From Candidatus Omnitrophota bacterium (GTDB lineage Bacteria; Omnitrophota; Gorgyraeia; Aquiviventales; Aquiviventaceae): a DNA stretch of 49,996 bases. Location: positions 1 through 49,996 of the forward strand of contig JACQWM010000028.1 in NCBI GenBank assembly GCA_016209275.1, read 5' to 3'. The notes beneath the pieces are model-generated. The model was not told the origin of the DNA and did no database searches. It saw nothing but the letters and a program-made list of their open reading frames with translations. Positions 1-49,996 of the stretch are shown here, piece by piece. The position numbers and the translations under genes were made by a program. Position 1 is the stretch's first letter; each line of letters opens with the position of its first letter.

Positions 1-2
1 GG

Positions 3-200
3 CTGGAGGCCATTTCGGAGCGCCAGTGGGACTATGTCGTCACGATGGGCTGCGGCGACCAGTGTCCAACGCTGCCGGCGACGCATCATCTTGACTGGGA
101 GCTGCCCGATCCGGCCGGCGGGACGCTGGAAGCCGCCCGCCACATCCGTGATCACATTGCCGCGCGCGTGCGCGAGCTCATGGCGAGGGCCGACAAGTAG
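3..200 (+). CDS. arsC: Arsenate reductase / low-molecular-weight phosphatase family protein, C-terminal part
   Basis: Only the last 65 residues are in the window; the gene enters from the left edge and ends at TAG 198-200. The visible part carries the VVTMGCGDQCP segment and a later DWELPDPAGG segment, both typical of thioredoxin-coupled arsenate reductases of the low-molecular-weight tyrosine-phosphatase fold. The catalytic P-loop with the first cysteine would lie outside the window. The PiT gene starts 47 bases downstream; PiT transporters take up phosphate and can admit arsenate, so an arsenic or phosphate context is plausible. A related phosphatase without arsenate activity cannot be excluded from the C-terminus alone. 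Confidence 0.75.
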   Translation: MEAISERQWDYVVTMGCGDQCPTLPATHHLDWELPDPAGGTLEAARHIRDHIAARVRELMARADK

Positions 201-247
201 GCCGAGCATGAGGTACACGGGTATGTACCATCACAGAGAAGGGTGAC

Positions 248-1363
248 ATGATCATCTGGGTAGCACTCGCCGTACTGTTTCTGGCCTATACGAATGGGGC
301 CAATGACAACTTCAAAGGCGTCGCCACGCTGTTTGGCAGCCGCACAACGGACTACCGCAAAGCACTGTGGTGGGCGACCCTGACGACCTTCGCGGGTTCC
401 TGCGTCGCTCTCGCACTGTCTGGGGGATTGGTGAAAGCTTTTAGCGGCAAGGGGCTGGTCCCGGATCTCCTGACCCACGACCCACAATTCCTCTTGGCTG
501 TTGGCCTCGGAGCTGCCCTGACGGTCATGCTCGCGACCATCACAGGCTTTCCGATTTCCACGACCCATGCGCTCACCGGTGGGTTGGTCGGTGCAGGTCT
601 CGCCGCGGTCGGGACAGTCAATGCCGGCAAGTTAGGCCAGAGCTTCTTCATACCGCTGGCGATCAGTCCATTCGTGAGCTTTGGAGCGACCGCGTTGCTC
701 TATCCGGTGTTCCGATTCGCTCGTCTGAAGCTGGGGATCGAGCGTCAGATGTGTCTCTGTGTCGATGGCGGGGTTCCACAACCCGTCCTGGTTCAGCCGA
801 ATGGGACCGCCGTGCTTCGCTCGACCGGCTTGTCGCTGAGTGTCGGGCAATTGTCAGCCTGTGCCGAGCGCTATCAGGGTCACATTCTCGGCATCGATTC
901 ACAGTGGATCCTGGATCGACTGCACTTTCTTTCAGCCGGAGCGGTCAGTTTCGCCAGGGGCCTGAACGATACGCCGAAGATCGTCGCCCTTCTCATCGCC
1001 GCGCAGGCACTCCGAGTCCCGCTGTCCATGAGCCTGCTCGTGATCGGCCTCGCCATGGCGATCGGAGGGCTGCTGAATGCGCGACGGGTCGCCATGACCA
1101 TGAGCGAGCGGATCACAACGATGAACCATGGCCAAGGCTTCACGGCGAATCTGGTGACCGCGGTACTGGTGCTGTTCGCCTCGCGCTGGGGGCTTCCGGT
1201 GTCGACGACGCATGTGTCCTGCGGCAGCCTCTTTGGATTGGGCGCCGTCAATCGCACGGCGCAGTGGGGCGTCATTCGAACGATTGTGCTCTCATGGCTT
1301 GCGACCTTGCCCCTGGCCGCAGCCCTGGGGGCTGGAATCGTGTGGCTGAACCGTCTTTTTTAG
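248..1363 (+). CDS. pit: PiT-family inorganic phosphate transporter
   Basis: 371 residues, strongly hydrophobic, about ten membrane segments. Each half holds the family signature: an N-terminal GANDNFKG near residues 18-25 and a second copy of the pattern, ARGLNDTPK, near residues 237-245. Each half also has a ST-T-H motif (PISTTHAL and PVSTTHVS). PiT proteins are secondary carriers importing phosphate, often as a metal-phosphate complex, with protons or sodium. The start ATG follows a GAGAAGGG ribosome-binding sequence. There is no PhoU-like gene beside it. The arsC-like gene upstream suggests co-expression in phosphate or arsenate handling, which is inference. Confidence 0.93.
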   Translation: MIIWVALAVLFLAYTNGANDNFKGVATLFGSRTTDYRKALWWATLTTFAGSCVALALSGGLVKAFSGKGLVPDLLTHDPQFLLAVGLGAALTVMLATITGFPISTTHALTGGLVGAGLAAVGTVNAGKLGQSFFIPLAISPFVSFGATALLYPVFRFARLKLGIERQMCLCVDGGVPQPVLVQPNGTAVLRSTGLSLSVGQLSACAERYQGHILGIDSQWILDRLHFLSAGAVSFARGLNDTPKIVALLIAAQALRVPLSMSLLVIGLAMAIGGLLNARRVAMTMSERITTMNHGQGFTANLVTAVLVLFASRWGLPVSTTHVSCGSLFGLGAVNRTAQWGVIRTIVLSWLATLPLAAALGAGIVWLNRLF

Positions 1364-1366
1364 TCG

Positions 1367-1372
1367 TATAAT
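1367..1372 (+). promoter_or_regulatory. Possible -10 element of the trehalose operon
   Basis: A consensus TATAAT lies just after the pit stop codon, 45 bases before the otsA start. I see no good -35 hexamer at 16-18 bases upstream, so the call rests on the -10 sequence and its position at an operon boundary. Confidence 0.4.
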
Positions 1373-1416
1373 AGACCGTCATTGATCCTGACGCCGACAA
1401 AACACTAACGCATCCC

Positions 1417-3702
1417 ATGCGAATCACCCTTCGACTCATCCTCTCACTGGTCATCGCATCCTCGGCGGTGGTCTTTGTGTCCACCAGCTATGAGGCGCGG
1501 CAAGAACAGGTGCGCTTGCAGGATGAATTGGAGCGCAGAGCGGCCATTGTCGCTGACAGCCTGCAGGATCTTGCCGAACCGTTGATGGCCGACCCGGAGC
1601 GGCTGGCCGAGCTGCAGCGGCTCGTCGAGCGGTTTGGAAACCGGGAACGGTTGGCTGGCGTGGCGCTGTACGCCGCCGATGGGCAAACACTCGCGTTGAC
1701 CACCAACCTGCCGCGACAGTTCCATGGGCTACCGCCCCTCGCGGAGGAGGCGATTCAGGTCGATACCGCCCAGCACGGTTTCATCCAGGTCGGGGAACAG
1801 CGGTGGCACCTGTTTGCGCTGCCGATGCGTCGGGACGCCAGTCTCCTTGGCGCGTTAGTCCTCTTCCACGATGCGACCTACATCGAGACTCACGCCACGC
1901 AGCTCTGGCGGCAGAATTTCGTCCGCTTGCTCTTTCATGTGCTGCTCATCTCGCTGGTGACGCTGCTGATTGTGCGGTGGAGCCTGATCCGGCCGATGAG
2001 CCGGACCGTCGAGTGGATCAGACGCCTGAGGACCGGGGAGCCGGCCGATGACGCCTTGCCCAAGGAAGACCTGTTTGGGCCGCTCGCCCGTGAAGTCACG
2101 CACATGGCGAAGAGCCTGATGGCCGCCAAGGCCGCCGCGGAGGAGGAGGCCAGGCTTCGTCATGCTCGCGAGGCGCACTGGACCGCCGAGCGGCTGAAGG
2201 AACACGTCAAGTCGGTCCTGCAGGGCCGCACCCTGATCGTCGTGGCGAATCGTGAACCGTATCAGCACATCCGCGAAGGCCGGCACATTCGGTGGATGAT
2301 GCCGGCCAGCGGTTTGGTGACGGCGGTGGAACCGATCCTGCGGGCCTGCGGCGGAACCTGGGTTGCTCACGGCTCAGGGGATGCGGATCGCGAGACCGCC
2401 GATGCGCACGGCAAACTGAAGGTGCCGCCGGAGACCCCCGCCTATACGCTCAAGCGGGTCTGGTTATCGAAGGAGGAAGAGGACGGGTACTATTACCGCT
2501 TTGCGAATGAAGGCCTCTGGCCGCTCTGCCACATCGCGCATACGCGGCCCATCTTCAACGCCGACGCCTGGGCGGCGTACCAGCAGGTCAACGCCAAATT
2601 CGCCGCGGCCGTCTTGGAGGAGCTGGAGGGAATCGAGAATCCCTGTGTGCTGATCCAAGATTATCATTTCGCCCTCCTGCCGCGCCTGATCAAGGCCGCG
2701 CGGCCGGATGCGATGGTCGCACTCTTTTGGCATATTCCGTGGCCCAACCCGGAAGCCTTCGCCATCTGTCCATGGGCGCGAGACTTGCTCGATGGCATGC
2801 TGGGCGCGGATCTGCTCGGCTTTCACATTCAGTTCCACTGCAACAACTTCCTCGATACGGTGGATCGTCTCGTGGAATCTCGCATCGACTGGGAGCGGTT
2901 TGCGGTCAACCGGCGTGAGCAGAAGACCCTGGTCAGGCCGTTTCCGATCAGCATTGCCTCTGAGGACGCGGAGCAGCCGAGCGCTGGCAGCAGCGCACGC
3001 CCTGACGCCTCGACGCTCAGAGAAGGCCTGCTCAAGAACCTGGGCGTCGCGGCCGCCTATCTCGGTGTGGGGGTGGATCGTATCGACTACACCAAAGGCA
3101 TTGGGGAACGGTTCCGGGCCATCGAGCGGTTCCTGGAGCAGCACAAGGAGTTTCAGGGCCAATTCACCTTTGTGGAGCTAGGAGCCCCGAGCCGGACATT
3201 GATCAAACGCTATCATGATCTGGGCGCTGAGTTGGATGCCGAAACGGAGCGCATCAATCGGCGGTTTCAGACGCGCGCCTGGAAACCGATTGTGTTCCTC
3301 AAGAAACACCACAGCCACGCCGAGATCGCGCCCTTCTATCAGGCTGCGAACCTCTGTCTGGTCACGTCGCTCCATGATGGCATGAACCTGGTGGCCAAGG
3401 AGTTTATTGCGGCTCGGGCGGATGCGCAGGGCGTGCTCATCCTCAGCGGGCTCACCGGAGCGTCCCGCGAGTTGCCTGAGGCCCTGATCGTGAATCCATA
3501 CGATATTGACCAGACGGCAGACGCCATTCATGCCGCGCTCACCATGGATGAAGCCAAACAGCGAGCCAGGATGGAACGCATGCGGCAGACGATCCATGAG
3601 CGGAACATCTACCGGTGGGCCGCCGATCTGGTCAGCGAGCTGGCCCGGATCCGCCCTGATTCGTCGCGCCCGCGCGTGATCCAGGCACCACAAACAACAT
3701 GA
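1417..3702 (+). CDS. otsA: Trehalose-6-phosphate synthase with N-terminal membrane sensor-like region
   Basis: 761 residues, far longer than the roughly 470 of a plain OtsA. Residues 4-22 form a first membrane helix, about 25-165 an extracytoplasmic stretch, 168-188 a second helix, and 190-245 a HAMP-like linker with an Ala/Glu-rich coiled segment. The GT20 catalytic domain begins near residue 272 (TLIVVANREPY) and includes QDYHFALLPR, FWHIPWPNPE, the GVDRIDYTKGI segment and the late HDGMNLVAKE segment of the donor site. It would make trehalose 6-phosphate from UDP- or ADP-glucose and glucose 6-phosphate at the inner face of the membrane. It overlaps otsB by ATGA. The sensor-like front suggests control by an envelope or osmotic cue; this is inference. 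Confidence 0.92.
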   Translation: MRITLRLILSLVIASSAVVFVSTSYEARQEQVRLQDELERRAAIVADSLQDLAEPLMADPERLAELQRLVERFGNRERLAGVALYAADGQTLALTTNLPRQFHGLPPLAEEAIQVDTAQHGFIQVGEQRWHLFALPMRRDASLLGALVLFHDATYIETHATQLWRQNFVRLLFHVLLISLVTLLIVRWSLIRPMSRTVEWIRRLRTGEPADDALPKEDLFGPLAREVTHMAKSLMAAKAAAEEEARLRHAREAHWTAERLKEHVKSVLQGRTLIVVANREPYQHIREGRHIRWMMPASGLVTAVEPILRACGGTWVAHGSGDADRETADAHGKLKVPPETPAYTLKRVWLSKEEEDGYYYRFANEGLWPLCHIAHTRPIFNADAWAAYQQVNAKFAAAVLEELEGIENPCVLIQDYHFALLPRLIKAARPDAMVALFWHIPWPNPEAFAICPWARDLLDGMLGADLLGFHIQFHCNNFLDTVDRLVESRIDWERFAVNRREQKTLVRPFPISIASEDAEQPSAGSSARPDASTLREGLLKNLGVAAAYLGVGVDRIDYTKGIGERFRAIERFLEQHKEFQGQFTFVELGAPSRTLIKRYHDLGAELDAETERINRRFQTRAWKPIVFLKKHHSHAEIAPFYQAANLCLVTSLHDGMNLVAKEFIAARADAQGVLILSGLTGASRELPEALIVNPYDIDQTADAIHAALTMDEAKQRARMERMRQTIHERNIYRWAADLVSELARIRPDSSRPRVIQAPQTT

Positions 3703-4544
3703 GGTCGCTGAGCAGCCGGTGGACGACGATTCGACAGCGGATCGTGAGTGCCAGGCTCGTGCTCCTCTGCTGTGACGTTGACGGCACGCTGGCTCGGATC
3801 GCCGATCACCCCGCGCACGCTCAACTGCCGACAGGCACGAAGCGTCTTCTGAGGCAGTTGGTTGGCTTGCCGGGGTTTCGGGTGGTGTTCGTGAGTGGCC
3901 GGGCGCTGGCCGATCTGAAGCGGATCGTAGGAATTCAAGGCGCCTACTATGTTGGCAACCACGGCTTGGAAATGGCCGGGCCCAGCCTAGCCTTTACGCA
4001 TCCGCAAGCGCGGCGAGCGCGGCCGCGATTGCGCAGGCTAGCTCGGCAGCTCTCACGGGCGCTCCGCGATATCCCCGGCGCGTTGGTGGAGTGGAAGGGG
4101 TTGACCGTCAGCGCGCATTGGCGCTCGGTGCCGCCATCCGCGCACCGCCTGTTTCATCGGCGGGTGGAAGCCTGTGTGGGCTCGTGGCGTCGACGCGGGT
4201 GGCTTCGGCAGCGGCGGGGCAAGCGTGTCATCGAGCTGCTTCCGCCGGTGGCGTGGGATAAAGGCCGCGCGGTGACGTGGCTCCTTCGGCATCTGTCCCC
4301 TCGCGGCGGGGCGGCTGGCTGGTGGGTGATCTATCTCGGGGATGACCGGAGCGATGAAGATGCCTTCCGAGTCACGAACCGTCTGCGCGGCCTGACGGTG
4401 TTTGTGGGCCCGCGTCGAGTCGCCACCGCCGCGGCGTATTGGTTGAAGAGCCCGCGGGATGTCCAGCGGTGGTTCAGCGCGCTGCAGCGCGCGCAGAGCG
4501 AGGCGTTCGCCTCAAGGAGGGAGCCATGGACTGGAACCAACTGA
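3699..4544 (+). CDS. otsB: Trehalose-6-phosphate phosphatase
   Basis: 281 residues. HAD motif I is CCDVDGTLARIADHP near residues 24-38, with the nucleophile and acid/base aspartates at 26 and 28. The SGRALADL segment is motif II-like and the C-terminal GDDRSDEDAF holds the metal-binding acidic residues. It removes phosphate from trehalose 6-phosphate to give trehalose. Its ATG overlaps the otsA stop, so the two are probably translationally coupled. The protein is unusually rich in arginine but no domain is missing. Confidence 0.92.
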   Translation: MRSLSSRWTTIRQRIVSARLVLLCCDVDGTLARIADHPAHAQLPTGTKRLLRQLVGLPGFRVVFVSGRALADLKRIVGIQGAYYVGNHGLEMAGPSLAFTHPQARRARPRLRRLARQLSRALRDIPGALVEWKGLTVSAHWRSVPPSAHRLFHRRVEACVGSWRRRGWLRQRRGKRVIELLPPVAWDKGRAVTWLLRHLSPRGGAAGWWVIYLGDDRSDEDAFRVTNRLRGLTVFVGPRRVATAAAYWLKSPRDVQRWFSALQRAQSEAFASRREPWTGTN

Positions 4545-5212
4545 TGCTTGAGCCATTACGGTTGCTCGCGGAACAGCTGCAGATGCTGATCCCAAAAATG
4601 CTTGGGGCATTGCTGATTCTCGTGGCCGGCTGGTTGCTGGGCGGCATCGCGCGAGGGCTCATCGTCCGCCTGCTGCGGGCGATCGGTCTGGAGCGGCTGG
4701 CGGAGAAAGCCAAGATCAGCGAGCTGTTGCACCGTGGAGCCATTCGGCTGACGTTTGTGGAGCTGCTCGGCCAGCTCGTCTATTGGCTGCTGCTCGTGGC
4801 GGCGACGATCGTCGGGCTGCAGTTCGTCGGGATCGACGCGGCCGCCGAATGGCTGACGCGATTTGGGGCGTTCCTCCCGCGTATTATCGTCGGCATTGTG
4901 GTGTTTCTGTTCGGCATGCTCTTGGCGTCATTTTTGGGCGCGACCGTCCGCGCGGCCACCCTCAACGCCGGCTTGACGCATGGACACCTGGTGGGCCAAG
5001 CCGTCTACACGATGGTGCTGCTCGTCACCATCATCGTCGCGTTGGAACAGTTGCAGGTGGTCACCCGGACGATTGAAATCGCCCTGTACATCCTCATGGG
5101 GACGTTTGGCCTGGCCTTCGCGCTGGCCCTGGGCTTAGGCTCTCAGGGATTGGTCAAGCGGTTCCTCGAGGACATCCAATGGGAGAAACGGAAATCATCG
5201 AAGGGTCCATGA
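4526..5212 (+). CDS. Small MscS-like conserved-TM-helix membrane protein
   Basis: 228 residues with four or five hydrophobic helices (about 20-45, 75-100, 105-130, 150-170, 180-205) and short loops. The repeated amphipathic pattern around AGWLLGGIARGLIVRLLRAIGL and again near LGATVRAATLNAGL resembles the conserved TM-helix repeats found in MscS-superfamily and CmpX-like proteins. The beta domain of a full MscS is absent, so channel activity is uncertain. The start ATG at 4526 has an AAGGAGGG ribosome-binding site and overlaps the end of otsB by 19 bases. Placement inside a trehalose operon fits osmotic stress. Confidence 0.7.
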   Translation: MDWNQLMLEPLRLLAEQLQMLIPKMLGALLILVAGWLLGGIARGLIVRLLRAIGLERLAEKAKISELLHRGAIRLTFVELLGQLVYWLLLVAATIVGLQFVGIDAAAEWLTRFGAFLPRIIVGIVVFLFGMLLASFLGATVRAATLNAGLTHGHLVGQAVYTMVLLVTIIVALEQLQVVTRTIEIALYILMGTFGLAFALALGLGSQGLVKRFLEDIQWEKRKSSKGP

Positions 5213-5907
5213 GCTTGCCGTCGGAAGCCGGCACGCCGTTTCGTTTTTTCACGAGCTTCGTGCTGCAAGAAGCCACCGGGCTGCGCGCCGCGACCCTGCC
5301 GCAGCTGGCGGCGTTGTTGCGCAAGGTGCCGGAGGGCTGCATCTATTACCACACCCACTATTTTCTTCTGAGCCACCACTACCTGATCCCGGAGCCGCCG
5401 AATGACTTCGCCTATTGGGTGGCCGAAATCCTCGGCGAAGGGCGGCTCGGCGAATGGCTGGCGAGCATCGATACGATGGAGCACGCCACCCTCCAAAGCC
5501 TTCGGGAGGCATTTGCGTCGACGATTGAGCGGTATCTTGACCAGACCCCCTCGGCCCAGTTGAAATTCGCTTCCGAGGGCGAGGAGTTCTTCTTCGTCAA
5601 ATCGGTGCACGTGATCATGCCGACCGCGCATCAGGTCTCAACACTCGCCGGCTTTGCGCAAGCCCTGTCGCAGATCAGCATCCATTCGCTGTACTTCCAT
5701 ATGTTTGACGCGCGGCTGCGGCTGGGCCAGTCGACGAATGATTTTGCGATCTGGTTTGAGGAACAGCTGGGCTTAGGGCCGCTCGCGGAGCAGGTCGCAC
5801 AGCTGGATCCCTACGCGCGCACGCTCGAGTCTCTGCGGACCATGCTGTTGGCCATGGTGCAGCAGGAGCTCGATCGTCAGGGAACATCGCATGCCGCAGC
5901 TCGCTGA
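5179..5907 (+). CDS. DUF5752-type protein linked to trehalose synthase
   Basis: 242 residues, soluble, no signal peptide. The sequence looks like an internal duplication. Both halves have a His/Tyr-rich core (IYYHTHYFLLSHHYL and SIHSLYFHMFDAR), followed by NDFAYWVAEILGEGRLGEWLA in the first half and NDFAIWFEEQLGLGPLAEQVA in the second. I recall this family as DUF5752, commonly next to TreT-like glycosyltransferases; no reaction is known to me. It overlaps the preceding gene by 34 bases and the following gene by 17. A second possible start is ATG 5209, behind AAGGG. Confidence 0.65.
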   Translation: MGETEIIEGSMSLPSEAGTPFRFFTSFVLQEATGLRAATLPQLAALLRKVPEGCIYYHTHYFLLSHHYLIPEPPNDFAYWVAEILGEGRLGEWLASIDTMEHATLQSLREAFASTIERYLDQTPSAQLKFASEGEEFFFVKSVHVIMPTAHQVSTLAGFAQALSQISIHSLYFHMFDARLRLGQSTNDFAIWFEEQLGLGPLAEQVAQLDPYARTLESLRTMLLAMVQQELDRQGTSHAAAR

Positions 5908-7144
5908 TTACAGTCCCATTGTCGGGGCCAGCACCGTCGAGGAGCTGCGCGCCTTAGCCCAGCACGTGGCCGGACGGCGGGTGGTGATGGTGAATTCCAC
6001 CCGCGTCGGCGGCGGGGTCGCCGAGATTTTGGAGCGCATGGTGCCGCTGCTGCAGGAGCTGGGCCTGCAGGTCCGCTGGGAGGTCATCGAAGGCACGGAG
6101 CCGTTTTATCGGGTGACCAAGGCGTTCCACAATGCGCTGCACGGCAAGGCCGAGACGATCACGCCGGAGATGTTTGACACATTTCTGGAGACGGGACGGC
6201 GCAATGCGCAGCGATTGACGTTGGACGATGATGTGGTGTTCATCCATGATCCGCAGCCGATGACCCTGGTTGATGAGCGGGATCGCGCCCCGCAGTCGAA
6301 ATGGCTGTGGCGCTGCCATATTGATGTCTCGCGGCCGAGCCAGCTCGTGTGGAAATTCCTCCAGCCCTACATTCTCAAATTCGATGCCGCGGTCTACTCT
6401 TCTTCGGCGTTCGCGCAACAGATGGCGATGCGGCAAATACTCATCGCTCCGTCGATCGATCCGCTCAGCGATAAGAATCGCGAGCTGCCTCCAGAGGAGA
6501 TCCAGGCGATCCTGCAGCGGCTGAATGTGCCGCAAGACCGGCCGATCATCACGCAGGTTTCGCGGTTTGACTACCTCAAAGATCCGGTCGGGGTGATCGA
6601 AGCGTTCCGGCGAGTCCGCAAGTCGATCAAGTGCCGGCTGGTGTTGGCTGGTGGATCTGCGAGCGATGATCCGGAAGGAGAGGAAGTGTTGAACCGCGTC
6701 CGCGAAGCCGCCAACGGCAGCGCCGACATCCACTTGCTGATGCTGCCTCCAAACAGCCACATCGAGATCAACGCGCTTCAGCGCGCCTCGGCGGTCGTCG
6801 TCCAGAAATCCATCCGGGAGGGATTCGGGCTGACGGTCTCCGAGGCGCTCTGGAAAGCCCGGCCGGTCGTCGCCTCGGCGGTCGGCGGAATTCCCCTGCA
6901 AGTGAAGCACCGGCACAGCGGGTTACTGGTGCATAGCGTGGAGGGGGCTGCCTACGCCATCAAGCAGCTGCTTGGCAATCCGGAGTATGCGAAACGGCTT
7001 GGCGAGAACGGCCGAGAGCATGTTCGCCAGAATTTCCTGCTGACCCGGCATCTGCGGGACTACCTGCTGACGTTCTTGACCTTAGACGGCTCAGGCGACT
7101 TGAGGTATTTGAACGGTTCCGGCGGCCCACGTCTGCGACAATGA
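5891..7144 (+). CDS. treT: Trehalose synthase, TreT-type GT4 glycosyltransferase
   Basis: 417 residues with the two Rossmann halves of a GT-B enzyme. The N-terminal half has VNSTRVGGGVAEIL and HDPQPM. The C-terminal half has the nucleotide-sugar site: SRFDYLKDPVGVI, LVLAGG and the REGFGLTVSEALWKARPVVAS segment with its E-x7-E pattern. This layout matches TreT, which joins NDP-glucose and glucose directly, a reversible route without a phosphorylated intermediate. The organism would therefore have two trehalose routes in one operon. A trehalose phosphorylase-like activity is the main alternative. It overlaps genes on both sides. Confidence 0.85.
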   Translation: MPQLADYSPIVGASTVEELRALAQHVAGRRVVMVNSTRVGGGVAEILERMVPLLQELGLQVRWEVIEGTEPFYRVTKAFHNALHGKAETITPEMFDTFLETGRRNAQRLTLDDDVVFIHDPQPMTLVDERDRAPQSKWLWRCHIDVSRPSQLVWKFLQPYILKFDAAVYSSSAFAQQMAMRQILIAPSIDPLSDKNRELPPEEIQAILQRLNVPQDRPIITQVSRFDYLKDPVGVIEAFRRVRKSIKCRLVLAGGSASDDPEGEEVLNRVREAANGSADIHLLMLPPNSHIEINALQRASAVVVQKSIREGFGLTVSEALWKARPVVASAVGGIPLQVKHRHSGLLVHSVEGAAYAIKQLLGNPEYAKRLGENGREHVRQNFLLTRHLRDYLLTFLTLDGSGDLRYLNGSGGPRLRQ

Positions 7145-7947
7145 CGTCCGCCATTGATCTTGCTCGTCACCGGCCGACGGCCCTGATCACCGGCTCGAGC
7201 GGCGGTATTGGCTTCGAGCTGGCCACGCTGTTTGCCCGCGATCGCTACAACCTCGTCCTTGTTGCGCGCCGCCTGGATGAATTGATGCGCATCGCCGAGG
7301 CGTTTGAGCGCGCGCATGGCGTGGCCGTTCGGGTGATCGCCAAAGATCTCTCCTCGCCGGACGCAGCGTCGGACATCGCCCAAGAGCTCAAGCGCCAGCG
7401 GGTCCATGTCGATGCGCTCGTCAACAATGCCGGCTATGCCCTGTATGGCCGATTTGCGACGACGGATCTTGAGGATGAGCTGCGGATGATGCAGGTCAAC
7501 ATGGGAACGCTCACACAGCTGACCAAGTTGCTGCTGCCGGATATGCTCGCGCACCGCTCGGGAAAGATTCTCAATGTCGCCTCGACCGCGGCCTTTGTTC
7601 CCGGGCCGCTGATGGCCGTGTATTACGCGACGAAGGCGTATGTGTTATCATTCTCTGAAGCGCTGGCCAATGAGCTGCGGGAGGCCGGCATTACCGTGAC
7701 CGCCCTCTGTCCCGGGCCCACGGAGTCCGGGTTTCAAGAGCGGGCCGGGTTGGATCGCCGGGTGCGGCTGGTGCGGGGCCGGCTGATGGATGCGAAGGCC
7801 GTCGCGGCGATCGGCTATCGAGGCATGATGGCCGGTGTACCGGTGGTGATTCCCGGCTGGACGCATCGCGCCATGGTCTCGCTGGCCAGGCTCGCGCCTC
7901 GGCGGTTGGTGCTCAGGAGCATTCGGTTTCTGCAAGAGCGGGTGTAA
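7141..7947 (+). CDS. Short-chain dehydrogenase/reductase
   Basis: 268 residues. The cofactor loop is TGSSGGIGFELA (TGxxxGIG) near residues 17-28, followed by ARRLDEL with an arginine pair favouring NADP. NNAGYA and the catalytic YYATK (Y-x3-K) with an upstream serine (NVAST) are present. It is closest in look to DltE/YqjQ-type SDRs; the substrate cannot be told from sequence. Its ATG overlaps the treT stop, making it the last gene of the trehalose cluster by spacing. Confidence 0.85.
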   Translation: MTSAIDLARHRPTALITGSSGGIGFELATLFARDRYNLVLVARRLDELMRIAEAFERAHGVAVRVIAKDLSSPDAASDIAQELKRQRVHVDALVNNAGYALYGRFATTDLEDELRMMQVNMGTLTQLTKLLLPDMLAHRSGKILNVASTAAFVPGPLMAVYYATKAYVLSFSEALANELREAGITVTALCPGPTESGFQERAGLDRRVRLVRGRLMDAKAVAAIGYRGMMAGVPVVIPGWTHRAMVSLARLAPRRLVLRSIRFLQERV

Positions 7948-7961
7948 CACAGGAGGGATCG

Positions 7962-8222
7962 ATGACCCATAGTGTCGGACTGTTATTGCTAGCGGCGGTG
8001 GGCGGCTACTGGGTGTTGGAGCGCGCTGAGACCCACAAGAAGGGGTTGAAGCGCATCGGGCGCCTTGTGGCGGCCGTGGTCATGATCGTCAGTTTGGTCG
8101 GCGTCCTCTGCAAGGTCTGGTGCGTGGCCAGCGGCAATTGCGTCGGGATGGGCAAGTGGGGCATGCACGGCGGCTACTGCCCAATGTCCGGAAAGATTCC
8201 CCACGCCTCCCCGGCGCCCTGA
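7962..8222 (+). CDS. Small membrane protein with Cys/Met/His-rich tail, unknown function
   Basis: 86 residues with two predicted membrane helices (about 4-21 and 32-52). The tail, from residue 50 on, holds four cysteines, several methionines and a histidine (CKVWCVASGNCVGMG and HGGYCPM). A strong AGGAGGG ribosome-binding site sits 5 bases before the ATG. The residue pattern could bind metal or form disulfides, but I do not recognise the family. It is followed by a terminator, so it closes the upstream transcription unit. Confidence 0.7.
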   Translation: MTHSVGLLLLAAVGGYWVLERAETHKKGLKRIGRLVAAVVMIVSLVGVLCKVWCVASGNCVGMGKWGMHGGYCPMSGKIPHASPAP

Positions 8223-8261
8223 GGCGTTTCCCCCCACGATCGTGTGAGCAGCGTCGAGTAG

Positions 8262-8299
8262 AAGCCGCTGCGGCGCGTTGACAGGCCGCAGCGGCTTTT
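8262..8299 (+). terminator. Rho-independent terminator overlapping a promoter
   Basis: A perfect 13-bp stem (AAGCCGCTGCGGC at 8262-8274 and its complement at 8285-8297) with a 10-base loop runs into TTTT. The -35 hexamer of the next gene sits in the loop. Confidence 0.85.
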
Positions 8300-8307
8300 G
8301 GTAGAAT
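8278..8307 (+). promoter_or_regulatory. Sigma-70-type promoter giving a near-leaderless mRNA
   Basis: TTGACA 8278-8283 and TAGAAT 8302-8307 are 18 bases apart. The expected transcription start, about 8314, lies at the GTG start codon 8316 of the next gene, so the mRNA would have almost no leader. Confidence 0.75.
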
Positions 8308-8315
8308 AGCGTAAC

Positions 8316-9251
8316 GTGCCAACGCTTGATTTCACGCGACTGAAGACCTACCCCGCCAGTTCTCGCAAAAGCAAAGTGCAGATCTCGGCGTTTGCGAGGA
8401 TGGGCCGCAAAGGCGGCAGCTTCCGCCAGTTCTACGACTCTCTCCCGAAATTTCTCGCCGTCAACAGCTTGAACACGGTGGTGGACGCCATCGTGCAGGC
8501 GCGCCGCCGCCACAAACCCGTGCTGTGGATGTTCGGCGCGCATGTCATCAAGGTGGGCCTCAGCCCTTTGCTGATCGAGATGATCCGGCGCAAGATCGTG
8601 ACGGCCATCGCCATGAACGGGGCCGGGGTCATCCACGATTTCGAGCTGGCCTACATGGGGTGCACCTCGGAGGAAGTGGCCGAAGCGTTGGCCGACGGCT
8701 CCTTCGGCATGGCCGAGGAGACGCATCGGCAGCTCAACCGCGCCATCCGCGAGGGGGCGAAGCGAGGCTGGGGGCTGGGGCAGTCGGTGGGGGCGATGAT
8801 CGCCAAGAGCGCGCTGCCGCATCGGCGCCTTAGCGTGCTGGCGACGTGCCACCGGCTTGGGGTGCCGGCGACGGTGCATGTGGCCATCGGCACCGACATC
8901 ATCCACCAGCATGCGGATGCGGATGGGGCGGCCATCGGCCAAACCTCGCTGGCCGATTTCCGCACGCTCGTCGGGGTGGTCTCCAGCCTGGGGCACGGCG
9001 GGGTCGTGGGCAATTTCGGCTCGGCGGTGATTCTGCCGGAGGTGTTCCTGAAAGCCGTGTCGATTTCGCGCAACCTCGGCCATGCCGTCAAGGATTTTAC
9101 GGCGTTTGATTTCGACATGATCCGCCATTATCGGCCGTCGGAGAACGTGCTCAAGCGGCCCACGCTGCTCGGCGGCAAGGCCGTGCACATCACCGGCCAT
9201 CATGAGCTGCTGATGCCGCTGCTCGTCCGTTCCGTCATTGAACATCTTTAG
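8316..9251 (+). CDS. Conserved protein of unknown function, deoxyhypusine-synthase-like
   Basis: 311 residues with a GTG start. It has GAHVIKVGLSPLLIEMI near residue 69, then MNGAGVIHDFELAYMG, and a C-terminal part rich in Gly, His and Asp (GTDIIHQHADADGAAIG, LGHGGVVGNFGSAVILPE). The alternating beta-alpha pattern and the NGAG-IHD-E segment recall NAD-binding deoxyhypusine-synthase-family proteins. The lysine that carries the reaction in the true enzyme cannot be placed by eye, and bacteria lack the usual substrate. It is followed 12 bases later by the heptose kinase, so a role in surface sugar metabolism is possible. The function is not known to me. Confidence 0.6.
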   Translation: MPTLDFTRLKTYPASSRKSKVQISAFARMGRKGGSFRQFYDSLPKFLAVNSLNTVVDAIVQARRRHKPVLWMFGAHVIKVGLSPLLIEMIRRKIVTAIAMNGAGVIHDFELAYMGCTSEEVAEALADGSFGMAEETHRQLNRAIREGAKRGWGLGQSVGAMIAKSALPHRRLSVLATCHRLGVPATVHVAIGTDIIHQHADADGAAIGQTSLADFRTLVGVVSSLGHGGVVGNFGSAVILPEVFLKAVSISRNLGHAVKDFTAFDFDMIRHYRPSENVLKRPTLLGGKAVHITGHHELLMPLLVRSVIEHL

Positions 9252-9263
9252 CGGTGATGCCGC

Positions 9264-10277
9264 ATGAATAATTCGTTAGGCGCCTTGATCAAAAAATTCC
9301 GACGGGCGACCATCATGGTCATCGGCGATCTCATGCTCGATGAGTTCGTCTGGGGCAAAGTCAGCCGGATCAGCCCCGAGGCCCCGGTGCCGGTGGTGTG
9401 GGTGCAATCTGAATCGACGATGCCCGGGGGGGCGGCGAATGTGGCGAACAACCTTGCGGCGCTGGGCGGCCGCGTGATTCCTGTGGGCCTGATTGGCGAT
9501 GATCGGTGGGGCCATGCGCTCGTGTCGGGGTTGGCGTCGCAGCGCATCGACACCGGCTCGATCCTCACGATCCGCCGCCACACGACGGTCAAAACTCGGG
9601 TGATTGCGCATCACCAGCAGGTGGTGCGGGTGGATCGAGAGCAGAACGAACCGCTGCCGCCCAAGACGATCGAGCGGCTCATTGCCGCCGTCGAGGCCCG
9701 CCTGCCGGAGGCGGACGCGATGATCATCGAAGACTACGGCAAGGGCGTCATTACCCGGCAGCTCTTGGAGTCGGTGATTCCTCGAGCGCGTTCGCGCAAG
9801 ACGATCATCACGGTGGATCCGAAGCAGGAGCATTTCGATTTGTATCGCGGCGTGACGGCCCTCACGCCGAACCGCGAGGAAGCCGGCGAGGCCGTGGGCC
9901 GCGAACTTCAGACGCCGGCGGATGTGGAGGCGGCGGGTGCTGACATTTTGCGGCGGCTGATGTGCGATGGGCTGCTGATTACGCTCGGCGAGGAAGGCAT
10001 GTGCGTCTTTGAGCAGGAGCGCGCACCCCTGCGCATTCCCACCGTGGCGCAAGAAGTCTTCGACGTGGCCGGGGCGGGTGACACCGTGATCGCGACGTTT
10101 ACCTTAGCACTCGCCGGCGGGGCGAGCATGGAGCAGGCCGCGCGGCTGGCCAATGCGGCGGCTGGCATCGTCGTTGGAAAGTTGGGGGTCGCCACCACCA
10201 CGCCCGAGGAATTAACGCAGGTCCTCGCGGCTCGACGACGCCAGCCGCGTCCGCGTCCAGTGAGCCTGCATCGATGA
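9264..10277 (+). CDS. hldA: D-glycero-beta-D-manno-heptose-7-phosphate kinase
   Basis: 337 residues, a PfkB/ribokinase-family kinase. The N-terminal segment VIGDLMLDEFVWGKVSRISPEAP and PGGAANVANNLAALG match the kinase half of HldE (RfaE domain I). The C-terminal DVAGAGDTVIATF holds the catalytic aspartate and anion hole. The adenylyltransferase half of HldE is absent, so a separate HldC would be needed and is not in this window. It makes heptose 1,7-bisphosphate for ADP-heptose, a lipopolysaccharide core precursor. It overlaps kdsB by ATGA. Confidence 0.9.
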   Translation: MNNSLGALIKKFRRATIMVIGDLMLDEFVWGKVSRISPEAPVPVVWVQSESTMPGGAANVANNLAALGGRVIPVGLIGDDRWGHALVSGLASQRIDTGSILTIRRHTTVKTRVIAHHQQVVRVDREQNEPLPPKTIERLIAAVEARLPEADAMIIEDYGKGVITRQLLESVIPRARSRKTIITVDPKQEHFDLYRGVTALTPNREEAGEAVGRELQTPADVEAAGADILRRLMCDGLLITLGEEGMCVFEQERAPLRIPTVAQEVFDVAGAGDTVIATFTLALAGGASMEQAARLANAAAGIVVGKLGVATTTPEELTQVLAARRRQPRPRPVSLHR

Positions 10278-11845
10278 GCGTCCTCGTGGTCATTCCGGCG
10301 CGGTATGGCTCAACGCGATTTCCCGGCAAGCCTCTCGCCCTGCTTTCCGGCAAACCGGTGATCCAGCGCGTCTATGAACAGGCCAGCCGTGCGACATTGG
10401 CGAAGCCAGTGATCGTGGCGACTGATGATGACCGCATTGCGCGCGCCGTGACGCAGTGCGGTGGCCAGGCCGTCATGACCTCGGCATCCGCGCGCAGCGG
10501 CACCGAGCGCGTGGCCGAAGTGGCGCGCGCGCACCAGGCCCAGGTCATCATCAACGTGCAGGGCGATGAGCCGCTGATTCACCCGTCGATGATCGACCAA
10601 TTGGCGGAGTATCTCACGCGCCACGCCGCCGTGCCGATGGCCTCGTTGATGACGGCGTTGAAGCCCGAGGACCTCGCCAATCCGAACGTGGTGAAGGTGG
10701 TGACGGATCGCGATGGATTTGCCCTGTATTTTTCCCGGGCTCCTATCCCGCATGTCCGCAATCACTCAATCACTCAATCACTCAATCACCCGTGGAAGCA
10801 TTTGGGCATCTATGGCTACCAGCGGCATTTTCTGCTGCAATTTCCATCCTTAGAGCCGACCCCGCTTGAGCAGGCTGAGCAGCTGGAGCAGCTGCGAGCG
10901 CTTGAGCACGGCTACCGCATCAAACTTCTGGAAACCGCGCATGACACCATTGGGGTGGATACGCCGGAGGATTTGAAAAAGGCGGAAGCGCTGATGCAGA
11001 CCGTAGATCGCAAACCGCAGACCGCAGCGAGAAAGACGGCGGGAGCGGTCTTGGTGGCCTTCCTCCTTGTGCATGGGATGGCGCAGGCCGCGAATGAGTC
11101 AGCGCAAGATCCGTCCTGGCGGCAGGCCGATGCCCAGGCCATGCAGCTCTACCAACAAGGGAAGGTGGCTGAAGCCACCGCGCTCACCGAATCGCTGCTG
11201 CGCCGAGCCTCCGCTGCGTTCGGCCCTGATGACATGACCGTGGCGAAATACCAGAATAATTTGGCTCAGCTTGATGCGGCCCAGCATCGCGACGCTGAAG
11301 CGGCCCTCCTCTATCAGCGAGCGCTTCACATTCTCGATCAGCGCTTAGGATCCGAGCATCCGCACAACGCCTCGGTCTTGGTGGGCTATGCGGATGTGCT
11401 CAAACGCCTCGGTCGGGCGGAGGAAGCGAACGCCATCGCCGCCCGCCTTCAACGCATCGCGTCGCAAGAGCACACCGAGCAGGCGAATTTCGAACGCGTG
11501 GTGTCAACCGGCGATCAGCTATATGCGCAAGGCCGCTTCGCGGAAGCCGAGCAGGTGGCGCTGATGACCGTGCAGGCGACTGAGAAAAAATTCGGGCTCC
11601 ATGATCCGCGGACCGCGCTGGCGTATAACGATCTCGCCACATCGTACTATTCGCAGCGGAAATTTGCCGAAGCGCTCCCGCTGTTTCGGAAGGCGTTAGA
11701 CATGCTCGAGCAGACCGTGGGGGAGCGCGATGCGGATACGATCACCGTCATGGAAAATTACGCGCTCTGTTTGCGCGACAGCGGCGATGCGAAGGCCGCC
11801 CAACCGATTGAAGCTCAGCTGAAGGCGCGGAAAGCGAAACCGTAA
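10274..11845 (+). CDS. kdsB: CMP-KDO synthetase joined in frame to a secreted TPR protein
   Basis: 523 residues. Residues 1-240 are a complete KdsB: VIPARYGSTRFPGKPL, the NVQGDEP metal-nucleotide site and the ending GVDTPEDLKKAEAL. It activates KDO with CTP. Residues 163-173 ([11 protein letters not shown]) are encoded by an 8-bp repeat array and sit in a loop. From residue 241 a GCAGACC-type 7-bp array leads into a typical signal peptide (GAVLVAFLLVHGMAQA) and then about five tetratricopeptide repeats to the end. A cytoplasmic enzyme followed by an export signal is unlikely as one working chain. ATG 10994, inside the array, could start the TPR protein separately. The stop adjoins the pyrG ATG. 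Confidence 0.9.
   Translation: MSVLVVIPARYGSTRFPGKPLALLSGKPVIQRVYEQASRATLAKPVIVATDDDRIARAVTQCGGQAVMTSASARSGTERVAEVARAHQAQVIINVQGDEPLIHPSMIDQLAEYLTRHAAVPMASLMTALKPEDLANPNVVKVVTDRDGFALYFSRAPIPHVRNHSITQSLNHPWKHLGIYGYQRHFLLQFPSLEPTPLEQAEQLEQLRALEHGYRIKLLETAHDTIGVDTPEDLKKAEALMQTVDRKPQTAARKTAGAVLVAFLLVHGMAQAANESAQDPSWRQADAQAMQLYQQGKVAEATALTESLLRRASAAFGPDDMTVAKYQNNLAQLDAAQHRDAEAALLYQRALHILDQRLGSEHPHNASVLVGYADVLKRLGRAEEANAIAARLQRIASQEHTEQANFERVVSTGDQLYAQGRFAEAEQVALMTVQATEKKFGLHDPRTALAYNDLATSYYSQRKFAEALPLFRKALDMLEQTVGERDADTITVMENYALCLRDSGDAKAAQPIEAQLKARKAKP
10761..10791 (+). repeat. 8-bp repeat array inside kdsB (ATCACTCA family)
   Basis: Three exact copies of ATCACTCA followed by ATCACCC. It encodes residues 163-173 of KdsB in frame. 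Flanks CGC before and CCGT after resemble those of the array at 13541. Confidence 0.85.
10996..11030 (+). repeat. 7-bp repeat array at the KdsB/TPR junction (GCAGACC family)
   Basis: About five units of GCAGACC with drift (GTAGATC, GCAAACC). It lies exactly between the end of the KdsB domain and the signal peptide of the TPR part. The same unit recurs at 23785. Confidence 0.75.
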
Positions 11846-13528
11846 ATGGCGAAGTATATCTTTGTGACTGGTGGCGTCGTCTCGAGCTTAGGCAAGGGCA
11901 TTGCCTCGGCCTCCATCGGGCTGCTGCTCAAATCCCGCGGCCTGAAAGTCACGCTGCAGAAGCTCGATCCCTACATCAACGTGGATCCCGGCACCATGAG
12001 CCCGTACCAGCACGGCGAAGTTTACGTGACCGAAGACGGGGCGGAAACCGACCTGGACTTGGGCCACTACGAGCGATTCACCGGCCAAACGATGACGCAG
12101 GCCAATAACGTGACGGCCGGCCGCATTTATCATACGGTGATCACGAAAGAGCGGCGCGGCGATTACCTCGGCAGCACGGTCCAAGTGGTCCCGCACATCA
12201 CCGATGAGATCAAGCAGTCGATGAGGGCTGTCGCGAAACAGAATGTTGATGTGGTCATCATTGAAGTCGGCGGCACCGTCGGCGACATCGAAGGCTTGCC
12301 GTTTCTTGAGGCGATCCGCCAGCTGCGCAATGAGCTCGGGCGGGGGAACGCCATTAATGTCCATGTCACACTCGTGCCCTACATTCGCGCCGCGGATGAG
12401 CTGAAGACCAAACCCACCCAGCATTCCGTGGGCAAATTGCGGGAAATCGGTCTGCAGGCCGACGTGCTCTTGTGCCGAACCGAGAAGCCGTTCTCCGAAG
12501 GCGTGCGCAGCAAAATCGCGCAGTTTTGCAACGTGGCCCCTGAGGCGGTGATTCAAGCGCTCGATGTGCGCGATGTCTACGAGGTGCCGCTCATTTTTAA
12601 TCAGCAGGGATTGGATGACACGATCCTCCGCTTGCTCGAGCTGAAGTACCCCCAGCATGATTTGCTGGAATGGCGCACGAAGGTCGTGGAGCGGGCCCTC
12701 AACCCGAAATACCGCGTGGCGATTGCCGTCGTCGGCAAATACATCCAGCTGCAGGATGCGTACAAGTCCATCTATGAGGCTCTGCGCCACGGCGGCTTGG
12801 GGAATGATGCCGCCGTCGATGTGACGCGCGTGGATTCCGAGCAGATTGAGCGTGACGGGGCCGAGGCGACGCTCGGCAAGGCTCACGGCATTCTGATCCC
12901 TGGAGGTTTCGGGCACCGGGGCATCGAAGGCAAACTCGCCGCGATCCGCTATGCGCGCGAGCGCGGCGTGCCGTTTTTGGGCATTTGTCTTGGGATGCAG
13001 TGCGCCGTGATTGAATTCGCGCGCAATGTCTGCGGCCTGGCCGGGGCCAACTCCACCGAATTTGATCCCAAAGCCCCGCATTCGGTGATCAGCCTGCTGG
13101 AAGAGCAGCAGGGGATCAAGGCCATGGGCGGCACGATGCGTTTGGGAGCATCCACGTGCCGGCTGCAAAAGGGGACGAAAGCGTTCGCCGCCTATCAGCG
13201 CGAGGAAATTTCTGAGCGGCACCGCCATCGCTACGAAGTCAACAACGCGTATCGCGGACAATTCAGGAAGGCGGGCCTCGTTGTGGCAGCGACCTACAAT
13301 CCTGGCGATTTGGTGGAAATTATCGAGCTGGCCGATCATCCCTGGTTTGTGGCCGGGCAATTCCACCCGGAGTTTCGATCGCGACCGTTGTCCCCGCATC
13401 CGCTGTTTACGGCCTTTGTCTCGGCCGCGCTTCACTACAGCACGCAGCAGGTATCCAATGGCGGCACACATCGACGAGCTAAAAAAGTATCTGCCGCCAA
13501 ACCTCGACGCTCCGCCAAAACTCGCTAA
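11846..13528 (+). CDS. pyrG: CTP synthase
   Basis: 560 residues, full length. The synthetase domain begins [17 protein letters not shown] and includes [19 protein letters not shown] and [11 protein letters not shown]. The C-terminal glutaminase domain has the nucleophile elbow [12 protein letters not shown] with its cysteine and later GQFHPEF. It aminates UTP to CTP with glutamine. Its position directly after kdsB makes sense, because KdsB consumes CTP. There is a long Lys/Arg-rich tail after the glutaminase domain. The 527-residue open frame on the other strand is a shadow of this gene. Confidence 0.97.
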
Positions 13529-13533
13529 CCATC

Positions 13534-14412
13534 ATGACGCAATCACCTCATCACTCAATCACTCAATCACCCGTCGTTGTTCGGGTGGGTTCTCTCAACA
13601 TCGGCGCCGGCCAGCCGCTCGTGTTGATTGCCGGGCCAGATGTCATCGAATCCGAAAAACACCTTGCCTCGCATGCCGAACGGATGCGCACGATGTGCGC
13701 GAAGGCCGGCGTGTCGTACATCTTAAAATCCAGCTACGACAAAGCCAACCGCACCTCAGGGACCTCGTTCCGCGGCCCCGGCATCAAGGAGGGGCTGAAC
13801 ATCCTGGCCAAGGTGAAGAAGTCCGTGGGGGTTCCGGTCTTGAGCGATGTGCACTGCCGCGAAGATGTCGCACCGGCGGCTGAGGTGCTGGATGTGCTGC
13901 AAGTGCCGGCGTTTCTTTCGCGCCAGACCGATTTGATCATTGCCGTCGCCAAAACCGGCAAGCCGATGAATATCAAGAAGGGCCAGTTTCTCGCTCCGTG
14001 GGACATGAGGCACGTAATCGCCAAGGCTGAGTCTGCCGGCAATCATTCGATTTTGGTGACCGAACGGGGAGCGAGTTTTGGCTACAACAACCTGGTCTCC
14101 GACATGCGCAGCCTGCAAGTGCTCGCCGGTTTCGGCTACCCGGTGATTTTCGATGGCACGCACTCGGTCCAGCTTCCAGGCGGGCTTGGGGATGCCTCAG
14201 GCGGCCAGCGCGAATTTGTGCCGACCCTCGTGCGCGCGGCCGTCGCCACCGGTTTCTGCCACGGCATTTTCCTCGAAGTCCATGAGGATCCTGATCACGC
14301 TCCGGTTGATGGGCCCAATATGCTCAAACTCTCCAACTTGCCCCGCCTTTTAGACGAAGTCCAAGCTATCCAAAGAGCGATATCAGATATCAAACGGCCA
14401 TTTCATATCTGA
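13534..14412 (+). CDS. kdsA: KDO-8-phosphate synthase
   Basis: 292 residues. It condenses arabinose 5-phosphate and PEP to KDO 8-phosphate. LIAGPDVIESE, KSSYDKANRTS, FRGPGIKEGL, VSDVH-type LSDVHCREDV and FDGTHSVQLPGG match KdsA. The usual GPCVIES segment reads GPDVIES here. Residues 3-12 (QSPHHSITQSP) come from an 8-bp repeat array and the last ten residues (AISDIKRPFHI) from a palindromic element, so both ends of this essential enzyme are repeat-encoded. It starts 5 bases after pyrG. Confidence 0.96.
   Translation: MTQSPHHSITQSPVVVRVGSLNIGAGQPLVLIAGPDVIESEKHLASHAERMRTMCAKAGVSYILKSSYDKANRTSGTSFRGPGIKEGLNILAKVKKSVGVPVLSDVHCREDVAPAAEVLDVLQVPAFLSRQTDLIIAVAKTGKPMNIKKGQFLAPWDMRHVIAKAESAGNHSILVTERGASFGYNNLVSDMRSLQVLAGFGYPVIFDGTHSVQLPGGLGDASGGQREFVPTLVRAAVATGFCHGIFLEVHEDPDHAPVDGPNMLKLSNLPRLLDEVQAIQRAISDIKRPFHI
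13541..13572 (+). repeat. 8-bp repeat array at the kdsA start (ATCACTCA family)
   Basis: Begins AATCACC, then TCATCACTCAATCACTCAA and ATCACCC. It directly follows the ATG and encodes the N-terminal tail of KdsA. Confidence 0.8.
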
Positions 14413-14441
14413 TATGGTTTGGCCGTTTGATATCTGATATC
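14379..14441 (+). repeat. Palindromic element, double/chimeric copy
   Basis: Outer arms GATATCAGATATCAAACGG (from 14379) and its complement (to 14441) form a perfect 22-bp inverted repeat. The centre holds a further TTTCATATCTGATAT half of the common form, as if two copies had recombined. It contains the kdsA stop codon and ends 12 bases before kpsF. Confidence 0.85.
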
Positions 14442-14452
14442 GTCTGGAAACC

Positions 14453-15412
14453 ATGAGCATTAAACGGGCACGAGAAGTATTGAGGATTGAAGCGGAGGCG
14501 ATTCTGCGGCTGATTCCGCGCGTAGGCCGCGCCTTTGAGGATGCGGTGGATCGCGTGGTGGCCTGCCGCGGCCGTGTGGTCGTCACCGGCATGGGCAAGG
14601 CCGGCCTTATCGGGCAGAAGATTTCGGCAACGCTTTCCTCAACAGGCACGCCGAGCCATTGGCTCCATCCAGCCGAAGCCATCCACGGGGATCTGGGCCG
14701 CATCACGAAGGATGACGTCATCATCGCCGTCTCCAACAGCGGCGAAACCGAAGAGCTCACGCGGCTGCTGCCCGTGATCAAGCGCATTGGCGCCTCGCTC
14801 ATCGCGATGACAGGCAATCCTACATCCAGCCTGACAAAATATAGCGACGTGACCCTCGATGTCAGTGTGGCGCACGAAGCCTGCTCGCTCAATCTCGCGC
14901 CCACCTCCTCGACGACCGCGATGCTGGCGATGGGCGATGCGCTCGCCGTGGTCGTGGCGGAGCGGAAAGGCTTTAAGGAAAAGGATTTCGCGCGGCTGCA
15001 TCCGGGCGGCGCGCTCGGCAAGCGGCTGCTGCTGCGCGTTAAAGACATCATGCGCACCGGAGCAGCGCATCCAGTGGTCAAGGAGACCGCGCGCGTCAAA
15101 CACGTGCTGCTGGCGATTACGAAGGCGCGGGCCGGCTGTGCCAGCGTGGTCGACGCGCGCGGGCGGCTGGCCGGCATCTTCACCGACGGAGATTTGCGCC
15201 GGCATCTGGAATCCACCGCGGATCTGACCCAGCATCGGGTGCGCGAGGTCATGACGCGCCATCCGAAGACCATCGGCCAGGATCGCCTGGCCGTGGAAGC
15301 GCTGCGCATGCTGCGCGAGCACCGCATCGATGAGGTGGTCGCCGTCGATGAGCGCCGCCGGCCCGTCGGCCTCCTCGACGTCCAGGATCTGTTGAAGGCC
15401 GGCTTTGTCTAG
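14453..15412 (+). CDS. kdsD: D-arabinose-5-phosphate isomerase
   Basis: 319 residues. The SIS domain spans residues 1-200 (GRVVVTGMGKAGLIGQKI, LSSTGTPSHWLHPAEAIHGDLG, SNSGETEEL, LNLAPTSSTTAMLAMGDALA, FARLHPGGALGKRL). Two CBS domains follow (about 205-260 and 270-319). It converts ribulose 5-phosphate to arabinose 5-phosphate, the substrate of KdsA. This is the KdsD/KpsF/GutQ family; the KDO operon context favours KdsD function. It lies between two copies of the palindromic element. Confidence 0.95.
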   Translation: MSIKRAREVLRIEAEAILRLIPRVGRAFEDAVDRVVACRGRVVVTGMGKAGLIGQKISATLSSTGTPSHWLHPAEAIHGDLGRITKDDVIIAVSNSGETEELTRLLPVIKRIGASLIAMTGNPTSSLTKYSDVTLDVSVAHEACSLNLAPTSSTTAMLAMGDALAVVVAERKGFKEKDFARLHPGGALGKRLLLRVKDIMRTGAAHPVVKETARVKHVLLAITKARAGCASVVDARGRLAGIFTDGDLRRHLESTADLTQHRVREVMTRHPKTIGQDRLAVEALRMLREHRIDEVVAVDERRRPVGLLDVQDLLKAGFV

Positions 15413-15415
15413 AGC

Positions 15416-15453
15416 GATATCAGATATGAAATGGCCATTTCATATCTGATGTC
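15416..15453 (+). repeat. Palindromic element copy 2
   Basis: 38-bp palindrome with arm GATATCAGATATGAAATGG; the right end reads GATGTC, one mismatch. It starts three bases after the kdsD stop and ends 22 bases before kdsC. Confidence 0.9.
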
Positions 15454-15475
15454 GATCTGAGGCTCCTTTTTCGAG

Positions 15476-16018
15476 ATGGAACGAACGCATAGTCCGTCAC
15501 CGGAAATTGTGCAGCGCGCTGCGCGCGTGAATGTCCTGCTCATCGACGTCGACGGTGTCTTGACCGACGGGCGGATCGTCTACGCGGAGTACGGCGATGA
15601 GCTGAAGTTCTTCAACGTGCAGGATGGCGCCGGACTCGTCTTTTGGAACCGTGTGGGCCTGAAGTCCGCCATCATCACCTCTAGAACTTCCAAGATGGTC
15701 AAGCGACGCGCCAAGGAAATGCGCATTGACTTCCTCGCCCAGGGCGAGCGTGTGAAAATCCACGCCTTTGAGCGGATGCTGAAGAGATTGCGCACGACGC
15801 CGGAGCAAGTCTGCGCGATCAGCGATGATGTGATGGAGCTGCCCATCCTGCGCCAGGTCGGTCTCGCCGTGGCCGTGCCGAACGCCATCGATGAAGTCAA
15901 AACCATTTGCCATTACGTCACGCATCGTCCCGGCGGGCAAGGCGCGGTGCGAGAAGTCGTCGATATGATCCTCAAAGCCAAAGGCCTTTGGGAATCCGTC
16001 CTCCAGTACTATCACTAA
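15476..16018 (+). CDS. kdsC: KDO-8-phosphate phosphatase
   Basis: 180 residues, a capless C0-type HAD phosphatase. Motif I is LLIDVDGVLTDGRIVY near residues 21-36; FNVQDGAGL, the ITSRTSKMV motif II and ISDDVMELPIL motif III follow. It hydrolyses KDO 8-phosphate to KDO. The length matches stand-alone KdsC. With kdsB, kdsA and kdsD it completes the KDO pathway in one place. Confidence 0.93.
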   Translation: MERTHSPSPEIVQRAARVNVLLIDVDGVLTDGRIVYAEYGDELKFFNVQDGAGLVFWNRVGLKSAIITSRTSKMVKRRAKEMRIDFLAQGERVKIHAFERMLKRLRTTPEQVCAISDDVMELPILRQVGLAVAVPNAIDEVKTICHYVTHRPGGQGAVREVVDMILKAKGLWESVLQYYH

Positions 16019-16108
16019 TCACTCTACCTACAGAACTTCCTGTATCGCAGAGCGTTATATCAAGGGACGTCCAGAACGCGTACCGCCTATAAAAATTTGG
16101 TAAAAGTC

Positions 16109-16138
16109 TTGAAGAAATAAGAGAGGATATGGCATACT
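16109..16138 (+). promoter_or_regulatory. Possible promoter of the HTH gene
   Basis: TTGAAG 16109-16114 and CATACT 16133-16138 are 18 bases apart, in a stretch visibly richer in A and T than its neighbours. The rest of the 16019-16195 gap shows only a repeat array. Confidence 0.35.
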
Positions 16139-16150
16139 CCCATCTAAGAG

Positions 16151-16188
16151 CAGTGATTGAGTGATGCAGTGATTGGGTGATGGAGTGA
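16151..16188 (+). repeat. 8-bp repeat array upstream of the HTH gene (TGATTGAG orientation)
   Basis: CAGTGATTGAGTGATGCAGT then GATTGGGTGATGGAGTG. It is the reverse orientation of the ATCACTCA family and ends 8 bases before the HTH start. Confidence 0.75.
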
Positions 16189-16195
16189 AAAGATA

Positions 16196-16414
16196 ATGAT
16201 AATGAAGAAATCAACCAACGGTCACGGACAACCGAAAGATCAGATCATGACGCTGCGCGAGGTGGCGAAGTACCTCGGCTTGCACGTCATGACCGTGTAT
16301 AAGCTCACCCGCGAAGGGCGCGTGCCGGCGGCCAAGATCGGCGGCCAGTGGCGCTTCAAGCGCGACGTCCTCGATGGCTGGCTCGAAGGCCAGATGCACC
16401 AGCACACCACGTAA
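16196..16414 (+). CDS. Excisionase-family (HTH_17) DNA-binding protein
   Basis: 72 residues. MTLREVAKYLGLHVMTVYKL followed by REGRVPAAKIGGQWRFKRDVLDGWL is the MerR-like winged-helix fold of the excisionase/HTH_17 family. These small proteins act as recombination directionality factors or transcription regulators. No integrase is in the window, so a regulatory role is more likely. ATG 16202 is an equally possible start. It opens the accessory island between kdsC and the lpx/lpt genes. Confidence 0.8.
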   Translation: MIMKKSTNGHGQPKDQIMTLREVAKYLGLHVMTVYKLTREGRVPAAKIGGQWRFKRDVLDGWLEGQMHQHTT

Positions 16415-16446
16415 GCGATCAGCGTTTAGCCTTCAGCGATCAGCAA
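16414..16446 (+). repeat. Short direct repeat after the HTH gene
   Basis: AGCGATCAGC occurs twice, separated by GTTTAGCCTTC. It may be another junction micro-array of a further unit family. Confidence 0.4.
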
Positions 16447-16459
16447 CGACCTCTCACCA

Positions 16460-16489
16460 TTGACGCCGTAGTGACGTTAGGGCTATACT
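16460..16489 (+). promoter_or_regulatory. Promoter of the riboswitch leader
   Basis: TTGACG 16460-16465 and TATACT 16484-16489, spacing 18. The expected start near 16496 leaves a leader of about 270 bases before the surface-protein gene. Confidence 0.7.
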
Positions 16490-16511
16490 TTTTATAGATA
16501 GACTGACGATA

Positions 16512-16609
16512 AGAGCACACCCCGCGTGGTGAGCGGGGGTCGCAAAGCCACGGGTCTCAGGAAGAAGATCGCCGGGTTGCCGAGGAATCTGAGATCGCCG
16601 AACTGCCGA
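16512..16609 (+). ncRNA. GEMM-type cyclic-dinucleotide riboswitch aptamer
   Basis: Hallmarks of the GEMM-I (cyclic di-GMP-I) aptamer are visible in order. GAGCACACC leads into a P2 stem CCCCGC/GCGGGG (16520-16525 with 16533-16538). GTCGCAAAGCCACGGGTCT follows from 16539. A P3 stem forms either as GGTCT 16553-16557 with AGATC 16566-16570, or longer as GGTCTCAG 16553-16560 with CTGAGATC 16589-16596. The closing GCCGGGTTGCCGA ends at 16583. The first P2-side base expected to read the ligand is G, favouring c-di-GMP over cGAMP, but this assignment is tentative. The closing segment occurs twice (16567-16583 and 16593-16609). Confidence 0.78.
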
Positions 16610-16668
16610 AGCCCAAGGCGGGCACCGCCGCGAATAGCGGTGGTCGCCGAAGGGCATACCGAGGCCGA

Positions 16669-16700
16669 AGGCCGAGGTAACCAGGCGGCTCGGCCTTTTT
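16669..16700 (+). terminator. Riboswitch-linked intrinsic terminator
   Basis: AGGCCGAG 16669-16676 pairs with CTCGGCCT 16689-16696, followed by a T run to 16700. An alternative hairpin at 16658-16678 (ACC-GA-GGCC, loop GAA) uses the same left arm, so the two are mutually exclusive, as expected for an expression platform. Confidence 0.8.
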
Positions 16701-16705
16701 AGTTC

Positions 16706-16743
16706 GATATCAGATATGAAATGGGCATTTCATATCTGATATC
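16706..16743 (+). repeat. Palindromic element copy 3
   Basis: 38-bp palindrome, arm GATATCAGATATGAAATGG; the centre reads ATGGGCAT, one mismatch. It lies between the riboswitch terminator and the surface-protein gene. Confidence 0.9.
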
Positions 16744-16767
16744 GCCTTAAGACTCAGGAGGCGAGGG

Positions 16768-17379
16768 ATGGGACGTTCAACGATGAAGGCTTGGCTGCTC
16801 GTGGGGTTGCTCCTCGCCACCGCCGGCTACGTGATCGCCGAGGAGATCACGCTGACCACCTACTACCCCTCCCCCCGCGGGGTGTACCAGGAGTTGCGGT
16901 CGACGAATAGCACCTTTTTGGCGTACAACAGCGGCAACGTGGGGATTGGGACGGATCAGCCGGATGCGCAAGCCAAGCTGGATGTTAGTGGGCCGGTGCG
17001 AATGGGAAACTTTGATAACGCCCATCAGCCGCCAGATAATAGCACGGGTCAACCGTGCGCGGAAGGTGCACTCTACTACAACACCGACCACCACGAGTTC
17101 CGCGGCTGTATGCAAGGCTTCTGGAAACCGTTCGGGAATGCTCCAGTACCTACCGGCTGGTATGGATCTTGTTCAGAATCTTCAGGGGTCGGACCACCGC
17201 TGAACATAGACGCTAGTTGTGGCGCTTCAGCGCCCGCGACTTGCAGTGGTATAACATGCGTCTGCCCGGCGGCAGACTATGTCAAGACGGTGACTGGAAG
17301 TATCATATGGGAACCTGATCCACCGGGCCATCCTGGGATGACACAAAGCGCCACGAGCTATAGCTGCTTGAAGAAATAA
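16768..17379 (+). CDS. Secreted surface protein of the EITLTTYYPSPRGVY type
   Basis: 203 residues. A signal peptide (about residues 6-24, AWLLVGLLLATAGYVIAEE) is followed by EITLTTYYPSPRGVYQELRS. NVGIGTDQPDAQAKLDVSGP, a segment common in phage-tail-fibre-like and adhesin-like proteins, comes next, then ALYYNTDHHEFRGCMQGFWK. The C-terminal third is rich in cysteine (eight in about 90 residues), implying extracytoplasmic disulfides. An AGGAGGCG ribosome-binding site precedes the ATG. The riboswitch leader suggests control by a cyclic dinucleotide, fitting a role in attachment; this is inference. Confidence 0.75.
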   Translation: MGRSTMKAWLLVGLLLATAGYVIAEEITLTTYYPSPRGVYQELRSTNSTFLAYNSGNVGIGTDQPDAQAKLDVSGPVRMGNFDNAHQPPDNSTGQPCAEGALYYNTDHHEFRGCMQGFWKPFGNAPVPTGWYGSCSESSGVGPPLNIDASCGASAPATCSGITCVCPAADYVKTVTGSIIWEPDPPGHPGMTQSATSYSCLKK

Positions 17380-17444
17380 CCCACGACTCTCCTTGGTCGT
17401 TGACGCTCCTGCCGAAAATGCTGGTCCGACTATTTTCCATAGGA

Positions 17445-17472
17445 CTCGAAATTCGCCATGGCGAATTTCGAG
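17445..17472 (+). promoter_or_regulatory. Perfect palindrome upstream of the mazEF promoter
   Basis: 28-bp palindrome (CTCGAAATTCGCCA and complement), ending 7 bases before the -35 hexamer. Its position fits an operator or a hairpin ending the preceding transcript; there is no T run. Confidence 0.6.
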
Positions 17473-17479
17473 GAGGCGC

Positions 17480-17508
17480 TTGACACTGCCGGAACTCAGA
17501 TGTATACT
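17480..17508 (+). promoter_or_regulatory. Strong promoter of the mazEF pair
   Basis: TTGACA 17480-17485 and TATACT 17503-17508 with 17-base spacing, close to consensus. The start would be about 17515. Confidence 0.85.
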
Positions 17509-17553
17509 ATGGTATTGACGATCAGAATACTAAAGTAATCCTGGAGGATGCCG

Positions 17554-17808
17554 ATGGCACAGGCCGTGAAAACCGCGATCAGTTTTCCCCGGAGCGAATT
17601 TACGCGCCTTGAACAGCTCTGCAAGCGCACGCATCATAGCCGAAGCCGGATCCTGCTGATGGCATTTCGGACATGGCTGCGCATGAGAGAGCAAGAAGCT
17701 CTTGAGGAACGCTATGTTGCCGGCTATGCGCGCCACCCCGAGCTTGCCGCTGATGTCGAGGGGTACTACAAGGCCGGTCTGACCAGTTTGGCACGGGATT
17801 CCTGGTAA
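17554..17808 (+). CDS. mazE: Ribbon-helix-helix antitoxin of a MazEF-type pair
   Basis: 84 residues from ATG 17554, placed 6 bases after GGAGG; ATG 17548 is too close to that site. The N-terminal KTAISFPRSEFTRLEQLCKR followed by HSRSRILLMAFRTWL matches ribbon-helix-helix antitoxins: a beta strand, then two helices. The acidic, less ordered C-terminus would wrap the toxin. It overlaps the toxin gene by one base. Such antitoxins repress their own promoter, and the 28-bp palindrome upstream is a candidate operator. Confidence 0.8.
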   Translation: MAQAVKTAISFPRSEFTRLEQLCKRTHHSRSRILLMAFRTWLRMREQEALEERYVAGYARHPELAADVEGYYKAGLTSLARDSW

Positions 17809-18122
17809 TGCAGCGGGGCGAAGTGTGGTGGGCCGAGTTACCGACACCCATCGGGAAACGACCCGTGGTCATCATCTCGCGTCAACGGGCCATTCAGGTG
17901 AGAGTCTCCATCATTGTGGCGCAAGTGACCACGACCATCCGCGACATTCCGGTTGAAGTCCCCCTGGGTCAGACGGATGGCATGCCAAAACGGTGTGTCA
18001 TCAACTGCGATGTGCTGACGACGATTCCCAAGGAGGCGCTCAAGGAGCGGATGTGCTTCCTGACTCAAGAAAAGCTGCTCGCCCTCCATGCCGCGCTTCG
18101 CTTTGCCCTTGGCTTGGATTAA
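17808..18122 (+). CDS. mazF: MazF/PemK-family mRNA interferase toxin
   Basis: 104 residues. MQRGEVWWAELPTPIGKRPVVIIS is the classic PemK/MazF opening with the conserved arginine. NCDVLTTIPKEAL and the C-terminal LTQEKLLALHAALRFALGL complete the domain. It is expected to cut RNA at short sequence motifs; the specificity cannot be read here. It is fully intact. Confidence 0.9.
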   Translation: MQRGEVWWAELPTPIGKRPVVIISRQRAIQVRVSIIVAQVTTTIRDIPVEVPLGQTDGMPKRCVINCDVLTTIPKEALKERMCFLTQEKLLALHAALRFALGLD

Positions 18123-18144
18123 TTCTTCGATCCGCTCGTTGTAG

Positions 18145-18173
18145 TTGACGCTCCCTCCGAAAAGGCGTATCAT
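18145..18173 (+). promoter_or_regulatory. Promoter of the lpxL-lpt genes, near-leaderless
   Basis: TTGACG 18145-18150 and TATCAT 18168-18173 with 17-base spacing. The start codon at 18186 is only 12 bases past the -10 element, leaving a leader of about six bases with no ribosome-binding site. Confidence 0.7.
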
Positions 18174-18185
18174 ATTTCGCTGATT

Positions 18186-20082
18186 ATGAAGCACCCTATC
18201 CGTCGACGAATCATGTACTTAGGGTTCCAGGCGCTGCGCGTAAGCGCCCAAGCGCTTCCCCTGCCAGCCGCCCAGGCGGTTGGGGCAGCGCTGGGAACGG
18301 CAGCCTACTATTTCATCGGTAGCCAGCGGCGCCTCGCCCACCAGCATCTCGCCTACGCCCTGGGGCCTTCGGTCAGTCCATCGCTGCGGCGGCGGATTGC
18401 GCGCGGGGTGTTCGTCAATCTCGGGCGCAATATGATGGAATGGCTCCAGGTGCCGAAGCTCTCGACGGCGGATCTGCAGCAGCTGATTTCGGCCGAAGGC
18501 ATCGACCACATCCGCGAAACGCTGAAGCAGGGCAACGGCGCCTTGATGGTGACGGCGCACTTCGGCAACTGGGAGCTGATTCCGCTCTATCTTCGATCGC
18601 TCGGTTTTGAAGGGGCGGTGCTCGCACGCCGGCTGCGGTATCCGGAGTATGAATCATTTTTGATTTCGATGCGCGGCGCAAAAGGCGTGACCACGCTGGC
18701 CCGCGGTGCGGCCAAAGATGTGGCCGCACTCTTGCGCGCGAATCAGCTCATCGGGCTGTTGCCGGATCAGGACATCGACAGCCTCGATGGCGTGTTCGTC
18801 GACTTTTTCGGCCAGCCGGCGCATACGCCGATTGGGCCGGCCGCGCTCTCCGTGATGACCGGGGCACCCATCATCCCTTGTTTTCTCCGTCGAGACGGAC
18901 GGCGATTTCGCTTGAGCGTTGAGCCGCCGTTGCGCGCGCCGCCAGGCGCCGATCGGACGGCAGCCATGCGCGAATTAACGCAGGCCTGGAGCGCGGTGGT
19001 CGAGTCCGCTATCCGCCGGTACCCTGAGCAGTGGGTCTGGATGCATCGTCGCTGGAAGACTCGTCCCACCAGCGAAACGGCGACACAGGACACACGACCC
19101 ATGACACACGACACACGCCAGGGGCCTGTTCCTGCAGCAACCAGGACGTCCGGAACGTCACAGTCATGGGTCATGGGTCATGCGTCATGGGTCGCTCTAT
19201 TGCTCTGTGCTTCGTTGATCGGATGCGGCAAGTTCGGTGGCACCAAGCACGCCGCCAAGCCGGCCGCGCCCCAAACCGAGCAGCGAATGAGCAGCTTCAC
19301 GCTGACCGGCTACCATCAAGGCGGCGGCACGAAGTGGGTGCTCAATGGCCAAGGGGCGACGCTTGAGGAGAACCTGGTCACGATCCTGCGCCCAGACGCC
19401 ACCGGGTTTGACCCCGGGCGCACGGCGTATCTGACGGCCTCGATCGCCCGGGTCAATCAGACCAACCGCCATGTGCAGATGGAGCACGACGTGACCATCC
19501 ACACCACCGACGGGTTGTGGCTCTCAACGCCGCGGCTCAATTGGATCCCGGATGATAACCGCATGAGCACGGATCAATCGGTGCGCATCGAGACCGATCA
19601 CATGCTGCTGCGGGGGCGGGGGCTCAACGGCCTCACGCAGCTAAAATTCGCGCGGCTTGAGCAGGACATCGAAATGGTGCTCAATCCCTCCGACCATGAC
19701 GCCGTCAGCCTCAACCACCCCGACGGGCCCGGCCAGGTGACGATCACCTGCGACGGGCCGCTGTCATTCGACTACCAGCACAGCGTGGCCACGTTTGAGC
19801 GCAACGTCCATGTCAACGACCCCAACGGCGATCTCTATTCGGATCGGCTCGTCGCCTACATCGATCAGGCCACGCATACCATCAAGTATGCCGAAGCCAC
19901 CGGCAGAGTCCGCATCCATCAGCATGACAATACCGCGCTCTCCGATCGGGCGGTGTATGAGCCCGGAAAAGGCAAGATCACGCTGGTGGGAAAACCGTCG
20001 CTGCTGCTGTACCCGACGGAGAAGAATCAACCCCCGCAACTGTCGCTCGGCGGCCTGATGGAATCGCCGAGCCCGACCACGC

Positions 20083-20102
<20 letters not shown>
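18186..20102 (+). CDS. LpxL-type lipid A acyltransferase joined in frame to an LptC/LptA lipoprotein
   Basis: 638 residues in one frame. Residues 1-295 are a lysophospholipid/lauroyl acyltransferase of the LpxL/HtrB family, with the catalytic H-x4-E in TAHFGNWEL and GLLPDQD. From residue 297 a 7-bp repeat element is translated ([12 protein letters not shown] to [11 protein letters not shown]). ATG 19173, inside that element, begins a textbook lipoprotein signal ([12 protein letters not shown], lipobox cysteine at residue 347). An LptC-like domain (about 370-480) and an LptA/OstA-like domain (about 490-625) follow. One working chain is unlikely, since the second half should be exported. Two proteins, or a switchable fusion, are more likely. 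It overlaps lptB by 20 bases. Confidence 0.88.
19074..19194 (+). repeat. 7-bp inverted-pair repeat element (CATGACA family), copy 1
   Basis: Left arm after GAAACGGCGA: CGACACAGGACACACGACCC then ATGACACACGACACACG, to about 19118. Right arm 19161-19194: units of GTCATGG ending GGGTCGC. The arms are complementary, so a long hairpin is possible. It sits between the acyltransferase and LptC parts. Confidence 0.85.
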
Positions 20103-20805
<703 letters not shown>

Positions 20806-20838
20806 CCGCGAAGGGCACCCAGCGACCTCGAACGACCC

Positions 20839-21951
20839 ATGGCCTTGTTCAAGAAGTCCACACGCCCAACACGAGACGGCGATGATCACGCGGTGACCGA
20901 GACCGCTCCCTGCGAAAAATCGCTGCGCCTCGTGATGAGCCCGCAGGAGGTCGCCCCCGTGCGGGCCGCGGTCCTCGCCGAATTCCAAAAGGAAGCCGCC
21001 CTGCCGGGATTCCGGAAAGGCAAAGCGCCGGTGGAGCTGGTGCGGCGCCAGTACGCCGATGCGATTCAGCAGGAGCTGGTGCAGCGGCTCAGCCGCCGCG
21101 CCCTGGAGCAGGCTGCCAAGGCGCATCAGCTCAAACCCGTCGGGCCCTTCGAAGTCAAGCAGGTGCAGCTCAACGACGCCGATGGCCTGACGTTGGAAGC
21201 GACGGTTGAAGTTGAGCCGACGTTTGCGTTGGGCGCGTACACAGGCCTTCCGCTGACCGAGCCATCCTTGGAGGTAGCCGCGGAGGAGCTGCAGCGCGCG
21301 CTCGCGTCGCTGCAAGACTCGATGGCGCAGCTCGTGCCGGCCGGCGAGGGCCAGCCGAAAGAGCGGAAAGTCCCGCCGCTGGACGAGGCGTTCGCCAAAG
21401 ACCTGGGATTCGACACCGTCGCGAAACTCACCGAGCATGTGGAAGCCAAGCTGCGGGAGCAAAAGCGCGCCGCGCAGGCGCGCGATGTGGAAACGGCGTT
21501 GTGCGACGAGCTGCTGGCTCGCCACGCCTTTGCCGTGCCGGCGAAGCTGGTGGCGCGGCAAACCGAGCAGCTCACGCGCGATTTTCGAGTTCGGCTGCTC
21601 CTCTCCGGCATCACCGAAGGCCAGGTGGAGGAGGAGCTGAAGAAATTCACCGAGCAATTGCGCACGAGCGCTGCGCGCCATGTCAAATTGGCGTTTATCC
21701 TCGATCGGATCGCCGAGGCAGAGCAGATCGGCGTTGCGGAGCAAGATCTCGTCGAGCGATTGTGGAGATTATCGCAGCGATGGAAGAAAGACCCGGCTGA
21801 CGTGCGCAAGATCTTTGATGCCCAAGGGCTCTGGGGGTCGGTGGCCTCGGCCATCCGGCAAGAGAAGACGATTGAGCTGTTGAAACGTGAAGCCAAAATC
21901 ACTCAATCACTGAATCACCCAATTACTCAATCACCGGTTCAGCAACCATGA
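20839..21951 (+). CDS. tig: Trigger factor lacking the PPIase domain
   Basis: 370 residues, against about 430 for standard trigger factor. The ribosome-binding domain is present with the signature GFRKGKAP near residue 56 and ends around [16 protein letters not shown]. The sequence then passes almost directly ([18 protein letters not shown]) to [21 protein letters not shown], the opening of the C-terminal chaperone domain, so the FKBP-like PPIase domain of about 90 residues is missing. The last residues ([13 protein letters not shown]) are encoded by an 8-bp repeat array. Chaperone function probably remains. It stands before clpP, a common arrangement, and overlaps it or its leader. Confidence 0.9.
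21897..21935 (+). repeat. 8-bp repeat array at the tig end (ATCACTCA family)
   Basis: AATCACTCAATCACTGAATC then ACCCAATTACTCAATCACC. It encodes the C-terminal tail of trigger factor. Confidence 0.8.
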
Positions 21952-21959
21952 GGGGGAAG

Positions 21960-22568
21960 ATGAGCAGCGAGCACGGACAACTGTTGGTTCCGATGGTCGT
22001 GGAGCAATCGCCGCGCGGAGAGCGCGCCTACGATATCTACTCACGGCTGCTCAAAGATCGCATTGTCTTTATCGGCACGCCAATCGATGACGTGGTGTCC
22101 AACCTGATCATCGCGCAATTATTGTTCTTGCAGAACGAGGATCCGGATAAGGAAATCAACATCTATATCAATTCCCCGGGCGGCTCGGTGACGGCGGGCC
22201 TGGCCATTTACGACACGATGCAGTTTGTGAAGCCGCCGGTGGCGACGTACTGCGTGGGGCAGGCGGCGAGCATGGGCGCCTTGCTCTTGTGCGCGGGCAC
22301 GAAAGGCAAGCGGTTTGCGTTGCCGGATGCGCGCATCATGATCCATCAGCCGTGGGGCGGGGCCCAAGGGGCCGCGTCGGATATTTCGATTCAGGCGCGG
22401 GAGATTTTGCGGTTGCGCGAGAAAATTAACGAGCTGCTGGTCAAGCACACCACCCAGCCCTTGGACAAAATCGAAAAGGACACCGACCGCGACTACTTCA
22501 TGTCCGCCGATGAAGCCAAAGAGTACGGCATCGTGGATGAAGTGATCCGCGGCAAACCAAAGAAGTGA
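21960..22568 (+). CDS. clpP: ATP-dependent Clp protease proteolytic subunit
   Basis: 202 residues from ATG 21960, just after GAGGGGGAA; ATG 21948 overlapping the tig stop is an alternative. [14 protein letters not shown] opens the mature domain. The catalytic serine is in [11 protein letters not shown] and the histidine in [12 protein letters not shown]. The aspartate of the triad is in the [11 protein letters not shown] segment. It forms the chambered protease with ClpX or ClpA, neither of which is in the window. Its stop codon lies inside a repeat array. Confidence 0.97.
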
Positions 22569-22656
22569 TTGAGTGATTCAGTGATTGGGTGATTGAGAGA
22601 TTTGTGTGCTGGGCAAGCCGCCGCTTAATCACCCAATCACTTAATTACTGAATCAC
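22565..22656 (+). repeat. 8-bp inverted-pair repeat element between clpP and the aminotransferase gene
   Basis: Left arm 22565-22597 (units GTGATTGA, GTGATTCA, GTGATTGG) and right arm 22624-22656 (units AATCACCC, AATCACTT, AATTACTG) are complementary at 29 of 33 positions, giving a hairpin with a 26-base loop. It holds the clpP stop. Confidence 0.88.
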
Positions 22657-22677
22657 TAACGATTGGAGCGTGTAGTG

Positions 22678-23781
22678 ATGAATTCAGACATGTTACTCAC
22701 TCCAGGACCGACGCCGTTGCCGCCGCAGGTGAGGGAGGCGCTCGGACGGCCGATCATTCATCACCGCACGGCCGCCTACCGCGCCTTATTTAAGCGCGCG
22801 ATGGCCGGCATGAAAACGGCGATGCAGACGGCCAACGATGTCGTGTGTCTGACCAGCTCAGGCACGGGTGCTATGGAAGCGGCCGTGGTGAATCTGCTCT
22901 CACCGGGCGATGAGGCGATCGTCATTCTCGGAGGAAAATTCGCCGAGCGATGGGAGAAACTCTGCAAAGCCTTTTGTGTCAAAGCCACGACGATCCCTGT
23001 CGCCTATGGCGATCCGGTTGATCCGCAAAAAGTGGCCGAAGCGCTTAACACGCATCCCAACGCGAACGCGGTGTTCGCCACACTCTGCGAGACCTCAACT
23101 GGCGTCGTCAACGACATCAAGGCGATTGCCGCGCTGACCCGCAACAGCCCGGCGGTGCTGGTGGTCGATGCGATCAGCGGCCTGCTCGCCGATGACTGCA
23201 AGACCGATGAGTGGGGCATCGATGTGGTCGTCACCGGCTCGCAAAAGGGGCTGATGCTGCCGCCAGGTCTTGCCTTTTTGAGCCTGAGTACCCGCGCCTG
23301 GGCGTTGGTCGACCAATCCAAGACGCCGCGCTTCTACACCGATCTGCGGCTGTACAAAAAATCTCTGGCGGATGATGACACGCCGTTTACGTCAGCCGTC
23401 TCGACGGTGATCGCCCTGGATGAAGCGTTGAAGCTGATTTTGAGCACAGGGGTGGCGCAGCAGATCGCGCGGTGCGCGTCGATGGCTGAAGCCACGCGCG
23501 CTGGTGCGAAAGCGCTTGGGCTCACCCTGTTTTCCAAGCGACCCTCGAATGGAGTCACGGCCATCAACGTGCCGGCCGGCATCGACGGAAAAAAACTGAC
23601 CAAGACGATGTATGAGCGCTCGCATGTGATGGTGGCCGGCGGCCAGGGCGAGATGGAAGGCAAAATCTTTCGGTTTGCCCACATGGGCTTCATTTCACCG
23701 GAGGACATCGCGGCGGGATTGACCGCCTTGGAAGGCGCATTAACCGAGTTGGGCTATAAAGCCGTAGGAGCGAGAACGTGA
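22678..23781 (+). CDS. Class V pyridoxal-phosphate aminotransferase (serine-glyoxylate/alanine-glyoxylate type)
   Basis: 367 residues. LLTPGPTPLPPQVREAL and HHRTAAYRALF open the fold; SSGTGAMEAAVVNLL binds the cofactor phosphate and TGSQKGLMLPPGLAF holds the Schiff-base lysine. The family includes serine-pyruvate, serine-glyoxylate and phosphoserine-type aminotransferases. Direct coupling to serA (its stop overlaps the serA start) suggests it works in serine synthesis, as a substitute for SerC, which is inference. The start ATG follows GATTGGAGCG. Confidence 0.85.
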   Translation: MNSDMLLTPGPTPLPPQVREALGRPIIHHRTAAYRALFKRAMAGMKTAMQTANDVVCLTSSGTGAMEAAVVNLLSPGDEAIVILGGKFAERWEKLCKAFCVKATTIPVAYGDPVDPQKVAEALNTHPNANAVFATLCETSTGVVNDIKAIAALTRNSPAVLVVDAISGLLADDCKTDEWGIDVVVTGSQKGLMLPPGLAFLSLSTRAWALVDQSKTPRFYTDLRLYKKSLADDDTPFTSAVSTVIALDEALKLILSTGVAQQIARCASMAEATRAGAKALGLTLFSKRPSNGVTAINVPAGIDGKKLTKTMYERSHVMVAGGQGEMEGKIFRFAHMGFISPEDIAAGLTALEGALTELGYKAVGART

Positions 23782-25421
23782 TGCCACAGACAGCAGACAG
23801 CAGACCGCAGACCGCAGACCGAGCGAAGAAAGAGACGGCACAGCTGAAGGTGCTGATTGCGGATCATCTGTCGGAGGATGGGATCAAGATTCTGAAGTCG
23901 GAAAAGGGGTTAGCGGTTGATATCAAAACTGGCCTCTCGCCCAAGGATCTCGCGGAGATCATCGAGCCGTATGACGGGCTGGTGGTGCGCAGCGCGACCA
24001 AAGTGACGGCTGAGGTCATCGCCAAGGCCAAGAACCTGAAGGTCATCGGGCGCGCAGGGGTCGGCCTCGACAATGTCGACGCGGAGGCGGCGACCAAGCG
24101 CGGCATCATCGTCATGAACGTGCCGGCCGGCAACACGATCTCCACGGCCGAGCATACGATGAGCATGATCATGGCCTGCGCGCGCAGCATTCCCCAAGCC
24201 GATGCGCATGTGCGATCCGGGTTGTGGGAGCGCTCGAAATTCGTGGGGACCGAGCTCTTCGGCAAGACGCTGGGCATCGTCGGGTTCGGCAAAATCGGCT
24301 CCGAGGTGGCGAAGCGCGCGCAATCCTTCGGCATGCGGGTGATCGCGTACGACCCCTTTCTCTCATCCGAACGCGCGCAGCAGCTTGAGATTCAACTGAC
24401 GGACTTAAAGACCCTCTACCAGGAAGCCGATTTCATCACGGTGCATACGCCGCTGACGGCCGAAACGAAGCACATGATCGGCGAGAAAGAAATCGCCATG
24501 ATGAAATCCGGCGTGCGGCTCATCAACTGCGCGCGAGGCGGCATCATCGATGAGGCGGCCCTCAAGACGGCGATCGATGAGGGCAAAGTCAGCGGAGCCG
24601 CGATCGATGTGTTCGAGGAAGAGCCGCCGAAAGACAATCCGCTCTTCAAGCTGTCCAAAGTCGTCTGCACGCCGCATCTTGGGGCCTCGACGCAAGAGGC
24701 GCAGCTCAATGTGGCCATTGAAGTGGCGAAGCAGGTGGCCGATGCGCTCTTAGGCCGCGGCATCCGCAATGCGGTGAACATGCCCTCCGTGGATGCGAAG
24801 ACGCTGCAAGTGCTGCAGCCGTACATCATCCTCGGCGAGCGGCTGGGGTCGCTCGCCTCGCAGCTGGCCGGCCAAATCGCCGAGGTGCGCGTCACCTATG
24901 TGGGCGAAGTGACCTCGCACGATACGTCGCCAGTCACCCTCGCGATCCTCAAAGGCATTCTGCAGCCGATGGTGGGCGAGAATGTGAATTACGTGAATGC
25001 GTCGCTGATCGCCGCCGAGCGCGGCGTCAAAGTGGTGGAAGCGAAAGCGAGCCGGATGGAAGAATTCGCCAATGTGCTCGCCCTCGAGGTGCTCAGCGAT
25101 GGAAAAACATTGACGCTGCAGGGCACGCTCTCCGCGCGCCGCCAGCCGCGCATCGTGAAGATTGACAAGTATTTCGTGGAGGCCACACCGGAAGGCTACA
25201 TGCTGATCCTGAAAAACCAGGATAAGCCGGGGTTGATCGGCAGCCTCGGCACGCTGCTCGGGGCGGCGAAGATCAACATCGCGGGCATGACGAACGGGCG
25301 CGATGAGCCGGGTGGCACGGCCATCACCGTCATCAACATCGACAACGCGATCCCTCCCAAAGTCATGGAGCAAGTGAAGAAACTCAAGCATGTGCTGGAT
25401 GCAAAACTGATCAAACTATGA
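23781..25421 (+). CDS. serA: D-3-phosphoglycerate dehydrogenase
   Basis: 546 residues, the long form. The catalytic and NAD domains show RSATKVTAEVI, GRAGVGLDNVD, GIVGFGKIGSEVAKRA, NCARGGIIDEAAL with the active arginine, and HLGASTQEAQ with the histidine. An allosteric substrate-binding domain follows and an ACT domain closes the protein (YMLILKNQDKPGLIGSLGTLL), the usual serine-feedback site. The first 20 residues (MPQTADSRPQTADRAKKETA) are repeat-encoded and not part of the family. A GTG at 23850 would give the normal start. Confidence 0.96.
   Translation: MPQTADSRPQTADRAKKETAQLKVLIADHLSEDGIKILKSEKGLAVDIKTGLSPKDLAEIIEPYDGLVVRSATKVTAEVIAKAKNLKVIGRAGVGLDNVDAEAATKRGIIVMNVPAGNTISTAEHTMSMIMACARSIPQADAHVRSGLWERSKFVGTELFGKTLGIVGFGKIGSEVAKRAQSFGMRVIAYDPFLSSERAQQLEIQLTDLKTLYQEADFITVHTPLTAETKHMIGEKEIAMMKSGVRLINCARGGIIDEAALKTAIDEGKVSGAAIDVFEEEPPKDNPLFKLSKVVCTPHLGASTQEAQLNVAIEVAKQVADALLGRGIRNAVNMPSVDAKTLQVLQPYIILGERLGSLASQLAGQIAEVRVTYVGEVTSHDTSPVTLAILKGILQPMVGENVNYVNASLIAAERGVKVVEAKASRMEEFANVLALEVLSDGKTLTLQGTLSARRQPRIVKIDKYFVEATPEGYMLILKNQDKPGLIGSLGTLLGAAKINIAGMTNGRDEPGGTAITVINIDNAIPPKVMEQVKKLKHVLDAKLIKL
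23785..23821 (+). repeat. 7-bp repeat array at the serA start (GCAGACC family)
   Basis: CACAGACAGCAGACAGCAGA then three GCAGACC units. It encodes the N-terminal tail of SerA. Confidence 0.8.
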
Positions 25422-25519
25422 CGAAACGGCGATCCAGGACACATGACACATGACCCGTGACCCATGACTTTTCTGTGTGGCTTTAGTCATGAGTCTTGGG
25501 TCATGAGTCATGTGTCGCA
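25420..25519 (+). repeat. 7-bp inverted-pair repeat element (CATGACA family), copy 2
   Basis: It starts at the serA stop with GACGAAACGGCGATCC. Left arm: GGACACATGACACATGACCC and following units to 25468. Right arm from 25484: AGTCATGAGTCTTGGGTCAT to GTGTCGC. It ends ten bases before the purA start. Confidence 0.88.
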
Positions 25520-25528
25520 GTGAGAGAG

Positions 25529-26815
25529 ATGAATACAGTAGTTGTGGGAGCTCAATGGGGCGATGAAGGCAAGGGCAAAGTCATCGATGTCCTTTCCGAA
25601 GAGGCGGACATCCTCATCCGCTACCAGGGCGGCCACAACGCAGGACATACCGTCATCGCCGATGGCGAAGAGTTCATCTTCCACCTCATCCCCTCCGGGC
25701 TGCTCCATCAGGGGAAAATCGGCTTGATCGGCAATGGCGTCGTCATCGATCCTGAGGCGCTGCTGGCGGAAATGAAGAAACTCGCCGTGCGCGGGATCGA
25801 TGTGCAGCAGGCCGTGAAGATCGCCGATACCGCCCATGTCATTCTGCCCTACCATAAGCGTCTTGATCTGCTGGAAGAATCCACACGGGTCGGGCGCATC
25901 GGCACGACCGGCCGCGGCATCGGCCCGTGCTATGTTGATAAGATTGCCCGCGCGGGCATCCGCATCGTAGATTTGTGCGATCCGAAGACCTTCGCGCTGA
26001 AGCTGCGCGCCAATATCGAGGAGAAGAATCGCGTCTTCGCCGCGCTCTACCACGAGCCGCCCATGTCGTACGACGACCTCTATGAGCGCTATCGCGGCTA
26101 CGGAGAGCGGCTCGCCCCGCACGTGGTCAATGGCCCGCGCTTTTTGCGGGACGCGATGCGCCGGAAGAAGCGTCTGCTCTTTGAGGGCGCGCAGGGCACG
26201 TTGCTCGATATCGACCATGGCACCTATCCCTATGTGACGTCCTCCAATGCCATCGCCGGCGGAGCCTGCACGGGCGCTGGGGTGCCGCCGACGGCCATCG
26301 ATCGCGTGCTGGGCGTCGTCAAAGCCTACACCACGCGCGTCGGCGAAGGCCCGTTTCCGACGGAATTTCCTCCCGCGCTGATGGAGCAGATCCGCACCAA
26401 GGGCAAGGAATTCGGAGCCACCACCGGACGGCCCCGCCGGTGCGGATGGTTTGATGCCGTGGTGGCCCGCCATGCGGTGGTCGTCAATGGCTGCGATGCG
26501 ATCGCCGTGACGAAGCTCGATGTGCTCGATGAGATGGACACCATTCAGATTTGCACGGGCTACCGGGACGAGGCAGGCGGTTCCCGCCTGATCGAAGAGT
26601 TCCCCTCGGATATCGCGCAGCTCTCCCGTGTTGCCCCGGTGTACGAATCGCTGCCTGGCTGGAAGGCCGAAACCTGCGATGCGGCCTCCTTCGACGATTT
26701 GCCTAAAGCCGCCCAGCGCTATGTCCAGCGGCTCGAGCAGCTCTTGGAGGTGTCTATTGGTTTGATTTCGACCGGCTCAAAGCGAGAACAGGTGTTCAAG
26801 ACAAGCCATTGGTAG
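25529..26815 (+). CDS. purA: Adenylosuccinate synthetase
   Basis: 428 residues. VVVGAQWGDEGKGKVIDVL holds the GTP P-loop variant. GGHNAGHTV with the catalytic histidine, GTTGRGIGPCYVDK and LFEGAQGTLLDIDHGTYPYV follow, and the GTP-specificity TKLDVLDEM is near the end. It joins IMP and aspartate on the way to AMP. The longer frame from ATG 25496 would add eleven residues made by the repeat element; ATG 25529 is the family start. Confidence 0.97.
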   Translation: MNTVVVGAQWGDEGKGKVIDVLSEEADILIRYQGGHNAGHTVIADGEEFIFHLIPSGLLHQGKIGLIGNGVVIDPEALLAEMKKLAVRGIDVQQAVKIADTAHVILPYHKRLDLLEESTRVGRIGTTGRGIGPCYVDKIARAGIRIVDLCDPKTFALKLRANIEEKNRVFAALYHEPPMSYDDLYERYRGYGERLAPHVVNGPRFLRDAMRRKKRLLFEGAQGTLLDIDHGTYPYVTSSNAIAGGACTGAGVPPTAIDRVLGVVKAYTTRVGEGPFPTEFPPALMEQIRTKGKEFGATTGRPRRCGWFDAVVARHAVVVNGCDAIAVTKLDVLDEMDTIQICTGYRDEAGGSRLIEEFPSDIAQLSRVAPVYESLPGWKAETCDAASFDDLPKAAQRYVQRLEQLLEVSIGLISTGSKREQVFKTSHW

Positions 26816-26840
26816 TAGAATACAGCGACAGGAGGTCGGA

Positions 26841-27509
26841 ATGTTGCGGCGTTGGCTCGTGATGCTCGTGGTGGTTGGTCTGACGGCTGGTTGCGCGGTG
26901 AATTTTGCCAAACGCTCGCCCTGGGATATCCAGCAGCTTGCGGAGCTCAGCGACCAGCTGGAGCAATTCAAGACGCTCGCGCAATTGAAGGCTGAGGAGG
27001 CGGATCAGTTGCGCAAGGCGAAAGAGATGCTGGAGCAGCAGCTCTCGGCGACCGATGCCAAGGTGGGCTATGACGACCGCGGCCTCGTGACGCGGGTCCA
27101 CGATGCGGTGCTGTTTGATTCCGGCAAAGCCCAGCTGCGCGGCAGCGCGCATCGCGTGCTGGGCCGTGTGGCCACCGTCCTTCGGCAATTTCCGAATCAG
27201 CCGATCGGCATTGAGGGGCACACGGATAACCAGCCGATCAAGCGTTCCGGGTGGGCGGATAATTACGCGCTGGCAGCGGCGCGCGCCAACGCCGTAGCCG
27301 ACCATCTGGCCACCGCGCACCAGATCGATCGCCGGCGCATTACGACGATCGGGTATGGCGAAGAGCGCCCCATCGCCTCCAACGACACGGCGGAGGGCCG
27401 TCAGAAAAACCGGCGCGTCGAAATCATCATGATCCCGAATCAAGCATCAGGCAAAGCGTATGAGCAGGAAGCGGAGCGGGTGTCGAACCACGCGCCGTAT
27501 AGTAAGTGA
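26841..27509 (+). CDS. OmpA-family peptidoglycan-associated lipoprotein
   Basis: 222 residues. The lipoprotein signal ends in LTAGC (cysteine near residue 18). A coiled-coil segment covers about 30-75 and the OmpA-like peptidoglycan-binding domain about 85-200: VLFDSGKAQLRGSAHRVL, IEGHTDNQPI, YALAAARANAVADHL, GYGEERPIASNDTAEGRQKNRRVEI. A strong AGGAGGTCGG site precedes the ATG. Such proteins tie the outer membrane to the cell wall. No Tol genes are nearby, so calling it Pal proper is not justified. Confidence 0.9.
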   Translation: MLRRWLVMLVVVGLTAGCAVNFAKRSPWDIQQLAELSDQLEQFKTLAQLKAEEADQLRKAKEMLEQQLSATDAKVGYDDRGLVTRVHDAVLFDSGKAQLRGSAHRVLGRVATVLRQFPNQPIGIEGHTDNQPIKRSGWADNYALAAARANAVADHLATAHQIDRRRITTIGYGEERPIASNDTAEGRQKNRRVEIIMIPNQASGKAYEQEAERVSNHAPYSK

Positions 27510-27522
27510 AATGACTATATGG

Positions 27523-27570
27523 GTGATTACACATTGATCTGTGTAATCGCTTTTCATAATCTGTGTAATC
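27523..27570 (+). repeat. GATTACACA/TGTGTAATC small inverted repeat
   Basis: GATTACACA (27525-27533) pairs with TGTGTAATC (27540-27548), and ATCTGTGTAATC recurs at 27559-27570 and again at 44038. It lies in the gap between the lipoprotein gene and the coiled-coil gene. Confidence 0.6.
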
Positions 27571-27594
27571 ATAATCTACGATTGGAGCGAGTAT

Positions 27595-27918
27595 ATGGCG
27601 ATGCCTCGAAGAACGATCCTCATTTGGTCTGGGTTAGGGGGGCTGACGGTGGTGCTGGCGGTGGCTCTGGCTTGGGTCGGCACGCACTTAGACCAGGCCC
27701 GCATTGACCAGGAGCAGCTGGAAGAGGACTACGACAGCCTGCAAGTCGATTTCGATGACGTCCAGGCCCAGCGAGATGAGCTCGCGAAGAAGGCCGAGGA
27801 GCACATCAAGACGATTGAGCAGCTGCAAGCCGAGCTGGAGCGCGCGCGCAAAGCCTCGGCATCTGCACCCGCGGCTGCTCCGGCGGCGCCATCAACGCCG
27901 GCAACGACCGCACCCTAA
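27595..27918 (+). CDS. Small single-pass membrane protein with coiled coil, unknown function
   Basis: 107 residues: one membrane helix (about 9-29), then a heptad-rich acidic coiled coil (about 33-83, QEQLEEDYDSLQVDF to EQLQAELERARK) and an Ala/Pro/Thr tail. The ATG follows GATTGGAGCG, the same 12-base leader as at 22659. I do not recognise a family; the build suggests an envelope-spanning or division-linked scaffold but nothing fixes the role. Confidence 0.65.
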   Translation: MAMPRRTILIWSGLGGLTVVLAVALAWVGTHLDQARIDQEQLEEDYDSLQVDFDDVQAQRDELAKKAEEHIKTIEQLQAELERARKASASAPAAAPAAPSTPATTAP

Positions 27919-27925
27919 GGAGCGT

Positions 27926-27960
27926 CCACGGGCCGCCGGCTGGCGGCCGTGGGCGTCTTT
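27926..27960 (+). terminator. GC-rich hairpin after the coiled-coil gene
   Basis: CCACGGGCCGCC pairs with GGCGGCCGTGG (27942-27952, one bulge), followed by GCGTCTTT. The T run is short, so termination is probably weak; it may instead separate expression of uppS. Confidence 0.45.
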
Positions 27961-27970
27961 GTGTCAGGCG

Positions 27971-28696
27971 ATGGACGACGCACAGCACATACCACGCCAC
28001 ATCGCGATCATCATGGATGGCAACGGCCGCTGGGCTGGGGCGAGGGGATTGCCACGGATCATCGGCCATCAGCGGGGGGCTGCGGCCGTCCGGCGGATTG
28101 TCGAGGCCTCCTGCGAGCTGGGTGTTCGCGTGCTCACCCTCTACGCGTTCTCATGGGAGAACCGCCTCCGCCCCCCCGAGGAAGTGGGCGAGCTGATGCG
28201 GCTGCTGGAGCATTTTATTCACGCGGAGACGCCGAGGCTGCTCGCCAACGGGATTCGGCTGCGGGCGGTTGGCCGGCTGCACGAACTTCCCCCAGGCGTC
28301 CATGCGAGCCTCGCAGCAGTCATGGAGCGGACGGCGGCGTGCCGCCGCATGACCTTGAGCCTTGCCCTGTGTTACGGCGGCCGCCAAGAGCTCGTGGATG
28401 CCGCGCGGGAGATTGCGCGCCGCGTCCGCGCTGGCACCGTCTCCCCTGAGGCGATTGACGAGGCCATGATCTCCAGCGTTCTGTATGCGCCGGATCTCGG
28501 CGATCCTGATCTGCTGATCCGCACCTCCGGGGAGCAGCGGCTCTCCAACTTTCTGCTGTGGCAGTCCTCGTATACCGAGCTGTACGTCACACCGACCCTG
28601 TGGCCCGATTTTTCGATTGAGGATCTGAGGCAGGCGATCGACGCCTACAGACGGCGCGATCGGCGATTTGGTCAAGTGGAGACGGCAACGGCCTAA
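27971..28696 (+). CDS. uppS: Undecaprenyl (isoprenyl) diphosphate synthase
   Basis: 241 residues. HIAIIMDGNGRWAGARGLPRI carries the catalytic Asp and the HxxGN-type entry; GHQRGAAAVRRIV, TLYAFSWENRLRPPEEV and the C-terminal DPDLLIRTSGEQRLSNFLLWQSSYTEL follow. It extends farnesyl diphosphate with cis units to make the lipid carrier for peptidoglycan and O-antigen. The stop is directly followed by cdsA. The longer open frame upstream is a shadow of the coiled-coil gene. Confidence 0.96.
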   Translation: MDDAQHIPRHIAIIMDGNGRWAGARGLPRIIGHQRGAAAVRRIVEASCELGVRVLTLYAFSWENRLRPPEEVGELMRLLEHFIHAETPRLLANGIRLRAVGRLHELPPGVHASLAAVMERTAACRRMTLSLALCYGGRQELVDAAREIARRVRAGTVSPEAIDEAMISSVLYAPDLGDPDLLIRTSGEQRLSNFLLWQSSYTELYVTPTLWPDFSIEDLRQAIDAYRRRDRRFGQVETATA

Positions 28697-29575
28697 ATGG
28701 CGAATCTCTACCGGCGGTTGGTGGGAGCGGCCGTGTTGATCGGGTTAGTCGTCGCCACCCTGTTTTACTTCCCCCTCTGGGTCTATCCGCTGGTGATCGG
28801 GGGGTTTGTGGCCGGAGCGCTGTACGAATTTTTCACCATGGTGCGCCATCGGGGCATTTTGGTGCACCGGCCGCTGTCCATCGGGCTCGGGTTGGTTTTC
28901 ACCGCGTTGGTGGCGTGGCGCTCGCTCGTCAAGCCGGGGTTGATGCCGACGACGATTCTGGGTCCCGGCATGAGCGCGATCAGCTGGATGTGGGATATTT
29001 TCTGGCCGGCCACGATCATCATCATTTTCATTCGGCAGTTTACGCGGGAAAACACGTTCGAGGCGCTGGGCGGGTTGGCCACGACCTTGTTTGGGCTGGC
29101 CTATGTGGCGGCCTTGATGAGTTATTTTTTCTACCTTCGCGCGATGAAGGGCATCGATGGGCGGCTGCTGGTGGCGTATCTCATCCTCGTCACCAAAATG
29201 GGCGATGCAGGCGCGTATGCCATCGGCAACCTGATCGGCCGGCACAGCCTGATCCCTCGGATCAGCCCGAAGAAAACCGTTGAAGGATTGCTCGGGGCGA
29301 TTCTTGTCAGCGCCGCCACCGCGGTCATCGCGGAGCCGCTCTTGGGGCATCAGCCCATCTTCGGCCGGATGCCGACGATGCCGCTGAGCCTCGGCCTTGG
29401 AGCGCTCATGGGATTATGCGGCCAGTTCGGAGATCTGGCGGAGTCGCTGCTGAAGCGCGATTGCCAAGTGAAAGACACCGGCTCGCTCATCCCCGGCCTG
29501 GGCGGCGTGTTGGATGTGCTCGATAGCCTCCTCTTCACCGCGCCCCTCTTCTATGGCATCCTCATCTATGGCTGA
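28697..29575 (+). CDS. cdsA: Phosphatidate cytidylyltransferase
   Basis: 292 residues, about eight membrane helices. The family signature is complete near the C-terminus: ESLLKRDCQVKDTGSLIPGL followed by GGVLDVLDS. RISPKKTVEG is the second conserved stretch. It makes CDP-diacylglycerol from phosphatidate and CTP at the inner membrane. The gene abuts uppS and overlaps dxr. Confidence 0.95.
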   Translation: MANLYRRLVGAAVLIGLVVATLFYFPLWVYPLVIGGFVAGALYEFFTMVRHRGILVHRPLSIGLGLVFTALVAWRSLVKPGLMPTTILGPGMSAISWMWDIFWPATIIIIFIRQFTRENTFEALGGLATTLFGLAYVAALMSYFFYLRAMKGIDGRLLVAYLILVTKMGDAGAYAIGNLIGRHSLIPRISPKKTVEGLLGAILVSAATAVIAEPLLGHQPIFGRMPTMPLSLGLGALMGLCGQFGDLAESLLKRDCQVKDTGSLIPGLGGVLDVLDSLLFTAPLFYGILIYG

Positions 29576-30746
29576 GATGAAGCGAGTCGCGGTGCTGGGC
29601 TCAACTGGGTCGGTGGGGCGCAACACGCTGGAGGTGATTGCCGCCCATCCCGAGTGTTTGCAGTTGGTCGGGATTGCCGCGCGCTCGCGAGTGGATCTCG
29701 TGGCTGAGCAGATGGAGCAGTACGGGCCCTCGCTGGTCTGCGTGTGGGAAGAGCAGGCGGCGAAGCGGCTCGAGCTGATCGTCGACGGCGCGCAGATCAT
29801 GTCAGGCATGGCGGGGCTCACGGAGCTGGCGACCCATCCTGATGTCGACGTGGTCGTCGTGGCGACCTCCGGCCACGAGGCGCTGATACCCCTCGTGCGC
29901 GCGATCCAAGCCGGCAAGCGCATCGCCCTGGCCTCCAAAGAGCTGCTGGTGATGGCCGGCGAGCTGATCATGCGCTTGGTGCGGGAGCATGGCACGAGCC
30001 TGGTCCCCATCGACAGCGAGCATGCCGCGCTCTTTCAATGCCTCCAGCGGGTGGCGAAGGAGGAGGTGGCCCGGTTGATCGTGACCGGCAGCGGCGGGCC
30101 CTTATGGAAGCTCTCGCCGGCCCAGCGGAAACTCGTGACGCACACCGACGTCTTAGCGCATCCCAAGTGGCTGATGGGGCCGAAGATTACGGTCGATTCA
30201 GCAACGCTGATGAACAAGGGGCTGGAGATCATCGAAGCGCGGTGGCTCTTCGATAGGCCCCTGGCGCAGCTGCAGGTCGTCATTCATCCTGAGGCGGTGG
30301 TGCATGCCATCGTGGAGCTGCGGGACGGCACGTGGCTTGCCCAGATGAGCCCGTGCGACATGCGGCTGCCGATCCAGTATGCGCTGAGCTACCCGGACCG
30401 GTGGGAGAATGCGTTGCCTCGATTAGCCATCACGCAGCTGGGTTCGCTCACGTTCGCTGAGCCGGATCTGGAGCAATTTCCGTGCTTCGCGCTGGCCCTG
30501 GACGCCGCCACGGCCGGCGGGACGGCGTGCGCAGCGCTCAATGCGGCCAATGACGTCGCCGTTCGAGCCTACCTCAAGGAGCGCCTGCCCTTTCACGAGA
30601 TTCCGCGCGTCATCGAGGAGACGATGCGCTGCCACACGGCGATGGCGCATCCGACCCTGGATGACATTCTTCGCGTCGATGCCTGGGCCCGCGCCACCGC
30701 CCAGGAGCTGATTGGCCAACACACGGAGCATTGCGCCACGTCGTAA
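29568..30746 (+). CDS. dxr: 1-deoxy-D-xylulose-5-phosphate reductoisomerase
   Basis: 392 residues. VAVLGSTGSVGRNTLEVI binds NADPH, ALASKELLVMAGEL and PIDSEHAALFQCL hold metal ligands, and the flexible loop and substrate site include GSGGPL and HPKWLMGPKITVDSATLMNKGLE. It commits to the MEP isoprenoid pathway, whose later enzyme IspG is encoded nearby. ATG 29568 overlaps the cdsA end; ATG 29577 is an alternative. Confidence 0.96.
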   Translation: MAEMKRVAVLGSTGSVGRNTLEVIAAHPECLQLVGIAARSRVDLVAEQMEQYGPSLVCVWEEQAAKRLELIVDGAQIMSGMAGLTELATHPDVDVVVVATSGHEALIPLVRAIQAGKRIALASKELLVMAGELIMRLVREHGTSLVPIDSEHAALFQCLQRVAKEEVARLIVTGSGGPLWKLSPAQRKLVTHTDVLAHPKWLMGPKITVDSATLMNKGLEIIEARWLFDRPLAQLQVVIHPEAVVHAIVELRDGTWLAQMSPCDMRLPIQYALSYPDRWENALPRLAITQLGSLTFAEPDLEQFPCFALALDAATAGGTACAALNAANDVAVRAYLKERLPFHEIPRVIEETMRCHTAMAHPTLDDILRVDAWARATAQELIGQHTEHCATS

Positions 30747-30750
30747 GCCT

Positions 30751-31830
30751 ATGTCAGCCATCATTTCTATTTTCATCCTGGGGATTCTTGTGATCGTGCA
30801 CGAGGCCGGCCACTTTGTGGTGGCCCGGTGCGCTGGCGTGCGCGTGCTGCGCTTTTCGATGGGTTTCGGCCCGCGCCTGCTGACGTGGACGCGCGGGCAC
30901 ACCGAATATGCGGTCAGCGCCATTCCCCTCGGCGGCTACGTGAAAATGGCCGGCGAACAAGGCGAGGAGCGGCAGCACCAGCCATGGGAATATCTGTCCA
31001 AACCGATCGCCACGCGCGGCCTGATTGTGTTTGCCGGCCCGTTCGTGAATTATCTTGTCGCCCTGGTGAGCCTCTGGGCCGTCTTCGTCATCGGCTACCC
31101 GGAGCTGCTGCCGGTGGTGGGCAAGCTCGTGCCCCAGATGCCGGCGGCCTTGGCCGGTCTTCAACCGGACGATCGCATCGCCTCCGTCGACGGCCAGCCG
31201 CTGGCCAGCTGGGAGCAGATGACGAAGATCATCGCGCGCTCCCCTGAGCGCCCGCTGGCCTTCGTGATTCAGCGGCAGCAGGCCACCTTCTCCGTGGCGA
31301 TCACGCCCAAAGCGAAATCCCTCACCGATTTTTTAGGCCAAACCAAAACCGTCGGGCAAATCGGCATCTCGCCGAGCGGGGCGTTTCAGTCAACGCGCCT
31401 CGCTCCCTTCGCGGCCGCCACGCGGGCGGTGACACAGCAAAACGAGTGGCTGCAGCAGACCTTGATGGCGTTGCTGTCGATGGTGACGGGGCGCTTGTCG
31501 GTGCGCGACTCGGTCACCGGGCCCATCGGGATTGTCATGCTCACCTCTGAAGCGGTGAAGCTGGGTATTAGCCCGGTGCTCTTTCTGGTGAGCCTTTTCA
31601 GCTTGAGCCTTGCGGTCTTTAATCTCTTTCCCATCCCGATTCTCGACGGAGGCCACCTGCTGTTTCTCGCCTTGGAGCAGCTGCGCGGACGGCCGATCAG
31701 CCTCAAAGTGCAGGAGCGCTCCGCCCAGGTGGGGTTTGCGCTGCTCATGTCCCTCGTGCTCGTCGTCTGCGCCAACGACCTCTCCCGCTTAGGAGTATTC
31801 GACAAAGTCGCCGGCTGGTTCCACCGCTAA
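30751..31830 (+). CDS. rseP: RseP-type site-2 membrane metalloprotease
   Basis: 359 residues. HEAGH near residue 18 supplies two zinc ligands and the catalytic glutamate, in the first membrane helix. A single PDZ domain is around residues 125-180 (GLQPDDRIASVDGQPLASWEQ). NLFPIPILDGGHL near the end provides the third ligand. It cuts membrane-bound anti-sigma factors and leftover signal peptides. Position after dxr is a common arrangement. Confidence 0.95.
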   Translation: MSAIISIFILGILVIVHEAGHFVVARCAGVRVLRFSMGFGPRLLTWTRGHTEYAVSAIPLGGYVKMAGEQGEERQHQPWEYLSKPIATRGLIVFAGPFVNYLVALVSLWAVFVIGYPELLPVVGKLVPQMPAALAGLQPDDRIASVDGQPLASWEQMTKIIARSPERPLAFVIQRQQATFSVAITPKAKSLTDFLGQTKTVGQIGISPSGAFQSTRLAPFAAATRAVTQQNEWLQQTLMALLSMVTGRLSVRDSVTGPIGIVMLTSEAVKLGISPVLFLVSLFSLSLAVFNLFPIPILDGGHLLFLALEQLRGRPISLKVQERSAQVGFALLMSLVLVVCANDLSRLGVFDKVAGWFHR

Positions 31831-31840
31831 CGATTCAGGC

Positions 31841-31878
31841 GATATCAGATAAGAAATGGCCATTTCATATCTGATATC
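31841..31878 (+). repeat. Palindromic element copy 4
   Basis: 38-bp palindrome with arms as in copies 2 and 3, one difference (GATAAGAAATGG in the left arm). It fills most of the rseP-ispG gap and ends two bases before the first possible ispG start. Confidence 0.9.
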
Positions 31879-31892
31879 GAATGGAGACGCTG

Positions 31893-33008
31893 ATGATTCG
31901 ACGCAAGACGAGACAAGTCAAAGTCAAAGACCTCCTCATCGGAGGCGGAGCGCCGGTGTCGATCCAGTCGATGACGAAGACCGACACAACGGACATCGAG
32001 GCCACATGCCGGCAGATCCGAGCGCTGGCCACGGCGGGCTGCGAGCTCGTGCGCGTGGCGGTGCCGACGATTGAGGCGGCTGATGTGTTGCCGGAGATCC
32101 GGCGCGAGTGCCACAACGTGCCGCTCGTGGCTGACATCCATTTTCATCCGCAGTTTGCGATCGCAGCACTTGAGGCGGGCTTTGACAAAATCCGATGGAA
32201 CCCGGGCAATATTAGGAATGCGAGAGCGGTTCGGCAGGTCGTGGATCGGGCGAAAGAGCGAGGGGTGCCGATTCGCGTCGGGGTCAATGTGGGGTCGCTG
32301 GATCCAGAATGCGAGGAAGAGTATTCCGGGAACCTGATTGAAGCGATGGTGCACAGCGCGCTCAGGTCCGTGCGATTGCTCGAGACCTTTGATTTTTATG
32401 ACATCGTGCTCTCGCTCAAATCCTCCGACGTCCTGCAGATGATGGCCGCGTATCGGCGGATGAGCCAACTGTGCGACTATCCGTTTCATCTCGGCGTGAC
32501 CGAAGCCGGGCTGCTCGAAGCTTCAACGGTGAAATCCTCCATCGGCATCGGTGCCTTGCTTGCCGAGGGCATCGGGGATACGATTCGCGTGTCCATCACC
32601 GGCGATCCGGTCGATGAAGTGAAAGTCGCGCAGCGGATTCTCTCCTCGCTTGAGCTGCGCCGCTTCGGCACCAACGTCATCGCGTGTCCCTCGTGCGGCC
32701 GCTGCCAGATCGATGTGATCGGCATTGCCAAAGAGGTCGAGCAGCGGCTGCAAGCGCTGGCCCAGAGCGAACCGCGCGCGCTGGCACTGACCGTTGCGGT
32801 GATGGGCTGTGTCGTCAATGGGCCAGGGGAGTCGGCGCATGCGGATGTGGGCATGGCCGGCGGCGGGGGTATTGGCATCATCTACCGGAAAGGGGTGGCG
32901 GTCCGCCACGTCGCCGAAGCCGAGCTCATCGACGCTCTCCTCGATGAAGTCCGCCTCGTCCTCCAAGAAGCACCCTTGACAGCCGCCGGGGCACGTGGTA
33001 TTGTTTAA
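31893..33008 (+). CDS. ispG: 4-hydroxy-3-methylbut-2-enyl diphosphate synthase
   Basis: 371 residues from ATG 31893, which has GGAG six bases upstream; ATG 31881 is also open. RRKTRQVKVKDLLIGGGAPV, IQSMTKTDT, VADIHFHPQFA, KIRWNPGNI and the iron-sulfur cysteines in ACPSCGRCQID, with MGCVVNGPGE, mark GcpE/IspG. It reduces the cyclic diphosphate in the MEP pathway. The last codons and the stop overlap the promoter and palindrome of the next operon. Confidence 0.96.
   Translation: MIRRKTRQVKVKDLLIGGGAPVSIQSMTKTDTTDIEATCRQIRALATAGCELVRVAVPTIEAADVLPEIRRECHNVPLVADIHFHPQFAIAALEAGFDKIRWNPGNIRNARAVRQVVDRAKERGVPIRVGVNVGSLDPECEEEYSGNLIEAMVHSALRSVRLLETFDFYDIVLSLKSSDVLQMMAAYRRMSQLCDYPFHLGVTEAGLLEASTVKSSIGIGALLAEGIGDTIRVSITGDPVDEVKVAQRILSSLELRRFGTNVIACPSCGRCQIDVIGIAKEVEQRLQALAQSEPRALALTVAVMGCVVNGPGESAHADVGMAGGGGIGIIYRKGVAVRHVAEAELIDALLDEVRLVLQEAPLTAAGARGIV
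32976..33004 (+). promoter_or_regulatory. Promoter of the HEPN-MNT pair, inside ispG
   Basis: TTGACA 32976-32981 and TATTGT 32999-33004 with 17-base spacing. The -10 lies inside the left arm of the palindrome, so a bound repressor would block it. Confidence 0.75.
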
Positions 33009-33043
33009 TCTATTAAACACGTGTTTAATAGATTAAACAATAC
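32998..33043 (+). promoter_or_regulatory. 46-bp perfect palindrome, likely operator of the HEPN-MNT pair
   Basis: Arms of 23 bases (GTATTGTTTAATCTATTAAA then CAC, and complement) meet without a loop at 33020/33021. It spans the -10, the expected start site and the leader, and ends one base before the ATG of the winged-helix MNT gene. Within each arm TTTAAT/ATTAAA is a smaller palindrome, suggesting several dimers could bind. Confidence 0.8.
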
Positions 33044-33044
33044 G

Positions 33045-33686
33045 ATGCAATTCCACCAGCCGATCAACGCGATCCTCAACGATGAGCGAAAGGTTAAGCT
33101 GCTTCGCTTTCTCTGCCGCAAGGGCGGACAGTGGAGCGGGCGGCGTCTGGCCGATGAGCTCTCGCTCAACCCCGTGATGACGCATCGAGCGTTGCGAGCG
33201 CTCCATCAGGCCACCATCTTGGATTTCCGCAAAGTCGGCGCGAGCTTCGTCTATTCGCTGCGAGAGGATCATTATCTCGTTCAGGAGCTCTTGAAGCCCT
33301 TATTTGCGCGAGAGGCCGCTGCCAAGGAGCGCTTGCGCACCGTATTGCGTCGGGGCTTGGGCAAGGAATTGAGTGCTGAGATCGTGAGCGTCGCACTCTA
33401 TGGGAGCCTGGCGCGTGGAGAAGAGCGGCCGATGAGCGACATCGACGTGTTCATCCTTGTTCGATCGGCGAAAGGAAAACCGCAGGCGCAGAAGCGGATG
33501 GAGCGCGTCTGGACTGACGTCACAAGAGCATTTGGCAATTCGGTGGCTCCGTATATTCAGACCGCGCATGAAGCGCAACAGAAGTCTCAACAACAACTCG
33601 CGGTGTTCCAGAGCATCCTCAAGGATCATGAGCTGCTGTGGGGACAACCGTTGAAGGACGTCTTGGATGGCCGCGCGACCTCATAA
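33045..33686 (+). CDS. Winged-helix MNT-family nucleotidyltransferase, antitoxin of an HEPN-MNT pair
   Basis: 213 residues from ATG 33045; GTG 33021 inside the palindrome is also open. Residues 1-75 are a winged helix (LLRFLCRKGGQWSGRRLADEL, NPVMTHRALRALHQATILDF). The nucleotidyltransferase core follows, with YGSLARGEERPMSDIDVFIL, an exact GS-x10-DxD motif. MNT antitoxins of this kind can AMPylate their HEPN partner. The winged helix makes it a good candidate to bind the upstream palindrome. It overlaps the HEPN gene by 20 bases. Confidence 0.85.
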   Translation: MQFHQPINAILNDERKVKLLRFLCRKGGQWSGRRLADELSLNPVMTHRALRALHQATILDFRKVGASFVYSLREDHYLVQELLKPLFAREAAAKERLRTVLRRGLGKELSAEIVSVALYGSLARGEERPMSDIDVFILVRSAKGKPQAQKRMERVWTDVTRAFGNSVAPYIQTAHEAQQKSQQQLAVFQSILKDHELLWGQPLKDVLDGRATS

Positions 33687-34077
33687 GGTCCGGCGTGTCG
33701 AACGAGTAGCAGCCAGCCGCTACCTGAAGAAGGCGACTGAATTTTTCGAGTCGATGCGGCAGGCGATGGCGTCGAGTCGCTGGAACGCGGTGGGCTTGAA
33801 TGCCGTGCACTGTGCCATTTCAGCGTGCGATGCGGTTTTGGTATACTACACCGAACAGCGCTCGGCCAGCCCGGATCATGAATCAGCGGTCTATCTGCTC
33901 AGCGCGTTGGCGAAAGTCCCTGAGGTGAAGCAGAAAGCCGAGACGCTGCGGCGGATCGTTCATGAAAAACACCTCATCGAGTATGAAGATCGTTCCTTTA
34001 CCGCCCATGAAGCGGCCGAAATCGCCAAACTCACCGACCGCTTCTTCCACTGGGCGGAAGATGTGGTGAAGCCATAA
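33667..34077 (+). CDS. HEPN-domain protein, probable toxin
   Basis: 136 residues, all-helical. YLKKATEFFESMRQAMASSRW, NAVGLNAVHCAISACDAVLVYY and DHESAVYLLSALAKVPEV match small HEPN proteins of the SAV_6107-like type. The R-x4-6-H motif of RNase HEPNs is not cleanly visible (SSRWNAVGLNAVH has a longer spacing), so RNase activity is uncertain. Overlap with the MNT gene and the shared promoter define a two-gene unit wedged between ispG and proS. Confidence 0.78.
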   Translation: MAARPHKVRRVERVAASRYLKKATEFFESMRQAMASSRWNAVGLNAVHCAISACDAVLVYYTEQRSASPDHESAVYLLSALAKVPEVKQKAETLRRIVHEKHLIEYEDRSFTAHEAAEIAKLTDRFFHWAEDVVKP

Positions 34078-34092
34078 GGGCATTGACCGTTC

Positions 34093-35814
34093 ATGAAGTG
34101 GTCCAGATATTTTCTGCCAACACTCAGAGAAGATCCGAAAGATGCCGAGTCGATCAGCCATAAGCTGATGGTGCGGGCGGGTTTGATCCGCCGGCTCGGC
34201 TCCGGCGCCTACTCGTATCTGCCGTTTGGGTTGCGCGCGCTGCAGAAGGCCATAGCCATCGTCCGCGAAGAAATGAATCGAGCCGGAGCGCAGGAGCTGC
34301 TGATGCCGGTCCTTCAGCCGACCGAGCTGTGGAAGCGCACCGGCCGCTACGAGCTGCTCGGCGATGTGCTCATCACGTTCAAAGACCGCACCGACAAGGA
34401 AATCGCCCTCGGCCCGACTCACGAGGAAGTCGTCACCGACTTGCTCAAAGAAATCCGTTCGCCCAAGCATCTCCCCATGACGGTCTACCAAATCCAAAAC
34501 AAATTCCGCGATGAGCCAAGACCGCGCGGCGGGGTGATCCGCTCGAAAGAATTTTTGATGAAAGATGCGTACAGCTTCGACGCGGATCACGAAGGGCTTG
34601 GCCGCAGTTATGACGCCATGGCCAAGGCCTACCACCGGATTTTTACTCGCTGCGGGCTGAAGTTCCTGGCCTGCGAGGCGGATCCCGGGATGATGGGCGG
34701 CTCAGGCTCGCAAGAGTTCATGGGGCCGGCCGAGTGCGGGGAGGATCGCGTCGTGAAATGCACCACGTGCGACTACGCAGCAAACCTCGAAGCTGCCACG
34801 TGCCCACCTTCCACCTTCCACCTTCCACCTTCGACCGAGCGGCCACAGCCGCTCCAGGTGGTGAAAACGCCAGGCAAGCACAGTGTCAAAGAGGTCAGCG
34901 AATTTCTCAAGGTGCCATCGAGCGCATTGATCAAAACCCTGATCTACGACGTTGAGAAAGAGCATGTCGCGGTGCTGGTGCGCGGCGATCATGACGTGAA
35001 TGAGGCCAAGCTGGCCCGGGTCCTCACGTCAGCGCACGTGAAGCTCTCCGATGCCAAGACGATTGAGCGGCTTTCGGGCGCCCCGATGGGTTTTACCGGG
35101 CCGGTCAAGCTGGGTGGGGTCACGCTCGTGGCGGATCATGCGGTGATGCGCATGGTCAACGCGGTCACCGGAGCGAATGCGGCCGAAGCCCATATGATCA
35201 ATGTGAACCCCGGCCGAGATTTTACCGTGACTACTGAGGCCGATCTTCGGATGGTGACTGAAGCCGATGCATGCCCGAAGTGCGGAGGGCGCTTACGTTT
35301 TGTGAAAGCCATCGAAATCGGCCACGTGTTTAAGCTCGGCACCAAATACAGCCAAGCCCTGGGGGCGGAATTCCAAGCTGCGGATGGGGCGGTCAAACCC
35401 ATGGTCATGGGCTGCTACGGCATCGGGGTCAACCGCATCCTCGCCACGGCGATTGAGCAAGGCCATGACGCCGCTGGTATCATCTGGCCGGTTAACCTCG
35501 CCCCCTTTCAGGTGGTGATCAGCATCATGGAGCATGACAACGCTGAGCAGGGCAAGGTTGGCGAAGCGCTGTATGAGGCGCTCGGCAAGGCCGGTCTTGA
35601 AGCGCTGCTGGACGATCGTCAACTCTCTGCGGGCGTGAAGCTTAAGGATGCCGACTTGATTGGCATTCCCGTTCAAGTCGTCATCGGCAAAGTCTGGCAG
35701 GCCGAGCGAAAAGTGGAAGTCGTCGAGCGAGCCAGCAAACAGAAGGTTCAGGCAGAGCCGAGCCAGCTTGCGGCAACGATCCGCCAGTGGCTTGACAAGG
35801 CATCCTCTTCGTAG
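34093..35814 (+). CDS. proS: Prolyl-tRNA synthetase, bacterial type with editing domain
   Basis: 573 residues. The class II core shows RYFLPTLREDPKDAE, LIRRLGSGAYSYLPFGLRAL, motif 2 (IQNKFRDEPRPRGGVIRSKEFLMKDAYSF region) and motif 3 near GCYGIGVNRIL. The INS editing domain lies at about 255-380 (VKEVSEFLKV, VAVLVRGDHDVNE). Residues 238-248 (PPSTFHLPPST) are encoded by a 7-bp array and fall in the linker before the editing domain. A Cys pair (CTTC, CPKC) is present. The terminator follows the gene. Confidence 0.96.
   Translation: MKWSRYFLPTLREDPKDAESISHKLMVRAGLIRRLGSGAYSYLPFGLRALQKAIAIVREEMNRAGAQELLMPVLQPTELWKRTGRYELLGDVLITFKDRTDKEIALGPTHEEVVTDLLKEIRSPKHLPMTVYQIQNKFRDEPRPRGGVIRSKEFLMKDAYSFDADHEGLGRSYDAMAKAYHRIFTRCGLKFLACEADPGMMGGSGSQEFMGPAECGEDRVVKCTTCDYAANLEAATCPPSTFHLPPSTERPQPLQVVKTPGKHSVKEVSEFLKVPSSALIKTLIYDVEKEHVAVLVRGDHDVNEAKLARVLTSAHVKLSDAKTIERLSGAPMGFTGPVKLGGVTLVADHAVMRMVNAVTGANAAEAHMINVNPGRDFTVTTEADLRMVTEADACPKCGGRLRFVKAIEIGHVFKLGTKYSQALGAEFQAADGAVKPMVMGCYGIGVNRILATAIEQGHDAAGIIWPVNLAPFQVVISIMEHDNAEQGKVGEALYEALGKAGLEALLDDRQLSAGVKLKDADLIGIPVQVVIGKVWQAERKVEVVERASKQKVQAEPSQLAATIRQWLDKASSS
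34804..34835 (+). repeat. 7-bp repeat array inside proS (CCACCTT family)
   Basis: Four tandem CCACCTT units with a partial fifth, in frame, at the catalytic/editing domain linker. Confidence 0.85.
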
Positions 35815-35843
35815 TATTCTACGATTTACCATAGCAAGGCCAC

Positions 35844-35867
35844 AAGTGGGGTATCCCCCACTTTTTT
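35844..35867 (+). terminator. Rho-independent terminator between proS and rimP
   Basis: AAGTGGGG pairs with CCCCACTT around a four-base loop, followed by TTTTTT-rich sequence. It could also act as an attenuator for the rimP-nusA-infB operon. Confidence 0.85.
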
Positions 35868-35878
35868 ATTCTCCAGCG

Positions 35879-36343
35879 ATGCCAATAGAGGAAGCGCAGG
35901 TGGCGCAGATTCACGCGTTGGTTGAGCCGATTCTGGCGGAGGCGGGGATGGAGCTGGTGGAGCTGACCTGCCGCCCCCAAGGCCGCCAGGCGCTGATCCG
36001 GTTGCTTGTGGATCGGCCGGGCGGTGTCACGCTGGCGAACTGTGCCAGGGTCAATCAGCACATCAGCAACGCCTTAGAGCAGGCCAACATCATTGACAGC
36101 AGCTATATCGTGGAGGTGTCTTCGCCGGGGCTGGATCGCCCGCTGACGACCAAGCGGGATTTTGAGCGAGCGCTCGGAGAAGAGGTGCGCATGGAGCTGT
36201 TGACGGACAACGGAAAGACCAAAGAGCTGATGGGCATCATTCTGGCGGTCCAGCCGGAGGCGGTGGTGGTCAAGACGCCGGCTGGCAACGTCACGGTCCC
36301 ATTCACCCAGATCACCGTCGCGAAAAAAGCGCTGCGATGGTAG
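35879..36343 (+). CDS. rimP: Ribosome maturation factor
   Basis: 154 residues. GMELVELTCRPQGRQALIRLLVDRPGG and SSYIVEVSSPGLDRPLTTKRDFERALG are the hallmark RimP stretches; a small SH3-like C-terminal domain follows (GIILAVQPEAVVVKT). It aids 30S assembly. Position before nusA and infB is the standard operon order. ATG 35879 has only weak ribosome-binding sequence. Confidence 0.94.
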   Translation: MPIEEAQVAQIHALVEPILAEAGMELVELTCRPQGRQALIRLLVDRPGGVTLANCARVNQHISNALEQANIIDSSYIVEVSSPGLDRPLTTKRDFERALGEEVRMELLTDNGKTKELMGIILAVQPEAVVVKTPAGNVTVPFTQITVAKKALRW

Positions 36344-36353
36344 GACGAGGACG

Positions 36354-37646
36354 ATGAGCAGTAGAGAATTGCTGACCATTCTTGAGTCGATTGAGCGGGA
36401 CAAAGGCGTCGACCGCGAGGTCCTGATCCAAGCGGTTGAGGCGGCGGTGGCGACGGCGGCCAAAAAGAGCGAAGGGGTCAGCGAGGAAACGGAGGCGAGT
36501 GCCACCTTTGACCGCAAGACCGGCAAACTCACCGTGATCGTCGCCGGCAAGGAGATTGACTCTGCGCACCTGACCCGCATCGCCGCGCAAACCGCCAAGC
36601 AGGTGATCATCCAAAAAATCCGCGAAGCGGAGCGGGACGTCATCTTCAACGAATTCCAGGGCCGCGTCGGCGATATCATCACCGGCTCCGTGCACCGGTT
36701 TGAGCGGGGTGATATCATTGTGGAGCTGGGCCGGACCGAAGCGGTGCTGCCGAAATCCGAGCGGATCCCGCACGAAGAGTATCACCAGGGCGACCGCCTG
36801 CAAGGGTATGTGCTGGACGTCCGCAAGAGCGCGAAAGGGCCTGCGGTGGTGCTCTCGCGCACGCACGACAACTTCATCCGCGGGCTCTTCGCCCTTGAGG
36901 TGCCGGAGATCGGCGAGGGCATCGTGGAGATCAAGGGGATCGCTCGCGAGGCCGGCGACCGGACCAAACTCGCCGTCGCGTCGGGCGATGACAAGGTGGA
37001 TTGCGTGGGGGCCTGTGTGGGCATGCGCGGCACCCGGGTGAAAAATATCGTCCGCGAGCTGCACGGAGAAAAAGTCGACATCATCCGCTGGCATGAGGAT
37101 CCCAAGGAATTCATCGCCGCCTCGCTGTCTCCGGCGAAGATCGCCGATATCGAGCTGCATGCCGACGCGCATGATGCGCTGGTGATCGTTGATGATGATC
37201 AGCTCTCGCTCGCCATCGGCAAGAAAGGCCAGAATGTGCGGTTGGCGTCGAAGCTCACCGGCTGGCAGCTTGACATCAAGAGCCGCTCGCAGTTAGCACA
37301 GAGCGGCCAGGCGGACGCGCCCTTGCGCAGCCTGCCTGGCGTCGGTCCCTTATTGGAGCAGCGGCTGAACGAGGCCGGCATCACGAAGGTCGCCCAGCTT
37401 GCGGCCAAGACCCTGGAGCAGCTCACCGCGATTAAAGGCATCGGCGAAAAAACCGCCGAGAAGCTGCTGCAGTCGGCAAAGGCATCCCTGAGTCAGCCGC
37501 CGTCAGGCGGTCCTGCCTCGCCGTCAGGCGGAGCCGCCGATCGGAGTCCCAAGGTTGACGGCGGCGAGACGACGGAGGCCGCCCAACCTCCCGCGAAGGC
37601 CGAACCTGAACAGGAAGGGACGCCAGAGGCATCGAATGAAAGTTAG
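36354..37646 (+). CDS. nusA: Transcription termination/antitermination factor
   Basis: 430 residues. The N-terminal RNA-polymerase-binding domain is followed by S1 (GRVGDIITGSVHRFERGDIIVELG) and two KH domains (GACVGMRGTRVKNIV, LAIGKKGQNVRLASKLTGW). A C-terminal helix-hairpin-helix repeat follows (LPGVGPLLEQRLNEAGI, IKGIGEKTAEKLL). The acidic tail contains two copies of a GCCGTCAGGCGG element (37498-37531). It overlaps infB by 11 bases. Confidence 0.96.
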   Translation: MSSRELLTILESIERDKGVDREVLIQAVEAAVATAAKKSEGVSEETEASATFDRKTGKLTVIVAGKEIDSAHLTRIAAQTAKQVIIQKIREAERDVIFNEFQGRVGDIITGSVHRFERGDIIVELGRTEAVLPKSERIPHEEYHQGDRLQGYVLDVRKSAKGPAVVLSRTHDNFIRGLFALEVPEIGEGIVEIKGIAREAGDRTKLAVASGDDKVDCVGACVGMRGTRVKNIVRELHGEKVDIIRWHEDPKEFIAASLSPAKIADIELHADAHDALVIVDDDQLSLAIGKKGQNVRLASKLTGWQLDIKSRSQLAQSGQADAPLRSLPGVGPLLEQRLNEAGITKVAQLAAKTLEQLTAIKGIGEKTAEKLLQSAKASLSQPPSGGPASPSGGAADRSPKVDGGETTEAAQPPAKAEPEQEGTPEASNES

Positions 37647-39954
37647 CGAACTCGCGAAAGCCTTGCATCTGAGCTCGAGCGAGCTGTTGGTCAAGCTCAA
37701 AGCCCTGCGGGTGAGAGCCGCGAGTGCTACGAGCACGCTGGATGCGGATGCGGTCAACCGCGTGCGCAAAGCGCTGACGGTGCGCGCCCCAGCCAAAAAG
37801 GCCGCTCCCGCCGCAAAGGCCTCGGTGAAGAAATCGACAAAAGCGCCCCCCGCAAAGGCCGCCGCCAAAACGGCGGTCTCGGCGGCCAAGACCTCAGCCG
37901 CAGCGAAAGCCGCTCCGACGGCGCCATCGGTCCCCCGAGCGGCCGTCGCAAAGTCCGCTGAGCCCATCATCAAGCCGGCCCGGCCCGTCGCCACGGCCCC
38001 GTCGTCGGCGGCGCCCGCTCGCCCAGCGGCGGCGCCATCGCTTCATCTGGCACCGGCGGCCCGTGGTGCGCGCGCCGCGGCGGCCACCCTGGCCCCGCCG
38101 AAACCGAAACCGCCGGCTCCTGTCGCGCCATCCGCCAAGCCCGCGCCGTCACCGGAAGCGCTTACGGCACCGCCTGCTGCCGCCGAGACTCCGGCAGCGC
38201 CCAAGCGGCTTGAGCTGCGATTTCCAGTGACGGTTAAGGATCTTGCGCAGGCCATGGGGATGAATGCCAGCGAGCTGATCAAATATCTCATGCAGCAGAA
38301 GATCTTCGCCTCACTGCTGCACCCGCTGAACGAGGCGGTGGCGACCAAGGCAGCGCAGGCGTTTCACTGGGAGGTGGCCCCGCAGCCGACCCTCGAAGAG
38401 CAGCTGCTGCAGGCGGCGGAGCCGGATCCCGCGCATCTCGCACCGCGCGCTCCGGTCGTGACCTTCATGGGGCACGTTGATCACGGCAAGACCAGCCTGC
38501 TGGATGCGATCCGCGAAGCGAAAGTGGCCGAGCGGGAAGCCGGAGGCATTACGCAGCATATCGGCGCCTATGAAGTCTTGCTGGACAAGGGGCGCGTGAC
38601 ATTTCTCGATACCCCCGGCCATGAAGCGTTCAGCGCGCTGCGGGCTCGAGGAGCGAATATCACCGATATTGTCGTGCTGGTTGTGGCCGCGGATGACGGG
38701 GTGATGCCGCAAACGGTCGAAGCGATCAACCATGCAAACGCCGCCGATGTTCCCATCGTGGTGGCCATGAACAAAATGGATAAAGCGGAGGCGAATCCCC
38801 AAAAACTGAAGCAGCAGCTGACACAGCACGGCCTCATCGCGGAAGACTGGGGCGGCAAGACGATCATGGTGCCGGTGTCCGCGCGCAGCCGGCAGGGCAT
38901 CGACCAACTCTTGGAAATGCTGCTGCTCGAAGCGGAATTGCTGGAATTGAAAGCCGATCCGACGTGCCCCGCCTCGGGCGCGGTGATTGAAGCCAAGCAA
39001 ACGAAAGATCGCGGGCCGGTGGCGACCCTGCTCGTGCAGCACGGCACGCTGCGCATCGGCGAGACGATCGTGATCGGCCACCTCATCGGCCGGGTGCGCG
39101 CGATGGTGGATGATCGCGGTCACCGCGTCAAGGAGGCCGGGCCGTCAAAACCCATCGAGGTGCTCGGCCTGCCCGAGGTGCCGCAGGCCGGCGATCGGTT
39201 CCTCATCGTGCCGGATGATAAGCTGGCCCGGCAGCTGGCCGAACACCGGCAAACCCGGAAAGACCTGCAGGCGGTGCTGCATCCAAAACGCATCACGCTA
39301 GAGGAGCTGCACCAGCGCATCGCCGAAGGCAAGCTCAAGGAGCTCCGATTGATTCTGAAGGCCGATGTCCAGGGTTCGCTCGAGGCTATTGTGCAGAGCC
39401 TGCAGAAGCTAGATGCTGAGAAGCACGAAGTGTCGTTTAAGATGCTGCACATCGGCGTGGGGGACATCAACGAATCGGATGTGATTCTGGCGGCGGCGTC
39501 TGACGCGATTGTCGTGGGATTTCACGTCGGGGTCGATCTGAAAGTGCAAGTGCTGGCGGCGACACAGGGTGTTGATCTGCATATCTATCAGATTATTTAT
39601 GAGCTGGTCGGGGCCATCAAGGCGGCGATCGAAGGATTGCTGGAGCCGACCATTGAAGAGCTCTTCGTGGGCCGCGCCGAGGTGCGCAAGATCTTTCCGA
39701 CCTCGAAGGGCCTGGTGGCCGGGTGCATGGTGACGAAGGGCAGCGTGCGCCGCGACTGCACGATCCGCGTCATCCGCGGCAAGGATCGGCTGGCGGAGAC
39801 CACCATCGGCAGCCTGAAGCGCCTGAAGGATGATGCGCGCGAGGTGCAGGAAGGCGTTGAGTGCGGGGTGCTGTTAGCGCATGCCACGAACCTGCAAGTC
39901 GGCGATCTGCTGGAAGCGTGGGAATTGAAGAAGGTGGCGAGAAAGTTGGACTAG
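37636..39954 (+). CDS. infB: Translation initiation factor IF-2
   Basis: 772 residues. The short N-terminal domain MKVSELAKALHLSSSELLVKL sets the start at 37636. An Ala/Pro/Lys-rich linker covers about 55-195, then IF2-N (VTVKDLAQAMGMNASELIKYL). The G domain has GHVDHGKTSLLDAI, DTPGHEAF and NKMDKAEAN. Domains II to IV complete the usual layout. It brings initiator tRNA to the 30S subunit. The usual followers rbfA and truB are absent here. Confidence 0.97.
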   Translation: MKVSELAKALHLSSSELLVKLKALRVRAASATSTLDADAVNRVRKALTVRAPAKKAAPAAKASVKKSTKAPPAKAAAKTAVSAAKTSAAAKAAPTAPSVPRAAVAKSAEPIIKPARPVATAPSSAAPARPAAAPSLHLAPAARGARAAAATLAPPKPKPPAPVAPSAKPAPSPEALTAPPAAAETPAAPKRLELRFPVTVKDLAQAMGMNASELIKYLMQQKIFASLLHPLNEAVATKAAQAFHWEVAPQPTLEEQLLQAAEPDPAHLAPRAPVVTFMGHVDHGKTSLLDAIREAKVAEREAGGITQHIGAYEVLLDKGRVTFLDTPGHEAFSALRARGANITDIVVLVVAADDGVMPQTVEAINHANAADVPIVVAMNKMDKAEANPQKLKQQLTQHGLIAEDWGGKTIMVPVSARSRQGIDQLLEMLLLEAELLELKADPTCPASGAVIEAKQTKDRGPVATLLVQHGTLRIGETIVIGHLIGRVRAMVDDRGHRVKEAGPSKPIEVLGLPEVPQAGDRFLIVPDDKLARQLAEHRQTRKDLQAVLHPKRITLEELHQRIAEGKLKELRLILKADVQGSLEAIVQSLQKLDAEKHEVSFKMLHIGVGDINESDVILAAASDAIVVGFHVGVDLKVQVLAATQGVDLHIYQIIYELVGAIKAAIEGLLEPTIEELFVGRAEVRKIFPTSKGLVAGCMVTKGSVRRDCTIRVIRGKDRLAETTIGSLKRLKDDAREVQEGVECGVLLAHATNLQVGDLLEAWELKKVARKLD

Positions 39955-39959
39955 TGCCC

Positions 39960-40556
39960 ATGGCTCGGATGGTGTTGGCGGCAGTCGTGAGCGCGTTCAT
40001 CGGGAGCCTGATGTGCGGCATGCAGGGCGAGGCCGCCAGCGCCGCATCCGATTCGGCCACGACCGGGGTGGCGTACGGCGTCTACGGGGTGGCCATGGCG
40101 GGGAAATTCCCCGGGCCAGAGAACGACGTGTCCGTCGCCGATGGGCACCGCCTGGAAGATGGCCGGCGCTTCGTGGTGGTGGTGGGCGATTCGAATACGG
40201 AGACGGTGTCCTCGCCGGATGCCGCCACTCCGCGGTCCACCCGCTATCTGACCTGGTTGACGTTTGAGTTTGCCGACCAAGCGGCGTACGGCACCTATAC
40301 GCTCCCCGCCAAAGACGTTCGCGTCTATTACTCCGTGTTGGGGTTCGGCGCCACCCAGCAGGAAGAATTGTACAGCGAGAAGGTGACGGGGAGCGTGAGC
40401 ATCGATGATGACAAGCGCATCATCGCATTTGATTTGGTGGTGTCGCTCGTGAGCCAGAGCGAGGCGTCTCAGCGCAGGCAGCGAAGCATTCGCGGGAAGT
40501 ACGTGTTCCGCGTGCTGCCGCTCAAAGAGATGCGGTGGCCTTGGGGCTCCCGGTAA
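39960..40556 (+). CDS. Secreted protein of unknown function
   Basis: 198 residues from ATG 39960. A signal peptide (MVLAAVVSAFIGSLMCGMQGEAASA) precedes a beta-rich domain with alternating charged and hydrophobic residues, including RFVVVVGDSNTETV and KDVRVYYSVLGFG. I do not recognise the family. A cysteine in the signal is not in a good lipobox. It is squeezed between infB and trpS with gaps of a few bases, so it is probably co-transcribed with them. Confidence 0.7.
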   Translation: MARMVLAAVVSAFIGSLMCGMQGEAASAASDSATTGVAYGVYGVAMAGKFPGPENDVSVADGHRLEDGRRFVVVVGDSNTETVSSPDAATPRSTRYLTWLTFEFADQAAYGTYTLPAKDVRVYYSVLGFGATQQEELYSEKVTGSVSIDDDKRIIAFDLVVSLVSQSEASQRRQRSIRGKYVFRVLPLKEMRWPWGSR

Positions 40557-40563
40557 CCTGCGC

Positions 40564-41619
40564 ATGAAACAACGCGTGCTCAGCGGGATGCGGCCGACCG
40601 GCCAATTGCATCTCGGCCACTTGGTCGGGGCGCTGGCCAATTGGAACTCGCTGCAAGCGTCGTACGAGTGCTTCTTCATGGTCGCGGACTACCACGCGCT
40701 CATGAGCGAGTATGAGCACCCCCAACGCCTCCATGAATGGTCGCTGGAGAACGTGCGCGACTGGCTTGCCGCCGGCATTGATCCCTCCCGCAGCGTGATC
40801 TTCCGGCAGTCGGATGTCCCTGAGCACCTGGAGCTCTTCGCCATACTCGCCATGCTGACACCGTTAGGGTGGGTCGAGCGGGTGCCGACGTACAAGGAGC
40901 AGCTGCGGGAAATCCAGGGGAGGGATTTGGCCACCTACGGATTTCTCGGCTATCCGGTGCTGCAAGCGGCGGACATTTTGCTCTACAAGGCGCATGCGGT
41001 GCCGGTGGGCGAGGACCAGTTGCCGCACCTGGAGCTCGCGCGTGAGATCGTCCGGCGAATCCACTTTCTGCTGAAGCGCGAGATGTTTCCCGAGCCGAAA
41101 GCGCTGCTGACCGAAGCCCCGAAACTCCTTGGCACCGACGGTCGCAAGATGTCAAAAAGCTATGGCAACACGATCAATCTCTCGGAGTCAGCCGAGGGGA
41201 TTCGCGCGACGGCGCAGAAGATGTTCACCGATCCGCTGCGCATCAAGCGCACCGATCCAGGGCACCCGGAGACGTGCAACGTCTGCAATTATCACAAGAT
41301 GCTCAACCCGACCGGCTACCAGCCGTTTTGGGACGGCTGTCGCAACGCCACGCGGGGCTGTGTCGAGAATAAGCGCGACCTTGGCGAGCTGCTGGTTCAG
41401 CTGACCGAGCCGTTTCGCGCGGCGCGATCACGCGGCCCTTCGACGGGCGACATCGAGCGCATCTTGCGCGACGGCGCCATGCGGGCCCGCGCCGTGGCCC
41501 AGCAGACGATTCATGAGGTGAAGCAAGCCTTCGGCCTTATTGGCGGTGACCAAGTGGCCAAGTGGCCAAGTGGCCAAGTCATACCCGGCCACCCGGCCAC
41601 CCGGCCACCCGGCCACTGA
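40564..41619 (+). CDS. trpS: Tryptophanyl-tRNA synthetase
   Basis: 351 residues. The class I HIGH-type motif is PTGQLHLGHLVGAL near residue 12 and the KMSKS motif is GRKMSKSYGN near residue 199. YPVLQAADILLY and VGEDQLPHLELAREI match the family. The last 22 residues (from VAKWPSGQVIPGHPATRPPG) are encoded by a repeat pair rather than by family sequence. It ends one base before scpA. Confidence 0.96.
   Translation: MKQRVLSGMRPTGQLHLGHLVGALANWNSLQASYECFFMVADYHALMSEYEHPQRLHEWSLENVRDWLAAGIDPSRSVIFRQSDVPEHLELFAILAMLTPLGWVERVPTYKEQLREIQGRDLATYGFLGYPVLQAADILLYKAHAVPVGEDQLPHLELAREIVRRIHFLLKREMFPEPKALLTEAPKLLGTDGRKMSKSYGNTINLSESAEGIRATAQKMFTDPLRIKRTDPGHPETCNVCNYHKMLNPTGYQPFWDGCRNATRGCVENKRDLGELLVQLTEPFRAARSRGPSTGDIERILRDGAMRARAVAQQTIHEVKQAFGLIGGDQVAKWPSGQVIPGHPATRPPGH
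41550..41616 (+). repeat. 8-bp paired repeat arrays between trpS and scpA
   Basis: Left array: CCAAGTGG units (41550-41580). Right array: GGCCACCC units (41583-41616). The reverse complement of the right array is GTGGCCGG units, so the two match at six of every eight positions and could form an interrupted hairpin. The arrays encode the TrpRS tail. Confidence 0.85.
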
Positions 41620-41620
41620 A

Positions 41621-42337
41621 ATGCGGTACGAAGTCGATGCGGACATTTACGAAGGCTCCTTGTCGCTCCTCGTGGAGTTGACCAAGGCCAATCTCGTCGA
41701 TGTGTTTCTCATCAAGCTGGTGGATCTTACCGAGCAATACCTGGAGCAGGTCAAGCGCTCCGGGATTGAGTTGAACGAGCTGGCGGAGCCGCTGCCGCTG
41801 CTGGGGATGCTCGTGGCGATCAAGGCCCGAGGCTTGCTGCCCCAGCCTCCGATGGTGGATGAGGAGGACGTCCCGGTCAGCCTTGAGGAGCTCGAGCGGA
41901 GACTCAAGGAGTACGAGCAGTTCAAGACCGTCGCGCAATTGCTCGCCGAGCTGCATGCCTTGCAGCACAAGCATTTTGGCCGCGCGCCGGCAGCGTGTAC
42001 GACCGATGCCGGTGATGCCGCGGCGGCCCCTGCACCCGCGGAAGTCAGCCTCACCGATTTGATGGGGGCCTTCGGCCGCGTGCTGAAGAAAGCCGGCGCG
42101 CCGATCTATGAGGTGAACGTCGAGCCCTGGACCGTCGAGATGAAATTCACCGAGCTGCGCGTGCTCTTGACGGTGAAGCGGCACGTGCGTTTTCTTGATA
42201 TTTTTACGCCGGAGAAAAGCAAATTGGAGCTGGTGGTGACCTTTTTGGCCTTGTTGGAGCTCATCCGCCAACGCATCGCCCGTGCCATCCAAGAATCCTC
42301 GTTTTCAGACATCACTATCACCGTGGTTTCGAGCTGA
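41621..42337 (+). CDS. scpA: Segregation and condensation protein A
   Basis: 238 residues from ATG 41621. The N-terminal kleisin part has YEGSLSLLVELTKANLVDVFLIKL, where the usual GPLDLLL reads GSLSLLV. The C-terminal winged helix has VTFLALLELIRQRIARAIQ. It bridges SMC heads with ScpB to compact the chromosome. The upstream open frame extension is repeat sequence. The gene precedes scpB, as usual. Confidence 0.93.
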   Translation: MRYEVDADIYEGSLSLLVELTKANLVDVFLIKLVDLTEQYLEQVKRSGIELNELAEPLPLLGMLVAIKARGLLPQPPMVDEEDVPVSLEELERRLKEYEQFKTVAQLLAELHALQHKHFGRAPAACTTDAGDAAAAPAPAEVSLTDLMGAFGRVLKKAGAPIYEVNVEPWTVEMKFTELRVLLTVKRHVRFLDIFTPEKSKLELVVTFLALLELIRQRIARAIQESSFSDITITVVSS

Positions 42338-42344
42338 GGGGGGT

Positions 42345-42908
42345 ATGGAACAGGTTGAACTGAAGCGGGTCATTGAAGGCTTGTTGTTTGTGTTCAGCGA
42401 GTCATTATCGGTGAAGCGGCTCAAGGACATTCTGCAGGATGCGGACGACACAGCGATCCGGCAGGCGGTAGAACACCTCAATGCCGAATATGCGGCGGCG
42501 AATCGCGCGTTCCGGATCCAAGACATCGCCGGGGGCTTGCACATGGTGACCGATGAGTCGCTCGCCCCCTGGATTCGCAAGGCGCTGCAGCCGCCCAAGC
42601 CGGATTCGGTCACATCGGCGACGATGGAAACACTCGCCATCATCGCGTATCGCCAGCCGATCACCAAAGCCGAAATCGAAGCGGTCCGCGGCGTTGATGC
42701 GACTGCTTCACTTGATACCCTCGTTGAGCGGCAATTTGTGAAAATGACCGGCCGAAAAGACACGCCGGGCCGGCCGTTTCTCTACGGAACCACCACGGAG
42801 TTTCTGCGCCATTTCGGGCTGACATCAATTGAAGCATTACCCAAAATGGCCACGCCCACGATTCAAGAGCCTCATGCCGAATCTGCCGTCGCTACGCCGT
42901 CGAATTGA
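42345..42908 (+). CDS. scpB: Segregation and condensation protein B
   Basis: 187 residues. Two winged helices: IEGLLFVFSESLSVKRLKDIL with RIQDIAGGLHMVTDE, then SATMETLAIIAYRQPITKAEIEAVRGVD, the family signature, and GRPFLYGTTTEFLRHFGL. It is the partner of ScpA in the SMC complex. Its end overlaps the chorismate mutase start by 35 bases. Confidence 0.96.
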   Translation: MEQVELKRVIEGLLFVFSESLSVKRLKDILQDADDTAIRQAVEHLNAEYAAANRAFRIQDIAGGLHMVTDESLAPWIRKALQPPKPDSVTSATMETLAIIAYRQPITKAEIEAVRGVDATASLDTLVERQFVKMTGRKDTPGRPFLYGTTTEFLRHFGLTSIEALPKMATPTIQEPHAESAVATPSN

Positions 42909-43170
42909 CCGGCTGGATGAGCAGCTCTTGCGCCTGCTGAATCAGCGGGCCGCTTTGGCACTCGCCATCGGCCGGATCAAGCATCGGCGCAAGTGGCCGG
43001 TGTTTGACGCGGCGCGCGAGGCCTCGGTGTTGAAGCACGTGGTCCACGCCAACCGTGGCCCGCTCTCGCCGCGGGCGGTCGAGCATGCGTTCCAAGCCAT
43101 TTTGTGCGAGTGCCGCCGCCGTGAGCGTCGTTCTGCGAAACGGCGACGACAGAGTCCAGTGAGTAAGTGA
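42874..43170 (+). CDS. aroQ: Chorismate mutase, AroQ type
   Basis: 98 residues, all helical. LRRRIDRLDEQLLRLLNQRAALALAIGRIK is the AroQ helix 1 with the active-site arginine and lysine; FDAAREASVLKHV and PLSPRAVEHAFQAIL follow. It turns chorismate into prephenate, the substrate of PheA and TyrA encoded downstream. The C-terminus is Arg-rich and its last codons come from a repeat array. Confidence 0.9.
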   Translation: MPNLPSLRRRIDRLDEQLLRLLNQRAALALAIGRIKHRRKWPVFDAAREASVLKHVVHANRGPLSPRAVEHAFQAILCECRRRERRSAKRRRQSPVSK

Positions 43171-43193
43171 GCGGGTGAGTCAGTGAGTGAGGG
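43159..43193 (+). repeat. 8-bp repeat array between aroQ and pheA (GTGAGTNN units)
   Basis: GTGAGTAAGTGAGCGGGTGA then GTCAGTGAGTGAGGG. It supplies the aroQ stop and the GTG start of pheA, and GGTGA inside it could act as ribosome-binding site. Confidence 0.7.
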
Positions 43194-44031
43194 AATGCAA
43201 ACCATCGCGTATTTGGGTCCTGAGCAGACGAACACGCACCTCGCCGCCAAGGCCCGCTTCAGAGCGCGAGCCCGGTATCTTCATGCGGCGACGATCGATG
43301 ATGTGTTCCATCTGGTCGAGCGCCGGCAGGCCGACTACGGGGTCGTGCCTGTTGAGAATTCTTTGGAGGGGTCGGTCGCGCACACCCTGGATCGGTTTAT
43401 CGATTTCGTGGATACGCCCGTGCGGATTCATGGAGAAGCCGAGCTCCTGGTCCATCACGCGCTCATCACAGCACCCAAGGCATCGCTCTCGCAGATTCGC
43501 ACGGTCTACTCGCATCCTCAGGCGCTGGCGCAATGCCGTCGATGGCTCGATCATCATTTGCCGCGTGTGGCGCGCACGGAGACGAGCTCAACCGCCGATG
43601 CCGTCTGGATGCTCGTGCAGTTGCCAGCAGCACAGCGCCATGCGGTCGCCGCGATCGGCCGGGAGGAGCTCGCGCGCGAGCATCGGTTGCGCGCCATGCC
43701 GATTCCGGATGAGCGGGAGAACAAAACACGATTTCTCATTCTGGGTTTAGGCGAGCCAAAGCGCGGCCGCCGTAACAAGACGTCGATCCTCTTTGCGCTG
43801 AAGGATAAGCCGGGGGCCTTGCATGATGCGCTCGTGCCATTCAAGCACAACCGTATCAACCTGACGAAGATCGAGTCGAGGCCCTCGAAGCGCAAGGCCT
43901 GGGAGTATCTCTTTTTCATCGACGTCGACGGCCACATGAGCGAGCCGCGCCTGAAGAAAGCGCTGATAGCTTTAGAACGTTCGACGTCGTTACTTCGCAT
44001 TTTAGGATCGTATCCAGTGACCAATAAATGA
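43183..44031 (+). CDS. pheA: Prephenate dehydratase
   Basis: 282 residues from GTG 43183; ATG 43195 is an alternative. The catalytic domain starts TIAYLGPEQTNTHLAA and includes VVPVENSLEGSVAHTLD, the HHAL segment and ENKTRFLIL with the catalytic threonine. The regulatory ACT domain follows (TSILFALKDKPGALHDAL to KIESRPSKRKAWEYLFFIDV), which in the family binds phenylalanine. It converts prephenate to phenylpyruvate. The opening GPEQTNT differs from the usual GPEGTFS. Confidence 0.93.
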   Translation: MSEGMQTIAYLGPEQTNTHLAAKARFRARARYLHAATIDDVFHLVERRQADYGVVPVENSLEGSVAHTLDRFIDFVDTPVRIHGEAELLVHHALITAPKASLSQIRTVYSHPQALAQCRRWLDHHLPRVARTETSSTADAVWMLVQLPAAQRHAVAAIGREELAREHRLRAMPIPDERENKTRFLILGLGEPKRGRRNKTSILFALKDKPGALHDALVPFKHNRINLTKIESRPSKRKAWEYLFFIDVDGHMSEPRLKKALIALERSTSLLRILGSYPVTNK

Positions 44032-44057
44032 CCAATAATCTGTGTAATCCGCATCAA

Positions 44058-45146
44058 ATGATTGATACACGAGCGCGGGCGACGATTCGGAATTTGACGG
44101 CCTATCGGCCGGGCAAACCGATTGAGGAGGTCAAGCGAGAGCTCAAACTCTCCTCGGTCATCAAGCTGGCCTCCAATGAGAACGCGCTGGGGCCCTCGCC
44201 CAAAGCCGTGGCGGCCGCGCAGAAAGCCCTCAAGGATCTGCACCGGTATCCTGAGTCGACCTGCCCGCTGCTGCGCGCGAAACTGGCGAAGAAACTGCAT
44301 GTCGATCCCTCAGCGCTGATCTTCGGCAACGGCTCGGATGAGCTCATCGTCCTCGCGCTACGGGCGTTTGTCGATCCGGGGGATGGCGTGGTGGTGGCGG
44401 CTCCAACCTTCCTGATCTACGAGCTGCAGGCCAAGGCCTGCGGGGCCAAGGTCGTGGTCGTGCCCTTGACGAATTATCGCTATGATCTTCCGGCGATGCG
44501 AGCACGGATCACCGCGGATACGAAACTCGTCTTTATCGCCAATCCGGATAACCCCACCGGCACCTATGTCACACGGCAGGAGGTGCTGGCCTTTGTGCGC
44601 GATCTGCCGCGCCATGTCCTGGTGTTCATGGATGAGGCGTACTATGAGTTTGCGGATGCGCCGGATTATCCGCAGACGATTCCGCTGATTGAGCAGCATC
44701 CGCTCATCGTGACGCGGACGTTCTCAAAGGCGTATGGACTCGCTGGGCTGCGCATCGGCTATGGGATCGCGGAGCCAGCGGTGGTTGCGGCCATGGACGC
44801 CGTGCGCGAGCCATTTAATGTCAACTCGCTCGCCCAGGCCGCTGCGGTGGCAGCGCTTGATGATACAGCGTTTCTTGCCAAGACGCGCAAGCTCGTCGCT
44901 GACGGCAAGCGCTATCTGCTCAGAGAATGTGATCAGCTGAAGATCCGCTCGATTCCGAGCGCGACGAACTTTATCCTGCTAAAGCTTGGCCCGCGCGCGC
45001 CGGAGATTGCGCACGCCCTGTTGCAGCGCGGCGTGATCGTCCGCGAAATGAGCGGCTGGAAACTGACCGGGTGTCTTCGGATCACAATCGGCACGCCCGC
45101 TGAGAATCGAAAATTTATTCAGGAATTACGCCAGTGTTTACGTTAG
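44058..45146 (+). CDS. hisC: Histidinol-phosphate aminotransferase-family enzyme
   Basis: 362 residues from ATG 44058; ATG 44028, overlapping the pheA stop, would add ten repeat-like residues. IKLASNENALGPSPKAV, FGNGSDELIVLALRAF, NPDNPTGTYVT and RTFSKAYGLAGLRIGYGIA with the PLP lysine match HisC. The family also transaminates phenylpyruvate and hydroxyphenylpyruvate. Its place between pheA and the DAHP synthase suggests it serves the aromatic pathway too. Confidence 0.93.
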   Translation: MIDTRARATIRNLTAYRPGKPIEEVKRELKLSSVIKLASNENALGPSPKAVAAAQKALKDLHRYPESTCPLLRAKLAKKLHVDPSALIFGNGSDELIVLALRAFVDPGDGVVVAAPTFLIYELQAKACGAKVVVVPLTNYRYDLPAMRARITADTKLVFIANPDNPTGTYVTRQEVLAFVRDLPRHVLVFMDEAYYEFADAPDYPQTIPLIEQHPLIVTRTFSKAYGLAGLRIGYGIAEPAVVAAMDAVREPFNVNSLAQAAAVAALDDTAFLAKTRKLVADGKRYLLRECDQLKIRSIPSATNFILLKLGPRAPEIAHALLQRGVIVREMSGWKLTGCLRITIGTPAENRKFIQELRQCLR

Positions 45147-45170
45147 TCGGCGCAGGATAAGGAGGGTGTC

Positions 45171-46187
45171 ATGATTATCGTCTTAAAACCGGATGCAACG
45201 AAGAAACAGATCAATCATGTGATTGAGCGCATCAAGGCGCTTGGCCTCAAGCCCATGGTGTCCCAGGGCACCGAGCGCACCATCATCGGCGTCATCGGGC
45301 CGGAGGATCAGCTGCGCGTGCAGCCGCTGGAAGTGATCCCCGGCGTTGAGAAAGTGATGCCGGTGCTCAAGCCCTACAAGCTGGTCTCGCGGGAATTCAA
45401 GCCTGAGGCCAGCGTCATCGACGTAGGCGGCGATGTCAAAATCGGGGGCAAAGAAGTGGTGATCATGGCCGGGCCGTGTTCGGTGGAAAACCGGCAAATG
45501 CTGCAGGAGGTGGCGAAGGCGGTGAAGCACGGCGGCGCCAAAATTCTCCGCGGCGGAGCATTTAAACCGCGCACCTCGCCATATTCCTTCCAGGGGCTCG
45601 GCGAAGAAGGGCTGAAGCTGCTGCGCGAGGCGGCCCATGAGACCGGCCTGCGCGTGGTGACGGAGTTGCTCGATACGCGCGATTTGCCGCTGGTCGAGGA
45701 ATACTCCGATATGATCCAGATCGGCGCTCGCAACATGCAGAACTTTGAGCTGCTGAAAGACGTGGGGCAGTCCAAGAAGCCGGTGCTGCTCAAGCGGGGT
45801 TTATCTGCGACGATCAATGAGTTTCTGCTGGCGGCGGAGTATATCTTAAGCCAGGGGAATTTCAACGTGATCCTGTGCGAGCGCGGCATCCGGACGTTTG
45901 AGACCGCCACGCGCTTTACGCTGGACTTGAACGCCGTGCCGGTCATCAAGAGCTTGTCGCACTTGCCGATCGTGGTGGATCCGAGCCATAGCACCGGCAC
46001 GTGGGAATATGTCGGACCGATGGCCAAGGCCGCCATCGCCGCCGGCGCGGATGGGCTGATCATCGAAGTGCATCCGAATCCGGAAGTCGCACTTTCGGAC
46101 GGGCCCCAGTCGCTGCTGCCCAAGAAGTTTGCTGCGCTCGTGACAGAAATTCGCAAAGTCGCCAAAGCGGTGGGTCGGACATTATGA
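45171..46187 (+). CDS. aroF: DAHP synthase, type I-beta with N-terminal ferredoxin-like regulatory domain
   Basis: 338 residues. Residues 1-70 are the ferredoxin-like regulatory domain ([20 protein letters not shown]). The barrel has [49 protein letters not shown] and [16 protein letters not shown]. This is the Thermotoga-like form, in which tyrosine or phenylalanine usually bind the N-terminal domain. It catalyses the first step of aromatic synthesis. AAGGAGGG precedes the ATG. Confidence 0.95.
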
Positions 46188-46315
46188 CGAAACGGCGACC
46201 CATGACACACGACGCATGCCCCATGACTAAAACAAAAACATATTTGGTCGTGTGTCATGTGTCTTGTGTCATATGTCATATGTCATGCGTCATGGGTCAT
46301 GAATCGTGGGTCGCA
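46186..46315 (+). repeat. 7-bp inverted-pair repeat element (CATGACA family), copy 3
   Basis: It starts at the aroF stop with GACGAAACGGCGACCC. Left arm: ATGACACACGACGCATGCCC and following. The longer right arm, 46247-46315, is nearly ten GTCATGN units ending GGGTCGC. It ends 11 bases before tyrA. Confidence 0.88.
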
Positions 46316-46326
46316 TTAATCGATCA

Positions 46327-47169
46327 ATGACACACTTTAAGCAAGTCACGATCGTAGGACTTGGACTCATGGGCGGGTCGCTCGGCATGGCGATTCGCAA
46401 GAAACGGCTTGCCCATGAGGTCGTTGGTTGGAGTCGTAAACCCGCAACACTTCGCCAGGCCAAAGCCTCCGGTGCAGTCACCTGGGGTACGACCGACCTG
46501 CGCAAGGCGGTGGCCGATGCCGACCTGGTCGTCCTGGCCACACCGGTCGATGTGATGCTCCCGCTCGGCCCGCGGATCGCACGATCCATGAAGCCAGGCA
46601 GCATCCTCACTGATGTCGGCAGCACCAAAGAGGCGATCGTGCATGCGCTGGAGCGCGCGCGGCGCCGCGGCGTGGCGTTTGTCGGAGCACACCCCCTGGC
46701 CGGCTCCGAGCGGCGCGGGATTCGGGCGGTTCAAAAGAATCTTTACGATGGCTCACTGTGCATTGTGACCACAACCCGACGCACGAATCGAGCCGCGTTA
46801 GCTCGTGTCCGGCGGTTCTGGGCCGCGATCGCCGATCGAGTGATCATGATGGATCCCGCGCGCCACGATCAGCTGCTGGCCGAAGTCAGTCACGTGCCGC
46901 ATGTGATGGCCTTCTGCCTCATGGCCGCCACCGAGCCCAAGGCCTTAGCCATCGCGCCTCGCAGTTTTCTCGACGGCACGCGCGTCGCCAAAAGCGATCC
47001 GGCTTTGTGGGAGGCGATCTTTTTGACGAACCGCGGCCAGATCACCGCGGCCATGCGGCGATTCGAGCGGACGTGGCAGCAGCTGCGCAAGCACCTCGCC
47101 TGGAGCGATCGTCCGGCCCTGCGCCGATTGCTGCGCGCAGCAAAAGCCAAACGTGATGCCCTTGACTAG
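46327..47169 (+). CDS. tyrA: Prephenate dehydrogenase
   Basis: 280 residues. VTIVGLGLMGGSLGMAIRKK is the NAD-binding loop, LVVLATPVDVMLPL and GSILTDVGSTKEAIVHAL follow, FVGAHPLAGSERRGI carries the catalytic histidine and EVSHVPHVMAFCL the second conserved helix. It makes 4-hydroxyphenylpyruvate from prephenate. AroA (EPSP synthase), which in many bacteria lies between tyrA and cmk, is not here. Confidence 0.93.
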   Translation: MTHFKQVTIVGLGLMGGSLGMAIRKKRLAHEVVGWSRKPATLRQAKASGAVTWGTTDLRKAVADADLVVLATPVDVMLPLGPRIARSMKPGSILTDVGSTKEAIVHALERARRRGVAFVGAHPLAGSERRGIRAVQKNLYDGSLCIVTTTRRTNRAALARVRRFWAAIADRVIMMDPARHDQLLAEVSHVPHVMAFCLMAATEPKALAIAPRSFLDGTRVAKSDPALWEAIFLTNRGQITAAMRRFERTWQQLRKHLAWSDRPALRRLLRAAKAKRDALD

Positions 47170-47845
47170 GCCACTGGTGGTGACCATCGACGGTCCGGCC
47201 GGCGTGGGGAAGAGCACGGTGGCAAGATTGCTAGCCAAGCGGCTGGGGTTGCTCTATTTGGATACCGGTGCGACCTACCGATCGCTGGCCTACGCGGCCC
47301 TGCATGCCGATTTGAATCCCATCACGGACGCCAAGCAGGTCGCACGGTTGGCTAAGGCCCTTCCGCTTCGGCTGCGGCAAGATCCTGACGTCGGCTTGCG
47401 CGTCTTCTTGCGCGGGCACGACATCACCACGAAGATCCGGACGGAAGAAGTGACCGAGGCCGCCGCCCAAGTCTCCCAGGAGCCGGCGGTCCGTTCCGCC
47501 ATGGTGGCGTTGCAGCGTCGGCTCGCGAACCACCAAGGCATGGTTGTTGAAGGCCGCGATACCGGCTCGGTGGTGTTTCCTCAGGCACCGCACAAGTTTT
47601 TCCTCAACGCGGATCCGGCCGTCCGGGCTCGGCGGCGCCAATCAGAGCTGGCCCGTCTCTACGGGACCAAGCCGCCCATGATCCAAGTGAAGGAGCAGCT
47701 GCATTTCCGCGATCATCTGGATCGCAATCGCCGCGTGGGCCCGCTCGTGAAGCCGCGGGGGGCCGTGACGATCGATACGACCCGCCTGACGATTGCCCAA
47801 GTGATCCGGGCAATGCTCCGGCATATCGCGCATCCCCGCGCATGA
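47156..47845 (+). CDS. cmk: Cytidylate kinase
   Basis: 229 residues. The P-loop is IDGPAGVGKSTVARLLAKRLG, followed by YLDTGATYRSLAYAA (the usual M of the GAMYR motif is T here), the FLRGHDIT segment and VVEGRDTGSVVFPQA. It phosphorylates CMP and dCMP. It overlaps tyrA by 14 bases and plsC by four. Confidence 0.94.
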   Translation: MPLTRPLVVTIDGPAGVGKSTVARLLAKRLGLLYLDTGATYRSLAYAALHADLNPITDAKQVARLAKALPLRLRQDPDVGLRVFLRGHDITTKIRTEEVTEAAAQVSQEPAVRSAMVALQRRLANHQGMVVEGRDTGSVVFPQAPHKFFLNADPAVRARRRQSELARLYGTKPPMIQVKEQLHFRDHLDRNRRVGPLVKPRGAVTIDTTRLTIAQVIRAMLRHIAHPRA

Positions 47846-48504
47846 CGGTCGCACAGGCCGTCCCGTATCAGCTCAGCCGGCTCCTGCTGTGGCTGGTGTT
47901 TCGCGGCGCCTACGGCCTGTCCGTCCGCGGGCAGCGCCATGTGCCGAGGCGTGGTCCGTGCATCCTCGCCGGCAATCATGTCAGCTATCTCGATCCGCCG
48001 CTGCTGGGGGTGGCGTGCCCGCGCCCCATCGATTTTATGGCGCGCTCCAGCCTCTTTGCGAAGCCGTTGTTGGGCGCGTATCTGCGCTCCATTGGGGCGG
48101 TGCCGTTGCGGCGCGGGGAAGCGGATCTGGGCGCGCTGCGCGCGGCCATCGTCAAGCTCCGCCGAGGAGGCGTCGTGGCGATCTTTCCGGAAGGCACTCG
48201 CCAGCTCTCAGGCCGGTTAGGCCAGGCCAAGCGCGGTGTTGGCCTGCTGGCCATGGCGGCGAAAGCCCCGATTGTTCCGGCGGTGGTGCAGGGCACCTTT
48301 GAGGCGATGGGGCCGACGGGGCCGCTGCGCCTGCGACGCTCAAAAATTTCCGTTGCGTTCGGCCCGCCGATCCCCTATACTCTTGGGTCTACGGTTTCCG
48401 GGGCCTCTCGCAATGCCCACCAACAGCTTGCGGAGGCCGTGACAACGGCGTGGCGCCAACTGGCCGCCCAGTTGAGCAGCCCAACAACCCTCAAGACGAG
48501 ATGA
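47842..48504 (+). CDS. plsC: 1-acyl-glycerol-3-phosphate acyltransferase family protein
   Basis: 220 residues. The acyltransferase block I is LAGNHVSYLDPPLL (NH-x4-D) near residue 43; PLRRGEADLGALR and FPEGTRQLSG are blocks II and III. An N-terminal hydrophobic helix probably anchors it in the membrane. It adds the second acyl chain to make phosphatidate, the substrate of CdsA. The cmk-plsC-rpsA order is widespread. Confidence 0.92.
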   Translation: MTVAQAVPYQLSRLLLWLVFRGAYGLSVRGQRHVPRRGPCILAGNHVSYLDPPLLGVACPRPIDFMARSSLFAKPLLGAYLRSIGAVPLRRGEADLGALRAAIVKLRRGGVVAIFPEGTRQLSGRLGQAKRGVGLLAMAAKAPIVPAVVQGTFEAMGPTGPLRLRRSKISVAFGPPIPYTLGSTVSGASRNAHQQLAEAVTTAWRQLAAQLSSPTTLKTR

Positions 48505-49996
48505 TGACCGAGGAAACAACCGAAACGCTCTCCGATCTCTACGCGCAGAGCATGCGCTCCATCGCCGAAGGGCAGATCGTCAAGGGCCGCATCATCGCGG
48601 TCAACCCTGCGGACGTGGTGGTGGACATCGGCTTTAAGTCCGAAGGCTCGATCAACCGGCTCGAGTTCTCCGATCCCCAGAGCCTGAAAGTCGGCGATGA
48701 GGTCGAAGTGCTAGTGGAGAAGATCGAGGATGAGCAGGGCATGGTCATCCTCTCCAAGCACAAGGCCGACCGGCAGAAGGGCTGGGAGCGGATCGTCAAC
48801 AACTGCAAGGAAGGCGACATCATCGACGGCCGGCCCCTCCGTAAGGTCAAAGGCGGGCTCATGGTGGATATCGGCATCGAGGCGTTCATGCCGGCCTCCC
48901 TCGCCTCCCTGAAAGGCTACGCGAATCTGGATTCCCTCGTCGGCCAGGGCCTGAAGTTCATCATCATCAAGATCAGCCGCTCCCGCAAAAACATCGTCGT
49001 GTCCCACCGCGATTACCTCCTCAAAGAGAAAACGCAGATCCGCCAGAAGCTCATCGAGTCGCTGACCGTCAGCGAACGCCGCGCCGGCACCGTGAAGAAC
49101 CTGACCGATTTCGGCGCGTTCATCGATTTGGGCGGCATCGACGGCCTGCTGCACATCGGCGACATTTCCTGGGGGCGCATCGGCCACCCCTCCGAGGTCC
49201 TTTCGGTCGGCCAGAAGCTGGACGTGATCGTGCTGGCCATTGACCGGCAGGCCAACAAGGTGTCCTTGGGGCTGAAGCAGCTCTTTCCGAGCCCCTGGCA
49301 GCACGCCGAGGAAAAATATCCCGTCAATACGAAAATCAAGGGGAAAGTGGTAAACCTCGTGCCCTACGGCGCCTTCGTTGAGGTGGAGCCAGGCATCGAA
49401 GGCCTCGTGCACATCTCGGAGCTGTCCTGGTCCAAGCGCGTCAATCATCCCTCCGAGCTGTTGCAGGTGGGGCAGGAAATCGAAGCGGTGGTGCTGGCGG
49501 TTGACGCCAAGAACCAGCGGCTCTCGCTGGGGATGCGCCAGGCCGCCGGCGATCCGTGGCAGACCGCGGCCGAGAAATACAAGCCGCAGGCCGTGGTCAT
49601 GGGCCGGGTGCGGCAGCTCACCGATTATGGCGCATTCATTGAGTTGGAAGACGGCCTTGAAGGCATGCTGCACAATGAAGATATTTCCTGGACCCGCAAG
49701 ATCAACCACCCCTCCGAGGTCCTCAAGAAGGGCAAGATGGTCGAAGTGATGGTTGTCACCTGCGAGCCGGACAACCACCGGATTACGCTTGGCATGAAGC
49801 AGATGATGTCGGATCCCTGGCCGCAGCTGATTCAGCAATTCCAGCTCGGTTCATCGGTGGAAGGCACGGTGACGAAGGTCGCCGGTTTCGGACTGTTCGT
49901 GGAAATCGCGAAAGATGTGGAAGGGCTCATGCATCTCTCCGAGCTTGAGCTGGGACAGAACGAGAAAGTGGAAGAGCGCTACAAAGTCGGCACCAA
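48504..49996 (+). CDS. rpsA: 30S ribosomal protein S1, N-terminal part
   Basis: 497 complete codons are visible before the window ends. Repeated S1 OB-fold domains are seen: GQIVKGRIIAVNPADVVVDI, GDIIDGRPLRKVKGGLMVDI, RAGTVKNLTDFGAFIDLGGI, KGKVVNLVPYGAFVEVEPGI, GRVRQLTDYGAFIELEDGL and GTVTKVAGFGLFVEIAKDV, six in all. Repeats 3 to 5 have the GLLHI/GLVHI-type edge strand followed by a DISW or ELSW and HPSE pattern. It binds mRNA during initiation. ATG 48501 is an alternative start; both overlap the plsC stop. Confidence 0.96.
   Translation, partial: MTEETTETLSDLYAQSMRSIAEGQIVKGRIIAVNPADVVVDIGFKSEGSINRLEFSDPQSLKVGDEVEVLVEKIEDEQGMVILSKHKADRQKGWERIVNNCKEGDIIDGRPLRKVKGGLMVDIGIEAFMPASLASLKGYANLDSLVGQGLKFIIIKISRSRKNIVVSHRDYLLKEKTQIRQKLIESLTVSERRAGTVKNLTDFGAFIDLGGIDGLLHIGDISWGRIGHPSEVLSVGQKLDVIVLAIDRQANKVSLGLKQLFPSPWQHAEEKYPVNTKIKGKVVNLVPYGAFVEVEPGIEGLVHISELSWSKRVNHPSELLQVGQEIEAVVLAVDAKNQRLSLGMRQAAGDPWQTAAEKYKPQAVVMGRVRQLTDYGAFIELEDGLEGMLHNEDISWTRKINHPSEVLKKGKMVEVMVVTCEPDNHRITLGMKQMMSDPWPQLIQQFQLGSSVEGTVTKVAGFGLFVEIAKDVEGLMHLSELELGQNEKVEERYKVGT

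Follow-up and report, generated by a model that had tools for sequence, protein, structure and literature searches.

The question raised by this locus is how the gene of a 203-aa protein with the motif EITLTTYYPSP is controlled by the structured leader in front of it: whether this leader is a riboswitch, in which direction it would act and to which signal it would respond. The initial annotation of the window (the whole 49,996-nucleotide stretch of DNA that was analysed) had proposed a promoter, a GEMM-like aptamer, an alternative hairpin, a terminator and the gene, in this order. Every piece is present and in that sequence.

The leader and its class

The features of the region are the following (window coordinates).

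16460-16489, + strand: sigma-70-like promoter TTGACG-18-TATACT (10 of 12 consensus matches; TTGACG at 16460, TATACT at 16489)
16504-16584, + strand: c-di-GMP-I aptamer (RF01051); the A at the equivalent of Vc2 G20 is the second A of AGAGCACACC (16512-16521)
16526-16532, + strand: P2 loop GTGGTGA, best read from a comparison of 100 aptamers as GTGA (GNRA-type) enlarged by a GTG duplication
16551-16561, + strand: P3 5′ strand CGGGTCTCAGG, whose partner is the aptamer's own 3′ strand (P3) or the second copy (P3*)
16567-16584, + strand: aptamer 3′ strand GATCGCCGGGTTGCCGAG
16589-16610, + strand: second copy of the aptamer 3′ strand CTGAGATCGCCGAACTGCCGAA, forming the 3′ side of P3* and the terminator 5′ arm
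16551-16561 with 16589-16596: alternative hairpin, GGGTCTCAG (within the first segment) paired with CTGAGATC (the second) in the predicted fold
16597-16702, + strand: intrinsic terminator, GCCGAACTGCC (16597-16607) with GGCGGCTCGGC (16684-16694), then the U-run CCTTTTTAG
16612-16685, + strand: insert of ~75 nt in the terminator loop, containing two hairpins and carried by the window copy and not by its sisters L003 and L007
16706-16743, + strand: dispersed palindrome GATATCAGATAT...ATATCTGATATC, between the terminator and the ribosome-binding site; further window copies at 14379-14416, 15416-15453 and 31841-31878
16768-17379, + strand: gene of the 203-aa protein, with a signal-peptide-like N-terminus, EITLTTYYPSPRGVY, an NVGIGT motif and a variable cysteine-containing C-terminus

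The leader element is a genuine c-di-GMP-I riboswitch with an altered pocket. Its class membership and the order of its parts are established computationally: a covariance-model search gave RF01051 (c-di-GMP-I / GEMM-I) at 16504-16584 with 54.8 bits (E 4.4e-8, cut-off 35), bearing out the GEMM-like aptamer of the initial annotation, and this is the only over-threshold match in the 50-kb window among 4227 Rfam families. The sister elements score higher (66.6 bits for L003, 62.6 for L007). They also exceed the cut-off of RF03167 (c-di-GMP-I-GGC), whereas the window copy, at 52 bits, lies under that family's cut-off of 59. Folding of the 209-nt leader is better than that of all 200 of 200 shuffles (z = -3.59). 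Promoter-like sites number 6 in the region versus 1.2±1.2 in shuffles, a count that taken alone is weak evidence; comparable sites precede most sister aptamers. The 3′ part of the leader (16460-16767) carries the palindromic repeat, then the ribosome-binding site and the 203-aa ORF. A small helix-turn-helix protein (HTH_17, E 1.6e-17) is encoded at 16196-16414, directly upstream of the riboswitch promoter.

The terminator gave no match with the pattern scanner, its loop of 76 nt being beyond the scanner's loop-length limit. L003 has an identical terminator 3′ arm and a loop of 6 nt. The stem of the window copy contains an A-C mismatch. A stretch 77% similar to the loop insert is found at C15:22951-23012, within the leader of an interrupted element elsewhere in the genome (see below). 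The P2 loop is GNRA in 97 of the 100 aptamers compared, GTGGTGA being one of the three exceptions, and both sisters have GTGA. The window copy therefore lacks the GNRA/GYRA loop of RF01051, a peripheral feature and not part of the core fold. GYRA loops such as GTGA mark a c-di-GMP-I type said to be without a tetraloop receptor (PMC11218506), which makes the cost of the loop change uncertain.

A second strand copy and the direction of control

The segment that follows the aptamer repeats its 3′ end with 15 of 20 positions identical, as good a match as in none of 200 shuffles, and similarly good second copies exist in about 16 of the 100 elements. The second copy and its covarying P3* helix are both computationally established. 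In the 16 elements, the P3 5′ strands form 98 contiguous pairs with their own second copies versus 70.8±5.3 after permutation of the copies, the real value being reached in none of 5000 permutations; as the elements are related, this is evidence of covariation and not a formal phylogenetic test. The window P3* has 8 pairs and is intact. The alternative hairpin is the predicted fold once the stretch through 16589-16596 has been transcribed, and in a transcript that ends at the second copy, short of the terminator 3′ arm, P3* is predicted to be 5.0 kcal/mol more stable than P3. The preference holds in 9 of 11 elements and P3 wins in the other two.

The full P3* overlaps the terminator 5′ arm. 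Since the second copy is both this arm and the partner in P3*, an OFF-switch is implied, and the platform is probably of the OFF type. Without ligand, the P3 5′ strand would leave its own partner and pair with the downstream near-copy; P3* would then occupy the terminator 5′ arm while the polymerase advances, and the gene would be transcribed. With ligand, the aptamer would be locked, leaving the second copy free to pair with GGCGGCTCGGC ahead of the U-run, and transcription would stop. The ligand usual for the riboswitches of this genome would most likely be c-di-GMP. In the window copy the response would probably be weakened or shifted by three changes: A in place of G20, the disrupted P2 loop and the terminator-loop insert. 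We infer that a riboswitch of the c-di-GMP-I class in this leader controls the EITLTTYYPSP gene via transcription termination, most likely in the OFF sense, and put the probability of this reading slightly above one half (0.52).

The full-length folds bring in the strongest rival. The lowest of them (-92.2 kcal/mol) has the terminator formed alongside the upper part of P3*, while the aptamer with the terminator has -86.8 kcal/mol and the full antiterminator -85.0 kcal/mol. At equilibrium the leader would thus terminate with or without ligand, so that switching must be kinetic and a locked or weak switch becomes a serious rival: the window copy would be decaying, bind its ligand poorly and work mostly as a constitutive attenuator. 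Apart from termination either way, this agrees with the coincidence of three departures (A20, GTG in the P2 loop and the terminator-loop insert), with the mismatch in the terminator stem, with a score below those of both sisters and with the published Bc1 element of Bacillus thuringiensis, which is apparently locked OFF (PMC11218506). The P2 and P3 stems are intact, however, the pairing with the second copy is long and unbroken, and promoter and downstream gene appear intact as well. On balance we regard decay as unlikely, without taking it lightly.

The ligand pocket and its signal

The covariance-model alignment places an A at position 20 (Vc2 numbering) of the window aptamer, with the equivalents of A47 and C92 present. 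The pocket was surveyed in 100 aptamers, 20 from this genome and 80 from relatives. A20 is found in four of the 20 (L004, L010, L018 and the window copy) and in one class relative, nearly all others having G. In L009, L011, L012, L013 and L014 (AAAGCCA...GGAAAGC) the pair G21-C46 below the ligand is replaced by C21-G46 with G20 kept, as is also the case in the relatives L098, L134 and L146; an assignment of A20 to those five aptamers was rejected when their sequences were read by hand. L015, L020 and L138 have C at the G20 position. At C14:19908-20053 and 20172-20313, a single gene is preceded by two consecutive aptamers, L019 with G20 and then L010 with A20, an arrangement that could possibly be a two-signal gate.

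Mutation of Vc2 G20 led to a 30,000-fold loss of c-di-GMP binding, as quoted at second hand in PMC4744006; A20 is therefore an argument against strong binding of c-di-GMP. It is also the hallmark of cGAMP riboswitches (PMC9481103). A natural A20-type aptamer, that of Desulfobacca acetoxidans, binds cGAMP markedly better and c-di-GMP perhaps slightly more weakly (PMC9481103). The window riboswitch might accordingly be a GEMM-Ib-like switch in which A20 prefers 3′,3′-cGAMP and which makes up a separate sub-regulon with L004, L010 and L018. The recurrence of A20 in this genome and in a relative, the D. acetoxidans precedent and the position of L004 before a prepilin-like gene agree with such a role. 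Against it stand the pair 21-46, which is G-C in the window and corresponds to C15 and G40 in the Geobacter cGAMP aptamer structure (PMC6274999), and the enzymes that were looked for. Hypr enzymes have the aspartate of GGDEF replaced by serine (PMC8835794). The genome encodes canonical GGDEF proteins, and all 50 of 50 motifs parsed in it and in its relatives (sampled at one or two loci per genome) keep the aspartate. No Hypr serine motif was found among them, nor in the genome's weak, degenerate or GGDDF proteins (L025-L027), which were read separately; the GGDDF variant also keeps the aspartate. No SMODS nucleotidyltransferase was found in the genome, which is 96.7% complete, so that the gene of a cGAMP synthase could sit in the missing part. 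We consider a cGAMP response quite doubtful.

As the searches for a cGAMP synthase gave neither the Hypr GGDEF nor the SMODS type, c-di-GMP is likelier than cGAMP to be the ligand of the window riboswitch, though its binding is possibly weak. There is a slim chance that the large regulon is divided between two dinucleotide signals, one for the G20-type and one for the A20-type aptamers, and that the second of these signals (cGAMP or another) comes from an enzyme outside both the Hypr GGDEF and the SMODS-type CD-NTase groups. A20 aptamers in a genome without a known cGAMP synthase provide a clean case for testing the reach of the G20A rule in ligand prediction.

Regulon, sister copies and known systems

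The genome (1.80 Mb in 63 contigs) has 20 RF01051 matches over the cut-off. A 21st element, with inserts within its aptamer, was located via its leader repeat, giving a total of at least 21, which exceeds the 17 GEMM-I riboswitches reported for Geobacter sulfurreducens (PMC6456294). No match was obtained in any of 14 control genomes. At least one is present in 39 of 40 relatives; same-family members have 1 to 25, and nearly all family relatives have several.

The first downstream genes code for EITLTTYYPSP proteins in three cases (L003, L007 and the window), an S8 subtilase (L006), an LVIVD-repeat protein (L001) and a response regulator (L017). That of L004 is prepilin-like, with an N_methyl match slightly below the curated cut-off; those of L008, L013, L014, L009 and L011 look prepilin-like by eye from their N-termini, and that of L018 codes, again by eye, for a large multi-helix membrane protein. 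Further targets are secreted-looking proteins without a family. The most notable aspect is this combination of pilin-like genes, EITLTTYYPSP proteins and a protease in one regulon. The kind of element is ordinary; what gives it moderate interest is that the regulon is large, that ON and OFF layouts occur together and that A20 pockets are present in a genome where no known type of cGAMP synthase was found.

Half-sites of the dispersed palindrome number 93 forward and 99 reverse in the 1.80 Mb, a control pattern having none, and copies lie inside the aptamers L008, L014, L015, L019 and L020. L002 (C42:11932-12073) precedes a Y1_Tnp (IS200-like) transposase. Transposases of this type are associated elsewhere with palindromic repeats, and a link between this enzyme and the dispersed palindrome is possible.

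The ON-type layout, in which the terminator is built from the aptamer's own 3′ strand, is seen in many elements (e.g., L001 and L010). An automatic sorting had placed the window copy and L007 in the same class; this was rejected on hand reading, both strand copies being able to pair with the terminator arm. ON logic is usual for GEMM elements of pili and adhesins. That the window copy should follow it, its own 3′ strand building the terminator without ligand, is very improbable: many relatives share the layout and the isolated duplex with the terminator 3′ arm is stronger for the own strand than for the second copy (-22.5 vs -19.2), but once the whole leader is folded, a terminator built from the own strand falls far behind in stability (-71.9 vs -92.2) and, with the own strand held by the ligand, the second copy would still form a terminator, making full relief impossible. 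Since a duplicated aptamer strand is what distinguishes the ON and OFF layouts found together in this genome, it becomes possible to test how switch polarity evolves.

The association of the riboswitch with EITLTTYYPSP genes recurs at L003 and L007 and, in another genome of the family, at L066. It is not general: the riboswitch precedes only L066 among six EITLTTYYPSP/PAP loci in other family genomes, and none of the EITLTTYYPSP/PAP genes at eight loci in G004 and further members of the class. The window copy and L003 are near-identical over the stretch that begins with the terminator 3′ arm and runs to around codon 40, with more divergence between their aptamers and no relation between their C-terminal parts. 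This pattern suggests a recent duplication or conversion of leader and N-terminal module, to which differing C-terminal domains were attached.

The initial annotation regarded the target as a cysteine-rich surface protein of an uncharacterised family. Searches of Pfam, PHROGs and PDB with the 203-aa protein returned nothing significant, in keeping with the latter, and a scan of named genomes gave one weak relative only. The single-sequence AlphaFold2 model is uninformative (mean pLDDT 37). The protein has 8 Cys in all and a conserved N-terminus made of a hydrophobic stretch followed by AEEITLTTYYPSPRGVYQELR. Judged from this signal-peptide-like N-terminus it is probably exported; a location at the surface, part of the original description, would be a further step from the same evidence. 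A modular, probably secreted protein family is in this way tied to second-messenger control alongside clusters of pilin-like genes. Farther downstream, a weak ribbon-helix-helix protein is followed by a PemK/MazF-like protein (E 3e-16) at 17548-18122, probably a toxin-antitoxin pair.

Compared with known systems, the window copy has in common with the RF01051 type (e.g., Vc2) the P1-P2-P3 aptamer with its conserved GCAAAGCC core, the equivalents of A47 and C92 and a place before genes of secreted or envelope proteins; it differs by A instead of G at position 20 and by GTGGTGA instead of a GNRA P2 loop. With the cGAMP (GEMM-Ib) riboswitches of Geobacter, such as that of pilM, it shares the A at the equivalent of Vc2 G20, and the regulon of this genome has pilin-like genes too, but the window keeps G21-C46 and the genome yielded no Hypr GGDEF. 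The closest parallel to the proposed mechanism is Cd1, a c-di-GMP-I OFF-switch of Clostridioides difficile in which an antiterminator competes with the aptamer and the terminator, the latter two being able to coexist (PMC9262584). The window antiterminator, as predicted from sequence, would differ in that the exchange of the P3 strand relies on a near-copy of the aptamer 3′ strand. The pilM element works as an ON-switch, its terminator taking in a strand of the aptamer itself (PMC9262584), and the ON and OFF layouts of this genome parallel the published contrast between pilM and Cd1.
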